DNA of 64,000 nucleotides from Parietichytrium sp. I65-24A (lineage: Eukaryota > Sar > Bigyra > Thraustochytrida > Thraustochytriidae): contig BLSF01000008.1 of assembly GCA_012862575.1 (NCBI GenBank), forward strand, positions 186,001 to 250,000, in the 5' to 3' direction. How positions within the stretch are numbered: the first letter of the stretch is position 1; each line of letters starts with the position of its first letter. The notes under the pieces are model-generated. The model ran no database searches. It was not told where the DNA came from and saw only the letters and a program-made list of their open reading frames with translations. The translations under genes and the position numbers were made by a program. Shown here one piece after another: positions 1-64,000 of this stretch.

Positions 1-144
1 AGCGTGCACAAGGAGTCCAAAACCCCTTCCAAGGCAACCAACGGTGCTGAGAAGGAGACTCCCAAAGACAAGGCTCGCAAGCGCACCCAGGACGCCAAGT
101 TCAGCGCACGTTCCGGCAAAAAGCACAGACGGAGCAAGGACTAA
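1..144 (+). CDS. 3' end of a lysine/arginine-rich protein (partial)
   Basis: The window opens inside a plus-strand reading frame that runs 47 codons to a TAA at 142-144. The residues are strongly basic and hydrophilic (many Lys, Arg, Ser, Thr; last residues HRRSKD), as in the tails of nucleolar or RNA-binding proteins, but no domain is visible and I do not recognise the protein. Its 5' part lies outside the window. It is tail to tail with the minus-strand transporter gene, whose stop is at 265, leaving about 120 bases for both 3' ends. That the frame is coding is inferred from its open state and composition. Confidence 0.55.
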   Translation, partial: SVHKESKTPSKATNGAEKETPKDKARKRTQDAKFSARSGKKHRRSKD

Positions 145-264
145 ACAATCGAGCAATAACACCTCTCTTTCTTCGTGAGAAGAGAGTCTAAAAAGAGCAC
201 ACGTTTGTTTTCAAATTAATAAGAGTCAGACAAAAGATATTCACTCATCAGAAAAACAGTTGTG

Positions 265-1709
265 CTACATAGTATTTGAGTAATTTGACCCAGAGCGTCT
301 TCTGGCATCATCAGAATCATAGCTTCCAACGGACGTCGACCGGGCGATCACTCCGTTAACTGGCGACTTCTTGCTCGTCCGGCGAGGCGTGGACAGCTCA
401 ATGTCCCCATCGTCCTGATCAAAACCAATAAAGCTGTCTTCCGAGAGGCGTCTGCTTGGTAAAACCTCGAAGCCAACTTGGGGGCCAGCATTGTTGAGGG
501 TGTGATTCTCTTTCCTGGTGAGCACGTAGAGTCCAGAGAGCGTGATGACTGTACCGACCAGAAACATGTTGATTTGTTTTGCGGAAAGCTCCTCCTATAA
601 AGCCAGTTTTGAAGATGTCAGAACACATCCCAACGTGCAAAAAAAAAAGAAAAGCAGCCATTCTTAAACTCACAAATTCGCCAAAGTAAACCAAACCGCC
701 GATAACACCGCTGATGATCCAATACGATTGGTACACTGGAAGGACGTAAAGTTGATCGTATCGCTTCATGGCACCGTTAAGAAAGCTGATCTGTGTAAGC
801 AAGCAAATCACCATTGCGATGATGATCAAATAGGTATCCAAGTAAGCAAAAACGGCATCGCCGTGAAAGGCGTCCTTTAGCAATTCTACCGTGCTCTTCG
901 CAAACAAAACGGAGTTCCCACCCGTGATTCCCGCGAACCCGCACCAACCGACAAGCCCGAGCAACTTGTAGATGGTCTCGTTCTTTTCTTCGCTCCATTT
1001 GATGAACGAGTAGTGCAGGCCTAGCATTAGCGGCGTTAAAAAGGCATAAATGTACATCCGCGTCTGATGATATAGTTCGCGAAGCACCTCCAGCTTGTAT
1101 TCGTGTTCGTGATGATTTGAATAGATCATGGTGATCCCAGTCCCGAGAAAGATAAGCGCGCAAGCCTGAATGTCATTTTTGTCGTACTTTTCATCTAGCA
1201 GGTACGAAGACATAAATAGGTTCCACACCAGGCTGAGCGCTGCCAACGGGGCAAGCAAACTCTGCGGCGCAAGACCGCTGTTTCCACGCCACAAACACCA
1301 CATTAAAGTTAGTGCATCATCACAATCCCACCTCCGGAATACAACCCCTGGCAAACGAAAAGTAATCCAAACAAGCCACGGAAACCTACAAAGCCAGAAA
1401 ATCAATGATGTTGCCGAGCACCATGCACGAGAAACCGACGACCCACCTGGGCTGCTGCCACGGCTTCAAGTTGGCATTTTCCGTAGCGCACAGGCTCAGC
1501 TTCTGCAATCCCAGGCCCAGGCAGATAAGAAAGGACGCCAGGATCGCCAGCACTACGCCGCAAGTGACAAGGAACGCCTCGCTGAACGACCTGTAGTCCG
1601 TCCACGCCTTCAGCCGCGCCAGGTACGACTCGTCCGACTCGCCCTCTTGACCCATATTTTGCAGCTCGCGGGCCGCAAACTCCCACACCTGCGCCGCCAC
1701 CGCCGCCAT
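265..1709 (-). CDS. NIPA-like magnesium transporter (three exons)
   Basis: Predicted multi-pass membrane protein of the NIPA (DUF803) family, whose characterised members carry Mg2+ across plasma or endosomal membranes. Exons read 1709-1390, 1277-674 and 594-265; introns of 112 bases (GTAGGT...ACAG) and 79 bases (GTGAGT...ATAG) restore one 417-residue frame. Joining exons 1 and 2 rebuilds the family-typical DFLAFGLAPQSLLAPLAAL segment, and joining exons 2 and 3 rebuilds the last helix (MFLVGTVITLSGLYVL). Roughly nine hydrophobic segments are visible, followed by a hydrophilic tail of about 70 residues rich in Ser and Asp. I chose the ATG at 1709 (MAAVAAQ) over an in-frame ATG at 1934, because the extra 75 residues are low-complexity translation of a short tandem repeat. 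Family known; Mg2+ as substrate is inferred. Confidence 0.85.
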
Positions 1710-2383
1710 TGTGTCCTCGCCAAGGTACGCGCAGAAACCCCCCTTTCCCAGTCCTGCCAGTCCTCCCAGTCCTGCCAGTCCTGCTTTCGCACTTGCTGCG
1801 CTTGCTGCGCTTGCCCACTCTCGCTCGACCGCTCGACCGCTCTGCGCGCACCCTTGCCTTCTCCCGCTCAGTGTGGGCCCTAAGGGCGGCCTACTTTCGC
1901 TTACGGGACCCAGGTGTGGGAAGCCGAAACGCACGGCGTACTGCCCGCGGTGGGACGAAAGGGTTATGCGATAGCCTAAAGTGGCCTTACGACAGCGTGT
2001 TCGTTTTGCTGATAGATATGGCTACTGCCTGGAAGGGAGCGCTAGCTTGGAGAGCTTGTACAACTTCGAGATTGACCTGTGAGATTGAAAGATTGAAAGA
2101 TTGGTTGCTTATAATTGACTGTGATTTCAAGATTTGAGAGATTGTTGGTCGATGGTTGGTGTGATCGGAGGTGGTCGGGTCTCCGGGGCGGTTCACGTAC
2201 TGCAAGGCCAGGAATCAGGAGTTGCCGGGCTCGACAGATGTTGAATTCGAGTTTCTTTCAAGTGCTCGTGGCGGTGTTGGTATAAATAATTATTGTGACT
2301 GTTTAGCTTTTAAATTCGGGGTCGCTGGGCTTGACTTGGGTGACGGAATTCGGATACGGTCAAAGCGAGGCGCTTGCTCGCAT
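1710..2383. other. Region between the NIPA-like and LIM genes
   Basis: This 674-base gap holds the 5' flank of the transporter and the 3' flank of the LIM gene, both on the minus strand. Besides the 9-base repeat there is a patch at 2086-2130 built from GATTGAAA-like words. I see no convincing gene, RNA or terminator. Confidence 0.5.
1747..1815. repeat. 9-base tandem repeat in transporter 5' leader
   Basis: About four copies of a 9-base unit (CCAGTCCTG/C on the plus strand) at 1747-1784, followed by two to three copies of CTTGCTGCG to 1815. It lies about 40 bases upstream of the chosen start of the NIPA-like gene and stays in frame with it on the minus strand, so an upstream start would translate it as Ala-Gly-Leu repeats. 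Confidence 0.8.
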
Positions 2384-3985
2384 TCATTCCATTGCGAGTA
2401 GAGGAGGCACGTCATCGTCGCTTTCAGCGTTGATCTCGGAATCTGAGAGGTTTTGAGTCAACACGGTGGGGACACCCGGATGTTCCTTATGGCAAAAGTA
2501 AAGCCGGCATGGATCCAGACACCCCAGCAAGGTGGCGTCTTGAGAAAGCTGGGCAATGAGTTCAAGTCGCTGGATGACGCCCCCGAACGATTGAAACAAG
2601 TGGACAGTCAGCCGCTCGAAGTTCTCCGGAGCCGGTTCCAAAGTCTGAACGAGCGCGATCGACTGCACCCATGTACTCGCGGTCAGCCAGTCGTCGGTCA
2701 ATATTGTGACAGGAGTGTTCTGCGTCGCGATTGGAGTCAGTGTGAAACCGGGGGTGTCTTCATCAGAAAGGAGCGCAACTAGGCTTTCACAAATGTTGAT
2801 GTCCCGCAAGACAAGACCAGCCGAATTGAGCACTTGGTTCTTGTTCTCCCCAAGCGTTAATGTGGGACCACGAAAGTTCAGCTTGATGTATCCTTCAATT
2901 CCGTCAATTAGTGCAGGCCCGTGATAGTGCACGCCAAATACGGGAAGGTATGGGTCCATAGACGCAGGTTCGAGGTCGTCAAACTTTTGATCCCTTATCG
3001 TGGCTGAGATGCTCAGCTCTGAGGCCACGTTAATCTTCCGGTAATCCGAAGATTTAGACATCGTTTCAGGATAAAACGTAAGATGCACGTGAGAATGCTG
3101 CTGCAATTCTGCCTTCATGAGGGCTTCACGATCCTCGGTGTCCAATGCATAAAAGAATGTCTTGGAATTATCACTGTCCTTGTCAGTTCGCAATGCCACC
3201 ACCAAACGGTCTGCGGTGCGCTTCAAGAACACGCGCTGAGACACATGAACTCCTTCAGCCTCCGTTTGCGGGCACACTTTGTGAAACTTTTCCATTCCGT
3301 TTACAATCATGTCCGCGTCTTTAGCAAATGCGAAGCCACAGCGGCCACACACTGGAACATAATCGCCCATTACAAGAACGAGCTTATCTTTTGCGATCTT
3401 GCGTTTGTGCGCAACCTCTTCTGTCAGACAAACCACTCTATGGGACTCTTTTTTCGCCATCCTGGACGTTCCAGCAATAATTTGTGACGCGATGTGGCTA
3501 CCATGCTTGGCGCAAAGAAATTTGTTGGGCTCTACGCGGTACTGAGAGCACTGGAGCATGCTGGGGCCGGATTCGAGCACAGGCTCTTTAAATTCTAGAG
3601 ACACATTGCACATGTTGCATCTGAGACACTCCTTGTGAAACACCTGCCCCTTTGAGTTCTGTGCACGATCATGCATGTAGACGACTTTGTCACACAAGCA
3701 GCACTCCTTGTTCCTCAGCACGGCTTCATTCGAGGACTTGGGCGTCAGAACCTGCGTCATTCTCGCCACGTTGCCGCTCACAGCATTCCGCGCCGGCGAC
3801 TGGCTTCTCACAGGGCTCTTCTGCGCTGGAGTGTCCTCCGCCAGCTCCTTTTCCCACCCGAGCGTGGAAACCTTACCTATCTTCACTGCCGGCCTGTCGA
3901 GCGCCTCAAACTTGGCCACATCATTGTCTCTTGCCACCTTGTCTTCCCCGCGCTCCCCGCAGCAGAGCGACATTTCGGAGCCCAT
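2384..3985 (-). CDS. LIM zinc-finger protein with predicted acylated N-terminus
   Basis: A 533-residue protein with one clear LIM finger: C95-x2-C98-x18-H117-x2-C120-x2-C123-x2-C126, then C158-x2-H161 after an unusually long loop. A second C-x2-C...H-x2-C set follows around residues 230-255 and looks like half a LIM domain. The remaining 270 residues are mixed alpha/beta with no family I recognise; the last ones are acidic. LIM domains bind proteins, often in cytoskeletal or signalling complexes. I chose the ATG at 3985 (context ACAATGG, A at -3 and G at +4) over an in-frame ATG at 4108, because the extra residues are a Cys-Ala-Asp repeat. The chosen start gives MGSEMSLCC, matching an N-myristoylation (Gly2, Ser6) plus palmitoylation (Cys8/9) pattern. 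Single exon. Partners unknown. Confidence 0.75.
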   Translation of the reverse strand: MGSEMSLCCGERGEDKVARDNDVAKFEALDRPAVKIGKVSTLGWEKELAEDTPAQKSPVRSQSPARNAVSGNVARMTQVLTPKSSNEAVLRNKECCLCDKVVYMHDRAQNSKGQVFHKECLRCNMCNVSLEFKEPVLESGPSMLQCSQYRVEPNKFLCAKHGSHIASQIIAGTSRMAKKESHRVVCLTEEVAHKRKIAKDKLVLVMGDYVPVCGRCGFAFAKDADMIVNGMEKFHKVCPQTEAEGVHVSQRVFLKRTADRLVVALRTDKDSDNSKTFFYALDTEDREALMKAELQQHSHVHLTFYPETMSKSSDYRKINVASELSISATIRDQKFDDLEPASMDPYLPVFGVHYHGPALIDGIEGYIKLNFRGPTLTLGENKNQVLNSAGLVLRDINICESLVALLSDEDTPGFTLTPIATQNTPVTILTDDWLTASTWVQSIALVQTLEPAPENFERLTVHLFQSFGGVIQRLELIAQLSQDATLLGCLDPCRLYFCHKEHPGVPTVLTQNLSDSEINAESDDDVPPLLAME

Positions 3986-3992
3986 TGTGTCC

Positions 3993-4036
3993 GCACAGTC
4001 TGCACAGTCTGCACAGTCTGCACAGTCTGCACAGTG
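3993..4036. repeat. 9-base tandem repeat just upstream of the LIM start
   Basis: Four perfect copies and a partial fifth of GCACAGTCT on the plus strand, beginning 8 bases upstream of the chosen ATG at 3985. The frame stays open through it on the minus strand, where it would read Cys-Ala-Asp. Whether it is leader or coding depends on which ATG is used. Confidence 0.85.
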
Positions 4037-5085
4037 CAAAAGTTGACACTTTTGTAGAAATATAATTAGGTTTTGTCGGGACGCCGACTCCGCTTCAAAG
4101 TTTACCAAACCTAACCGCCTTGTCAGTTTCCTCTTACCGTTACTCGGCGCAACACAGCCCCGTTGTGCATCTCCTTTCTGCGGGCGACGACTGTGGGGCG
4201 CAACAGACTTCAGGGCGTGAGCAAAGGATTAGAGGATACTGTTTCACCCATAAGAACTGTTAGGAGGTTGAGGCTTACCAGAAAAGAAGAGATGAAGACA
4301 TCGCAAAAACATTCTTATACGTTTGAGCTATCTTCTGAAGTAAATGTCAATGTTTACTGTGAGTCGCAAAGATATCTCTCCTCCCAACGTCTGCGGAGTT
4401 TGGAGCACTATTAGCTGTAATCAATGGCATAGGAGTGAGAGTAGTCCGACAAAACGAACAGCGCTTTGTTCTATTTTGGGTGCGGAACTCTTTTTACACA
4501 TCGCAGGACACCCTCGCAGAACACGTCCCTTCTTCAGTTCTGGTGACATCGACTCCTCGCAAAGTAAGTAGCCCTACACGTTTCGCTGAGGGGGCTTAGC
4601 AACAAATTTCCCGACGTCGGCCACATCTCCTATACTTTAGACTATATCATGCCTACATTTGCCTCTCCTTCTCCAATCCCACGAAAAGGAGGTAGCGAGA
4701 CCTAGCAGTCGAAAGGAGACAGAAGGATCTCATCTACCCAAAATAATAGAACAACTTAGCCTCATCACCCCACCTGCTCCCTTTCGTTCCCTGTGTTCTT
4801 TCACTACCACACCTGCTAACCACACCGCTCTCTCTCCTATTCTACCCTTTAACCCAGTCAACCACACTAAGAATCGAGTGGGATACACTGGATACACAGT
4901 GCAGTAGCCCGTGGTAGCACAGCTAAGTGGAGGAATAGGAACCCTTTACCCGGAGCGCTAGAACGAAGAAGAGACACAGAGAGAGACAAGAGACAGAGAG
5001 AGACAGAGACGGTGTTTGTCGGAAACTACCGATGGCTACGCTATGGATCGGATATCCGGGAGCTAGGAACTTTGAACGCGAATCG

Positions 5086-5305
5086 TCCAAACAAACCAAA
5101 CATAACCAAACAAACATAACCAAACAAACAAACAAACCAAACGAACTCAGCAGGTTCAAGTCCTGACTCTGAGAGCTGTGAGAGCAGCATAGAGCAGCGA
5201 CAGCACACAGAAGACAGAAGACAGAAGACGGAGGCTACTTGTTACACTGTGGCACAACAGAGTCAACAGAGTCAACAGAGACAGCAGACTGCAGACTGCA
5301 GACAG
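5086..5305. repeat. Cluster of short tandem repeats upstream of the TTL-fusion gene
   Basis: Consecutive simple arrays: CCAAACAAA/CATAAC repeats (5086-5142), ACAGAAG x3 (5207-5231), AGTCAACAG x2 plus a variant copy (5255-5281) and GCAGACT x3 (5283-5305). Each is short and imperfect at its edges. Their unit lengths differ, so they are separate expansions and not one array. Confidence 0.75.
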
Positions 5306-5434
5306 TAGCAGCTGCTGTTGACCTGTCGAGACTGTCGAGTAGGCGGAGAGGGACCCTCGTCACTGTCGCCATCGCCCAGCGGAAGGCTCCAAGGCGCTTC
5401 GTACTGGCCCAAACACCGAGAAGGCTCCGGCCCC

Positions 5435-5479
5435 GAGGACACCCTGAGGAGGACACCCTGAGGAGGACACCCTGAGGAG
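5435..5479. repeat. 14-base tandem repeat, three copies
   Basis: Three copies of GAGGAGGACACCCT, with GACACCCTG starting at 5438, 5452 and 5466 (period exactly 14). It sits about 190 bases upstream of the ATG of the TTL-fusion gene. Confidence 0.85.
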
Positions 5480-5667
5480 CGAGGTCGCTGTGCCGTCCCA
5501 CTCGAACGAACCAACGTCCGTTCAACAACACGGGCTGGGACTGCATCCGCAACGCGAAGAGACTTGGCATCTAGACGCGCCAACGGCACGGTGCGAGACA
5601 TAGGGATAGAGCCCGAGAGCTTGGCGAAGAGGGTGTTGTGAGTTGTGCTGTTGGAGCAACTTGCGTC

Positions 5668-8600
5668 ATGAAGGGCAGGCACCACGGGCACGGTGGAAAT
5701 GGCGGTTTTAGGGTGAGTTTGGGAGATTTGGGTTGTGATCCTGTGCAAAGAAGGGGCGCTGGGTACTAACGGGAAAAGATTGGAAACCACAGGTGAGATA
5801 CTATCACATTTTCGTGGTGACGGTGACGCTCTTCTGGCTGTTCCTGATCAAGCAAATCGGGTCTGTGCAGGTGTTCGATCGCGTATTTGTGTTTGGGGAC
5901 TTGAAGGATGGCGGCTCGAGCGGATCTCTTCGCGCGGCGGATGATGTCCAGGTCTTCACTGCGGTCGGCCACGCGAACTGTAAATATACAGCTTTGGCAA
6001 ATCAAGTACTGGACAAGCTAAAGGAGGAAGACCCAAAGTCCGTGTTCGTGTACACGTGGACTGCTCCATCCAGGAAGCAATTCGATAGATGGCTCGAGAC
6101 TCGCAAGCAGTCTGGACAAGTTCCCAAAGATCACAAAACTGCGCCTGTGATCTTTAATCGAATGGAGCAGCAGCGCGTGTTCCTCGGCGGAGTTGGAGAG
6201 CTGTTGGAGTTTGCGAGCGAGCGGTTCCCAAGAGTCGATCTATCACAAGAGAAGCTGCGCAAGCAAGAAATTGACGAGCTCTCTCACGACGATTTTCTCG
6301 AGCATCACGGCTCGGGTAAGGATTTCTCGACTCGACCGAGCTCGGGCAAAGCCCTCATATTAAGCCCATCTGATGAAATCTCAGCCTCCAGCGACGAGAG
6401 GTTGGACTCGGCTGAGACTGAGACTGTGACTGGCCGTCTCAGGACGCCAGAGACCACGGTGTTTCCTGTCAGCCAACAGAGCCCCGTTATACGCTCTTTC
6501 ATGACTGACCCTCTGAATCGCTTGGTACCTCAAGTTACATTCAAGAAGAACAGGGTTTTCACGACATATCGCCTGGCGGAGGGGCGAATCGTCACCAACT
6601 ACAAGCCAATGATGGCCGCACTCAAGGGAAAGGGATGGAGCTACATGCAATCCGCTCCACTGCTGTCTGGGTTTATTCTCGTGCAGGACCAGACTTCGGC
6701 GGCCCATGTTTTGAAAAAGTACAGGAAACCAATCATTAACAATATTGGATACGGCGGTCAGAGTTGCTTTGGAGGCACCAAGGGAACTCAGCTCAAGTGC
6801 CGCTCTGAATTTGCCCTCAAAAGCGGGTGCAATTACGACTCTCTTGGAATTCAACCCCCACAATATCGGCTGTGGATTTTGGAGGAGTGCAGGCGATTCT
6901 TTGATGTCGCGTGCAAAAACGAGCCGAACCGTATGTGGATGGAGAAGCCGAGCGGAGGGCAGCATGGCGTAGGAATGACCGTGCGAAATGGTTGTGAATC
7001 GGTCAGGCAAATTCATAACAGCTGCGCCGCCGAGGCAGCAAAGAAGAAGTTCATTATGATGCCGTACTTGACCCCGGCCCTTATGGGCGGTCACAAGTTT
7101 GACGTCCGCTCTTTTCTCCTGGTGGCAAGCCTGGACCCACAGCTTGCTTTTTACCACGACGGATTTGCTCGCAAGGCAAACAGCGCGTACACCTCCGACT
7201 TGTCAGATCGAAATGCACACATTACCAACGCTGTGTCTCAGAAGGATGAAGACCATTTCTACAGCTTTGTGAGCTTGCAAGACATCTTGCACCGTGAGTC
7301 AGGATTCCCAGCCGACTTCATGACGACTGTATTCCGCGCACACGCCATCAAAGTTCAAAATTATGTCTTTCAGACATCTCGGCAGTTCTTCGGTCGAAGA
7401 AAGGGTCTCTACCAAATCTTTGCTCTAGACTGGATCATCGATTCCGATGGTGGTATTCACATGCTTGAAGCAAACTCTAACCCGCTTGTCACTGTCTTCA
7501 AGGACTTGCAGGAGGAGTTTACCGAGACCTGGGACGGCATGACCGACCTAGTAATAAAGGTCCATTCTGAGCCCGAAAGTCTCTTCTCCTCGGAGTACCC
7601 TAAACTGACCGCCATGGACCCAAATCGTTACCAGTACAGAGGCTGGCATTTGATCTTCAATGAGCTCGAAGAGAAGGAGTCCGGAATCCCCTTTAAGCCG
7701 TGCAGTGCTGGGGTGAGCCAGTACAGTATCAGCAAGACTCTTGGCATCAACACCAAGCCCGACTCCGTTGCTGCTCTCCAGAGCTCTCCTGTGGCGAAGA
7801 CTTTTAAGCAAGAAGAGACTCAGCAAGGCACTGCTGTGACTGAAAGGGTCTCGAGCAACGTCGTGGAAGAAGATGACCTGTCTTTTGAGACGGAGCCTGA
7901 AACCGAAACCTCGGCTGTTACGGTTTCCTCTGGCGGTGCAGACATGGATGAGACGCCTTACAAGATTTCCCAGGCCGAAATCCACGAGGCAGTAAAGTTT
8001 GCGGCGAAGAGGCAGTGTGTTAGCCTTGATCCGTTTGCTGCGTTTGACGACTGCCAGTACGTCAACCGCGGCCTTGGCGAGCAGGATCGTACAATCCGTT
8101 GCCGCTTCACGACGGATGGGTACCTGTACATTATCGAGCCCACCGACGAGAAACTCGTTGCGCAGCGACGGCCTCTCGAGGAGCTGTCCTCGCCTGGATG
8201 CTTTCCGATGATGTTGGTGACTGCAGGAGTGCACGGCAATGAGCAAGCAGGAATCGTTGCGGCTCGACACATGCGCAAAACGTGGTCTTTTAAGAAGGCA
8301 AGACTGGTTATAGTCGAGCGACTAAATCCTCGCGGGGATGAGAAACGAGCCCGCTACATTCCAAAGATGTCCAAGCAAGAGCAAGATCTGAATCGCAATT
8401 TTCCCAAGTCAGGCTTGGTCGGCGATCTTGCGAAAGAAATCTGGAAGATGGTAGCCAAGATTAAGCCTCACGTGTTTATCGACATGCATGAAGGCTGGGG
8501 CTTTTACAACCGCTTACGAGCTAATTACCAGAAGGGAGGCCAATTGGTCGGAAACCCCAAGTTCAGCAAAGGAAGCTCCGTGATTTCCTCTGAGTCGGCT

Positions 8601-9398
8601 GTTCCGATTGCCAAGTACATGATCAATAGGGTCAATGATCTCACCGTGAAGGAACATGCGAAAGACTTTCTGTCGGTCGTTCCACCAATAGAGACTGGAT
8701 TGGCCAACATGATCATGCGTGAGTTTGACCCACTAACGTTTGTCATCGAGACTACTTCAGGCAACCAGCCTCTGTGGTTCCGCGCGAAGCAGCAGCTCAT
8801 TCTAGTGAGCACTTGCTTTGTGATCCTCGGTCTCCTGCCTGTGGACTTTGATGGTCGCCAGGGATTTGACAACTCCATGGCCTGTGTCGCCGGAATGAGC
8901 AGCTGCAAGTTGCAGCATCCTGGGGACGATCTTCTCACTTTCCGCAACTCTCAGCCGCTCGAGCAGCCAAGGCCAGAATCCTCCGTGCGTGCAGTCATCG
9001 ACGATGAGGACGATGATCTGACCCCAAGCTCAGACCTCGAAGTCACCGAGACCCGCGAAGAAGATTTATCATCAGAGACGGAGGAAGACGAAGAGATCAA
9101 TGCCGCTGGCGACGCATTGGAGCAGCCAGCTGCTGAGCAAGAAAATGACCCGAACAACTTTAACCAGAATGGCGCAGATGGAGAAGCTGAGGAGGAGGCA
9201 GCTGGCGAAGACGAGGAAGCCGCGGCCGAGTTCCAATCTCGCTCTCAAGTCGCCGAGGAAGACGCAGAGCAAGCTGATGCCGAGCTTGAGACCGAAGTCG
9301 CCGAAGCAGAAGCAGAAGCAGAAGCTGCTGCCGATGCTGATGCTGATGCTGATGCCGACGCCGAATTCGAGGAGTTCGAAGAGGGCGGCGACAGGTAA
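5668..9398 (+). CDS. Membrane-anchored glutaredoxin-like / TTL ligase / M14 peptidase fusion
   Basis: Exons 5668-5712 and 5793-9398; the 80-base intron has GTGAGT, a perfect TACTAAC branch sequence (5764-5770) and CACAG. Product 1216 residues. Residues 1-45 have basic residues followed by a long hydrophobic stretch (YYHIFVVTVTLFWLFLI), a signal anchor or signal peptide. Residues about 65-160 resemble glutaredoxin: cis-Pro (TAP) and GGVGEL motifs, with HANC where CPYC is expected. Residues about 265-600 are a tubulin-tyrosine-ligase-type ATP-grasp domain: KPSGGQHGVGM, GHKFDVRSF, HITN, and the D...E..N metal/ATP residues in FALDWIID...HMLEANSNP. Residues about 815-1050 are an M14/AstE-aspartoacylase-type metallopeptidase: GVHGNEQAG (zinc His and Glu), DLNRNFP, DMHEG (zinc His), FVIETTSG (likely catalytic Glu). 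The tail is Glu/Asp/Ala-rich. TTL enzymes ligate amino acids to peptides and M14 enzymes remove them. Domain calls are strong; substrate and compartment are unknown. Confidence 0.85.
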
Positions 9399-10068
9399 AT
9401 GAAACTGAAAGAAAAAAAAAGATAAACCTTTTGTGATCCGTACATTCCATCTTCTCACGCCGTTTCTTCGTTCTTCCATTTCCACTCCCCGTGAGGTTTA
9501 GACGCTGCGTCGACTTTCTTACTTGGTTCTTCGCGTTGTGTCGTTCATGTTCTGGTTCTTCCACACCATCTTCCCAGTTTGCTGGATCCTGAGGAAGCTT
9601 CGTTTCTGTTCTCCCCGGGGGTGGTAGGCTCTGTGTAACGGAGCTTACACCCATTCGTAAAAATCCATGATTATCCACTTGATCCATGTAGCCAATGGTC
9701 TAGAATGTGCTAGAGGACGGAGGAACGAGCTCGTTGTTCTTTATTAGGCGCGCATAGCATACGTTTAAGCAAACGTTCCCTTTGAAGTCTTATGTATTTA
9801 GTAGCATGTCGTAGCATTTTAGCGAAGTGGCAACGTTAGCTTTGTGGCCCAGTAATGAATGAGTCCTGTGAGGCAGTGGCCATCGATTATAGTACCCAGT
9901 AAATAGCCTTGTGTAGTCTAACATTCACAGTCCAACGAGAGTGCGTAAGCACTTCTCCGACAAATGCTAACACCATTTTATCTAAGCATCTCATTAACTA
10001 CTTCTAAGGCATCCCGCCTAAGACTCGTTAATGTGCTAATAACCGCCCCAGATCCCCACTCACCCTCC

Positions 10069-10099
<31 letters not shown>

Positions 10100-10121
10100 T
10101 CGTTTTCTCTCTCTCTCTCTT
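10069..10121. repeat. CTTT array followed by CT run
   Basis: About eight CTTT units (10069-10100), a short TTTTC break and a CT dinucleotide run (10107-10121). The opposite-sense GA run at 10374-10401 could pair with the CT run or form a purine/pyrimidine triplex; this is inference. Confidence 0.85.
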
Positions 10122-10370
10122 CCTGATTCGTTCTTTCCTTCTTTCTTTGCTTCCTCCTCACACTCACTCCCTCCTTCCCTCCTTCCCTCCCTCTCCCACC
10201 AATTTTCCGCTTATTAAACTCATCTACCCCGAACGCTACAAATGGCAAATTGCTACTGCCGCTGCTAGCTGGATGAGGGGTGTTACTAGTGGTCCTCCTG
10301 AACCTCGCATTCCTCTCCTTCCTCCCATTCCTTTCTCCCATTCCTCCCAACAGACCCACAGAGACAGAGG

Positions 10371-10373
<3 letters not shown>

Positions 10374-10405
<32 letters not shown>

Positions 10406-10643
10406 GCGGCATACTCACGCGGACGGCGAAGGGTGCGCGCACGTAGTCGGCGGAGGATCGTTCGTTTGTGTCCGCCTGTCTCTCTCACGACTTGGTGACC
10501 TGACCTGACCTGACCTGACTGACCTGGTAGCCTAGTAGCCTAGTGTTGAAAACGCAGAGGGTACTGAGTAGCGTGGCTGCGTTGTGTTGTGTTTGTGATT
10601 GTGCGTGGAGATCAGCAAAGTAGGAGAGAGAGAGAGAGAGAGG
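10374..10643. repeat. GA runs and TGACC array before the coiled-coil gene
   Basis: GA dinucleotide run at 10374-10401, a pentanucleotide TGACC array at 10496-10526 with a CCTAGTAG duplication after it, and a second GA run at 10624-10643 that ends 17 bases before the ATG at 10660. Confidence 0.8.
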
Positions 10644-10659
10644 GAAACGGTAAGGCGAG

Positions 10660-11244
10660 ATGTTGTCGAATAAGCGCGGATATGAGAGCATAGATATGGG
10701 GGAGACGAGGGTGTTCAAGCGCGGGAGAGTGGAAGGGCACCATCATAATCATCATAATCATCACAATCATCAAGAGACAGGAAATGTGTGGCAAGGAGCC
10801 GCGGGCAATTCGTGCCGAGAGTACAATTTCAACTCGAACAAAAGGAGGAGGGAGACGGAAAACGGAGGCTACGATGTTTCGATGGATGTGGCGTGGTGCC
10901 AGCGGGAGATGGAACACATCAAGGAGGCGGCGCAGAACAAGATTGCGCAGGTGGAGCTCGTGAATCAAAACTTGCAGACTGCGTGCGACGAACAGCAGAA
11001 AGAGCTTGGTCGTGTGCACCAGGAAAACAAACTTTTGAAACGATCCATCCTCACGCTCAACACGAGGCGCGAGGAGGCCGAACGCGCATATCAGATTGAG
11101 AAGGAAAAGACAGACCAATGCATGCGTCGCATCGCGGAGTTGGAGAAGGCTTACTTTACATTCTGTATGCAACAGCGCGGGTCGTCCCACTGTCGCCAGG
11201 ATGGGCTTGATTCGCACAACAACGGCGGCGGCCCGATCTGTTAA
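10660..11244 (+). CDS. His-rich, coiled-coil protein of unknown function
   Basis: A 194-residue single-exon protein. It starts with a basic segment, then a His/Asn tract (HHHNHHNHHNH, residues about 27-37), a basic KRRRE patch that could act as a nuclear localisation signal, and a long predicted coiled coil from about residue 78 to 165 (heptad-like Glu, Lys, Leu and Gln spacing ending in RIAELEKAYF). The last 25 residues are Gly, Ser and Cys-rich. No family is recognised. The ATG follows a GA-rich leader. The coiled coil points to a dimeric or scaffold protein, but nothing in the neighbourhood shows its role. Confidence 0.55.
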   Translation: MLSNKRGYESIDMGETRVFKRGRVEGHHHNHHNHHNHQETGNVWQGAAGNSCREYNFNSNKRRRETENGGYDVSMDVAWCQREMEHIKEAAQNKIAQVELVNQNLQTACDEQQKELGRVHQENKLLKRSILTLNTRREEAERAYQIEKEKTDQCMRRIAELEKAYFTFCMQQRGSSHCRQDGLDSHNNGGGPIC

Positions 11245-11825
11245 AAGCACGGTACATACTCATTACTTTTGTTTGCGATCTGCCAAATTGCTTTCCGGCA
11301 AATTTGTAATTGTGAGTACTCCGAGAGAACTTTCCGCTCCGTTTCTACTCTGGGAAAGAAAGGGACGAGTACTTGCCGGTGAATATCATTGGGTGTATCT
11401 TGGTTTGCTAGTCATATCCCTTCGGCTTTTTGTCTCGATGTCATCTTCATCATTTTTCCGCGTTCTACCTTCCACCTTTATTATGTCAGTTTCGTTCATT
11501 TCTCATTTACTATATAAACTAAAGACAGGGAAAAAACACTCAATAGCTAAATGCGCTCTGCGAATCTTTTCTTCTTCTTTTTTTCTTGGCCGGCGCACAG
11601 TCTCGTACACGTCTATTCATAAAATCTGAATCCTGAAACTGTGTTACAGCTCCAAAGCAGTACCAGTACCGGTAACCTGTCGGCACACAGAGGAGAGTGA
11701 CTGTTTTGATTGGAGCTAACAAGATGTCGCAAAATAAGCACAGCGTAGTCTAATTTTCCTTTTTCTGTGGTTTTTAAAAAGGTTATGAGCGTTTGTTACT
11801 TATTTGAAAACGGGCAAGGGAAGCG
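11245..11825. other. Convergent 3' region between coiled-coil and cysteine synthase genes
   Basis: About 580 AT-rich bases where two genes end tail to tail. It must hold both polyadenylation regions. A GTACC-rich word (CAGTACCAGTACCGGTAACC) occurs at 11658-11677 and has relatives elsewhere in the window. I see no gene. Confidence 0.5.
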
Positions 11826-13084
11826 CTACTCCTGAATGAGCGCATCCTTGCGCGCTTCCTTGAGCATAGAAAAGAATTCCTCGTCCTGCTCCTCCTGCTG
11901 TACTTGGTCCATGAGCCACGGCGCGACTGGCAGACCCTTGCTCTGCAGGAACTTGGGGTTGTATAGCTTCGAAGCATATCGGGACCCAAGATCACAGAGC
12001 ATGGTCACCACAGTGTGACCAGGGCCGAGCTCTTTCCCAACGCGGATCGCTCCAGCCACATTAATTCCAGCAGAGCCTCCGAGAGAAAGCCCGTCGATCT
12101 TTTGGAGGTCGTAAAGAACGGGCATCATTTCAGAGTCTGGGATTTCGAACATCATGTCAGGCTTCAGGTCAGCCATGTTTCCCGTGACACGGCCCTGGCC
12201 GATGCCTTCGGTGATGGACGAGCCCTGACCTTTCAACTCTCCGGTGCGAAAGTAATTGACCATGCAAGCTCCTTCCGGGTCGGTGAGCCCGATCTTGACA
12301 TGAGGGTGGTTTGCGCGCATGTACTGAGCAATCCCGCTTAAAGTGCCCCCGGTGCCCATGGCACAGGAAAACGCGTCAACCTTGCCCTCTGTCTGCTTGA
12401 TTATCTCTGGCCCTGTTGAATCTACATGACTCTGACGGTTGGCAAGGTTGTCCCATTGGTCCGCATAAAAAGCGTTCTGACCCTGCTTGCGCAGAGATTC
12501 CGCGACGCGCTTTGCCACATGCACATAGTTATTCGGATTCTTGTACGGCACCGCAGGAACCTCAATCAGCTGCGCCCCGAATTTCCGCAAGGTGGACTTT
12601 TTCTCCTCACTCTGCGTTTCTGCGATGCAAATTACACAGCGGTACCCAAAGACGTTTGCGGCGAGAGCGAGTCCGATCCCAGTGTTCCCTGCAGTTCCTT
12701 CCACGATCGTCGCCGGCTTTCCGCGAACCAGCAGTCCGCGCTTCTCCGCATCGCGGATCATCCAAAGCGCAGCGCGGTCTTTCACCGACCCACCAGGGTT
12801 TTCATACTCGCACTTGCCGAGGATATTGCATCCCGATGCTTCCGAGGCCGCTTTGAGCCTGACCAGCCTTGTATTTCCCACATTCTATCCCTCAGCGAGA
12901 TGCAAGTGAGCAGCATTCCGCAGCAGCAGCAGCTCTCAAGTATGTTAGCTATCGCAAGTCAATTACGCCGCCTTCTTGACCCACGGTCCCAGAGCCGCAT
13001 ATCTCAACACAACAAGACAGACAGACGCCCAAGCCTTCTAGCACTTACCGCCTCCAGCGCCGGAATTAGCGTCCTCGCTAGCAT
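11826..13084 (-). CDS. Cysteine synthase (PLP-dependent, two exons)
   Basis: Predicted O-acetylserine (or O-phosphoserine) sulfhydrylase, which makes cysteine from an activated serine and sulfide using pyridoxal phosphate. The long exon is 12884-11826. It begins in mid-motif (NVGNTRLVRL), so a first exon is required: ATG at 13084, exon 13084-13049 (MLARTLIPALEA), donor GTAAGT, intron of 164 bases ending ATAG. The product is 364 residues. Seen: GNTRLVRL, the PLP lysine in NPGGSVKDRA (about residue 45), the phosphate loop TAGNTGIGLA, and GTGGTLSGIA. The C-terminal part (GPGHTVVTMLCDLGSRY...) resembles the fungal-type second cysteine synthase by eye. No CBS domain and no obvious transit peptide, so a cytosolic site is inferred. 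The first exon is well supported by frame and motif but is very short. Confidence 0.88.
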
Positions 13085-13697
13085 TTTGCCCAACTCGCCG
13101 GTCAATTGGCGTCCAAAAAGGTGTCCTCGCCTAGAGTTCCGCTCTGTCCTCGCCAATTTTCCCGGGTTTATCCCCCGACGACTTCTCTTCGGCTAACACC
13201 CCCGACGATAGACGCAGCTTACCCAGCGTCTAAGGCCGTGCAAGGAACAGGGCGAACGAAGACAGAAAGAGCCGCCAAAGTGTGCGGGTCCGAGTCCCAA
13301 TGCTTGCTTCCAAGTCCGTTAACGCTGCGGTCGACTGATGAATCGGATGATCTTGCAGCGCCGTCAACGCGCAGAACCAGTGCCGGCGCGTTGAGCGATC
13401 GGGTTCAGGGCTCCGCAAAAAGAGCCTGCTTCTCCACCTGGTTCTGAGTGTGCAGTGGTAAGCGAGATGAACATGAACGTGCGTCTTGGAATGGCAGCGA
13501 ATGCGTACTTGTATTGGCGTACCACTCGCACTCGGGTGTCGGCGCGTGCGAACTCGGGTCGTGCTGATCAACAGATCATGTTCCCAACTCTGACGGCGCT
13601 TTGACGCGGCTATGATAGAATGTGATAAATGAGATGACATAATTCAGAATGACAGAAGGGTCAGAGGAACTCAAGATGTGGGCTCCTTTGCATCCGG

Positions 13698-13727
13698 TTC
13701 TGACTATTCTGACTATTCTGACTCGGA
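13698..13727. repeat. 9-base tandem repeat TGACTATTC
   Basis: Two full and two partial copies of TGACTATTC in the divergent upstream region, about 610 bases from the cysteine synthase start and 730 from the oxidoreductase start. Confidence 0.75.
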
Positions 13728-14256
13728 GAGCTGCTACTCTAGCTAGTCGCGACGAAGTTGGCTCGAGACTCCAAACTCCCAAAGGGCGTTGTTTCACGTG
13801 TGGTTGACCGCGAACGAAAATGAGAACGAAAACATCACATTTGAAGGAGATTTATTCCACCGCCAACTCTCGTCGCGCGCTGGAGGAACAGGAACATTGT
13901 CGTCCGTCTCGCCACATCTCCTTTCGCATTCAGCCCCTCTGTATTCTCTGTATCCCTCTATATTTCTCTGTTCCCTTTATCTCGCGCAGACGTCAAGGAT
14001 CATCAAGGGTATCAAGGGATATCAAGGGGTCGACTGAGGGCTATGTGTGAGTTGAGTAATGTTGAGTAGCTCAAGTATAGAAACTTGACTTTAAAGCTTG
14101 AGTGACTTGCTGTGTAATCTTGTGTAATCATGATGTGAATGAAATGCGCTGAATGCGCTGTAGAGTAAGAAAGATACAAGACTCAGTGAGGATGAGGTCC
14201 TCGAGTACTAGTAGCTAGCTAGATACTCACAGTCAGTACCGTGTCCTCGAGTACCA

Positions 14257-14446
14257 AGTGATTGTAAGTGAGTGTGAGTGATTGTAAGTGAGTGAGTGAG
14301 TGACGTTGCTGACAGTGAGTCAGTGAGTCAGTGAGTGCTGGAAAAGAGAGCAGAGTTGGAACGCGAGAGAGGGTGTCCGGGTGCGGAAGAAGAGCGCAGT
14401 TGCGAGAACAAGGAGATAGGGAGATAAGGAGATAAGGAGATAAGAA
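14257..14446. repeat. GTGAGT patch and GGAGATAA array before the oxidoreductase
   Basis: GTGAGT/CAGTGAGT words fill 14257-14337. An 8-base GGAGATAA array (three to four copies) occupies about 14410-14446 and ends some 10 bases before the ATG at 14456, so it probably lies in the transcribed leader. Confidence 0.75.
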
Positions 14447-14455
14447 TACAAGGAG

Positions 14456-15742
14456 ATGGCGGACCAAGGCACAGTGGACTGCTTGATGGTGGGGACCGGC
14501 GAGTACACGACGGGGTTCTCACCCTCGAGGACGGAAAGCTCCGACAAGAACGCTGGCGTGGTGCTGCTGACGCTCGTGGACCTTCGGAGGAGAGGCAAGA
14601 TTGGCAAGCTCGGGCTCTGCGGAGTGAATGGGAAGAAGTTTCCGGAGATTCGAGCGCACGTGAAAAAGGCGATTGCGGACACGTACAAAGGCATGGATTG
14701 CGCGATGGAGACCTTCCCTGCTGATGATACTGTGGACGCTGAGTCTTATATGAAAGCGATGGAGAACTTCCAGCCCGGAGACGCCGCAACGGTGTTCACC
14801 CCTGACGACACCCACTTCAAAATCGCAAAAGCGCTGGTGGAAAGAGGTATCCACGTCCTTGTCACCAAACCGATGGTGAAGACACTGGAAGAGCACCAAG
14901 AGCTCCTGCGCCTGGCCGAGGAAAAGAATGTACTGGTGATGTGCGAGGTACACAAGCGTTTTGACCCAATATACACGGACGCCAGAGACCGGATCTACAA
15001 CCTCGGCTCGTTTTCGTTCCTCACCTCATACATGAGTCAGCCAAAGTCGCAGCTCCACACATTCAAGACATGGGCAGGGAAGAGCTCTGATATCTCATAT
15101 TACCTGAACTCGCACCATATCGACTTTCACGAGTGGTGCCTTCAAGGACGCTCTCGCCCAGTCTCTGTGACGGCCCAAGCCGCAACTGGCGTTGCATCCA
15201 AGGTGGTGGATGCTGAGAATTGCGAGGACACCATAACTTTGCTGGTGAAATGGGAGAATCGCGAAGACAACTCTGCAGGAATTGCGACGTACACCTCTTC
15301 TTGGATTGCCCCAAAAGCCGAGGTCCATTCCCAGCAGCGCTTCTTCTACATGGGTCATAAAGGCGAGGTGCGTGTGGACCAGGCTCACCGCGGCTACGAA
15401 GTCGTGACAGATGATGCAGGCTACGCCTCTTGCAACCCGCTTTTCATGAAGTATACTCCGAGTGTGGAAGGTATGTTTGCTGGTCAACTTGGGTACGGCT
15501 ACCGCTCCATTGAGGCTTTTGTAGACGCGGTTCAGGACTTGAGATCCGGCAAGAAGACGCTCAGCGAGCTGAATTCTGTTTTGCCAACGGTCAGGAGCAC
15601 GATGCTGACCACAGCGATTCTCGAAGCCGGTAGGCGATCTCTCGACAATTCTAATTTTCCAGTCGCCATCCTCTATCCAAATTCGGAGGAGTGGGACGTC
15701 CCTATTGGATTCGAGTTGCACAAACTAGCCCCAAATACATGA
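14456..15742 (+). CDS. Gfo/Idh/MocA-family NAD(P)-dependent oxidoreductase
   Basis: A 428-residue single-exon protein of the Gfo/Idh/MocA family, which oxidise or reduce sugars and related polyols with NAD(P). The N-terminal part (residues about 8-185) is the Rossmann half: a glycine-containing start (MVGTGEYTTG), AATVFTPDDTHF, and the family motif region GIHVLVTKPMVKTLEEHQELLRLA, where TKP stands for the usual EKP and its lysine is kept. The C-terminal half has the typical beta-sheet layout, with a SSDISYYLNSHHIDFHEW stretch in the place of the usual catalytic His region. Substrate cannot be read from the sequence. No targeting signal is visible, so cytosolic. The start follows directly after a GGAGATAA repeat. 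Confidence 0.82.
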   Translation: MADQGTVDCLMVGTGEYTTGFSPSRTESSDKNAGVVLLTLVDLRRRGKIGKLGLCGVNGKKFPEIRAHVKKAIADTYKGMDCAMETFPADDTVDAESYMKAMENFQPGDAATVFTPDDTHFKIAKALVERGIHVLVTKPMVKTLEEHQELLRLAEEKNVLVMCEVHKRFDPIYTDARDRIYNLGSFSFLTSYMSQPKSQLHTFKTWAGKSSDISYYLNSHHIDFHEWCLQGRSRPVSVTAQAATGVASKVVDAENCEDTITLLVKWENREDNSAGIATYTSSWIAPKAEVHSQQRFFYMGHKGEVRVDQAHRGYEVVTDDAGYASCNPLFMKYTPSVEGMFAGQLGYGYRSIEAFVDAVQDLRSGKKTLSELNSVLPTVRSTMLTTAILEAGRRSLDNSNFPVAILYPNSEEWDVPIGFELHKLAPNT

Positions 15743-15911
15743 GGCACGGGATAACATTCAACTGATGAAATACCTCTTTTCCTTAAAACATACAGATTAT
15801 TGAATACAAAATCGTACACAGCAATGCTCCTTGGGCAATTCCTTCCCTTTCGCTTAAGACGGGATCAAGCCGTTCTCTTCCAGTCCACGGTACGAATGAT
15901 CTGGGAGCCTC

Positions 15912-17159
15912 TCACGAATCTCTTTTTGGTTTGGAAAATGTTGTGACCTCGCACTTGCAAAGCGGGCACGTTGCAGACGTTGCAAGCCACTTTTCGATAC
16001 AATCGCGATGGTATCCGTGAGTGCAGGGGAGCATGGTCAAATGGTGCCCGACTTCAATGTCGTCCAGGCAAATACAGCACGACGTGTCGCCTTTGGTGGT
16101 CACTGCGTAAGACGACAGCGCGAGCAGTTCGGTCTTGCTCAAACCCTTTTTCTTTGCCTGGCTTTCGTTGTTGTTGGGATCAAACACTGTCTCCAAGTAT
16201 GCGCGCAGGTTGTTTGATCCGTTACCCTCAGCTCCGTCGCCCCTTGCGAGAATATTAGTCCAGGTGCTCAAACTCATAAACTGAGGTCTGTACGGCCGAG
16301 CAAGCTCCGCACTTTGGGCTAAATTTGGCGCGTGTCGCTGTATCAAACTGTCGAGTAGCTCGTCTGTTAATATGGTGTGGCCAGAAGCAGTCTCGCCTGA
16401 CCTTCGCCGCCGCCGTTGAGCCTGCTCAGCCACCTGCGCTCTGGTGCGCTCCGTTCGAATGCCTCGACCCCTCCTGTGCATCTCCTGCACCGCTGCTGCT
16501 GCATTCGCCGCCGATATGCCAGTCTCCACACTGGCCACTTGGGCAATGCTTGGAGCACTCCTGTCGCTCGGCCGACTTTGCTGTGGCTGTGGCTGTGGCT
16601 GTCGTTGTCGTTGTCGTAGTTGCGATTGTGATAACGATTGTGTCTGCTGCTGCGTGTTGTTGCCGTCCCTCCTTCTTCTAGACGAGGCACTTTGTGCTGC
16701 GTCCGGTGGTGCTGGAGCGCGAACTTTGACTTTTCTCTCCTTAAGAGCAACCCCGTTGGCACCAGGCCCCGATCCAGATCCCGGTCCCGTCGTCATCCGC
16801 GTCCCACTCAAAGCGCCAACGGCCATACCCTCCGATTCCTCGCTCGATCGTCTACTTGTCTCTTGTTGACGGCTCACCACCTGCTCGCGCTTCATTTGGC
16901 GCTCGACCCGCGCCAGGTCTTCTGCTCGAGATGCAAGATCGCACATCAAGTCTGCGAGTGCCAGCAACTCTGTCATTGAGACCTGCTCTCCGCCGTCTCC
17001 GGATTGCTCAATGTGAGTGTCTCGCTCATCTCGCTCGTCTCGTTCATCTCGCTCGCATTCTCTGTCTCGATTGTCTCGCTTTTCAGGCCGCCCAGTCTGC
17101 GGCTCGTGTGGGTCGCGCAGCTCGCCTAGCTCACGAAAAGCTGGGAGCGTGGCGGCCAT
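15912..17159 (-). CDS. RING-H2 finger protein, putative E3 ubiquitin ligase
   Basis: A 415-residue single-exon protein. The C-terminal 60 residues carry a RING-H2 finger (residues about 358-400): C-x2-C (CICL), C-x-H-x2-H (CTHGYH), C (DCIEKW) and C-x2-C (CPLC), with the Ile and Trp that normally contact an E2 enzyme. Upstream the protein is low complexity: Arg/Glu/Asp repeats (DERDERDERD) near residue 38, then Ser-, Gln-, Pro- and Arg-rich tracts. No membrane segment is seen. RING-H2 proteins transfer ubiquitin from an E2 to a substrate; the substrate here is unknown. The ATG at 17159 is followed by 27 codons, then the charged repeats. It is tail to tail with the oxidoreductase gene, 169 bases apart. 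Confidence 0.82.
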   Translation of the reverse strand: MAATLPAFRELGELRDPHEPQTGRPEKRDNRDRECERDERDERDERDTHIEQSGDGGEQVSMTELLALADLMCDLASRAEDLARVERQMKREQVVSRQQETSRRSSEESEGMAVGALSGTRMTTGPGSGSGPGANGVALKERKVKVRAPAPPDAAQSASSRRRRDGNNTQQQTQSLSQSQLRQRQRQPQPQPQQSRPSDRSAPSIAQVASVETGISAANAAAAVQEMHRRGRGIRTERTRAQVAEQAQRRRRRSGETASGHTILTDELLDSLIQRHAPNLAQSAELARPYRPQFMSLSTWTNILARGDGAEGNGSNNLRAYLETVFDPNNNESQAKKKGLSKTELLALSSYAVTTKGDTSCCICLDDIEVGHHLTMLPCTHGYHRDCIEKWLATSATCPLCKCEVTTFSKPKRDS

Positions 17160-17184
17160 GCTGGCTGCGATGCTCCGAAAGTAG

Positions 17185-17314
17185 CTTCAATTGCTTCAAT
17201 TGCTTCAATCAATTGGTTCAATTGGTTCAATTGCTTCAATCGCTTCAATTGGTTCAATTGGTTCAATTGCTTCAATCGCTTCAATTGGTTCAATTGGTTC
17301 AATTGCTTCAATTG
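17185..17314. repeat. 130-base array of 9-base unit TTCAATTGN
   Basis: About 14 copies of CTTCAATTG, GTTCAATTG and CTTCAATCG in an ordered, partly higher-order pattern (roughly a 45-base super-unit repeated). It begins 26 bases upstream of the RING gene ATG at 17159, so it lies in that gene's leader or core promoter. CAATTG is palindromic, so each copy carries a 6-base palindrome. Confidence 0.9.
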
Positions 17315-18771
17315 GTATGTACCACTTGCTCAGGAGCTAACTTGGGACATACTTTGCACACTCACCGTCGACGGTCTCCCACTTTTCGCTACTTCAGAAG
17401 CGCCAACAGTCTGTATTGTGCTCGGCACTTTCGATCCACCAAAGACAGTGTGCGTTCTTTTGTAGTACGTTCAATTCAATGGGTCCACGCGTTCACTCGT
17501 TCACTCTCGCGTACTCACCTCTGTCCCTTTGGAGAGTTAGCCGTTGGAGTGCCATCGGGGGACATAGCCTAAACGCTAATTGACTCTTGACTCCGTACTG
17601 TATTTGATGATATAGTGATATCGCTTCGGATACGAACAATATTCAAGGACTGTAGGCGTCTTGAACTACTAGTAGAAGTGGTAATACCAGTGACTAGCTA
17701 TATAGCTAACGAAAAGTTACTGACTGTAAATCTGTTCTTGCCATGCCTGTACGGGTGGATAGGGATTTTAACAGCAGTACAATCGGTATGGAGGATTTCT
17801 CCGCCGCACATCGGATAAATCACTCGTTGGAAATTCGGTGGGTCGGCGGGAGGTTGGTGCACACACGGGGAAACAATCGATTCGCATCATCTTCATTTTT
17901 TCCGTGAGGAATACCGGTACAGTATCCGGTGGAATGCATCTCATTTAGACTTTACTGTAATATCCCGAATTGCGCTTTTTTCGAAAAATGAAACTTTCAG
18001 CTTTGGAAAATGGAATTTCTGACGTGAAAAGCCCTTCCTACACTTATTATTAGTTGACTCTTACGACGCCTTGCCTCACAAACCTCTTCCGCAGTAGTAA
18101 AACTTTACCGCAGTCCCACCATCTTACTCAAAACAATAGCCATCTACACAGGAGCACTTTTTCGCGATCCAGGTTCGGAGAGTTTACTCTCCCTAATCAT
18201 TATCATAATTAACTCCACTAGTCCCCTGTGAGGAGACTCTCCCTCTTACCCCTTATCTACCGCAACCCGATACAACCCCTCAGTCTCTCCGTCCGTAGCC
18301 AACACCATAGACACTACCATAGTCTGCGTGGTTCAGAGGAGGACCAGAGAGTGCTAGGGCACGGTAGGTAGTGCTACGGAGACCGGAGTAGTGAGAGTGA
18401 ATGTGAGTACCGACTGGCACAGTGCGCGAGGACGGAAGAAGGAAGGAGAGAGAGAGAGAGAGAGAAAGAGAAAGAGAGAGAGAGAGAGAGAGAGTACGCA
18501 GGGACGGTGTGCTAGTGAGGACACTTTTTCGTTGGCGTACGCAAGCGGTGTGGGAAGGAACAAGAGGCTTGCATTCTTTCATCCTTTTTTTCTTTCTTTG
18601 TGCATTTCGATAGTATTTTCCGTCTTTTGCTCGCTTGCAGGACATTACATTTTCTACAGGCGGCCACAACGGCACTACTCTTCGAGAAAAGAATAAATAA
18701 AAACTAAAAAGAAAGAGAGAGAGACAGAGAGAGGTCTCGAGCGTAGATCAGACGTAAACCTCTGTCAGTGT
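17315..18771. other. Divergent upstream region, RING / PX genes
   Basis: About 1.45 kb without a supported gene. The first 600 bases are unremarkable; 17900-18200 is AT-rich; GA-rich tracts follow at 18446-18494 and 18711-18734 on the strand of the plus-strand PX gene. A GTACC-type word (ATACCGGTACAGTATCCGGT) is at 17912-17931. Confidence 0.5.
18446..18734. repeat. GA dinucleotide tracts upstream of the PX gene
   Basis: A 49-base GA run interrupted by two AAAG steps (18446-18494) and a second shorter one (18711-18734), the latter about 38 bases before the first ATG of the PX-like gene. Confidence 0.85.
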
Positions 18772-19953
18772 ATGTGGCATATAGCTGGTAAAATCTCTGA
18801 GCGCGGACACATGGAGGTGCTGGGCAGCCGCGCAGGTGTGCGCGAACAGGGCAAGGAGGCTGGCGAGGCGGAGCAGGTGATCGACTTTGACCGGTACAAC
18901 GAGGAGGAGCTGGAATGGGCTGACCAGCAAGGGCCTTATCATCACCAGCAACCCAGGAGTCGGCTAACAGTGGGCGGCGCCACAGGTGTGGGAAGCGCAG
19001 GTGCGGGGAATGCAGGTGTGGGCGCGGAGCAGATCTCGGAGCTGATTCCAGGGAGCATTCTGAGAACGTTCGACGAAGCGTCCCCGACGCATGCGGTGCT
19101 GTCCAAGTCCGCGGAGACTGCGGCGCAGGGAAGCTCGGTGCTGAAGGCTCTGGTAAGCGCTATCAGCAAGGCGCTGAACGGGGACTCGGTGGTAACGGCG
19201 CCAGCGTTTTACAAAGGACTGCCGTGGCTGGGCTCAGTGTGCGTGCAAGCTGGGACACTGAAAGGGAGTATTGTCGCCAAGCACAGAACGTATAAAGTGC
19301 AGGCGCAAATCCTCGCTGGAGGACACGTCCTGCCGTGGACCATCGGCTGCGAATGGCGTTACAGCGAGATGCGGAAGATGCTCGTGGACGACTTGCAGGC
19401 GATTGTTCACAGGCGAGAGCTGGAAAAGTATTTCGAGCCGCTCTTTGAGACGTTTCCGCCCAAGACATGGCAGAATCGGAACAGCGATGAGACCGCAGAG
19501 TACCGCGGGAAGTCCATGGAGCTGTATATTTTTAACATCATTCAGATCTGCAACCGGATCATCGAGGAGGAGGAAGCCAAGAAGAATTCCAAGCGCAAGA
19601 AAAAGGCGTCCAGCTCCGCTAGCACCTCCACAGCCGCGGGTCCGCTTTCCACCCTCGGCGGCAGCAGCCAGAATGTTCTTATGAGCTATATTTCGGATCA
19701 GTCTAAAGCGGCGGATTCTGGGGCCGGGAGCGGCTTGACCTTGACGCGGGAAAACAGCCTAGATGGTGCAACGGCAGAAGGCCTCGGAGACATTGTGGAC
19801 CTCCTTGTGAGCAAGGTGCTTCGAATCGAGCGCTCGCTCCGAATGGACTTGACGAAGTTGTCTTCCGACCTTGGAACCATGATAACCTCGGCGCCAACAG
19901 ATCACTGTCACGTGACGAAAGAGTTCAAGATCACACCTCAGCAGGCGCTGTAA
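18772..19953 (+). CDS. PX-like domain protein
   Basis: A 393-residue single-exon protein. Residues about 160-275 look like a phox-homology (PX) fold: a beta-strand part (HRTYKVQAQILAGG), then WRYSEMRKML at the position of the usual R(R/Y)YS/E phosphoinositide-contact motif, the FPPK-type proline loop (FETFPPKTW) and a following helix with EYRGKSMELYIFNI. PX domains bind phosphoinositides on endosomal membranes. The N-terminus is acidic and then Gly/Ala-rich; after the PX-like part there are a Lys/Ser-rich linker and a helical tail. Two starts are possible, 18772 and 18811; neither has a clearly better context. The similarity is by eye, and the loop is shorter than usual, so the assignment is moderate. 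Confidence 0.62.
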   Translation: MWHIAGKISERGHMEVLGSRAGVREQGKEAGEAEQVIDFDRYNEEELEWADQQGPYHHQQPRSRLTVGGATGVGSAGAGNAGVGAEQISELIPGSILRTFDEASPTHAVLSKSAETAAQGSSVLKALVSAISKALNGDSVVTAPAFYKGLPWLGSVCVQAGTLKGSIVAKHRTYKVQAQILAGGHVLPWTIGCEWRYSEMRKMLVDDLQAIVHRRELEKYFEPLFETFPPKTWQNRNSDETAEYRGKSMELYIFNIIQICNRIIEEEEAKKNSKRKKKASSSASTSTAAGPLSTLGGSSQNVLMSYISDQSKAADSGAGSGLTLTRENSLDGATAEGLGDIVDLLVSKVLRIERSLRMDLTKLSSDLGTMITSAPTDHCHVTKEFKITPQQAL

Positions 19954-20355
19954 ATCTGGAACGCAGAGTTGCGGATTCACGCAAAGGTCAAAACTTTTCT
20001 TACCATCCTCGATGGCTGAGCAGCTATTTTGTACAGAGTATCTATATCTAAATTACGCACACTATTTACTTTATCCCCTTTTGTTCCAAGCCTGGAAATT
20101 CGCGGGGTGAGATTTTGCTTCGGCGTGTCATCTCGTTGGTAATTTATGGCTACGTGGAGGTGATTTTCTTGTCTTGTCTTGTGCGCTTTGCAGACAACAA
20201 CTTGCACACGGTTTGCGAGATCCCATTGTCTAAGAGCAGCCGTGGACGAATACAATCTCAATATTGTGAGCAAGCAATTTTTATTTTTTTGAAATACATT
20301 TTATATATTCGTAAATGACTCAAACGGATGGCAAAACAAACGCATCCAAGGCAGT
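19954..20355. other. Convergent 3' region, PX / AK7
   Basis: About 400 AT-rich bases between two tail-to-tail genes. It holds both 3' ends. No gene or recognisable structure. Confidence 0.5.
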
Positions 20356-22902
20356 TCACTGCAAAACTTCGTCCTCTCCACTGTTTTTAAAGAGGTACTC
20401 TGCCAAGAAGTCAATAGGATCGTCGGGCTTGATGCGGCAGGTTTCCACAAGACCTTTGGAGAGAGTGGGCATCACGTGCTTGAGCAAATAGTTTCGAAGT
20501 GGTTCGGATCGAGCTTCTAGCAGCTCTTCTTCATGCCGACGAATCTGCTCCTGGTGCTCCTCTGAGGCCTTGACTTTCCCGGCCTCCTCGTCTCTCCGCT
20601 TCACCTCATTCTCCTCGCGTTGCTTGCGCTCAAGCCGCTCCTTTTCAAGCTTGAGAGCATCTTCTTGAGCTTTCTTCTCGCGAGTCTCCTCCTCTGTTGG
20701 ATGATAATTAAAAGGTCTTCCGCCCTGTTCTACATACATGCAAACGTTTTCAAAGGTTGCGACATCCATTTGTTTCTGGTTCGATTCAGCCTCCTTTGAC
20801 TCTTTGCCCTCCTCATCGCCACCCTTCGATTCGCTCTCTGATATCTCCGGCTCCTTCTCCTCACTTGCAAAGTCGAGAGTCTCATCTGTCGGAACCAACA
20901 AGCTCTCGAGCTTGCAAATGGATTCGAAGAAACTGAGAGGGGTGTTCACCTTGCTCTCGTCATTTCTGACTCTGTAGCTTTTAAGTTCTACTGCAAAAGC
21001 GTCCGGGTCCGCAGCCTTGTCGCCAACGGCGCGACACGCGCGCTCCTCTAGGACCTCATCGCGAGCATTCAACTCCACAATAGCATTTGGGCAGATACGA
21101 CGATCAAGAACGAAAACATCAGCTTCCGCGTCAGCTTCACCCTCGGCGTCTTTACCGGGTTCTTCGTCGTCATCTGCGTCGACAAGGTCATCCTCTTCTG
21201 CGTTTGCGTCATCTTCTCCTTGAGCCTCGGGGTCAAAGAGACCGTCTGTGATGGCAGACACCCCGTACAGTCGCTTCAGGCCTGGGTACGACAAGTTCTC
21301 GCCGTCCAAGACGTAGCCGTGATTCAGACACTCCGAAGTCAAAAGCTTTGCTCTGATGGCCTTCGAGATGAGCTTGTTCGACACCTTGCCCTTCTTTTCC
21401 TTGCAGGCTTCGACCCTCTCGGCAAGACGCTCGAGAGCGCTTTTGCGCGTGAGTGCCTGGAACACCTCATCCTCCTCTTCGTTCACTTCTTCTTCTTCTT
21501 CCTCCGCTCCGTCGCCACTATCTTTGCCTTCCCCCTCCTCGTCCTCACCCTGAGCGCTCTCCCGAAGACGCTGGCGCTCTTCCTTTTGGCGCGCCTTCTC
21601 ATCGCGATATTCCTGAACCTTCGCGTCGCGCTCTGCGCGAGTAGCTTGCAGCTTTTCCAACAGCTCATTTACCGCTCGGTCGCTTGAGACCACAGGGATA
21701 TAATATTCCTTCGAAACGCGCTGTGCAAGGGTTGTTTTGCCACTTCCTGGAGGGCCTTGTACCACGAGGCGAATTGGGCGGAGGTCACGAGTCGCCTTAA
21801 ATTCCTCAGCGATCTTGTTGATGTTTGCAACAATTCCCTCGCGGCTTGCCCACTCTTCTACGAGGGACTCCACAGTGCTCTCTGCAGTGTCAAAGGAGAT
21901 GTTGCTCTGGAGCTCTTTCCAGGACTCGTCGCCCGCAATGATCGCGTCGGTTTCCTCCTCCCCAGCAATCTTGCACGGGGCCTTAAATTGTTGCCACGCA
22001 TTCCTCTGAGCCTCTAGCTCTTCTTCGGAAGACTCCTCGGTGACATCCTGCTTGTCAAGCAGCGCAAGCTCTGGATGTGGCTGTAAGACAGAGTAGATTG
22101 CGGTGACAATGTCAAAAACTGAGTCGTTTGATTGGTCCGCGATCACAGCATACTGCTGAGAAGGCGGGTTTTCAAGGGCGCTGCAGGTTGCGGTGGCCAA
22201 GTCTGCTACATGAACTGTGGGAATGACGTTTTTGCACCCATCGTTAATGCTCGGCAGAATTGGTTCCCTTCCAAGCCAAGCATCGCGGAAAAAATGGTGA
22301 AGAAGGTCTTCCTCTGCTCCGTAAAGCAAGCCAGCTGCAAGGACGGTCGTTGAGAGATTGTCGTGTGCTAGAGCAAGCACCTGTGACTCTAGTGTCTTGT
22401 GAAGAAGAAAGTTGGCCGGTGGTTTTCTCCGGCGAAAGTCTGCCTCGCGGAAAACAGGCACTTTTGCACGCTCGGACTTCTCCTCTTCCTCCTCACCGCC
22501 GTCCTTCTCTTCGGATTCATCCTCGGCCATGTCCGGTGTGTTGTCCCAAGTGTGAAGAGAAGATACCAGGACTAGAGACTTGGACCCGTCAAAAGTCTTT
22601 TTGAGCGCCTTGACGATCGTAGACGCCTCCTTCACCGAGGCGTGAGTATCGAGTACGATTCTGTCTGCCTTTCTCGCCAGCTCGCACACTGCGTCGAGGT
22701 CCGAGCGCGGGGCCGCTTCAGTCACCCCCATAGGCACGCCCCTGTCCTCGTCCATCACGTACGATACGGACCCATATATCTCGAGGGTCTCTTTCTCATC
22801 TTCCTCGCCTAGATCCGCGTTCCTCTTGGCCAGCTGGCTGAGCAGCGTTCTCTTGACTGCTCCGCCCACAAAGCCATCCACGCCCTCGATGAAGACCTTC
22901 AT
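20356..22902 (-). CDS. AK7: Adenylate kinase 7 (axonemal, Dpy-30 domain)
   Basis: Ortholog-like match to ciliary adenylate kinase 7, which interconverts ATP, ADP and AMP along motile cilia. 848 residues in one exon. Residues 1-330 form the AK7-specific epimerase-like region, with AAGLLYGAEEDLLHHFF and KNVIPTVHVADLA almost as in vertebrate AK7. Around residue 379 is the nucleotide-binding loop GPPGSGKTTLAQ, interrupted further on by acidic inserts typical of the family. The last 45 residues are a Dpy-30 dimerisation motif (LRNYLLKHVMPTLSKGL ... DFLAEYLFKNS), which docks proteins on the axoneme. The ATG at 22902 was chosen; the frame extends upstream only to a GTG. It is head to head with the radial spoke gene, 1.16 kb apart. 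Family assignment is very secure. Confidence 0.95.
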   Translation of the reverse strand: MKVFIEGVDGFVGGAVKRTLLSQLAKRNADLGEEDEKETLEIYGSVSYVMDEDRGVPMGVTEAAPRSDLDAVCELARKADRIVLDTHASVKEASTIVKALKKTFDGSKSLVLVSSLHTWDNTPDMAEDESEEKDGGEEEEEKSERAKVPVFREADFRRRKPPANFLLHKTLESQVLALAHDNLSTTVLAAGLLYGAEEDLLHHFFRDAWLGREPILPSINDGCKNVIPTVHVADLATATCSALENPPSQQYAVIADQSNDSVFDIVTAIYSVLQPHPELALLDKQDVTEESSEEELEAQRNAWQQFKAPCKIAGEEETDAIIAGDESWKELQSNISFDTAESTVESLVEEWASREGIVANINKIAEEFKATRDLRPIRLVVQGPPGSGKTTLAQRVSKEYYIPVVSSDRAVNELLEKLQATRAERDAKVQEYRDEKARQKEERQRLRESAQGEDEEGEGKDSGDGAEEEEEEVNEEEDEVFQALTRKSALERLAERVEACKEKKGKVSNKLISKAIRAKLLTSECLNHGYVLDGENLSYPGLKRLYGVSAITDGLFDPEAQGEDDANAEEDDLVDADDDEEPGKDAEGEADAEADVFVLDRRICPNAIVELNARDEVLEERACRAVGDKAADPDAFAVELKSYRVRNDESKVNTPLSFFESICKLESLLVPTDETLDFASEEKEPEISESESKGGDEEGKESKEAESNQKQMDVATFENVCMYVEQGGRPFNYHPTEEETREKKAQEDALKLEKERLERKQREENEVKRRDEEAGKVKASEEHQEQIRRHEEELLEARSEPLRNYLLKHVMPTLSKGLVETCRIKPDDPIDFLAEYLFKNSGEDEVLQ

Positions 22903-24060
22903 CTTCCCGTCCTTCCCGCTCGCCGAATCCCCAACCTCCCCGAGCACCTCTCACGCGGGGCAATCCGGTGCGATGCGATGCAAATGCAAATGCAATGCAA
23001 TGCAATGTAATGGTCGATCGGTCGTGCGACGACGGTCCCACAGTCGTTCGTTCGCTCTGAGCTGCGCTCGCAGACGTCCTGCTTCCTGTTCGTTGCTCTC
23101 AGCTGCTTAGCTGTCCAGCTGCTTAGCTGTCCAGCTGCTTAGCTGTCCAGCTGCTTAGCGTAGTGCCACTCACTCACTCAATGAATGAATCACTCTAATT
23201 GCTTGCTTCCTTCCTTCCTTGTGCGCTCTCGCAGAAGTCACAGCCACGTCCGTAAAAGCTTGCCTCTGTTACGTTTGGCCAATACTAGTATGGTTTTCTA
23301 GATTCTAATGACTGACTTGGAGCTTGCTGGTTCACTGTCAACGAAATGAATGAATGAATGAATGAATGAATGAATGTTGACTTTGAAATGAGGGCTCAAC
23401 TGCTCTTCGTCTCTGTCCATGTCTCTGTCTCTGTGAATGCCCAGCGATTGGCTCAACTGCATGCATAGTGCTCCGAGACAAAGAAAGAAGTGAAATATAA
23501 AATAAGTGTTCTGAGCTAACATTGCATTCATCAGCAATTGCCAAAACAACAAAAGTCAAATTTCGAGTCACTTAATTTCAGAACTTCAATCGAAAACTTC
23601 GAACAGAATTCAACAAACGTAATTCCCTTCCTACATTATCGCTTAACCAAACCCGCTACTCCCCGGCCTTCGAAACGGATCTCCAGGAGCATAGCCTCCT
23701 CCATATCCCTCCCTAACCCTCGCCAGCCCATTAATTTCCCCTGTATCAGCTTATACAGAACAAGGGAACGCTCGCGAATAAAGAGCCCTTCGGCGCTGTC
23801 GGTTGCCGGATGGTAAGTAACGTTGAACGAGGATGAGCAAAATGAGCAATGAGAAAGGAGAAATGAGAAATGAGAAAGGAGAGAAAGAGTGACTCACATG
23901 TCAACCAGGAGCAGGAAGAAGTGAAAGAGAGACAGAGAGAGACAAAGAGAGCGAAGGGAGCAACTGAGTCAGTAGGTGAGGAAGTGGAGGAGAGAGCGAG
24001 GAGAGGTGGTGGGTTCGTAGAGGCGGAGTGAGAAGGGTTGGGAAAGCGTGTGTGGGAAAG
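22903..24060. promoter_or_regulatory. Shared upstream region of two flagellar genes (AK7 and RSP4/6)
   Basis: The 1.16 kb between divergent flagellar genes presumably holds both promoters. Contents: GCAAAT/GCAAT words (22971-23012), a 16-base AGCTGCTTAGCTGTCC array (23101-23160), an AATG run (23345-23376), and GAGAAATGAGAA-type repeats near 23830-23895. A GTTGCC half-site occurs at 23802-23807, but a full RFX X-box is not present. No TATA box is clear. Shared control is inference from the layout. Confidence 0.45.
23101..23160. repeat. 16-base tandem repeat, nearly four copies
   Basis: AGCTGCTTAGCTGTCC repeated three times plus 12 bases. It contains AGCTG/CAGCT palindromic contacts between units. 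Lies about 200 bases upstream of AK7. Confidence 0.9.
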
Positions 24061-25528
24061 ATGGGCGACTTTGAGGAGGCAAAGGCGTTTCTCATGCAGG
24101 ATGAGAATGGGACCAATCTGGTGAGTTAAGGCAGACATGCCGCGCGCGAGACGCAGCAATGGGAAATGGGGAAATGGGGAAATGGGGAAATGGGGGGGAA
24201 AGAGACAAGAGACAAGAGCGGTTTGATGAGCGAAATGAAGGAATGAATGAATGATGGACTGACCTCGTGGATGACTTTTGGCTGTGCAGTACGACCACAT
24301 CTCGGACGTGCTGATCAAGGTTCTCACGGAAAGACCGAAAGACGCGGTGGCTATTTTCGAGCATCTCTCCTCGTCGGTAAAGAATGGCACCGTGAAGAAA
24401 GAGGCGAGCATGAACAACTTGGAGCGTGACGCAGTGAGGCGCTATTGCAAGTCTATCTCCAGGCTTCACAAGACAGAGGAGGAGGAGGCCAACGATGAGG
24501 AGAAAGAGGAGCAGAAAGAAGAACCGCTCCCAGCTCCCAGGGCTGCTGCCATTATCAACCTCGACGCACAGGCGATGGCATGGAGCGCTGCTGGCGTTCG
24601 CATCGAGCCAGGCGATCTCCTTAAACTTCAACTTTCTCTCGCTCGTGCTGCAGGCGCGGATGATTCGATTGAAGAGCTGAAGATCTGGGGAAAGCTCTTT
24701 GGCCGAGAAGCAGACTACTACGTCGCAGAGGGTCTCGGCGGTCAGACCCCGTCAGAAGAGGAGGAAGAAGGGAAAGAGGCACCGGAGGCTGATGCAAACA
24801 AGTACAGCTACTGGGTGTGCAACTTTCCAGGCGACAAATGGACACAGCTTCCACCTGTGCGCCCGTCTGGAATCCTATGTGCGAGGCAAATCAAAAAGTT
24901 CTTGACAGGCAGGCTCGATGCCGATGTATCGGGCTACCCAACTTTCCCAGGAAAGGAGGCTGACTACGTTCGCTGCTTGATCGCCCTCATCAATTCCGAG
25001 TGCGCTCTTGCACCGAAAGGGTTCTATACTGTGGGTGATGACAACGATGGCATCAACCCAGACGAAGAGTTCACATTTCCATCTGCAGAAGATCTTGCCA
25101 GCGCTGCTGGCTGGGACACATTCGGACTCGACTTCAGCTCCATTGGAACTGTTGCGCCTGTAGTATCCGAAGACGAGGAAGGGAACGAGGTTTCGAGTCC
25201 CGAGGGATGGGAGCTCCAACGTCTTCGCGAGCCAAAGGCAGAAGACTGGGCAGTTCGCCGCTATCCTGTTACATTGGTAGATGCAACAGACGCAAAGGTG
25301 GTGTTGCGGTCCAGCAAGTGGCCAGGGGCTTTCACTGTCGCTAGCCCTGCCTTCAGCAAGTGGGCAAACGTTTATGTCGGATACGGATACCCATCCTCAG
25401 ACGCATTGTACACACCCCCAATGCCTCCAGCGCTACAGAAAGAGTTTGATGGCTCAGCGCTCAAGGAACAGGCTGATATTACGCAAGACCCAACTCCAGC
25501 AGAAGGCAAAGAGGAAGAGGAGGAGTAG
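24061..25528 (+). CDS. Radial spoke head protein RSP4/6 family (two exons)
   Basis: Predicted component of the radial spoke head, which links the central pair and outer doublets of motile cilia. Exon 1 24061-24120 encodes MGDFEEAKAFLMQDENGTNL; intron 24121-24289 (GTGAGT...TGCAG, 169 bases); exon 2 24290-25528 starts YDHISDVLIKVLTERP. Joined, this reproduces the family's N-terminal helix (LYDHLSDVL-type). The core signature is clear: NKYSYWVCNFPGDKWTQLPP, then QIKKFLTGRLDADVSGYPTFPGKEADYVR, near residues 183-235, and the C-terminal GYGYPSSDALYTPPMPP. The tail is Glu-rich. 432 residues, shorter than vertebrate RSPH4A/6A (about 700) but close to the algal RSP4/6 size. The intron itself carries a GGGGAAAT array. 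RSP4 and RSP6 cannot be told apart here. Confidence 0.93.
24158..24200. repeat. GGGGAAAT array inside the radial spoke gene intron
   Basis: About four copies of an 8-base GGGGAAAT unit within the 169-base intron, followed by GACAAGA duplications and GAATGAATG repeats before the acceptor. G-rich and on the sense strand, so it could form a G-quadruplex in the pre-mRNA; inference. Confidence 0.8.
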
Positions 25529-25773
25529 AGCATTTGCCCTAGATTTTCATGAGTTCAGATGTTTCTTTAATAATCAAATTTTTAGAATTTGGTAGTACCG
25601 CCTGGCGAAAGAGGTTGAGGCGAAACAAGTGCCACGTACGTTCTCTTCTAATTAATATATAAAAAACAAATTGTGACTACGCGCGAGTGTTGCATACGTC
25701 ACATGCTCGTGTGAGTCTCCGGAGTCAATGACAGGTCTCGGAGCCCAGCTATTCACTATCCTATACTGTGTCC
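25529..25773. other. Convergent 3' region, radial spoke / USP
   Basis: 245 AT-rich bases where the radial spoke gene and the USP gene end tail to tail. Nothing else is visible. Confidence 0.5.
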
Positions 25774-27287
25774 TCAAAAGCTCTCCGCCTCGAGCCAAGT
25801 TTTTGGAGTAGCTACCAATTCGCCCCAGCTCGAAGACGGGTCAACTATGTCCTGTCGCTCATAAAAGAGCATGTAAGCTTGGCAGCTTCGGACTTCTTTT
25901 TCAGTAACGTTGCGCACTTGGCTATCAGAGATATGAACCCATTGCGTTTGGTTCAAGCGGCGATACGCGGTGAAGTGCCCTCCCTCCGCGCCTCCATGGT
26001 GCACCAGGACGGCCTTTAGGTCGTAGTGGCGCGCTGAATATTTCTTTTCGATTGTCAAAGTCCCTATTTGCGCCTGCGTCTCATCTTTGAGGCCCAACTG
26101 GGAGAATTTGCTCAAAAGGCCATCCATCCCGAGCCCCACTGGGTTCATATAGAATTGGAATCTGCAAAACTCGGTCCGCAAGGGGAATGAGACGTGCTGA
26201 ATTAGTTTCATATGTCGACCGGATGCCATATCGAAATGCCTTCGGCCAAGATGAATGCACATGATTCCAGGAAGTCGTCCTAAGCAGCTGCGCCTGTACA
26301 TGTTTCGGCGTTGCGATGCACAAAGACCATGGCAAATAACGTCCTCGACAACTTCTTGACGGATAAAAGTTTGCATCGCACCTTCGAGCGAGGAGATCAA
26401 CTTTCGCGACCCATCCTGTACAGTGGAAGCGGGAGTGCGCGAAAAGAGTTCCCCGTGAGCGGGGAAATAGACCCACATACCGTGCATGCCATCTGACTCA
26501 TAATCGTCCCTTGAAAGGGGTTTCCAGGGATTTTGGTAAACGGAGATGTTGCTGTTTGATTTTCTGCGCGACCTTTCATCACGTTGAACATAGACTGCAA
26601 GGCCCGTTCTCTAGCCAAAACAGCGACTTGTTTGTCCACTGCCTCCAAAAGGTAGTGCATCATCTCGTCCGAGTCTTGCTGCTCGTATCTTCTTCGTTTA
26701 AACTCGGCGTTCAGCGAGAGTAGATTTTGCAAAAGTGTGCGGACGTTGAGAGGCTGTAAGAGGCCGGGTGCAGGGTCTATGCATGCTGGTTGCAAGGCTT
26801 GAATGACCCATGCAAGGTCTTCCTGCTGAAACGCTTTGTAGCCTTCTTGAAACGGATCGCAGATGTACTTGACGGCCAGCGCACAACTCGCCAAAGCTTG
26901 CAAGAGCGCGTTCACAAAGCACGAATTACCGAGGTTGAGCAAACCTCGCACGCATTCTGCATTGGCTCCCCGGTGCAGGTTGATTTGATCGAGAGCTCGT
27001 ATCGGTGGCGCGTTTGAAACCTGCGCGCACATTTTCAGCTGCACAGGAGAGTACGAGTTCGGCCCCAAAACCTTCGACAACGCTCCCAACACCATCAGAC
27101 CTTCCCAGCGCTCTCCTTCTGCATCGATCTCGAGCGCGTCTTTGCTACACAGTGCCTCATTATCACCGTTTCCGCTCTCTTTCTTTGCCCCATTTTCGCC
27201 CGTTTCAAGCTCGCTCGAGCTTATACCAGCGTCAAAATCCAACGCCTCTGTTGAGCTTGATCGCCGGTGCACTCTGCCATGGGACAT
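25774..27287 (-). CDS. USP-family deubiquitinase with a reading-frame break or unusual intron
   Basis: Ubiquitin-specific protease, a cysteine peptidase removing ubiquitin. The N-terminal frame (27287 to about 26397) holds the Cys box GLLNLGNSCFVNALLQALAS and the QQDSDEMMHYLLEAVD segment. A second frame (to 25774) holds the His box GGHFTAYRRLNQTQWVHISDSQV. The layout and the CxxC...LPLPL zinc-knuckle region resemble USP30-like enzymes by eye. The two frames overlap near 26400-26487 and no uninterrupted frame joins them. Either a base was lost or gained there, or a 65-base GTATGT...TGTACAG intron (26419-26483) is removed, which restores the frame but deletes the conserved CxxC and LPLPL. The frame also stays open about 17 codons upstream of the chosen ATG, to a possible acceptor at 27338, and a basic upstream exon (27635-27512) may exist. 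Catalytic Cys and His are present. Confidence 0.78.
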
Positions 27288-28198
27288 GAGAACCAGCGGG
27301 CCGTTACGCTCTGCGTAGTATTCTTGCTCAAATTTGTCCTACTTTTATCGTCCCCGGGGACTCTTTTCTCTCCCAAACGTACGCCAATTGCAAGGGTCTC
27401 CGCAGTCTCCGCATCCGCTCAAAGTACGCTACTTGTGCTCCCTTTGCTCAAGGATCAAGGAACCGCTCGCTTGTTCGTCTTGATACCATTGTGCCGCAAT
27501 AGCAATCTCACTGATTTCAAAGGCAATCTGCTTGGACTTTGCAACGAAGAGCTTTTGCCAGAACCTTCGACGAGCGCGAGAATCGATGGATGGATATCTC
27601 TTTAGTCCACGCAAGTGTGTTGAACATGAAGACAATTGCGACTCAGAGGATGAAGATACGTGAGGAACAATCTATCTCCAAATCGGGTGGATGCGAGTAA
27701 GATCTTCTTTCTTAATTTAGTTTTTAAAATCAAGGTTTGAAGACTGGAAATGCTGCATCTGGACGGGCAATAGCTGGTTGTATTTCAAGGCATTTGGTTT
27801 TCACTAACAAGGAAGACTGCCAAAGTCAGGCGCACGACTTGCAGACAAATCAATTCAAAAAATCAATTCGAAAAAAACATTCAAATAGAAATTCACAGTA
27901 CTCAGTACTCGTACCAGGGCACCTACTCACTTCCCATACTACTTCTAATCTACTTCTCTTCGAAGCAAACTTTCAAATTCAAACGACTGCTCGAACAAAA
28001 TAGAACCACACTGGAGAACCGTCCTTCCGCTATCCTCACTCACCCAAAACGCTACGACCGAAGCTCCTTTACCAGAACCGGTAGCGATGGCGCAGCTCTC
28101 TCTCCCTCCCTCTATCTTCCCTCTCTCACACTATTGAAATCAGCATATCTCAACAAGGGGGAAGGGAAGAACCGCAACAAAGTTTTTAACAGCCGAAG

Positions 28199-28326
28199 CC
28201 CACAGACCCACAAACCCAACATCCACAAACCCACAGACACACAGACCCACAATACGTCGATTGCGCACGGTGGGACGGTGCTTCAGCGGGACGGTGCTTC
28301 AGCGGGACAGTGGGACAGTGGGACGG
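28199..28326. repeat. Tandem repeats upstream of the CHD gene
   Basis: CACAGACC/CACAAACC words (28199-28250) and GGGACGGTGCTTCAGC x2 followed by GGGACAGT x2 (28271-28326). Confidence 0.75.
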
Positions 28327-28530
28327 AGGGGGTGCGCGCGGACCAGCGGGACGAAAGAGCGGCACGACCGGCGATCCGAGAGAAACCTTGAGCGGAAGTA
28401 GCGGAAGAGAGAGGAAAAGAGAGGAAAATAGACGGAGCGAGGGGAAAAGGGGAGAAAAGGGGGGGAAAGTGAGTGAGAAAGGAAAGAGAGAGAAGGTGAG
28501 GCATCCCAGTGTGGTCCGTTTCGCGAGGCA

Positions 28531-28570
28531 GTGCTTTGGTGCTTTGGTGTTTTGGTGCTTTGGTGCTCGG
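28531..28570. repeat. 8-base tandem repeat GTGCTTTG
   Basis: Four copies (one variant GTGTTTTG) and a partial fifth, about 105 bases before the CHD start codon. Confidence 0.85.
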
Positions 28571-28672
28571 CTTTAAACGCGGCCAAAGAAGAAAGAAGAA
28601 AGAAGTCGGTGTGTAAGAGAGTGAAAGGCGAAAGGAAGAGGAGGCGTCTTATTGGCTTGAAGAGGTGGAAAA

Positions 28673-31600
28673 ATGAGCCGCGAAAGGGCTTCGCGAAGGG
28701 CTAAGCAGAATGTGAGCTACGCAGAGAACGAAGACGAAGACGGGGCCGCCGCTGTAGAGTCGTTGATGGAGGTTGATGGTAGCAGTGATGAGAATGGGCA
28801 TGAGAGCAAGACCGCGCGCAGCAGGAAGGGCAGGAAAAAAGCCGCTGCAAAGCCTGCCGCCAAGGCCAAAAAGCCCCGCGGAAAGAAACGTTCTCGTAAC
28901 GACGATGACGAGGACGAGGATGTGTCCGTCGACCTGGACGATGACGAAGAGGAATTCGTGGATGATGAAGACGACAACGAGGAGGAGGAGGATATTGTGG
29001 CAGATTTGGCTTCTGACGCGGAATCTGACGAGGAAATCAGAGGCAGGGGCAAGAAGAAGCCACCGCCGGGGAAGAAAGGCGCAGCCAGCAAGAAGGGCAA
29101 CAAGCAGCCTGCAAAGGCTAAGGCTCCTGCTCCAAAAGCCGGTAAAAAGCCGGCGGCGAAAAAGCCGAAAAAGGGTGAGGTTGATGAGTCCGAGATCATT
29201 CACACCGGCCCAAACAGACCGCAGCGGCAGAGGAAGAAACCGAAAGAGGTGGTAGAGCGTGTATCCTACCAAGAGGATGAGGACGAAGAAGATATTTTCG
29301 AGGACAAGGTGGCCGCGGAACTGGAGAACTACGAGCTCGTGGCAAAGGCATACGATGTGGCGGGGCTCAAGATCGAAAAGCTCCTTGCGCACGCTCGCAA
29401 GACGAAAGGGGAGTGGCTAGCGTTTTGCAAAAAGATGAATACCAGCAAGGTCAAGAAGGGTAGGAGATTCGAGCTTATCGCTTACGAGGACGCCATCGAA
29501 GAGCAGGAAGAGCAAGAGGAGCTCAATCGCAAGGCAGCGCAAGATGGCATCGATCCCGAAAAGCTGAAGCGCAAGAGCAAGAAGAAGCGCAAGCTCTCTA
29601 AAAAGAAGCTTCGCAAAGAAGAAACTCGCTACCTCGTCAAGTGGGCGAAGGAATCTTACTTTCACGTCTCGTGGGAAACAGCCAAGGCTCTAAAGGCTTA
29701 CATTGGGGACAACCGCCTTGTCGACAGGCAAATCAAGAAGCTGGAGCAGAGCCCTGCGATGATCGACGAGGAAGAGCTCACGGACTTGCAGAAAATTGAC
29801 CGCATAGTAGACTATAACACGTTCACGGAGGAGGTGGACGAAGTGGAGGAAGATAACAACCCTGCAACCAAGGAAGCAGCCGCCAGTGACGGTCCCCATG
29901 ATCGACCAAACGGCATGGCCGAGACTGCGGAGATAACCACTGCAGCTGTGCGAGCTTTAGATGCGGAGAAGAATGGAGAGCCAGTCAAAGCAACTTCCTC
30001 GAGCCCTTCCAAAGTGGACGGCAAGGACAAGGACGAGGACGATGACGAGGACGATGATGACGATGAGGATGACGACGATGAGGACGACGATGAAGGGAAG
30101 AAGGCGGCCCGTAAAACTGGCAAGAAACACGAAGTAGTCCGCTGGGAGTACTTGGTCAAGTGGAAGTCACAAGGCTACGAAGACGCGACTTGGGAGCTCT
30201 TTGAGGACTTGCAACGTATTGACGACCACCAGGCTAAGATCGACTTGTTCAAATACCGAGACAGTGACGAATATCGCAGTAGCCGGGGGAACCTCGGCGA
30301 GAAAGACAGTGCATACAGCTCCAAAGGTGAATTCAAGAATGGCCGAAAACTTCGCTCTTATCAGTGTGAAGCTGTTGAATGGCTCACCTTCAACTTTACG
30401 CAGGGTCGCGGGTCCATCCTTGCCGACGAGATGGGTCTTGGGAAAACTTGTCAGACAGTAACATACATCCACCGTCTTCGCCACCAGCAAGGTGTTGCCG
30501 GGCCGTTTCTCATTGTTGCCCCCCTGGCCACGTTACCGCACTGGCAGCGCGAATTCGAGGCTTGGACGGATTTCAATTGCATTACCTATCACGGATCCGC
30601 TGATGGCCGCACGTTGATGCGCGAAAAGGAGTGGTATTGGGAGGACGGCAAGACAAAAGGACCAAAGGGTATGCCCCGCTTTGACGCCCTGGTTACGAAT
30701 TACGAAACCATCTTGAGTGATGCTACGGACTTGCGCAAGTTCAAGTGGGCTCTTCTTGTTGTGGATGAGGCTCATCGACTGAAGGGCAACGACTCTCGAT
30801 TGACCGTGTGTTTGCGAGAAACGTTCAAATTCGACGCCAAAATGCTTTTGACGGGCACACCCATCCAGAACAAACTCCCGGAGCTCTGGACTCTGCTCAA
30901 CTTTATTGCCCCGAACGACTTTGCCTCGTTGGACGAGTTCAAGGAAAAGTATGACGACATGAAGACCGCTGACGAGATGGATCGCTTTCACGATCGCCTA
31001 CGGCCTTTCATGTTGCGCCGCATTAAATCCGAGGTCGAGCCGCTGCCAGATCGTGAAGACGTGCTGGTTGAAGTGGAGCTGACGATTTTGCAGAAACGTT
31101 TTTACCGTGCCATTTACGAAAAGAATACCGAGTATCTCCTCGCTGGTGTCGAAAAGGGAGCTCGTGTGTCGCTCAACAATGTTGCTATGGAGCTCCGCAA
31201 GTGCTGCTGTCACCCGTATCTCATCGATGGCGTGGAGTCCAAAATTTTGACTGACAGCCCCTTCCCGCCAAACGCCACTGTCGAAGAAAAACGTAGCCAT
31301 ATTTTTGACAAGCTTGTGGAGGCGAGCGGAAAGCTTATCCTTCTGGACAAGCTGCTTCCGAAATTGAAAAACGAGGGCCATCGTGTTTTGATATTTAGTC
31401 AAATGACTAGAATGTTGGATATCCTCGAGGACTATCTTCGGTTCCGCGAGTACGCATACGAGCGTATTGACGGAAGCGTGCGTGGTGTGGACCGCCAATT
31501 CGCGATTGATCGATTCTCCTCTCAAAACTCTCAGTCCTTCGCATTTCTTCTCAGCACGCGAGGCTGTGGTCAGGGAATCAATTTGACTGCTGCAGACACT

Positions 31601-34600
31601 GTCATTATGTACGACGGAGACTGGAACCCCCAAAACGACGTACAGGCCCTTGCGCGCTGTCATCGGATCGGGCAGACCAAGAAGGTCATGGTTTACCGAC
31701 TCATCACGCGCAAAACATACGAGCAAACAATGTTTCAGCGCGCTTCCATGAAACTCGGCTTGGACAAAGCTGTCATGTCTGGAATTACAACGGATGCGTC
31801 AGGCGCGGCGGGGAGCTCTGTTGACAAACGTTCCAAGAAAGAGCAGGACAAAGAGACAGAGCGGCTCCTCAAATACGGAGCGTACGCATTGACCGAGGAA
31901 AACGATGATACCGATGCAAAGCAGTTTGTGGACGCCGACATTGACGAAATTTTGTCGAAGCGAGCAAAGACAATGGCTTCTGTTTCAGAGGATAACCGCC
32001 TTTCCAAGGCTACATTTGTGACAAGCGACAACGACAAAAATCTGGACGTGGATGATCCGGAATTTTGGACCAAGGTAGTCGGACTCAAAGAGCAAACGGT
32101 ACCGGAAGAGGACCTCTTCCCTCTCCGCCGCAGGGCAAAGGAAAAGGTCATCAGCTACAAGGACGGCTACAACGTTTTCGCGGACGACCCAGACCTCGGT
32201 CCGGATGAAGATAGCGACGAAGAGCCCGCTCAAGCGGGCGGCAAGCCCAAGGATGAGGATCCTAACGGGCGAAAGCTGTGGATGCGAAAGCACTACATGA
32301 TTCTTCAAGTCGCAATCTCGTGCTATGGATATGGCCGGTGGGAAGAGTCACACAAATTTATCGACGATAGGTTTCCTGGTCGGTTTACCAAGGAAGAGGT
32401 GGAAAATGCGATTCGCGGCTTTGCTATTTTTAGTGTGCTCAAACAAAGCAAGAAACGCGAGGGTGGCAGTAGTAGTGAGAGCAGTGAGGAGGACGCCGCG
32501 GAGGACTCGGAGCAGGACGATGATGAGAACAACTCCGTTACCACTCCGGTGTATTCCGGGCAAACAAAAGTTTCGGACTTTACCTTGGTCAACTTGACTT
32601 CGAAGCAAGCGGCGGACCGCCTCGAGGCCATGATCAAAGATGAAAACGACGGAGATACCATTCGCGAGCAAGTTATTCCTGACCTCCGTGCAGGAAAACC
32701 ATTTCTGGTCCCTGATGTGATCGTCACCCGGTACCGCACGAGAACGAGCGAAGAGCAGGATGACAAGGAGCTTTTAGACTCGGACTCGGACGACTCGGAC
32801 TTGGATGGAGAGGAGCGCGAACAGCGTCAGAAAGAGAGAAGAGGCTATGCTTACCGAGAGGAGATTGCTACGCGGGCGAAAAAAATGGGCGCCAAGACTG
32901 TGCGCAAGTTTGACACGCACCTCATGATCCAGCATATTTGCCAGAAATTTCTGGACTCGGAGACTGGCGAGTACAAAACGGAGGAGTTTCCGAAGGTTCC
33001 TGGTCTGATGCCAATATCGTGGTGGACCCCTGCCGATGATTTGATGCTGCTTGTTGGGTTGCATAGGCACGGGTGGGACCCGCGCAAGTCTGGAAACACC
33101 TTCGAGACCATCCGAAATGATCTCAGTCTCTCCTTTACGCACCGACCGCAACCCGATAAACCGTCGGAAGCAGCTGAAGAGGACAACGAGAGCACCAAAG
33201 AAAGAATGGAGGTCGACGAGGAGCAGGCGACGACCAAGATTGAGAAGAAGGACGCTGATGGAGATGTAAACACCGTCAAGCAGGAAAACGGCCAGGCAGC
33301 TTCGCAAACCACTGTGGCGGCTACACCAATAAAGGAAGAAAGTGGCGGGAAGGAGGGGGCTGTCGCAACAAAGGTGAAGGAAGAGGGTGGTGCAGCTGAG
33401 AAACCAACTAAAACGGAGTCTAGCAATGATTCCGACGATGAAGGTGCCGGAGACTCCGAGCTGGACTGGCCAAACAACCCCAAGCTTGGCCAGAGGGCAA
33501 AGCGCGTGGTGGATTGGTTTCGTAGCCAGGAGCGAAAGGAGAGGAAGAAGGAGCTGCAGCGAGCTAAGGCGGCTGCGCGCGCAGAAAAGAAGCAGAAGGA
33601 GAAGCGCAAATCCGCAATCGTGGAGGAGTGGTCAAAGTCTGAGAAACGAAATGTGTACCGTGGCCTCCTACGCTTTGGCGTTCCGGTCTCTGAAGCGCCT
33701 GCGAACAACGGGGACTACTATTGCACATATGTCGCCTTTTTGACGAAAATTGGCCTCTCGAAGAAGTCGCCAGAGCTTCTGGGAGTCTTTGTCCGGCAGT
33801 TCGTGCAAGATGTAATTCAGCTTCGCATCAAGCCAAACTTTGCTGTTCCTTCGCGAACGTCTGACGCCGTGGCCTCCACCACCTCTGCCAAGAAACTCAT
33901 GGAAAGACTGAACATGATGCGGGATTTGCGCAACCGTGTGCTCTCTTTGGACGACCAAGCCTTGCACAAGGTTATCATGAGAAACCTTAAGGCTCTCAAT
34001 TCCAAGAAGAAAACGGCCATGCCGGATTGGTGGACTGTCGAGCTCGACATTGCGCTGCTGAAAGGGAGCGCAAAGCATGGCGTAGGCGGTGTCAGTGCTC
34101 AAGAAGATGTCCGGCTTGACCAATCCCTCCCGTTCTTTGAAATTTGCTCTGCCGCCGATAGTGATGGTAAGAAGAAGGACGACGATGAGGACGAGGACGA
34201 GAATAACGCATCAGATGCAGGCGGAAAAGGAGAAGGCGACGACGACGAAGATTCCACTCGTGAAGAGGTCAAGTCCAAAGAAAAAGAAGAAGGTGCAGAG
34301 AAGAAACATCCTTTCCCTGTCGTGGGCGGCCGCTTGAGAGGCTTGGTGGACATCATCTCCCGCTTTCACCAGCAGAATGGCCACGAGTTGTTCAGTCCTT
34401 TCTCCAAGCAGGACCCCAAACCTGAGCCGAATGTCGAAGAGTGCCAGTCAGCGGAGCCAGGCGGTAGTGCAGAGGAAGGCGGTGAGGATGGCGAATCTAT
34501 CAAGAAGCGTGCGACTGATTCTCCTTTGGAGGGGTCTAGCGCACCTAAAAAACAGAAAAACGCGAGCATCACGAGCTATTTCTCAAAGTCGGAGGCGGCC

Positions 34601-34624
34601 GTTTCTCCGGAGTCCTCTGAGTGA
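28673..34624 (+). CDS. CHD-type chromatin remodelling ATPase
   Basis: A 1983-residue single-exon nuclear ATPase that would slide or evict nucleosomes. Residues 1-250 are acidic/basic low complexity with AT-hook-like KKPRGKKR. Two chromodomains follow: YLVKWAKESYFHVSWE (about 318) and YLVKWKSQGYEDATWE (about 488). The SNF2 core spans about 556-1005: LADEMGLGKT (585), VVDEAHRL (695), LLTGTPIQN, LMLRRIKSEV-type motif, RVLIFSQMTRMLDIL, and ARCHRIGQTKKVMVYR. The sequence around the ATPase (FLIVAPLATLPHWQREFEAWT, NYETIL) resembles animal CHD6-9 most, by eye. Further on are a SANT/SLIDE-like segment (WWTPADDLMLLVGLHRHGWD, about 1447) and a CHD1-like C-terminal helical region (about 1660-1730). The last 20 residues contain NASITSYF, a PIP-box-like motif. 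The ATG is preceded by a purine-rich leader. Confidence 0.93.
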   Translation: MSRERASRRAKQNVSYAENEDEDGAAAVESLMEVDGSSDENGHESKTARSRKGRKKAAAKPAAKAKKPRGKKRSRNDDDEDEDVSVDLDDDEEEFVDDEDDNEEEEDIVADLASDAESDEEIRGRGKKKPPPGKKGAASKKGNKQPAKAKAPAPKAGKKPAAKKPKKGEVDESEIIHTGPNRPQRQRKKPKEVVERVSYQEDEDEEDIFEDKVAAELENYELVAKAYDVAGLKIEKLLAHARKTKGEWLAFCKKMNTSKVKKGRRFELIAYEDAIEEQEEQEELNRKAAQDGIDPEKLKRKSKKKRKLSKKKLRKEETRYLVKWAKESYFHVSWETAKALKAYIGDNRLVDRQIKKLEQSPAMIDEEELTDLQKIDRIVDYNTFTEEVDEVEEDNNPATKEAAASDGPHDRPNGMAETAEITTAAVRALDAEKNGEPVKATSSSPSKVDGKDKDEDDDEDDDDDEDDDDEDDDEGKKAARKTGKKHEVVRWEYLVKWKSQGYEDATWELFEDLQRIDDHQAKIDLFKYRDSDEYRSSRGNLGEKDSAYSSKGEFKNGRKLRSYQCEAVEWLTFNFTQGRGSILADEMGLGKTCQTVTYIHRLRHQQGVAGPFLIVAPLATLPHWQREFEAWTDFNCITYHGSADGRTLMREKEWYWEDGKTKGPKGMPRFDALVTNYETILSDATDLRKFKWALLVVDEAHRLKGNDSRLTVCLRETFKFDAKMLLTGTPIQNKLPELWTLLNFIAPNDFASLDEFKEKYDDMKTADEMDRFHDRLRPFMLRRIKSEVEPLPDREDVLVEVELTILQKRFYRAIYEKNTEYLLAGVEKGARVSLNNVAMELRKCCCHPYLIDGVESKILTDSPFPPNATVEEKRSHIFDKLVEASGKLILLDKLLPKLKNEGHRVLIFSQMTRMLDILEDYLRFREYAYERIDGSVRGVDRQFAIDRFSSQNSQSFAFLLSTRGCGQGINLTAADTVIMYDGDWNPQNDVQALARCHRIGQTKKVMVYRLITRKTYEQTMFQRASMKLGLDKAVMSGITTDASGAAGSSVDKRSKKEQDKETERLLKYGAYALTEENDDTDAKQFVDADIDEILSKRAKTMASVSEDNRLSKATFVTSDNDKNLDVDDPEFWTKVVGLKEQTVPEEDLFPLRRRAKEKVISYKDGYNVFADDPDLGPDEDSDEEPAQAGGKPKDEDPNGRKLWMRKHYMILQVAISCYGYGRWEESHKFIDDRFPGRFTKEEVENAIRGFAIFSVLKQSKKREGGSSSESSEEDAAEDSEQDDDENNSVTTPVYSGQTKVSDFTLVNLTSKQAADRLEAMIKDENDGDTIREQVIPDLRAGKPFLVPDVIVTRYRTRTSEEQDDKELLDSDSDDSDLDGEEREQRQKERRGYAYREEIATRAKKMGAKTVRKFDTHLMIQHICQKFLDSETGEYKTEEFPKVPGLMPISWWTPADDLMLLVGLHRHGWDPRKSGNTFETIRNDLSLSFTHRPQPDKPSEAAEEDNESTKERMEVDEEQATTKIEKKDADGDVNTVKQENGQAASQTTVAATPIKEESGGKEGAVATKVKEEGGAAEKPTKTESSNDSDDEGAGDSELDWPNNPKLGQRAKRVVDWFRSQERKERKKELQRAKAAARAEKKQKEKRKSAIVEEWSKSEKRNVYRGLLRFGVPVSEAPANNGDYYCTYVAFLTKIGLSKKSPELLGVFVRQFVQDVIQLRIKPNFAVPSRTSDAVASTTSAKKLMERLNMMRDLRNRVLSLDDQALHKVIMRNLKALNSKKKTAMPDWWTVELDIALLKGSAKHGVGGVSAQEDVRLDQSLPFFEICSAADSDGKKKDDDEDEDENNASDAGGKGEGDDDEDSTREEVKSKEKEEGAEKKHPFPVVGGRLRGLVDIISRFHQQNGHELFSPFSKQDPKPEPNVEECQSAEPGGSAEEGGEDGESIKKRATDSPLEGSSAPKKQKNASITSYFSKSEAAVSPESSE

Positions 34625-34935
34625 AGCCCGTACTACCTTGGTTGGGTTGTCACCCGCAACGAAGAAAAACTTTCTAAATTCGTACACAAAATGCAAGTCC
34701 CTTGTTCTTAGGGAAGAGGAATTGCTTGGCAGAGAACGCCTCGCAGTAAATACAGCAAAGCAATTAAAAAAACCTTCGAAAAAATATACGGAAGCAAAGT
34801 TGGGTCTTTTTAATTAAAAGTCACTTGATGATTGAGATATATTAATTAAGGAGAGTTGTAGAGAGATTCGAACAAACAAAAAAATTATTATATGTATTGG
34901 AGAGAGAGAGAGAGAGGGAATAGCATATCTTGAAA
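34625..34935. other. Convergent 3' region, CHD / SEC14-domain genes
   Basis: 311 AT-rich bases between two tail-to-tail genes. A GA run lies at 34900-34918. No gene seen. Confidence 0.5.
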
Positions 34936-37806
34936 TCACTTTGCGCTCTCTCCCCTTGCAGCGTGAATGGCGTCAAGTTTGAGCTTTGAGACACCACCTT
35001 CCAAAGAGTCGTCAATTCGGCTTTTGAGTGCTTCAGGGCCTTGTTGGATATCTAAGCCATTTTCGTCTTTGAGAGGCACACTATGCTGCAACAATGTCCG
35101 CATGACGTGGGACTCAAGAAGCCTGTCTTCGTCTGATTTTCCCAAGGGAGTCTCGCATTTGCCGCCATACTTTACGGGAAGCACCTCCTCATCGATTTCT
35201 TCCAGCAGAGCATCTCGGTAGGAATTTCGAAAAATGCCAATCTTCTTTCGGGTGTTCTCGTCGAGCATAGGTTTCACAACCGCCCAGATGCCCGTGAAGA
35301 ACCGAGGTGCGTTCACGATGTAGATTCGATAGGCTCTCTCCGGGTAGTGCTCATTTGAGAGGCTGATGGTTTTTTTGACAAAATCGGTGACTTCGCCGGC
35401 AAAGTCCCACATGCTGATGCCCTCCAGATCTAGGATGGAGATTGTGCGACCCTCCTCAGAGGGCTCCAGCACGTTCCAAAGAAACTCTGTGGTGTAGGTA
35501 AAGTGGAACAACAAGTCGGCGAGTCTCACGCCAGCCTTGCGGAGGGCTTTCAGTTTCACGCCACCGGGGCAGTCCACGTAAACAGGGTATCCAAGCTTCC
35601 CGCGGCCAAAGTAGTAATTCGGTACATTGCTACGAATTACATCAAATAGCGGGTGCGGCTGACTGAGGATCTCGTCGATTTTTCCTTCGACGCGCCACTC
35701 GCAGGTCCTTATCCAGCGAGCCTTGGCAGCGGCAAGGTCGCCCTTTTCGCCAGCCAAGAACCGCTTGAAGGCGGGGTGCTTGGGTGTGCCGCTCTCGTCG
35801 ACGCCAGCCAAGCCCCACTTGCCTTTGAGTGCGACGCCGTTCACCTTGATGTTGCCATGCTCGGCACCAGCATTGGAATCTGTCTCATCCTCATCGCCGT
35901 TACTCTCGCTGGCCTCGCCGTCGGCTTGAGCGGCAACTTGATCAAGCTTCGAGGTATCCCATGCCCCTTCAGGGACTTGGATGGACACCAACCAGTTACC
36001 CACTTCGGATTCAGACTGCGAGTCATCTGCGCTCATCTCATGTCGGTGATGCGGATCTTTGCCGGACGTTGGGCTTCCGGCCAGGGAGGTTGCAAACTCT
36101 GGGGTGATGAGCCCTAGAGCGTATGACAAAAAGAAAGCGATTGAAGAGGACGTGAAAGTTGTAGTCTCCATGTTGCGATGCAAGTCGTTTATCAAGGCCT
36201 TGCCGTCTTCCACGGGAATGCCAAAGTCTTCTACCAGGGTAGTGGCAATGCGCTCTATGAGCGCCAGACTCTTGTTGCTCTGCGACAGCTGGTGAATGGG
36301 CTCGATGAGTTCGCCTACCACCAAGATGCACTGCCACACAAAGTACGGGGCCACCACGGCGAAGAAAAAGTATGCGATCGCGAGCTTATGACAAGCAATG
36401 AGGATATCGAGTTTACCGGGCTTGGCGGACTTGCCGATCGTCGGGCTGACGTCGTCGTCTGCGGCTGCTCTCTCAGCGTGGAAAGCCCTGCGCAGGACAG
36501 CCAGATCCTGCTCTACAATCATTTCTACAGAGATGAGCTCAACTTTGCGGCTGACAACGGCGGAGTTCTTAGAATCGCTCACAGACTTTGCCTCCTTTTG
36601 AAGTTTGGGGGTGGATTGCACTTCTTTAGAAGCTCTTTTTTCCACAGCAATATCGAACTGCAATGGGTGGCTGCTGTGCGCACTGGTGGCTGCAGCACTC
36701 TCGGCAGCGCTGAAGAGGTGATTTGCTCCTAACATGGCCGTGCTGTTCTCCTGCTCCAGTTCCACGACGATGGAGTCCTCCGTGGACACGCTGTAGAGCT
36801 TGATTGGCTTACCATAGAGCGGGTCCTTAATCATGATGTCCAAATACTCTTGGCCGTCCGAGAGGCGGCGTTTGACGGCGACATACTTGATCTTTGGAGG
36901 AACGAACAGCGACCCGAGGTTACCGTTGCGCTTGAAGGAGTGCTGCCTCTGCTTGGCAAGGAGGGTGATCCGCTTTTCAACCTCTGGCGTGTCGTAGGCC
37001 TTAATGGGAGGGCCGGAGTTTCTGTGCACGCTGAAAGGGAGCTCGTAGCCTGTGCCGTCACTGCAGATGTAGCCGCCTTGAATACGGCTGTTGGAGGATT
37101 TGTAGTTGGTGAGGCGGTAATTGAATGACGACCGAGTGCGGTGCGAGCTCTCCACATCCACGTACACGGCGTTCTCGCCGTACACAAGCGGGCGACAGTC
37201 GTGGCCATTCTTTTGAAACGACACGTAAACCTCGCCGTTCATGCCCCGCGGCTTAGGCCCCAGGTATCCTTCAAAAAATGCCGAGAAGGTCCCGGTGCCG
37301 CACTTGTTGTTCCACACCAGCCCGTTCTCGTCCACAAGAATAACGACGTCGCCGTACCGCACCACCGTCCCGTCTGGCACCTCGTTTTGCGGGTCGCGGA
37401 TGCGCAGGAGCGACTCTTTGAACGTGCCTTCCGCCGTATCGCCGATGGGCGGGACTGCAAGCCGCGTGGTCCCATCCGGTTTTTCATACATGCCGATGTA
37501 CCCGCCCATCTTGGAGCCCACGAAGGGCGCCTTGGGATCCTTGATCTCGTTCTTCAGGCATTGCGACGTCGCGAACAGCTTGATCGAGTCTCCAAACCTC
37601 ACGTACTCGTCCGACTGAAGCTCCTCCTGCGTGGCCAGCATCTCCGTCTCGAGCACGGAGTTCAAGGGTGACAGCGCGCCGTTTCCTCTGCCCGCGCGCT
37701 GCGCATGCTGCTGCCCGCCCTGGTTGCTCCCATGCTGACCATGCTGACCATGTGCTGCCGCCTGCGCGTCCTGCGCCGCCCGGGGTGAGCCCAAAGTCGC
37801 CGTCAT
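34936..37806 (-). CDS. Membrane protein with C-terminal CRAL-TRIO (SEC14) lipid-transfer domain
   Basis: A 956-residue single-exon protein. Residues about 680-705 form the CRAL-TRIO N-terminal helix (FKRFLAGEKGDLAAAKARWIRTCEWR). Residues about 728-905 form the SEC14 lipid pocket: RGKLGYPVYVDCPGG, ISILDLEGIS, RAYRIYIVNAPRFFTGIWAVVKPML and the LPVKYGGKC ending. SEC14 proteins move or present phosphoinositides and related lipids. In front are about 300 residues of beta-rich repeats with alternating hydrophobics (VRFGDSIKLFA, YGDVVILVDENGLVWNNK), possibly a beta-trefoil or MIR-like fold, and two hydrophobic segments near 472-500 and 540-575. I chose the ATG at 37806 over 37857. The N-terminal 40 residues are Gln/His/Gly-rich with 9-base-period coding repeats. 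The combination is unusual; the SEC14 part is secure. Confidence 0.8.
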   Translation of the reverse strand: MTATLGSPRAAQDAQAAAHGQHGQHGSNQGGQQHAQRAGRGNGALSPLNSVLETEMLATQEELQSDEYVRFGDSIKLFATSQCLKNEIKDPKAPFVGSKMGGYIGMYEKPDGTTRLAVPPIGDTAEGTFKESLLRIRDPQNEVPDGTVVRYGDVVILVDENGLVWNNKCGTGTFSAFFEGYLGPKPRGMNGEVYVSFQKNGHDCRPLVYGENAVYVDVESSHRTRSSFNYRLTNYKSSNSRIQGGYICSDGTGYELPFSVHRNSGPPIKAYDTPEVEKRITLLAKQRQHSFKRNGNLGSLFVPPKIKYVAVKRRLSDGQEYLDIMIKDPLYGKPIKLYSVSTEDSIVVELEQENSTAMLGANHLFSAAESAAATSAHSSHPLQFDIAVEKRASKEVQSTPKLQKEAKSVSDSKNSAVVSRKVELISVEMIVEQDLAVLRRAFHAERAAADDDVSPTIGKSAKPGKLDILIACHKLAIAYFFFAVVAPYFVWQCILVVGELIEPIHQLSQSNKSLALIERIATTLVEDFGIPVEDGKALINDLHRNMETTTFTSSSIAFFLSYALGLITPEFATSLAGSPTSGKDPHHRHEMSADDSQSESEVGNWLVSIQVPEGAWDTSKLDQVAAQADGEASESNGDEDETDSNAGAEHGNIKVNGVALKGKWGLAGVDESGTPKHPAFKRFLAGEKGDLAAAKARWIRTCEWRVEGKIDEILSQPHPLFDVIRSNVPNYYFGRGKLGYPVYVDCPGGVKLKALRKAGVRLADLLFHFTYTTEFLWNVLEPSEEGRTISILDLEGISMWDFAGEVTDFVKKTISLSNEHYPERAYRIYIVNAPRFFTGIWAVVKPMLDENTRKKIGIFRNSYRDALLEEIDEEVLPVKYGGKCETPLGKSDEDRLLESHVMRTLLQHSVPLKDENGLDIQQGPEALKSRIDDSLEGGVSKLKLDAIHAARGESAK

Positions 37807-38620
37807 GCCCGCTCGCTCACCAACGCACTCAGCTTCCCACCGAACCAAAACTTGCACGCCCCGCCTCGCCTCGCCTTCCTCCCCCTTCCTTCCTGCTTCC
37901 TGCTTCCTGCTTCCTTCTTCCTTCGCCTATGCCGTGCCTCCAACTCGGCTCGCGAGATCCCGAGCCGCGGGATCAATCGCGAGATGTCCGTAGAGATCGA
38001 CCGCGAAGATGACCGCCGCACGCGAGCTCAGCACCGCGCGGGGAACGTCGCTGTGGAGATGTGTAGATGTGTAGATGTGGAGATGTGGAGATGATGAGAT
38101 GTGGAACAGCAGCAGAACCGACCGCCGTCAGAGCCCGACCTTTCGCAGCTTTGGCAGCTTTCGCAGCCGTGTCGCAGAGCAGTTAGCTCTCTCTCTGTCT
38201 CTGCTAGAGAGCTAGAGAGCTAGCCCTCGCGTTAGCTACCTAGGCGACCTCGCCGTTGCCACGTCTCCTAAGCGGAAAGCTGACAAGGACCGGGGATCAG
38301 GAACCGGGAACCGGGGACCAGGGACCAGGGACCAGGAAAGATGTCCGCGGCAATTGAGGACGGGTCCGCGTACGTCGGATGGTGGGCGACGATAAGAGAG
38401 GACGAGAACGCTGTTGGAGAGAAAGAGAGAAGGAGAAAGAGAGAGAGAGAGTGAGGAAGAGTTGAAGGACTTGGGGGGGATAGAGGAGTTGTGTACTTGC
38501 GGTTCGATGATCTTGTGCGTTTCGACTGCGGGGACTGACTCATAATAGAACGGTTTATAGCGCGCATGCATGTGTATGTATACGCGAATTTGTGCGTGTG
38601 TGTGTGCATGAACAGGTGCA
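37807..38620. other. Upstream region of the SEC14-domain gene
   Basis: 814 bases between two minus-strand genes. No gene supported. It holds TGCTTCCTGCTTCC repeats (37900-37925), TGTAGATG/TGGAGATG 8-base repeats (38051-38104), CTAGAGAG repeats (38203-38224), GGGACCA repeats (38291-38336), a GA tract (38417-38460), and a TG run near 38592-38608. Confidence 0.55.
38051..38460. repeat. Series of 7- and 8-base tandem repeats and GA tract
   Basis: TGTAGATG then TGGAGATG units (38051-38104); CTAGAGAG x2.5 (38203-38224); GGGACCA x3 preceded by GGGAACC copies (38291-38336); a GA-rich tract (38417-38460). All are upstream of the SEC14-domain gene and downstream of the PSMD5-like gene. Confidence 0.8.
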
Positions 38621-40441
38621 TCAGCCCGACTCCATCATCACCTGCGGCGCCAGACTGTCTTCAGGGCCAAGATATGGACCTCGGCGGAGGAACTTGAGAA
38701 GCTGGGTCTTCCGAGTCGCTCCGAGAACCTGGTCGCGATGCGCGTTGGCGTGCACGGCTTCGAGCACTGAGAACCGCCATTCCTTGGCTTCTTTGCCCAT
38801 CTCTAGAGTGCGATCCATGAGACGGGTTTCGACATCGGCGCTGGATGCGTAAAGCGCCGCCAATCCCCACTCGGCATCCTGAGCTGCCACGGTGCGGAGC
38901 AAGGCGTAAACGGCGCTCCTCTGCTCGTCAATAGGCTGCTCCAGAAGGGTCATGAGCAGCGCAACAGTCTCTGTGGCTCCTACGGTGACTGTAGGAGGGA
39001 ACTTGCGCAGCTGGTCGTTGAGAGCCACACCAAAAGCTACAAAGACATCCCTGCCCAACACAGCGGCCTCTTGCCGCTGAGCCTGCGTCGGCTTGACGCG
39101 ACTGTCACTGAGCAGCGCAGAGTACTCACGGTCATCCACGCTTTTATAGTACAGTGCCTCGGATTCGTCCTCGGGGAACTCCGCACCACCACGAAGAGCG
39201 GCCGCTACGGAAGCCAAACCGACAATCTTGACCTTGTCGCCAAGGCCAGAAGCCAGCTTCATCCACGGGGCGAGAACTGTAGCGCGGTTCTGGTCTGCCA
39301 GCACGATTTCGAGACTGTCCGGTGGCTGCGCGCCAGCGAACGCGCCAAGCATCTCTACAGTGGAGGCCATGTCCCGCGCGGACCTTCCCGAAGCCAGCCG
39401 CTCGCGCATGGCTTGTACAAATAGCTGCGCCAGCTCGGCCGACGCCGCGGAGTTGGCCGCCATCTTTCTCGCGGAGAGCTCGGCCATCACCCGCAGCGCT
39501 TCGTCCCCGAGGAAGCCGTCCATCTCCGCAGGTGCACCATTCGCAGGGGCCAGTCCCGCGAGGGCCGCGAGCTTGTCAACAATGCCGGCGTCCAAGAGGA
39601 TCTCCAACCCACTGCTGGCAGCCGCAAGCAGCGGCAGCAAGCGCAGCACGTTGAGCTGCAGTAGGACGTCGTCGCCTGCCACCGCTTCCAGCAGCGGCGC
39701 GAGCAGGCCAGCCTGCTGGCACTGGCGCACGGCCGATTCATCCCTGGCGCACACGCTGCACACCACCCACATCTTTCTCACCGTCGCCACGCTCTCGTGC
39801 GCCTTGGCCGGCAGTTCGTTCGTCGCGGGTGCAGCGCCAGAGCCGAACGCCTCGAGCACGACCTCCATGCCGCCGCCTCTCGCGCAGTCCACGAGCGCGC
39901 GACACGCCTCCTCCGCGATGCCCGTATCCTCGTCCTCCAGGGCGCGCACCAGCGCCGCCGCCAGCGCCCGTCCATCGAGCACGTCCGCCTCGTGGCCGCT
40001 TTCTTGCCCGGTTCCCTTCGCAGCATCTTGCTCTTGCTCTTGCCGCGGTCCAGAGAGCAGTGCCGCGCGGGTGAGCGCTGCGAGCTGCGCCGCGGCGAGG
40101 CGCCGCACGTGTATTTGCGAGTCTGCGCAGCCAGCGAGTATCGCTGGCATCAGCTGCTCGCGGTGTTGGCGCATGTGGCGCCTGCCCGCGTCGGAGCTCG
40201 CCACGCGCTCCAGCACCAAGCACACCGCCCTGGCCGCCTGCGCATCCTGCGCTTGTTGCGCCTGTGCTAGCGCGGCCAGCAGCGTCGGCAGCGGCACGCG
40301 CGACAAGAACGCGTCCACGGCGGCGTCCCACGCGCCGCGGCTCGCCAGCGACGACCACACTGCGCACTCGGACTCCGCGAACGCCACGATGGTCTCCATC
40401 GAGCCAGACCCAGAGCCAGAGCCAGAGCCAGATCCAGCCAT
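38621..40441 (-). CDS. PSMD5: PSMD5-like 26S proteasome assembly chaperone
   Basis: Predicted homolog of PSMD5/S5b (yeast Hsm3), an ARM/HEAT-repeat chaperone that holds the Rpt ATPases while the proteasome base is assembled. 606 residues in one exon. Most of the protein is ARM-like helical repeats (ALVDCARGGGMEVVLEAFGSG, LLEAVAGDDVLLQLNVLRLLPLLA, LEILLDAGIVDKLAALAG). Two C-terminal regions match the family by eye: EWGLAALYASSADVETRLMDR, in place of the usual mutated-Phe segment, and TQLLKFLRRGPYLGPE near the end. The chosen start is 40441 (MAGSGSGS, a Gly-Ser repeat of six-base units); an in-frame ATG at 40792 would add 117 Arg/Pro-rich residues that look non-coding. Moderate to good confidence. 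Confidence 0.78.
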   Translation of the reverse strand: MAGSGSGSGSGSGSMETIVAFAESECAVWSSLASRGAWDAAVDAFLSRVPLPTLLAALAQAQQAQDAQAARAVCLVLERVASSDAGRRHMRQHREQLMPAILAGCADSQIHVRRLAAAQLAALTRAALLSGPRQEQEQDAAKGTGQESGHEADVLDGRALAAALVRALEDEDTGIAEEACRALVDCARGGGMEVVLEAFGSGAAPATNELPAKAHESVATVRKMWVVCSVCARDESAVRQCQQAGLLAPLLEAVAGDDVLLQLNVLRLLPLLAAASSGLEILLDAGIVDKLAALAGLAPANGAPAEMDGFLGDEALRVMAELSARKMAANSAASAELAQLFVQAMRERLASGRSARDMASTVEMLGAFAGAQPPDSLEIVLADQNRATVLAPWMKLASGLGDKVKIVGLASVAAALRGGAEFPEDESEALYYKSVDDREYSALLSDSRVKPTQAQRQEAAVLGRDVFVAFGVALNDQLRKFPPTVTVGATETVALLMTLLEQPIDEQRSAVYALLRTVAAQDAEWGLAALYASSADVETRLMDRTLEMGKEAKEWRFSVLEAVHANAHRDQVLGATRKTQLLKFLRRGPYLGPEDSLAPQVMMESG

Positions 40442-41047
40442 CTCAGCAACTACTCCTCCGCACGCCAACGCGCTCTGCTCCGCGCACAGCAGTGCGTGCC
40501 GCGGATGGGTTCTCGCGACGGGAACCAACCGCGAGCTGGGTTCGTGGGATCGTGGGATCGTGGGATCGCGAGGTGGAAGGGGAGGATGGATAGCGCTGCG
40601 CGGGAGAGCGCTCGTAGGGGAACGAGGACGGGCGTTGGGCGTTGGGCGTTGGAGACTGCCGAGTTGCGTTCGAGTGTGAAGGCTTCTGTGTTCGTTTCGC
40701 CGAGAAGGTGTCCTCGCAAGGCTTGCAAAGCTCGCAAAGCTCACAGTCGCGGGAGTGTTGACTCTTACACGTATGCAAAAAAAGTGGTTCATGGGCGAGT
40801 GGGTTCCGAATAGGGGGAATGTGTGGGCGCTTCGTTGCGCGTGAGACGCTGAGGGTTCCAGAAAGGGGCCGGGCCCAGAGCGAGAGAGAGAGATAGAGAG
40901 AGAGGCAAAGCGGTCTGCGATGAAAGAGGATGGAGGAGAGGCATTGATTGAAAGGTATTGAATGGTTGACTTCGTAAAATGATTGATGGATCTATACCTC
41001 GACGTAAAGAAATGTACCGAGCGAGGAGGCAGAAGGAGCGAAGGCGC
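40442..41047. other. Upstream region of the PSMD5-like gene
   Basis: 606 bases between two minus-strand genes. It holds an 8-base CGTGGGAT array (40542-40568), GGGCGTT x3 (40630-40652), CTTGCAAAG/CTCGCAAAG copies (about 40724-40741) and a GA tract (40878-40905). No gene supported. Confidence 0.55.
40542..40905. repeat. Short tandem repeats upstream of the PSMD5-like gene
   Basis: CGTGGGAT x3 (40542-40568), GGGCGTT x3 (40630-40652) and a GA tract with an ATAG break (40878-40905). Confidence 0.85.
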
Positions 41048-43012
41048 TCATGCAAGAGAGATCGAGGCGCTGCTGGACTGAGGCTCGCCTTCTTTACCAG
41101 CGTGAACCACCTTTTCGAGCGAAGGGGCTTTGTAGGACCCGTCGGGGGTCGGGTTTACCTCTCGGTCGATATGGGTGCGGCGGCGCGAGCGCACGAAGAG
41201 CCAAGCTCCAGCACCCAGGAGTGCGACACCAGATGCGACACCCAAACCGACAGCGAGACTCACAGAGCGATGGTTGCCGCGGGATGATTTGGTTTGTTCC
41301 GAAAAGTAGTCGTCTATGCTGCTGTCCTCGAAGGTACCTTCTTTACAGATTGTGTAGTCGCTTGTTTGGCTAGCGCCAGGCGGGCAGTACGCATTGACAG
41401 AAGCATCCAGGCACACGCAGTAGGTAGGGGAAGTGGTGGCTGCGTACAGTTGTCCATTCTCAAGGTAATTCTGAGTGACCCACACGTGCGGCTCCTTGTT
41501 GTCGGAGCAGGACTCGCTGCAGTCTCCGCTCGTGGAAGTCTCAATCAGAGTGGCAAACTCGCCCACGAACTGTTCCGTGATGGAACGCGAGTAGACGAGG
41601 GTGTCTTCCGATGCTAAGCGGCGAGCTTCGGTGTATGAATCAGGCGTAGAATAGATGGACTCGAGATATCCACTCTCGACAGTCAGACTTTGAGTCAAAC
41701 GGGATTGAACAGCTGCTGCCGCAACGCTGGAGCTGACTGCTGAGGAAGCAGATAGAGCGCTCTGGACCGGCACCCAGCCTGCGACAGGGGCCAAAGGGCA
41801 AAGAGAAGTAATCTCTGAGAGCTCAAGTGATGAGCCGTCCAGGCCGAACGTGGGAAGGAGATAGTTGCGAATATAGAAGAATACCCCAACCGCGTAACAA
41901 GGTAAGAGCGGGTCAGTGCTAGTAACTTCGGCGGTCGTAGAGTATGTGCTTGCAGCAACGAAGCTCTTGTTCTGAAAACAAGTCCCTGCGATATCATCGC
42001 CCAGCCCCAGAGAATCACGTCGGAGCGACTTCACCGCTCGTTTCAGGAACGCTTTGGTCTTCCAGGCTGTTGTCATTTCCTCCGATGCCGCATTCCGACT
42101 CACGCAATCATTCAATCTTTCAAGCGAGCTAGTTAGCGTCAGTGCCGAAATCGTTGGACCTGGCGTAGCCTCTACAGAAGGGACAGTGTCGTGACCGCCT
42201 CCGTGTCCATGTCCATGTCCGCTTCCCGTGTGGTTTCCACTTCCATGACCGTTGCCGTGTCCATGCCCACTATCAGTATGATTGCCGCGCCCGTGGCCTC
42301 CATGTCCACTCCCCGTATGGTTTCCGCGACCATGGCCATGTTCGTGTTCACTTCCCGTATGGTTTCCACTTCCATGACCATGGCCATGTCCGCTTCCCGT
42401 GTGGTTTCCGCGACCATGGCCATGTTCGTGTTCACTTCCCGTATGGTTTCCACTTCCATGACCATGGCCATGTCCACTTCCCGTATGGTTTCCGCGACCA
42501 TGGCCATGTCCGCTTCCCGTATGGTTTCCGCGACCATGGCCATGTCCGCTTCCCGTGTGGTTTCGGGCACTCTTGCTATCAGAAGCACAGTTCCAACAGG
42601 AGAAGCAGGAACCTTCGCATTGCTCGCTGTCAGACTCGTTGCAGAATGCCCCTGAATAGGAATACAAGTCCTGGTCGCATGCCTGGCAGTCAGATGTCAG
42701 ATTTCCAACATAGTATCCGTTTCCACAGGTTGCGCTCAGTTCAATTACTTGCTCCTCAGCCTCCTCAGCCACCTCACAGTTCCAACACGTGAAGCATTCG
42801 CCTTCGCACTCTTTGTATTGGCTTTTGCTCGAGCAAAAGCTTCCCACGAATGCATACAAACTGTGATCACAAGAGACGCATCCTTGAGTTACATTCACCA
42901 CCTCGAGATCTTCGCTGCACGTTGGCTCGTTGGCGCTCTTTCGCCCGCGTCTTGCGTCAACATTGGCGAGGAATGCAATCCCTGCAAACATGACGGCTTT
43001 GGTGATCTTCAT
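41048..43012 (-). CDS. Type I surface glycoprotein with Cys modules and His-rich NHT repeats
   Basis: A 654-residue single-exon protein. It starts with a signal peptide (MKITKAVMFAGIAFLANVDA). Two Cys-rich modules of about 45 residues follow, each with CxxC, a Tyr-Ser/Ala-Phe stretch and ending C(F)xCWNC, evidently a duplication. Residues about 148-275 are a low-complexity repeat of NHTGSGHGHGRG-like units with nine NHT N-glycosylation sequons and many His. A folded Cys-containing region (residues about 290-575) follows, then one membrane helix (VSLAVGLGVASGVALLGAGAWLFV, about 583-606), a basic stop-transfer (RSRRR) and a tail of about 45 residues. Predicted at the plasma membrane with the repeats outside. 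Metal binding or adhesion would fit but is inference. It is divergent from the nucleotide-sugar transporter. Confidence 0.72.
   Translation of the reverse strand: MKITKAVMFAGIAFLANVDARRGRKSANEPTCSEDLEVVNVTQGCVSCDHSLYAFVGSFCSSKSQYKECEGECFTCWNCEVAEEAEEQVIELSATCGNGYYVGNLTSDCQACDQDLYSYSGAFCNESDSEQCEGSCFSCWNCASDSKSARNHTGSGHGHGRGNHTGSGHGHGRGNHTGSGHGHGHGSGNHTGSEHEHGHGRGNHTGSGHGHGHGSGNHTGSEHEHGHGRGNHTGSGHGGHGRGNHTDSGHGHGNGHGSGNHTGSGHGHGHGGGHDTVPSVEATPGPTISALTLTSSLERLNDCVSRNAASEEMTTAWKTKAFLKRAVKSLRRDSLGLGDDIAGTCFQNKSFVAASTYSTTAEVTSTDPLLPCYAVGVFFYIRNYLLPTFGLDGSSLELSEITSLCPLAPVAGWVPVQSALSASSAVSSSVAAAAVQSRLTQSLTVESGYLESIYSTPDSYTEARRLASEDTLVYSRSITEQFVGEFATLIETSTSGDCSESCSDNKEPHVWVTQNYLENGQLYAATTSPTYCVCLDASVNAYCPPGASQTSDYTICKEGTFEDSSIDDYFSEQTKSSRGNHRSVSLAVGLGVASGVALLGAGAWLFVRSRRRTHIDREVNPTPDGSYKAPSLEKVVHAGKEGEPQSSSASISLA
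42185..42570. repeat. Coding tandem repeat of the His-rich surface protein
   Basis: Variable 30-48 base units encoding NHTGSGHGHGRG-like peptides. Copies differ by small in-frame changes (GHGHGS, EHEHGH), showing expansion and homogenisation within the gene. Confidence 0.85.
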
Positions 43013-45073
43013 TTTGCCTCCACTACTTTGCGAGCTGATGACGAGCAGATCTTTTTGTTTGGTCGATCGGGTTCTGGTGGATTCCGAAACAAGATCTAAA
43101 TCTAGTAGATAGAGATTGGCGACATCATCAGAACCCTCTCCTAATCACATAAGTTCCTACGATGATTTCAAGCGTGGCCGTGGCTCTAAAGGCGTGGTGA
43201 TTCTTTTCAATTCTAGGAAGGTCAGAGAATAAATGTATGATGCTTCTTGAAGGCTTTTGAATAGGTCAATCTGCCGAAGCTGAGCTTTTGTTCTAATCGA
43301 CAGTCAAGTATTCCATCAGTTTACCTGAGTACTCATCGCCACCATTCTCTATCACGTCCTGTCAAGCACACTTCATTTTGCTCTAAATTCAACCTGCGGA
43401 GCAACGACCAGAAAATCAGATTGAAAATCGCAAGTTGCATGGGCTTGGAACACATTGCAATTGCGGACTTTCTTCATTTGATTGGCTAAATGGGCTGTGG
43501 AGGGAGGGGTCGTCATAGATCTTTATTCCAATACTTGGCGAATCCTATTGGACCGAACTTGGCGAAGCATCCTGGCGCTTTGGGGGCTTTCTTGTGCATC
43601 CTTCATCACGCGCGCACGCCGACGCGGTCTCACCGATAACACGAATGTGTACCTCCGCAAACCCGATCCAGCTAGAGTTCGAATTGATGCAAGAGGTTCC
43701 ATCATCGAAATCTTTTAAGGTTAGAACCAGAATGTCGACTCCTTTGAGTCGGCCACTCAGCTGCTGGCAGTGAGCACCGGTCCTCCCTGCCAAATCAGCC
43801 CGATAGCACGCATCTTCCGGGATCGTATGTGTGCGTCGTGAGATCCGTGGCGACTAGACTGCACGCAACCATGACATCGCAGTTGCGTCCGACTCGGACA
43901 GCGCAACACCAACCCGAGCCAAACCAAACGAAAGCAAACCAGACTGAGCCAGCCAGCTGTTGAAGAAAAACTTAAAACAAATTCATGCCATCATCCACAG
44001 GGTCCCAAATGGATCGTTCAGTTTTATTGGTCGAAGACCTGCTGCTATTCCCCGCACATTTGTGCGTCACTACTCTGGTGCTATCTACTGGCTCTAATAG
44101 ATAGGAGATTATCTTCGTGAAGTATGGAGAGTGTGGAGTTGGCTATTTCCCGACCCAAGAAAGTCACCCACTATGACCACGCTATGGCAGGGGTTGCACC
44201 TGCTCACTCTACTCACTGTCGTTCAAGTTCGCCTCCCTTCACCTCCGCTGCAACAGCTGCAACTGCAACAAAGTTATGTTGAAAAAATGTTCATTGTGAA
44301 ATCACGTTCGTTCGTTCACGTTCATTTGGGACTTCGCGAAACAAGTGAGCACTTGCAGCACAGATGCCAATGTAGGATACCCTACCACCGAGCTATATTC
44401 AATAGCGACATTTATTGTTATTGCTAGTACTGACGCCGGGTTCATTTATTCACTATAGTATAAGTTATCAAAGTCAGGTAACGCTAAGCAGAGGCTTTTA
44501 TCAGAAGTCTTAATCAATCAGGTAGTTATGCAAAAGTGGCCCACTCATCATCACTGACCTTTTGACTCCTTTGGCTGTGGGACTGGGGCTGTCAAAATCG
44601 ATCAAAAAGACGTCAAAAGACTGAATCGCACTGCTTACTCATTGTCAGTACCGATATCGAGTTGTGGTGAGCTTGGTGGACACGAGCATTGACGAAAAAG
44701 AATTCTTCGAACTGTGAGTTCACCGTCTGACAGTGCGTCAAATATCAAAATGCCGCGTCACCGGCTTCATTGTCTTGGTTTCGATGCCTATCCCTCGTTT
44801 AGATAATACTCCTACGGTTGGGGCCAAAGTATGCGATGGGTCATACTCGAGGACTGCAGAGGAGGCAAGAGGGAGGGAGCAAAGGGTGTGTGGAGGGTAC
44901 TCGAGTACAGGCAGAGTGTGGGGGGAGGCAGTTGTAGTTGATGAGGTGGGAAAATCGGTACAGGCGTTGAAAGTGGTTCGCGGAGCAGCATTCTTTGAGA
45001 GGTTTGGCTCTGGGAATATCTGGGAGGTCCGACTTTAGCAACTTGGCTGGCGACGGTGGGAGAGAGAGCAAAG
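43013..45073. other. Long divergent upstream region, surface protein / transporter
   Basis: 2.06 kb with no supported gene. Short open frames near 43482-43793 on both strands are not convincing. A GTACC-type word (TACTCATTGTCAGTACCG) is at 44637-44654. Base composition is mostly even, with fewer tandem repeats than other gaps. Confidence 0.5.
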
Positions 45074-46084
45074 ATGTGGAAGCTGGACCGGAGCGCCGCG
45101 GCGGCGCTTCTGTATGCGAGCGTGTCGTTCGTGATGAACTTTGCAAATAAGGCCCTTTTTGCGGACACTGAGTTCGACGCTGTGGTGCTCATGCTCTTTT
45201 TGCAGTTTGTGGGTACCATTGTGAGCTTCTATGCTTTCAACGTACTGGGATTGATCGAGCTCAAGCCGCTCTCAAAGTCCATCATGGTGGAGTTGATGTT
45301 CCCGTCCGTTCTCTACTGCATGAATGTTGGATTTGCTCTCACCTCACTCTCTGCAACTTCCATCCCAGTGTACCAGGTGATCAAGCGGCTCGTGCCTCCT
45401 GTGACTGTTTGTTTGTCGTACTTTGTGCTTGGGAAGACAGAGTCGCTCCCTGTCTTTGCTTCTTGCTTTTTAATTTTTCTGGGAACAATCGTGACAGGTT
45501 ACGGGGACCTCAAGTTTGACCCGAACGCATATCTTTGTGGTTTCGGTTCTGTTGTCTCGCAGTGCCTGTATCTGCTGTACATCCAGCGCGCTGCCATCAA
45601 GCACGATGTAGTGACCATGATGTATGTCAACAGCGTAAACTGTTTGGGTCTTCTCGCCCTACAGGACCTCATGACAGGTCAAATCGTGAGATCTTTGGGG
45701 GATCCAAAGCTCTCCGATCCAAATTTGCTGATACATCTAATCGTGGTATTGATGTTTGGCATCCTCTTGAACTTTAGTTTGTTTTTCTGTACAAAGGAAA
45801 ACTCGGCTCTGAGTACCGCCATAGTTGGCGTGGTAAAAGCTGTATTCACCACTGCTCTGGGCTTCGTTACGTTTGGTGGACAGCCTTTGACCCTATTGCT
45901 CGGGGTGGGTATAGTGCTCAACACCATTGGGGCGTTCATGTACATTTACATCAAAGCACATCCCAACCCAGCCGGATTCGAAAAAGTCCCGACCGCAGAG
46001 ACAGAAGAAACCACGGCAGAGCTCGCAGAGCTTGATGCCGAGAAGGCCATGGCCACGAAGCTCAACCCGGATGACAATCAGTAG
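45074..46084 (+). CDS. SLC35D-type nucleotide-sugar transporter
   Basis: A 336-residue multi-pass membrane protein of the nucleotide-sugar/triose-phosphate transporter family, most like SLC35D/GDP-mannose-type antiporters, which bring activated sugars into the Golgi for glycosylation. About ten hydrophobic segments are visible, with the family's AAALLYASVSFVMNFANKALF start, IPVYQVIKRLVPPVT, and the C-terminal NSALSTAIVGVVKAVFTTALGFVTFGG stretch, where the family's sugar-binding Gly/Ala-rich motif normally lies. The tail is acidic with a lysine, possibly a retrieval or sorting signal. The ATG at 45074 (AAGATGTGG) was chosen; the frame upstream has only a GTG. The sugar cannot be told by eye. 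Confidence 0.85.
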   Translation: MWKLDRSAAAALLYASVSFVMNFANKALFADTEFDAVVLMLFLQFVGTIVSFYAFNVLGLIELKPLSKSIMVELMFPSVLYCMNVGFALTSLSATSIPVYQVIKRLVPPVTVCLSYFVLGKTESLPVFASCFLIFLGTIVTGYGDLKFDPNAYLCGFGSVVSQCLYLLYIQRAAIKHDVVTMMYVNSVNCLGLLALQDLMTGQIVRSLGDPKLSDPNLLIHLIVVLMFGILLNFSLFFCTKENSALSTAIVGVVKAVFTTALGFVTFGGQPLTLLLGVGIVLNTIGAFMYIYIKAHPNPAGFEKVPTAETEETTAELAELDAEKAMATKLNPDDNQ

Positions 46085-46538
46085 CCTTGCATGTTTTTTC
46101 GCTCACGCAATGCGGAGATTCTGCGTGTACAATCTAATCTTTCCTCGGAATGAAGTGTGATAGCTCTCAGCAGCGCCTTTTTTACCCTCTCTTTCTTTCC
46201 CTTTCTCCCTGAGTCTTCTCCCACCTTCGTATTCAGTTTGGTGGGGGACTGCAGTGATACGTTATGATAGGATTTTGATTACTCGGTAGCTAATGGATCT
46301 TTCGGGCAGCAAACTATACAGTGTTATTACATTATTACAGGATGTTGTGACAGAAGCCAATTCAGCACACAGAGAGCTTCCGAGAGAGAGGACGCAGCAC
46401 AGCACAGCACAGCGCAGAGTGGAGCAGAGCGAAAGCAAGAGCATCAGTGGTCAACCAGATCTACACTCGACGCTGTCAAAGCGGCTCTTGGGCGATTGCG
46501 GTTGCTCATTTCTGTGTCAGATTGGTTTTGGGAAGACA
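46085..46538. other. Gap between transporter and SH3/WH2 genes
   Basis: 454 bases: the 3' end of the transporter gene and the promoter and leader of the next. Contains a CT-rich stretch (46188-46225) and a CACAG pentamer repeat (46392-46414) about 125 bases before the start. Confidence 0.5.
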
Positions 46539-48743
46539 ATGGCACAAGGGAGCACGTGCGAGGTGCTCTATGACTTCCAGGGCGCTGGCAACAGCGACGA
46601 CTTGATAGTTCAAGCTGGGAGCATCGTACAAGTGCTGGAGCGGTATGGGGATGGGTGGTCACGATGTATGTTGATGAATGGGTCTGGGATGACTGGCCTC
46701 GTCCCGGACAACTTTCTTGGAGAAGCGCCCACTGCAAATAATAGTTTCGGCCAAGCAAATTTAAATAGGTTCGGACAGGGCGATAACAATTACATGCAGC
46801 AGCAGCAGCAGTTTCAGCAGCCAGGAATGAATCCGCCGTACCAGCAGCCGATGCACAGCGAACCATATCAGCACCAGCAATATCAGATGCAACAACAACC
46901 ATATCAGCCTCAAGATCCTCAACAGTATCAGCAGACGTATCATCACTACCAAGATCCCCAGCAACAATATGGCATGGAAGGGGGGTACGCACAACTTCAA
47001 GCGCAGCAGCAGAGTTCTCAGGGGGGGGCATCCTACGAAGCGCCATCTGCGAGCGGCCCTCAATATGAGACTTCGTCACAAGCAAGCGGAAATCCTGCAT
47101 ATGAAAAATACTCAAAGATGTTGAAAGCAGGGTTGCCTGAAGGAGCGGTAGCGCAAGCGGCTTTTCGGGATGGTTTGACGCTGCCTGCAGAATTCTTCAA
47201 TGCTGGCGATGGTAGCGCCACCTCACTTCCAAGCAGCAGTGCGCCAGTGCAAGTGGACGAGAGATTTGGTAAATACGCCAAGATGCTCAAAGCAGGGCTC
47301 CCCCAAGGCGCAGTCGAGCAGGCCGCATCGCGGGATGGTGTTGCTCTCCCAAGTGACTTCTTCGAATCCGGAGGCAGCAGCAGTTCTGGCGTGTCGGGCG
47401 GCGTCGGTGGTACAGGCTCTCCGGCGGTACAGATGGACGAACGGTTTGTGAAATATGCCAAGATGTCCAAAGCTGGATTGCCAGATGCCGCAGTGCGACA
47501 AGCAGCTCTGAGAGATAATGTAGAACTTCCACACGATTTTTTTAGCGGGGATCTCGGATCAATCAGCCTAGGAGGAAGCTCGCAAAATGAGCCGGAAGCA
47601 ACCGGATCCGCACCTCCAAACCGACCATCCGGGGCTGCAAACCCACTGCTAGCCGGTATTCAAGGCTTTCAAAAAGGGCAGCTACGACATACTGACGCAG
47701 GTTCTTCAGCTTCTGCGTCTAAAGGAGGCAGCCATGGTCCGGGCGGGGGCGGAGGGGGAGGACTTATATCCGGAATTGCAGGTTTTGACCGTAGCCAGCT
47801 GCGGAAGTCTTCTCCTAGTGGGAACTCACCGAAGGCCGCGCCGTCCTCGTCTGGGAATGACATGATGAGTGAGATCCTGAAGCGTGCAAAGCAGCGTAAA
47901 GCAAACGCAACTTTAGGGCTCGAGGAATCCCATGGCGACTCCCAGAAAGAAGAAGCAAAGCCCGAATGGGTACTGAGGCGCGAGAAAATTCTCACTCATG
48001 GCGTACCTGACGCAGAAGGGGAGAATGGACAACCCTCAAATCAGACCCCAACACGGAAAGCACCCTCTATGCCTGGCCCAGAGGCTACCTCTTCGCCGCA
48101 AGGTAACTCAGGCCCAGTTCCGTCTCGCGCTGCTCCTCAGGCAATCCCACAGCCGATGCAGGAACTTTCACAGCCTCAAGCACCACAGTACAATTTTGTT
48201 CCACAACAACGTGCTCTCGGCCAAGCTGCCAGACCCGTGACTCCAGAATACTCGGATCAACAGCAACGAGGAGTGGAGGAAGAAGCGAGGGCATTGCAGC
48301 TTCCCCCAGCTTCACCGCTGGTAACCCAACCAGCTCAGGGTTCACTCCAGCCCGAACGGTCTTCCCAGATCCCGTTGCGTCAGGCCCCAGCTTTTAATTC
48401 TCACGCCAGCTCCACCTCACAGTATTCGCAGCCATTACAGCCTCCTACTCATGTGCATCAGCATCAGCAGCAGCAGCAGCAACAAGCTTTGCCACCCCCC
48501 TCTAGCAAATTTCAAAGCAACAATAATCGCACGGTTCCGAGTCGCGCGCCGCCTTCCATAGAACAGAGCACCACAGGCAAAGCTCCTCCTTCGAGGACGC
48601 CCCCATCACGCGCGCCTCCTCCACCCGACCCTTCTATGAAACAAGCGGGTAGCACACGTCCTCCTCCGGGACGAGCGGCACCAAGAAGGGGAGGAAATAA
48701 GCCTCCTCCTCCTAGACGGACTCCACCAGCTCCTCACAAGTAA
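46539..48743 (+). CDS. SH3 - WASHC3-like repeats - WH2 - proline-rich actin regulator candidate
   Basis: A 734-residue single-exon protein. Residues about 4-65 are an SH3 domain (ALYDF-type VLYDFQG, DDLIVQAGS, GDGWSRCM, GLVPDNFL). A Gln/Pro/Tyr-rich tract follows (to about 180). Three copies of a repeat occur at about 187, 240 and 298: KYSKMLKAGLPEGAVAQAA, KYAKMLKAGLPQGAVEQAA and KYAKMSKAGLPDAAVRQAA, each followed by RD...LP.(D/E)FF. This resembles the conserved peptide at the C-terminus of WASH subunit CCDC53. Two WH2-like actin motifs follow (LLAGIQGFQKGQLRH, about 367, and LISGIAGFDRSQLRK, about 407), and possibly a third (MMSEILKRAKQRK). The rest is Pro-rich with PPPP runs, typical profilin/SH3 ligands. 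Start chosen at 46539 (MAQGSTCEVLYDF), directly before the SH3 domain; upstream frame looks non-coding. Function is inferred. Confidence 0.72.
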   Translation: MAQGSTCEVLYDFQGAGNSDDLIVQAGSIVQVLERYGDGWSRCMLMNGSGMTGLVPDNFLGEAPTANNSFGQANLNRFGQGDNNYMQQQQQFQQPGMNPPYQQPMHSEPYQHQQYQMQQQPYQPQDPQQYQQTYHHYQDPQQQYGMEGGYAQLQAQQQSSQGGASYEAPSASGPQYETSSQASGNPAYEKYSKMLKAGLPEGAVAQAAFRDGLTLPAEFFNAGDGSATSLPSSSAPVQVDERFGKYAKMLKAGLPQGAVEQAASRDGVALPSDFFESGGSSSSGVSGGVGGTGSPAVQMDERFVKYAKMSKAGLPDAAVRQAALRDNVELPHDFFSGDLGSISLGGSSQNEPEATGSAPPNRPSGAANPLLAGIQGFQKGQLRHTDAGSSASASKGGSHGPGGGGGGGLISGIAGFDRSQLRKSSPSGNSPKAAPSSSGNDMMSEILKRAKQRKANATLGLEESHGDSQKEEAKPEWVLRREKILTHGVPDAEGENGQPSNQTPTRKAPSMPGPEATSSPQGNSGPVPSRAAPQAIPQPMQELSQPQAPQYNFVPQQRALGQAARPVTPEYSDQQQRGVEEEARALQLPPASPLVTQPAQGSLQPERSSQIPLRQAPAFNSHASSTSQYSQPLQPPTHVHQHQQQQQQQALPPPSSKFQSNNNRTVPSRAPPSIEQSTTGKAPPSRTPPSRAPPPPDPSMKQAGSTRPPPGRAAPRRGGNKPPPPRRTPPAPHK

Positions 48744-49680
48744 CTCCTCTTCCATCACGAGCGGGGCCGCCTTGTAGAGTATAGATACCAGAATCGTTTT
48801 GCTCGAGCATGAATACGACAATATGTGCACGTCCTTTTCGTGTGGCTTCTTAATCGTTGGCTTGGTACGAGTGCACATCACGTACGTACAGCCAAGACAA
48901 CCTAGCAAAGGAAGCTGCACCACCACACAAAAAGTTCCGAACAAATCATCTCACACACACCGTCGAAACCAAACTTTTGATAGCTTCTCCTTTGCTTTTC
49001 CATTTCGGCCCCACTTCATTCCACTTGCATGTGTACTGACCGTGAGTGTACACATTACATACTCACACCAGTACCAGGTAGCGGAGCATAACGCAGGTCC
49101 GGCATCGCAGAGCACCTCGCTAAGCAAGGCAGTCTGCGGCCAAGTGAACAAACGCTTTCACATCAGTCCGCCCGTCCGTTTGATGTACCCGGCAAACTAG
49201 TAAAGGTGTCCTCGGCGCGCACCCTCCAGTCGCGCACTGTGAATCCTGGCCAGGGGCTTGTTCGTGCATAACACCATATAACACCGGCAGGTCTGAAGCC
49301 GCAAGCAACTCACGAGGGGCTCGTGTGTGAGTGCACTGGAACGTGGGAATTCGCGGAGTTTTGGGCTTTGGCCGGTGGCAGTCTTGCGCGTTCGTTGCTC
49401 TGATAGTAGCAGCCGCGTTGCGGTAGCTGTCGGAACTACGGAAAGTGCGAGCGACGGGACTTGGTGCTTTGTTGTTCTGTTATTACTTTGCCACGGACGG
49501 ACAGCAGGGCTTGGCGGGTTGTCTCTTGTCTCTTGTCTTTTGTCTCTTGTCTCGCAATCGTAACTGCGTCGCAGAGACTGGGAGAAGCGCCAGCGCGGTC
49601 AGCGACGGTGGGTGGTTCGGAGCGGCGTTCAGGCGGAAGGCTTGGAGCATAATACGAGTCCGATCTTCGGGCTTTGGAGA
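48744..49680. other. Gap between SH3/WH2 and Nudix genes
   Basis: 937 bases with no supported gene. A GTACC-rich word (ATACTCACACCAGTACC) is at 49059-49075 and TGTCTCT repeats are at 49520-49554, about 130 bases before the Nudix start. Confidence 0.5.
49520..49554. repeat. 7-base TGTCTCT array
   Basis: Four copies (one TGTCTTT variant) in the leader or promoter of the Nudix gene. Confidence 0.8.
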
Positions 49681-50778
49681 ATGAACGTGAGCATCGGCGA
49701 GGCGCGCGTGCTGGAAGGGCCGCGACGCGCGTGCGTGGCTCTTTTGCTCCGCCCGGGAGTGCGCGGCGGAAAAGACGTGGCGGAGATGGAGGCGTTCTTC
49801 ATTCTTCGTGCAGCCGATGAAGGCGACAGGTGGGGCGGGCAAGTTGGTCTGCCAGGCGGTCGACAAGAGCGCGGGGAGACAGACGAGGAGACTGTGGCGC
49901 GCGAAGTGTGGGAGGAAGTGGGGCTGGTGCTTCCAGGGCTGGCGGGGGTTCCGAGCCAAGTGCACGACCGGGATGTGGGGCTTGGCGTGGACGGAGCGCG
50001 CCCGGAACGTGAGCACACACATGAACAGGCCCATCTCGTGAGCGAGCAGTCCGCTTTCGAGATGGTTGGAAGGCTGCACGACAGGCAAGTGCTGGGCGGT
50101 AACGACGCTTTGGTGGTATGCTCGTTTGTATTTGTGCAGGTTGGAGATGAGACGCCGCCGCTTAGGCTGGATGAGTCCGAAGTGGCCGCGTGCGGGTGGG
50201 TCCCTCTTGCAGAGCTTCTGAAAGAGGAGTGTGCGGCGCCGCTGGATTTTGACCTTGGCAACGGCTTCTTTGCAAGAGACCACCCTTACATTTTTCAAAT
50301 GGCGAAAAGCTTTTCTTTGGACAAGATGCTTTTCACAAAGGTGGATCTCGGCCCAATCATAAACCCATTATACGTTGCATTCAACCGGCGCGACGAGTTC
50401 TCGCCAGTCCTCTCTACTGCTGAAAGCCCTATTGATGACGATAACGAGAGCCAAATTCGAAAGTCTTTTTTCCTCTGGGGTCTCACGCTGGGGATTTTGA
50501 ACGACTTTTTGCATGACCAGGGAAAGTTTCGGACGACGCGAATCTCTCTAGCAGACCGCCTGCCAGGCAACTTGGGAACCGTGGACCGCATTTACAACTC
50601 TAGGCTACACAACATATTGGTCTTTTGTCTCCGAAAGGCCTATGAAAAAGTCTACGACGAGCCCATGCCATGGAGCGTTTACGTGCATGCATACCCTCTC
50701 TCGGTTGTCGCCGGATCTGCGGTTTTCAGTAGCCTCGCAGTGAAGAAAGGCGTCGACTTTTTGCGCTCGCGGATGTGA
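49681..50778 (+). CDS. Nudix hydrolase, CoA pyrophosphatase-like
   Basis: A 365-residue single-exon protein. Residues about 57-79 match the Nudix box G-x5-E-x7-REVWEEVG (GGRQERGE...REVWEEVG), with the preceding WGGQVGLPGG that is typical of NUDT7/8-type CoA and acyl-CoA diphosphatases. Such enzymes cut CoA to 4'-phosphopantetheine and AMP. The catalytic domain ends near residue 190. A further 175 residues follow, absent from the small family members; they include a hydrophobic segment (SFFLWGLTLGILNDFLH) and a second near the C-terminus (YPLSVVAGSAVFSSLAV). The family motif is certain; CoA as the substrate is inferred. Start 49681 (ATGAACGTG) was chosen over an upstream in-frame ATG at 49612. 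Confidence 0.8.
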   Translation: MNVSIGEARVLEGPRRACVALLLRPGVRGGKDVAEMEAFFILRAADEGDRWGGQVGLPGGRQERGETDEETVAREVWEEVGLVLPGLAGVPSQVHDRDVGLGVDGARPEREHTHEQAHLVSEQSAFEMVGRLHDRQVLGGNDALVVCSFVFVQVGDETPPLRLDESEVAACGWVPLAELLKEECAAPLDFDLGNGFFARDHPYIFQMAKSFSLDKMLFTKVDLGPIINPLYVAFNRRDEFSPVLSTAESPIDDDNESQIRKSFFLWGLTLGILNDFLHDQGKFRTTRISLADRLPGNLGTVDRIYNSRLHNILVFCLRKAYEKVYDEPMPWSVYVHAYPLSVVAGSAVFSSLAVKKGVDFLRSRM

Positions 50779-51538
50779 GCACAAGTGTGCGTTTATGCTG
50801 TCATCAATCATCACGCGAAAACCCACACCCCCAAAACATTTTGGACTCGTGTACATACAGCTTTCCTTATTTCCTTTTCGTTTCAATTCAATCCAATTCA
50901 TTGAAAGCTCTATTTAATTAAAAAATCAAGAGAAATTACCCTTTTGCGAGCGATCCTGAAGAATTAATTGCAAAAGTTTGGGATTTTGAGAAACTAAATT
51001 GCAAGTGGAAGCAATCATATTTTATAGTACAGGTTAGGTAGCGAAAACAATAGTACTAGGTTGGTCAGAAGCATAACGAACTTCTATTTCGGTTAGGTTA
51101 GCCAAAATTGCCATTAGTTTCACCAAATCGCTCGCGTTTTTGCTCAAAACCCCAAAAATCAATCAAATAAAGTAGCCCACAACGAATAGAGCCACGCCAT
51201 TTCCACTCGACCAAGGTGACCAAGGCATCCAAGTGTCCTTTCAGCAGGCGGGAAAAATGGCCGAATGCGAGCTCATGAACATGGAGAGTCTACTGGAGTT
51301 AGCAAATACACGTAGTACTCTTCTTGATCACCCCAAGTGCGTATCTGTATTGTGTCGGACAGAGGTGACAAAAGCTGTGCGAAAGAATGCGAAAGTGCAC
51401 ATGTGTTGCAGCAGGCCAAGTGCTTGATTTGACCCTTGGCGCTCGCGAAAGGTACGCGTGGAACGTTCGGAAGGCATTGGGCGAGGCGTTTGTCGCTGTG
51501 GTTTCTGGTGCAGTAAAGGTGTCCGAAGGTAGGCAAGG
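50779..51538. other. AT-rich gap between Nudix and GST genes
   Basis: 760 bases. The part 50900-51160 is AT-rich with three GGTTAGG-like words (51031, 51057, 51101) and two interleaved pairs of inverted words (50946/51127 and 50977/51143). The promoter of the GST gene is presumably at 51160-51538. No gene supported. Confidence 0.5.
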
Positions 51539-52591
51539 ATGGAAGGGATTGACCGCGAGGAAGGGCAGATTGCACTGGTAGGGGCCGATGGTTCGCCGTA
51601 CAGCGTCAAGATGAAGGCGGTGCTCAGGTATAGGCGTATCCCGCACGTTTGGGTGCCGCAGTATCTCCTGGGCCCAAACATGTTCCAGACACACTTTCCA
51701 AAGCTCAAGGCAAAGGTGATTCCGGTGATGGTTCGCCCGGACAACTCGTACGCAAACGACTCTACGCCATTGATCCTGGAGCTCGAGAAAAGCTACTCCA
51801 AACGAAAGATTGTCCCTGGCGACCCTGCGATGGCATTTCTTTCTGCAGCGCTTGAAGATTTTGCGGACGAGTGGGGCACCAAAATCATGTTTGAAGGCCG
51901 CTTCCACACAGAAAAGGTTGCCATCTTTGGCGCAGCTTGGCAAGTGAAGCAGAGCGCTATCTTCTCCAAAGAGACCAGCGACGAGATGGCCAAGACGTTT
52001 GCAACACGTCAAGTCGGGCGAAGGTCTCTCGTTGGTTCCGCCAATTGGCCGGCAATGCAGCGCACTCTGCGTGCCATCTGCGCTGCGCTAGAAGAAAACA
52101 TGAGCCAAGGAAACTCGTTCATTTTCGGGCCGCAGCCGACAAACGCAGACTTTGCGCTGTACGGCCAGCTCCGGCAAGTCATCACCGACCCGCTGCCATC
52201 TCAGATTATGTATGAATACCCTGGCGCATGGGCTTGGGTGTTTCGCGTGGAAGACCTTTCGGGTCAACCGACCCCGGATGAGTCATGGCAGTCCAGAAGG
52301 ACACTCACGCATGGAGCCAAGGAGCTCTTGAAACTGGCTTCGGAAACGTATTTCCCTTTTTTGCTTGCAAATGAGCAGGCAGCAGAATCTGGCTCAAAAG
52401 AGCTCTCACTGAAAATATTCAACGGCGAAATGGATCACGCCCAGCCTCCGTTCAAGTATCAAGTGCGTTGTCTGCAAGAATTGCGCTCTCAATTCGCCGC
52501 TTTGTCCGAGGCCGACCAAACATTCGTGCGCAGCCAGCTTCCCACTGCTGCCCAGACCGTCTTCTCGCCACGCTCCAGCTCCAAGCTGTAA
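51539..52591 (+). CDS. Glutathione S-transferase-like protein
   Basis: A 350-residue single-exon protein with a GST-type thioredoxin fold at the N-terminus (residues about 11-85: VGADGSPYSVKMKAVLRYRRI, where SPYS replaces the usual catalytic Ser/Cys loop, then AKVIPVMV with the cis-Pro and DSTPLILELEK for glutathione binding). The C-terminal half is helical (ALEDFADEWGTKIMF and a NADFALYGQLRQVI segment), as in GST fold enzymes. Residues 290-350 extend past the usual domain. GSTs conjugate glutathione or isomerise and reduce substrates; this one may instead be a structural or reductase member. Start at 51539, 5 bases after a GGTAGG sequence that is not a strong donor. Substrate unknown. Confidence 0.78.
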   Translation: MEGIDREEGQIALVGADGSPYSVKMKAVLRYRRIPHVWVPQYLLGPNMFQTHFPKLKAKVIPVMVRPDNSYANDSTPLILELEKSYSKRKIVPGDPAMAFLSAALEDFADEWGTKIMFEGRFHTEKVAIFGAAWQVKQSAIFSKETSDEMAKTFATRQVGRRSLVGSANWPAMQRTLRAICAALEENMSQGNSFIFGPQPTNADFALYGQLRQVITDPLPSQIMYEYPGAWAWVFRVEDLSGQPTPDESWQSRRTLTHGAKELLKLASETYFPFLLANEQAAESGSKELSLKIFNGEMDHAQPPFKYQVRCLQELRSQFAALSEADQTFVRSQLPTAAQTVFSPRSSSKL

Positions 52592-55500
52592 AACTCTGCA
52601 CTCATCGCAAGATCCTTCCTTTCATTTTTCTTCTTCTCTACTCAACTTGAAAAAATAGAACTTTCCTCACCTTCACATCTTCGCAGTGTCATTACGAAGG
52701 AGGTAGTAAGGTGGTAGGTAATGTTTGTCAGGCAAAGTGGGAGCGCCAGTCCCGCCCTAGCAGGCTATGCCGGTCACAGACTTGTGAAATTTTGGCGCAC
52801 AAAGTGAGTGAGTATCGTGCAAGATGACGATGTCAGTCAGGGCTGGTGAGTCTGAAGGCTAGTTGCAGTGCGACAATCAGTCCGTCGCAAGAGAGCCGGC
52901 GATCTCGCGCAGATCACTGCGGTGCCGCGCGCCTCCCCAAAGCATCCCTTGCAGCCACTCAAGATCTCACTTTCCCTCTTTCTTGCTCTCAAAGTTGATA
53001 CTTCTTTGCAGAAAGTAGCACGCAATGTTGTTGATTCACATCGATCGTGAGCTCGTGGAGGGCTCTCTGATAGGTTAGAACACTTTTTCACCTTCTTTCA
53101 CTTGCCACACAGTGGCAGGCGCCACTTGAAAGACTTGCTTTCATCAAGGAATCAAAGGAAAGATAGAAAGAAGGCTCGCACACTTGACCTTATTCTTCAT
53201 CCACAGTCAGAGCTTCTTACCGGTACCTGTCACTGGGAGTTACCTTCAAGTTGGAAGGTTCTAAGTAACTAGTTCACAGTCAATCAACTCGAGAGGAAGA
53301 CGAGTACTGGTACCTACTACTAGTAACAGCAACTCCAACTCGCTCACCCACTCATGTCCATCCACTCCCTCACTCAGCCACTCCGCCGGTGTCTTAGACA
53401 GCGGGTGTGTGCGAGAAGAGCACTCCTACCCATCGTCCTAGCGGTGCGAACGCACACTGGCGGGGGCTCATGGAACTTGGGCCAAAGCGTTTCAGGTTCA
53501 GTCGCCGCTGTGCAACAGATTACACATCGTGAGAAGGTGTTCAACAAGTTGACGCGTCCATTCGTTTGACACGGATTGTGTTTGGCATTTCTGGAGCCCG
53601 TGCCACCTTCAAAACGATTCATGATTATGTTTTGTTTAGATAAAATATGCATGCACACAACTAACCAAGACAAGGATGAAAGCACAATCAATCAACCCGA
53701 GGTATTCGGCGAATCCTGCGGGAAACGGATTGACATGTGAGGATGAAATGTTTCCAAAAGGTGAGCTCGCCGCCAGTTTCTCACCACGCTCACCTCGTTG
53801 CGAGCTGATCTTCTCTATCTCATCTCACCAAAGTCTAAAAGTGTTCATCTTCTTTACCTTTTATGTTTTTTTTTCACATTCATTTTACAATTACACAATA
53901 ATAATTATACACAGTCTCAGAACTTTGAGTTTTCTTTCTTTTCAAAACGAGAATTTGGCTGTCAAGGAAAGAGAGACTCGAGGAGGGACGGAAGGAAGAG
54001 GAGAAACACGAGGAAACAGGCACTTGCAGCTAGTGCAGGTACTAGCTTGGGTGTTGCAGATAGGTGGATAGGAAGCGCGCAATCGATGGCAGGCCACATC
54101 AGGATGCCACAGGCCACGGCTGTCATATAAGCTTACCCGAATGATTAGCTGGCGGCTAGCGCGAGCTCAGCGCGCATATTCCAAAAGTTGTCGCATGGTC
54201 ACTTCAGTGAACACAGATACTTACGAGTAAGCAAGAGCTCCAAAGCCTCGAAACCCATTTCGCTGTTTTTTCAAATTAGTCTAAAGAGATGTAAGAGCTG
54301 GAAGTGATGCCCTTGTCCTTGTCCTCGGCAGTTCGTGAGCAGGTGAAGGCCATTATACTCACAGTCAGTACCTCGTACTCCTCGTACCAGTAACAGCAGA
54401 ACTTTCGGCGCCTTTGATGTGGTTGAGTGCTTGCTCGATCTTGCTAGATACAGAGTACCGCCAGCACTGGCGTGTCTGCCGTGAAAGAAAGGTCGATTGG
54501 CGAAAGCGGCATGAGCCCACGAGGTGGCTTATAACGATGGCTTACTTAGCCGGTCATATTCGTGGGCTAAATCTTCAGGCGGCCCAGCATGTGGCGGACG
54601 CTGCTTTTTGTGCTTTTTAAATCTTTTCATAACGATGCTCCTCACCGCACAGGGTCTATGTCTTTGCAAGAGTGGGACCGTGGGCGAAAGTTCAGTCTCT
54701 CCCAAGAGGGTTAAAAAAAGCAATAAGCTTACACTGCAAACACTGCATCATGCAATTCGCCGGGGGGTCTGACAGACCAGACCACTCTCGAAACTCGAAA
54801 CTCTCGACATGAGATCTAGCCCTTGTGTCCTGTACACGGTGCTGGCAGTGGGCACTGCACTCTCGCACTCGCTGCCAGGTACTGGTACCCTGATGTACGC
54901 CGATGCCAGCTGTGCAAGGTTGCAAGCGTGATTTCTTGAATTCTGAAGACCAAATGTGACTCGAGCTCCGTTTTGGGATATTCCAGCTAGCTAAGGCGAG
55001 TCTACGTGAGACGCCGACGTTGTCAGAGCAATCAATGGAAGGAAGCGCTGCGCTATGTTGCGTTGCGCTGTGCGGCCGGCAGTGGGCCTTGGGCGTTGGG
55101 TGAGCCTCTGAGATCAAGTTGTTTCTCCAACAAACTTTGGAACTCAAACCTGAGATTGTGCGTGTTTAAAGATTGTTTCCAGCAACAACAACAATCAACA
55201 ACAAACAACATCAATTTAAAACAGCAAGTAATCTGACTCATTTATTCTCTCTCTCTCCGTCCTCTCTCTCTCTCTCCTCCCTCCCGTCGCCTACGACCGA
55301 CTAACAGATACGCTAATTCCCTAGCGGCTGGGCCCGGTGGGTCCACCTCTCTAACAACGCTTCTCTCTTTACCACGGGAAGAAACGCTCGTGCTAGTGTA
55401 TCGGCCACGCCGCCGCTAGCCTCTAGCCGCGCAGGAGAGTTAGTTGCGGGGCGCCGGTAGGAGGAGGCACTCGCTGTACACTGTACAGGTCTAGCTATCT

Positions 55501-57026
55501 GGCTACTAGCCCCGTAGAGGAGCCGAAGGACGAGTAGGAAGAAGGGACGAAAAGTTGACGTGCGTGCATTTCTCTGGGGAGTCCTAGTGCACGGCCTGGC
55601 GACGCTGGCTAGGGCCATTCGGGAATTGAGACTTGGTGCACGCTAAGGGAAAGGGTATACTTTCCGAAAAAGGAAGAAGAAGTTGTCGCTGATTTTATTT
55701 TGGTTTGTTCTTTGACCTGTGATTCCATTGTTTTTCTTTTTTGATTGATTGATGTGAATGAATTAATTTCATGAAGAGAATCGAAGAAGAGAGAGAGAGA
55801 GAGAGAGGCTTGAAAGTTGAAAAGATGGCACAGAGAGCGCAGAGCACAAGGAGCATGGATGGACTCGTGGATCCTCGTGGACGCATGAGACCTGGGAGGC
55901 CAGACGGAGCGGAACAAAGCTGCTAGCTGCTTGCTGGCGCCTGAGTTGACATTTGACGATGATGAGTGATGATGAGCGATGATAAGCGATGATGAATGGT
56001 GTGGCACATCATGGCTCATCCATCCACCACACCTTGACTTTGGCGTGGCACCAAACTTGCGCAAATTCTTGCTGTACGGAGAGAGTGCGGAGCGCCTTCG
56101 TAGACAGCGCTCAGCAACGCCAGGTAAGTTGTTGTCACTGATAGTTTCTTTCGTGGCACGCTCTTTCTTTTTCAGAGGGCGCCTAGGGGGGGTACGGGTG
56201 GCACGCACCTTGCAGGTGGCGCTAGCTTCGACTGTCAGTCGCCTATGTGCGAGGCAGTACGGGTACCTGCAGCTGGGGCTTAGCACGGAGGAGGAACGTG
56301 CTCGCTAGTGCACTGGAGGCACGGCGAGTAGGACTTCTTCCTCCCTCGCTGCCGTTTCTCATGTCTTTCTCTCCTCTCTCGCACTCTCTCCCTCTCCTTT
56401 TTCTTTCCTTCCTCCCCCACTCGCCTCACCTCGCCTCGTTCCTTCCTTGCCGCCGTTCTTTCTGTGTCGTCCTTACTTATTATGTCCGCGGCCAGAGCTG
56501 CAAGTAGTCTCGACTCGATATTCGAAATTGGCGAAATTGCGCTATCGGCACACGTACCACCTTGCGAAACAGCAAGCACAGCAAGGCGGAAGAGTACCAA
56601 GAGCAATCACGAGAGACAAACCAACAAACAGAGAAGCAGAAAAAGAAAGAAAGAAAGGAAGGAAGAAGGGAGGGAAGAGGCTCATCACTACCCGAACTCG
56701 TTGCAGGGAAATCACACACGCACACACGCGGCGGGGTAGAGGAAGGTTTGGTTGGTGCAAGCATACCGCGAACTGACGGTGAGTACCACCTTCCAAGTTC
56801 ACGACCAAACAGACCAGACCCTTCACTACGACTACGAGCGCGTCTGGCCAAGAGTGTGGTTGGAATCGGCGGGCCTCGACAGTCAAAAGTGAGAAACGAA
56901 ACCCAAAAGCATTTTTTTTAAAGAGCGAGTAAACCTCGTTCTCAGACCGGTCCTGCCGCCAGCCAGAGCCCGTGAGACGGCGGAGCCACAGTTGGACTTT
57001 TCACAGACCGAAACGTAGATGTCGAG
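52592..57026. other. 4.4 kb gene-poor stretch
   Basis: The longest stretch without a supported gene. Several short open frames (for example 53676-54071 plus, 55609-56286 minus) are low complexity and lack domains, so I do not call them. It is AT-rich at 53840-53940, CT-rich at 55245-55286 and 56340-56470, and has GA runs at 55787-55807. It holds four GTACC-type words (53217-53239, 53301-53333, 54355-54390 and 54874-54891). A noncoding RNA, an unassembled gene with many small exons, or a promoter for the phosphatase are all possible. Confidence 0.5.
55245..55807. repeat. CT tract and distant GA run
   Basis: CT-rich tract 55245-55286 and GA run 55787-55807, complementary in sense and about 500 bases apart, in the gene-poor stretch. 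Confidence 0.75.
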
Positions 57027-58568
57027 ATGGGGGGCTACCTTGCGAAACCTGTGACGCACACGAAGCGCGTTGAAGGCAACAGCGCTGATGGAGCTTTGAG
57101 TTTCGGATGCGCGAGCATGCAGGGCTGGAGGCCAAAGATGGAAGACTCGCACACGGTTAGATTTGATCTCGAGAGCAGCTCTCGGAAGAACAAGGTGGAG
57201 GGCATCCTCGGAGTGTTCGATGGCCATGGCGGCAAAGAGGTGGCGCACTACTGCTCTAATCACCTCGTCAAGGCCCTCACGTCGATCAGCATGTACAAGC
57301 GGGACGAAGACATTGGGGAATGCCTTCGTGAAACCTTCATGCGAATCGACTGCAGCATTCTCACAAAGCACGGGCAGGAAGAACTTAGAAAGCTGCGCGG
57401 CGAGGATGACTACGTTATCTGCATTCACAAGGAACTGCTAGAGGTCCTTCACAAGCAGAGATCCGAAGCCGTCGACCTTGACCGCTCGCGCGCTCCTGCA
57501 GTAGCTGCCGCCGCAGACGACAGCGCCTCAGAATCATCCTGCTCAGATAGCGAAAGTGACTTTGATAGTGAGTTGGACTCCGACGATGACGACGAGACTG
57601 AAGTCTACGACGATGGTGAATCGCAACAGACCTCAAGTCGAAAGAGAAAGGGCGAGCAGATTAGCCGCGAGCCCTCCTCTGCAAAGAAACCAAAATTTCT
57701 TGACACCGCGCATCCCATTTGGGACCGCATCTGCCGTATCACCTCCGAGCGCGGGCTTATCGGTAGCAAGCGACGCAGCTCTTCCACTACCTCCCGCTCT
57801 TCCAACACATCGCATGGTAGCGCCGAGTCCACTTGCTCCACCGACACGGACGGATCTAGTGTGGTAGCGGCAAAGGCGCCTGCCAGCAAGCCAAAAGCGG
57901 CTAGCAGCGGCGTCGGGCTTGAGATCTTGCCAAAATGCAAGGCGGTGGTACACGAGAGCAATCCAGATATGGTTTGCATCAACAAAGAGGAAGTGGCTCC
58001 AAAGAAACCTGGAATGGACAGCGGCTGTACGGCCCTTGTCGCCGCAGTGGAGGGGACCAGCGACCCACTGGTGAAGCGCCTCGTAGTGGTGAATGCTGGG
58101 GACTCCCGCTGCGTTCTCTCCCGCTCGGGGAGAGCTGTTGAGATGTCCCAGGACCACGGACTTCACCTAAAGGAGGAACAGGACCGCATCAGACGCGCAG
58201 GAGGCACCATTACCGAAGATGGCCGCATCAACGGGAAGCTCAACCTTTCGCGGGCTATTGGCGACCACCAATTTAAAACCCAGCGAAACAGGTCTCTCAA
58301 GGAGCAAATGGTTACCTCTTACGCAGACATCCACTCCACCTACGTTAAGAAAGGAGAAGACGACTTTGTTGTCCTTGCATGCGATGGCATTTGGGACGCC
58401 ATGAGCAGCCAGCAGGTCGTCGACTTCATTCAGCACCGTCTCCGCACCACAAAGATGTCTCTTTCTGAGATTGGCGACGAAATTTGCAAGACTTGCCTTG
58501 CGCGCGACGTTGAAACTGATCCTGGCACAGACAACATGAGCATCCTCATTTGCCGTCTGTTCGCTTGA
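57027..58568 (+). CDS. PP2C phosphatase, PPM1G-like
   Basis: A 513-residue single-exon Ser/Thr phosphatase needing Mn2+ or Mg2+. Motifs: MQGWRPKMEDSH (31-42), GVFDGHGG (63-70), DSGCTALVA (about 331), VVVNAGDSRCVLSRSG (about 351), LNLSRAIGDHQFK (about 409), VVLACDGIWDAMSSQQVVDFI (about 449) and DNMSILI (last 10). The metal-binding aspartates are all kept. A 190-residue insert (about 140-330) splits the domain and has an acidic Ser/Asp tract and a basic KRKGEQ patch, as in PPM1G, which acts in the nucleus on splicing and histone proteins. The N-terminus MGGYLAKP resembles MGAYLSQP of PPM1G, with Gly2 available for myristoylation. The ATG is preceded by GTCGAG. The PPM1G assignment is by layout. 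Confidence 0.85.
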   Translation: MGGYLAKPVTHTKRVEGNSADGALSFGCASMQGWRPKMEDSHTVRFDLESSSRKNKVEGILGVFDGHGGKEVAHYCSNHLVKALTSISMYKRDEDIGECLRETFMRIDCSILTKHGQEELRKLRGEDDYVICIHKELLEVLHKQRSEAVDLDRSRAPAVAAAADDSASESSCSDSESDFDSELDSDDDDETEVYDDGESQQTSSRKRKGEQISREPSSAKKPKFLDTAHPIWDRICRITSERGLIGSKRRSSSTTSRSSNTSHGSAESTCSTDTDGSSVVAAKAPASKPKAASSGVGLEILPKCKAVVHESNPDMVCINKEEVAPKKPGMDSGCTALVAAVEGTSDPLVKRLVVVNAGDSRCVLSRSGRAVEMSQDHGLHLKEEQDRIRRAGGTITEDGRINGKLNLSRAIGDHQFKTQRNRSLKEQMVTSYADIHSTYVKKGEDDFVVLACDGIWDAMSSQQVVDFIQHRLRTTKMSLSEIGDEICKTCLARDVETDPGTDNMSILICRLFA

Positions 58569-59425
58569 ATGACCTGACACACGATTTTGAACACCCCCCA
58601 ATTGCCCTGACAAACACAAACTCCTGTAACTGAAACAACACTCGGACTGAAAAAGCCCTAGCTGTGAAACAATTTTGACCTCGATCCACGCCCCTCTTCT
58701 CTCTTTTCTTTCTCTCTTCTCCATCCTCCTACCAAGAGAATATGACTTGCAGTCACACCATCGCTGTCCATGCAGTATGCAGGACAAACGACATAGTTTA
58801 CACATCACGTACGGAGCACTTGGAAGGAACACATTGCTCTGCTTGCTTGACCCGAAGTCGTGCACAATGAAACGGCCATGCAACCAATGCAACCTCCAAC
58901 TTGTTCTCACGTCCGCAGACACACCAACACGACCACATGACCACATCGCCACATAGCCACATGAGATGTGCATGGGATGATGATGGGAAAAAAAAGGGAA
59001 AAGAAAAGGACTGCTACTTCTGCTCAGCGACTATGCCCTCTGGCTACCTACCTGTAGACAGAGCTAGCTGGCAGAATGAGAAAGGCAGAGAGAGAATGAG
59101 AGAGAGACAGCAGCGCAGCGAGTGACAAATTACAAGTGGCAAGTGGCGAGCAGCAGGAGCACAAGGAGGAGCACGCGGCGAGTGGAAAGTGGCGAGTGGC
59201 GACGGATTGCTGCTGTGCATGGCCGCGCGAGTGTACCGACGGATTGATGCTGTGGCGGTGCGACCGAAGGAATAAATAATGTTGGTGTTGGTCAACGCGG
59301 CGCAGAGCAAAACGTTCTTGTTTTAGCGACGAGTAGGACTGAGGAATCCGCAGCGGCTTGAACTCAGTCTGGCTGGCGCCGAAAATTTGCAAAGTGTGAG
59401 ACCGAAAGCTAAAAACTGTACCGCG
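58569..59425. other. Gap between phosphatase and TPR genes
   Basis: 857 bases. An imperfect AAGTGGCGAGT/GGAGCACA repeat patch occurs at 59130-59205, with GA-rich sequence at 59070-59110. No supported gene. Confidence 0.5.
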
Positions 59426-61855
59426 ATGTTGGAGATGGAGGAGGCCCTGGAGAAACTGGCGGAGAGGGACTTCAAAGGGGCGGTGCAGAGCTTTTCCAAA
59501 ATTCTCTCCCGCGACTCGGGCAATTTTGATGCGTGGATCGGACGTGGGAGCGCACATATGTTCGCCAATCAGCTGCAGGAAGCTGTTGAAGTATTCACAA
59601 CGGCGATAGAAGTGGCGAGCTCCCCCGAGGAGACGCTGGAGGCATACAAGAAAAAGGGGATGGCCTTGGTGCTCATGGGCGGGCTGTGGTTCACAAATCC
59701 GTACCAGAACGAAGTCAAACTTGCAGCTGCATTGCGCAATTACATGGAAGCATTGCAGTGCCAGTCAATCGTATCGCGCTCCGACCTAAGGCTTGAGATT
59801 CTGCTGGAGCGAGCAGGTCTCTATGTAGAGATGAATAAAATTCCTCAAGCCCTTCAAGATCTCGAGGCTGTGCAGCACGAAATGAGACTAATGATGAACG
59901 TTCGCTCCCTCACTCTTCTCGGCCGTGCGCTCCTGGCTGCTGGTGACTTGGAGCGCGCGTTGTCCGTGTTGCACAGCGCCATGGAGATGGACAAAAAGGG
60001 CACTGAGGTGGAGCCTTTAGTGTTCGCGGCTTTGGCTCTTCGACAGTATGGCGGGGATGGTTTGCAGACGATCTTTTATCTGAATATGGCCTTACATCGA
60101 CTGTACACAACATGCAATGAGCCCGCCGACGGATGGAGGGCGGCTTATGTTTGGTACCTGCGCGCAGAAACGTGGCAGATGAAAGGATTATACCACCACG
60201 CTCTTCGGGATATCATGATTTCTTTGCAGATCAACCCAAACCGGCAAATGTCGTTCGTGCTTGCTATAACATACGCCAGGGCCACAGGGGCTTTCAGGTT
60301 TGCTTTGAAGCTCATCGAGAAGGCCATGACCATCTTTCCATATGAAGACTCCTTCAAAATGTCGCGAATAATTCTTGACCTGGAGGCCCGCCACCTGAAC
60401 GAGCCTTTTTCTACGTTCAATATGGATTTGGCCACTCCTCAAAGGGTTAAAGAAGCACTGGCAAAGAAAAAGAGTTTGCACCACTCTACGCTGCGGGACA
60501 TGTTGGAAAAGTGCGATAAGTCGGTTTCATTCCTCACAGAGGCAAAAGGTCCAAATTGGGACCTAAAGTCGTCTGGTCTACGGGAGTTTGCCCGAGATTT
60601 ATGGCAATCCTCTGAACTGATGCCCCAAAATCCCGCGGATTTTGCTCTTCTCTACTCGCAATTTGTGCAAACGCCAATAATCTCGCATCTCCCACTTTCA
60701 TTTGCGTCCCCAGAAAAGTATGACCGAGAGTCTTTATCCAACATTGCATGCACTGCGGACGTTGTTGGTCCACATTTTGTCTGTAAACGCGCCGCTTACA
60801 CCATCAACATCCGAGCACTGCGCCAGGCTGGTGCAGCTGCTCTTGAGATGGGCCAGCAGCTCAAATTGCACCATCGCAATCTTCAAAGGAGTGGCACTGG
60901 ACTCCACGTTCCCAGCCGAAGCTGCTCAAAGCAAAAGTCAAGATCACAATCTGGTACAAGCCTGCAGCCTCTCGGTTTCAGAGAGTTTGTTGACTTTGCG
61001 ATCAAGTGGCGGCGTATTGCTGACCCTGCAAACCCGGTGTTCTGGATAGATAAGTTTTTGGGCGACGCATCGAACGGGGCAATATGTAGGGAGATACCCA
61101 TCATATCGAAAGGCTGCAATGTACCTGGCATGTCGTCCGTTGTCTCAACGTGTCTGGAGCTGTTCAAGGCCGATCTGATATCGAAGGTTGACTCGGAGGC
61201 TGCGATGGGGACCATTTTAGGTGCGAAGAGTTTCAAGGCTCTCTGGGCTTTCCAAAAGAAAGATCTCTTCCTGACCACCCGAGTGAGATCGAGTTCGAAT
61301 CTCCCCGGCGAGAAGGAAGTGGACGGGTCCAAGCTAGCGTACACGGAGGGCACGCAGGCAGACCAGGTACGTCTATTACTTCGAACTCCGCACTCTATCC
61401 AGCGATGGGAATTTTACTCTACCGAGCTCTCCAACACCTGGGACGCTCTCAACTTTGTCAAAGAACCTGTTGACTCGACCGTCAAACGGTCCAAGGTTGT
61501 CGAACTCGCTCTGCAGTTTTATTATTACTGGATTAATTTTGCCCCGCTCACGAAAGGTAACAGCATGGTTGGGCTCTCTGTCTTGTTCGCTATGTTGCTT
61601 GCATTTGATCTCTCTCTGCCGGAGCCATTGCCTATTGACATCAATCTTGACTGGGAGGCTATTGTCGCGGGCGATGTCAACAGCTTTGTGCAGCGCTTCC
61701 GGCCGTGGCTGATGAGTTCCAACCTGGTCCTGAGTGTGGGTCCCGTGCCACCTCTGGCAGGCAAGATGAACTTTGCAGCTCTGCTCGCCAATTGCCCGGA
61801 TATCTCCAAGAGCTGCCTGACTCCTGCGCATGTACTCTATGTGTTGTCCCTTTGA
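59426..61855 (+). CDS. TPR-repeat protein, TTC13-like
   Basis: An 809-residue single-exon protein. Residues 1-300 are tetratricopeptide repeats: EKLAERDFKGAVQSFSKIL, DAWIGRGSAHMFANQLQEAVEVFTTAIE, ALRNYMEALQ, SLTLLGRALLAAGDLERALSVLHSAME and AFRFALKLIEKAMTIFPYEDS. TPR stacks bind partner peptides. The C-terminal 250 residues include FVDFAIKWRRIADPANPVFWID and look like the conserved C-terminal part of TTC13. No membrane or signal segment is visible. The ATG at 59426 was chosen; upstream only a TTG continues the frame. The function of the TTC13 family is not established, so no role is proposed. Confidence 0.68.
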   Translation: MLEMEEALEKLAERDFKGAVQSFSKILSRDSGNFDAWIGRGSAHMFANQLQEAVEVFTTAIEVASSPEETLEAYKKKGMALVLMGGLWFTNPYQNEVKLAAALRNYMEALQCQSIVSRSDLRLEILLERAGLYVEMNKIPQALQDLEAVQHEMRLMMNVRSLTLLGRALLAAGDLERALSVLHSAMEMDKKGTEVEPLVFAALALRQYGGDGLQTIFYLNMALHRLYTTCNEPADGWRAAYVWYLRAETWQMKGLYHHALRDIMISLQINPNRQMSFVLAITYARATGAFRFALKLIEKAMTIFPYEDSFKMSRIILDLEARHLNEPFSTFNMDLATPQRVKEALAKKKSLHHSTLRDMLEKCDKSVSFLTEAKGPNWDLKSSGLREFARDLWQSSELMPQNPADFALLYSQFVQTPIISHLPLSFASPEKYDRESLSNIACTADVVGPHFVCKRAAYTINIRALRQAGAAALEMGQQLKLHHRNLQRSGTGLHVPSRSCSKQKSRSQSGTSLQPLGFREFVDFAIKWRRIADPANPVFWIDKFLGDASNGAICREIPIISKGCNVPGMSSVVSTCLELFKADLISKVDSEAAMGTILGAKSFKALWAFQKKDLFLTTRVRSSSNLPGEKEVDGSKLAYTEGTQADQVRLLLRTPHSIQRWEFYSTELSNTWDALNFVKEPVDSTVKRSKVVELALQFYYYWINFAPLTKGNSMVGLSVLFAMLLAFDLSLPEPLPIDINLDWEAIVAGDVNSFVQRFRPWLMSSNLVLSVGPVPPLAGKMNFAALLANCPDISKSCLTPAHVLYVLSL

Positions 61856-62516
61856 GCGGGCAACCCCCGATTTTGAACCCATCAGCCGCTCACTCACGTG
61901 TGATTCCGCCAACGCATGGGAGGCCTGAACTACTGATTTATTGACAGTGAAAGAATGAACATACACAGACCTAGAACCATTCCTCCACCCTCTGCCCTGT
62001 GTCGGCATTGCAAACAACTCTCGTTCGAAAACAAAGCCTCGTTCCTCTTGGCTTGCCCAGAACATCAAGACCACGGCTCTCATTGCACTCATCCCATCCT
62101 TTCACTCCATCCACTCTCATGCATTCACAGGAACATGAACATGGACTCAAACAATACTCAAACAACATTCCAACATGCGCGATGATAAGCGTGCCTTCAC
62201 TCCTACCCTTTCAACTATTTGTGAGCTACACCACTACTAGTGTACTTTTCTCGCACTTTATCATAATCTTTCACTTCTTTTCACTTCTTTTCACTTCTTT
62301 TCACTGCTTCTTCTACTACTTTCCTTATTGACTGATTAATTGATTTTTGAATCTCGTTTGAAAAATGGCTTTGTGTTGTTTGTGTGTTGGTGTGCGTACA
62401 CGTACGTACGTACGTGCGCGTGTGTCTCTGCGTGTCTCCAAATCTGTTGGGTCGGAGAGCAGCGGGCGTGACTGGCGAGCGGTGCGCTCTGCGATAGTGT
62501 GGGAGATCAATGATAG
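61856..62516. other. Gap between TPR and MORN genes
   Basis: 661 bases. It has a CACTTCTTTT array (62271-62306) and a self-complementary ACGT run (62396-62424) about 95 bases before the MORN gene start. No other feature seen. Confidence 0.5.
62271..62424. repeat. CACTTCTTTT array and ACGT run
   Basis: Four copies of a 10-base CACTTCTTTT unit at 62271-62306 and a palindromic (ACGT)n-type run at 62396-62424, able to fold into a hairpin or alternative helix. Confidence 0.85.
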
Positions 62517-64000
62517 ATGGGCCTCCAGTCGTTCGTCACGCGGGAGGATGGGCGGTTTGTGGCAGGGTTCACGGCCGGGGAGATCTGGATGCTGGACGTG
62601 AGCAGGTAAGTGGATCCCGAGGTCCTGTGAGATGGCTGAGTTTCAAACGGAAGGGCGCACCGCGCGAGAGTGTCAGCCGTGTGGTGGATGCCGGAAAGAA
62701 CTAGGAGGGAGTTTGACTGACGGGAGTGGATTTGAAATGTTGGTTGGAATGGCCGCAGCCGCTGCAGGTATAAAGTAGGTGAGGCTGGCGATAGGACGCA
62801 AATGCTTGTGTCCGGCGTGACATTGCTGAGCTGTCTTGGAAAGCTGGTCTTCGTTGGCGAGAAGCGCAGCGTGAAAGCCCCGCTACAAGTTTTCGATGTT
62901 AGCGGAGTTTTGGACGGGAGCGCGAGCGGTTCTGTAGTGGGCCTTGAAGTGGCCTCGAGCTCAAAGCTTAGAGGCATCGGAGCCGTGCAACCGCTAGGAC
63001 GCAACGGCCTTGTCCTGGTCGCTTGCGGGCGAGGGATTGGCAAAGCTCATGTCTGGCTTTTCAACCTCGCGGGCGAAAAAACCGAGCAAAAGTATCTCGG
63101 AAGTATGTCAGCCAGGTCGCGAACACTGGCGACCATGCGCTTTGCCAGAGAGGGCCGGTCACTTGTCACGATAACCTCCGAGAAGAACATTCAAGTGTGG
63201 AAATTGGACGACATTTTGCCTCCCAGATGGTTTGACGAACCCAACCCCGAAATATTTGCACAAGATGAAGAGCCTTTTGACCTCCGCGCCAGTCAAAGCG
63301 CAAGAGTCGAGTGGTCCGCGCACGACCTGTCTGTTACCTTTGGCGATGATCTTGAGCAGGCAAAGGACCTTATGGCCGAGTATGAGCGGGTGTCTGTGAT
63401 GGAACCGAGCACCACGGACTGGCTCAACTCCTCCACTGGAGCAAAGGGAGAGTCCGACTACAACGACTGGAAGGATCTCTTTCCGCCTCGTTTACTTGAT
63501 CCTGCAGCGTATGACGGCGAGTTGGACGCGCAGGGCCAGCCCCATGGCTTTGGCTCCATGGCGCTCGAGACCAATGTCAACATCGTCTACGAAGGCGAGT
63601 GGAAGCACGGCATGAGACACGGGGTCGGTCAACTCGTCGATGAAAGAAATGGTAATGTGATATATAGCGGCGCATGGAAGAGGGACCAGCGGCATGGCTT
63701 TGGCATGGAGGCCAAAGGGAACGGTGAGATTTATCAAGGGTGGTGGAGAGGTAACCTCCGCCACGGGATAGGCACCTTGCAGCTCTCTCCTCAAGAGTCT
63801 TGTGTGCTAGACAGCCAAGGAGGAGACCGTCGTATTCGATATGTTGGGTTCTTTAAAGATGGCCTCAAGCACGGTCTGGGTTGGTGGACGTGGCCGAAAG
63901 GCTCTCATGCAATTCCATTTGCCGTGAGCTTGGACGCTATGAGTCACCTCGGGTCGATCTCCTGCATTGCACAGTTCAAAAACGGTGCTTTCTTCAACGA
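62517..64000 (+). CDS. MORN-repeat protein with N-terminal beta-propeller-like region (partial)
   Basis: Exon 1 62517-62605 encodes MGLQSFVTREDGRFVAG... ; the 162-base intron has GTAAGT and GCTGCAG; exon 2 runs from 62768 off the window end, so the C-terminus is missing. About 440 residues are visible. Residues about 30-220 have repeated strands ending in VWLF and VWKL, with a TITSEKNIQVWKLDD segment typical of WD40 blades. From about 310 on, MORN units appear: YDGELDAQGQPHGFG, YEGEWKHGMRHGVG, YSGAWKRDQRHGFG, YQGWWRGNLRHGIG and VGFFKDGLKHGLG. MORN proteins bind membranes or scaffold, often in flagella and cell cortex. The exon join (S-R-Y-K) is supported by frame and splice sites. Role unknown. 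Confidence 0.78.

Follow-up and report, generated by a model that had tools for sequence, protein, structure and literature searches.

A predicted membrane-anchored protein joining a TTL-type ligase and an M14-type metallopeptidase in the thraustochytrid Parietichytrium sp. I65-24A

Introduction

Tubulin-tyrosine-ligase (TTL) enzymes are known almost exclusively for modifying tubulin in the cytosol, which is also where the known TTL/TTLL members reside. The CCP deglutamylases, which belong to the M14 metallopeptidases, are likewise cytosolic. The AstE/AspA-type enzymes (succinylglutamate desuccinylase/aspartoacylase) act on N-acyl amino acids, and Fam20C is a Golgi kinase that uses ATP in the lumen.

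Here, we analyze a gene of Parietichytrium sp. I65-24A that lies in a stretch of 64,000 nucleotides (contig BLSF01000008.1, positions 186,001 to 250,000 of the forward strand; referred to as the window). The gene is real, and encodes a fused TTL-M14 protein with a predicted anchor, a variant of the TTL family in an unusual setting. With TTL/TTLL proteins (PF03133; TTL 3tig, TTLL7 4ylr, 5vlq) the window protein shares the ATP-grasp core and the residues K/D-x-R/R/D/E-x-N; unlike them, it is predicted to be anchored in a membrane, carries four invariant cysteines in additional flanks, and is fused to a metallopeptidase. With Fam20C it would share the use of ATP inside the secretory pathway, although the Golgi enzyme has a kinase fold and transfers phosphate instead of amino acids.

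We give an even chance to the reading, taken as a whole, that the protein is a secretory-pathway enzyme whose TTL half adds amino acids with ATP and whose M14 half trims. If an anchored, cysteine-conserving TTL branch does work in the secretory pathway, this would mean glutamylation-type modification of secreted or surface proteins and lumenal ATP use. Because ligase and peptidase are fused in one chain, the adding and removing of residues would be directly assayable on one purified ectodomain.

Results and discussion

Gene structure and reading frame

The gene at 5668-9398 on the forward strand encodes a predicted protein of 1216 residues in two exons separated by one 80-base intron, as read from the translation and the splice pattern. 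The frame at 5793-9395 (+) runs for 1201 codons without a stop, with GC3 at 0.51-0.66 throughout, and at an assumed stop frequency of 3 in 64 the p for 1219 consecutive codons free of stops is ~4e-26. Both enzyme domains lie within one uninterrupted exon. The single 1216-residue polypeptide claimed in the first-pass annotation is supported by this unbroken frame together with the predicted first exon of 15 codons, and the annotation was also right about which domains the protein has, how they are ordered, which residues they carry and where an anchor is predicted. The features are as follows:

5668..5712, + strand: predicted exon 1, 15 codons from the ATG at 5668, encoding a short basic N-terminus (MKGRHHGHGGNGGFR); from translation and splice pattern
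5713..5792, + strand: predicted intron of 80 bases with a GTGAGT donor, a TACTAAC branch site and a CACAG acceptor; from the sequence only
5793..9398, + strand: exon 2, residues 16-1216 plus the stop
5793..5867, + strand: predicted signal anchor, approximately residues 16-40, mean hydropathy up to 1.84
5919..6260, + strand: glutaredoxin-like domain, residues 58-171; MDH1B match, and strand/helix order in a low-confidence model
6549..7712, + strand: TTL ATP-grasp domain with family-specific flanks, residues 268-655
7713..7958, + strand: TTL-M14 linker, residues 656-737, low complexity by eye, in frame and stop-free
7959..8849, + strand: M14-type metallopeptidase domain, residues 738-1034
8865..9395, + strand: acidic C-terminal tail, residues 1040-1216, D+E 34% over the last 177 residues

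Given the single open frame and the even GC3, the sequence does not favour an annotation artefact. The long, low-complexity linker (residues 656-737) would suit proteolysis that splits the halves after synthesis, leaving the fusion as a delivery arrangement only, an explanation that we consider highly improbable. As a side observation, the same window contains ciliary genes, for a radial spokehead protein and Dpy-30. The PfaA omega-3 synthase model, tried as a marker of lineage, stayed below its cut-off.

TTL half

Pfam TTL (PF03133) matches residues 374-583 with an E-value of 2.1e-22 and 80.2 bits (cut-off 20.1), and ATPgrasp_YheCD also matches the window protein, below its cut-off. All seven TTL residues that were checked are present (K400, D452, R454, R475, D561, E574 and N576); we take this set of K, D-x-R, R, D and E-x-N to be the ATP and metal residues of TTL. 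The best solved-structure match was TTL 3tig for the window protein alone and 5vlq, presumably the glycylase TTLL3, for the family profile. The first-pass annotation had named loss of the ATP-grasp or zinc residues in relatives as a refuting finding, and on the TTL side such loss holds for a minority: 9 of the 12 clade domains retain the seven residues, while some are lost in L017 and in L015B and L016B, both of which are second tandem copies. Because of these losses, some members of the window's TTL group are, from their sequences, probably non-catalytic.

M14 half

The match to Pfam AstE_AspA_cat (PF24827; E 1.6e-10, 41.3 bits against a cut-off of 25) spans residues 820-891 only, that is, the first part of the M14 domain. 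Of the domain assignments made in the first-pass annotation, the two enzymatic ones are therefore upheld by matches above the Pfam cut-offs (TTL and AstE_AspA_cat), and the glutaredoxin-like domain is left without a Pfam match. With AstE/AspA proteins (PF24827, 2qj8) the M14 half shares the HGNE and DLNR motifs. Peptidase_M99 reached 16.1 bits on the window protein, below its cut-off of 27, and NCBIfam aspartoacylase stayed far under its own (23 against 180 bits). The classical M14 carboxypeptidase family (PF00246) was rejected: no match to it was found in the window protein at E-values up to 1, and the M14 half is absent from the genome's 14 matches, which distinguishes it from the cytosolic tubulin deglutamylases (CCP, M14), with which it has in common an M14-type metallopeptidase and the idea of a writer and an eraser.

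All seven M14 residues that were checked are present (H829, E832, R869, N882, R883, H914 and E1001), and no loss was seen in relatives on this side, the seven being conserved across all 3 sequences that were aligned: the window protein, L009, and the bacterial L065. L009 is a stand-alone protein encoded elsewhere in the genome, with a predicted anchor and an M14 domain 38% identical to that of the window; it falls below the cut-off for AstE_AspA_cat (21.2 against 25) and lies just above that for M99 (28 against 27). A profile of the three sequences matched 8 distinct solved sequences at E-values of 0.01 or better, including AstE/AspA proteins and Csd4 of Helicobacter pylori. Its matches to 4q6m (E 3.4e-7), 4wck (1.9e-7) and 4wcm (8e-9) cover the first part of the domain, in alignments that pass through the HxxE, the arginine, the NR and the distal H. 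We take 4wck and 4wcm to be Csd4, the same protein as 4q6m.

According to PMC4220969, which lists 4q6m as a Csd4 entry, the metal ligands of Csd4 are Gln46, Glu49 and His128, its key arginines are Arg86 and Arg94, and its base is Glu222. By our reading of the profile alignment, the M14 residues of the window protein would correspond to these metal-ligand and arginine positions, with His829 standing where Csd4 has Gln46. The window protein has HxxE and Csd4, in the same text, QxxE (PMC4220969), while 4wcm reads HxxE in the profile alignment. Since that alignment reaches the distal histidine and stops before Glu222, E1001 is a putative counterpart of the base by the family alignment only. The barrel and Ig-like domains of Csd4 described in PMC4220969 have no Pfam counterpart in the window protein, and, unlike Csd4, the M14 half is eukaryotic and fused to a TTL. 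An AlphaFold2 model of the M14 half, built from only 2 sequences, had a pLDDT of 38.

Paralogues with predicted anchors in the genome

A search of the source genome (42.5 Mb in 172 contigs) with the window protein gave 37 matches. By position, 49 PF03133 matches were reduced to 41 genes and, with L017 added, to 42 TTL genes, these counts being lower bounds. We examined 33 of the 42, leaving out those at C17, C11, C120, C4, C13 near 362k, C25, C20 near 550k, C45 and C5 near 280k. Using the best 19-residue mean hydropathy as the measure of a hydrophobic segment, a predicted anchor was found in 18 of the 33 (11 plus 7 at a cut-off of 1.6). The window's group consists of 11 related TTL genes, all of which have such a segment upstream of the domain, with values of 1.76 or more. 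None of 14 cytosolic-type genes reached 1.6 (highest 1.51); "cytosolic-type" means only that no hydrophobic segment was seen, any of these genes may have upstream exons that were overlooked, and three frames (L027, L028 and L052) are truncated by the 5' edge of the sequence analysed. Eight further TTL genes have a hydrophobic segment, seven at 1.6 or more and L043 at 1.53, the latter retained for its position within their clade in the tree; their number is descriptive, since they were picked by the hydrophobic segment itself. In a tree that included every gene of the window's group except L008 (10 of 11), the branch separating this group from the other TTLs had SH-aLRT/UFBoot support of 100/99, and of the eight other anchored TTLs, six formed one clade (100/100) and two another (97.5/99). 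A PAN-like cysteine stretch considered for L044 and L057 was dropped, with no Pfam match at an E-value of 0.01.

Two of the group's genes, L015 and L016, score 32.5 and 45.8 with ATPgrasp_YheCD, for which the cut-off is 26.8, and five anchored TTLs match a sugar-transfer-associated ATP-grasp, below its cut-off. Together with the AstE/AspA-type family names, which point to N-acyl amino acids, these matches would fit a lumenal enzyme whose halves have different substrates or act on small molecules, such as N-acyl amino acids or amino-acid-substituted polysaccharides, so that the fusion would serve co-localisation only. However, the TTL match is far stronger in those same proteins, and both halves have relatives in the Protein Data Bank that act on proteins or peptides (TTL/TTLL and Csd4). 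We rate this reading, one of the two main rivals of our own, as rather doubtful.

Signs of a possible lumenal location

The anchor of the window protein is a hydropathy prediction only. Hydropathy and sequence suggest a single N-terminal span with basic residues ahead of it, which favours an N-in orientation; a second hydrophobic stretch, at residues 1014-1036, falls inside the M14 domain. All 12 domains of the group have four invariant cysteines, which the window protein carries as C361, C381, C426 and C652, a count that leans on domain ends cut at the last cysteine, and the same four occur in 14 of 14 covering rows of the profile alignment, whose profile was built from the same family. Cytosolic-type rows reach two of the four columns, with a cysteine in 1 of 3 and 2 of 13. 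A further pair (C340 and C351) is found in 5 of the 12 group domains.

N-glycosylation sequons were counted after the anchor in the 11 clade genes (L008 from its second frame only, and L012 with two pieces joined) and over whole stop-to-stop frames in the other groups. The window's group contains 13 sequons against 36.6 expected, about a third, and 0 of 1000 shuffles were as low, although the counts are not independent observations because the genes are related. The window protein itself has 0 against 5.4 expected; lacking a sequon, it could not reveal lumenal exposure through native glycosylation. Cytosolic-type genes have 58 against 49.4 expected, and the five anchored M14 proteins 13 against 21.8, with 19 of 1000 shuffles as low. 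The depletion in the window's group may be interpreted as avoidance of glycosylation. A general lumenal effect would predict depletion in the eight other anchored TTLs too, and their 24 sequons against 28.0 expected, with no clear depletion, count against it.

The first-pass annotation had offered a lumenal peptide-modifying enzyme as the alternative to a self-contained add/remove switch, and the lumenal option gains indirect support from the conserved cysteines and from the anchored paralogues of both halves. Because these paralogues carry predicted anchors, we consider a lumenal pathway likelier than a tubulin-editing switch.

Glutaredoxin-like domain and the case for tubulin

The N-terminal part of a putative malate dehydrogenase 1B (9d2f) matched the glutaredoxin-like domain by sequence (E 0.0037). 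A single-sequence AlphaFold2 model of low confidence (pLDDT 51) had the element order of a thioredoxin fold, and Foldseek with this model returned mostly thioredoxins, with a best E-value of 1.5e-3 and none at 0.001 or better; the axonemal chain 8j07_S was among these fold matches. The domain has a single cysteine, C78, in a CKYT setting. Beside the window gene, a search for other genomic copies gave two weak matches only (E 0.034 and 0.036).

The resemblance of this domain to that of MDH1B and the axonemal chain among its fold matches could be taken to favour a cytosol-facing or cilium-associated TTLL with a deglutamylase-like peptidase that edits tubulin, its hydrophobic segment tethering it to a membrane close to microtubules with the N-terminus out. 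The solved-structure matches of the TTL half (5vlq as the best for the family profile and 3tig for the window protein) and the presence of radial-spoke and Dpy-30 genes in the same window point the same way. Against it, the basic residues ahead of the span favour N-in, the group combines invariant cysteines with a shortage of sequons, and the M14 half has its matches among secreted Csd4 and AstE/AspA proteins and stands outside the 14 PF00246 matches of the genome. We regard this explanation, the other main rival, as improbable, and tubulin as an unlikely substrate of the window protein.

Proposed mechanism

Returning to the secretory-pathway enzyme, the features above suggest the following scheme, in which we infer the topology, the lumenal ATP use, the bond type, the acceptor and the cooperation of the halves. 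The window protein would sit in a secretory-pathway membrane in type II orientation, with its short basic N-terminus in the cytosol, a single span, and the remainder in the lumen. At the expense of ATP, its TTL half would couple an amino acid to a carboxylate of the acceptor through an amide bond. This acceptor would likely be an acidic stretch on a protein of the lumen or the surface; the acidic tail of the window protein itself, or those of its paralogues, are possible candidates. In the most acidic 60-residue stretch, the median D+E fraction is 0.40 in the window's group and 0.27 in the eight other anchored TTLs; the five anchored M14 proteins stand at 0.43 and the cytosolic-type genes at 0.25, with single ones of the latter reaching 0.52. 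The M14 half, as a zinc carboxypeptidase in the AstE/AspA-Csd4 branch, would remove or trim either the residues that have been added or a C-terminus nearby, and the thioredoxin-fold-like domain with its single cysteine would probably serve binding or disulfide chemistry.

More tentatively, and as a possibility that we would not yet favour, the genome may encode a dedicated secretory-pathway amino-acid tailing system, with writer and eraser on one chain in the window gene. Such a system would comprise at least 18 predicted-anchor TTL-type ligases and several anchored carboxypeptidase-type proteins, adding and trimming side chains of amino acids on proteins of the lumen and the surface, and would, if true, be a lumenal counterpart of tubulin glutamylation or glycylation.

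Earlier literature and relatives outside the genome

Neither a lumenal TTL nor a TTL-M14 fusion was recognised among the matches listed from open-licence full texts, which is weak evidence, as subscription papers and preprints lie mostly outside this set. No passage of PMC12221091 was found that deals with tyrosine ligase, ATP-grasp, carboxypeptidase or glutamylation, and a table row in PMC7217449 places PF03133 among Pfam domains that are over- or under-represented in obligate biotrophs.

A viral origin was considered and set aside: with 2 single window domains and 3 alignments as queries, no relative was found in viral contigs, a result to be read with the caveat that distant viral relatives can be missed because the scans look for short conserved words. 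In a scan of genome contigs, L065 of Luteolibacter pohnpeiensis was the sole relative of the M14 half among 53 pattern matches. Given the TTL paralogues, L009 and L065, both halves are also known as separate proteins, which are joined in the window gene. L065 has, by eye, a signal-peptide-like start and, behind it, a BPL_N domain. Within the phylum of L. pohnpeiensis, 5 of 288 genomes gave a match at an E-value of 1e-10, including the source genome of L065.

Peptidase and ligase genes with predicted anchors elsewhere in the genome

In the genome from which the window was taken (G000), Peptidase_M14 (E 3e-26) and AIG2_2 (E 4e-11) lie together on one chain, that of locus L059, for which an anchor is predicted:

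G000:C81:36795-37529 and around; 148-2775; minus strand; locus L059

The GGACT (gamma-glutamyl cyclotransferase) profile also matches this chain, under its cut-off. The peptidase half may be inactive, because its distal metal histidine, judged by eye, reads Q. AIG2_2 occurs at two further places in the genome, both within short frames. A hydrophobic N-terminal segment is present in the Peptidase_M14 proteins L053, L056 and L057; long acidic stretches were found in L053 and L057, the latter of which, again by eye, is without the customary HxxE histidine.

Among the TTL genes of the window gene's group, L015 (contig C93) and L016 (contig C13) each encode two TTL domains in tandem behind a predicted anchor. 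Catalytic residues are partly missing from the second copy in both proteins, as if a former enzyme domain were now a binding or regulatory module. Two more sets of anchor-predicted TTL genes (L031, L032, L033, L035, L039, L043, L044 and L049, with the anchor of L043 borderline) are placed by the tree outside the group to which the window gene belongs.

Repeats and other loci

Simple repeats (TTTC/CTCT and GAGA runs) occupy positions 10060-10420, 3' of the window gene. One further locus was recorded:

G000:C66:8562-22499; 5583-residue open frame; four matches, all to the same PfaA segment

This segment corresponds to the ketosynthase region, and the predicted product is probably a large modular polyketide synthase.
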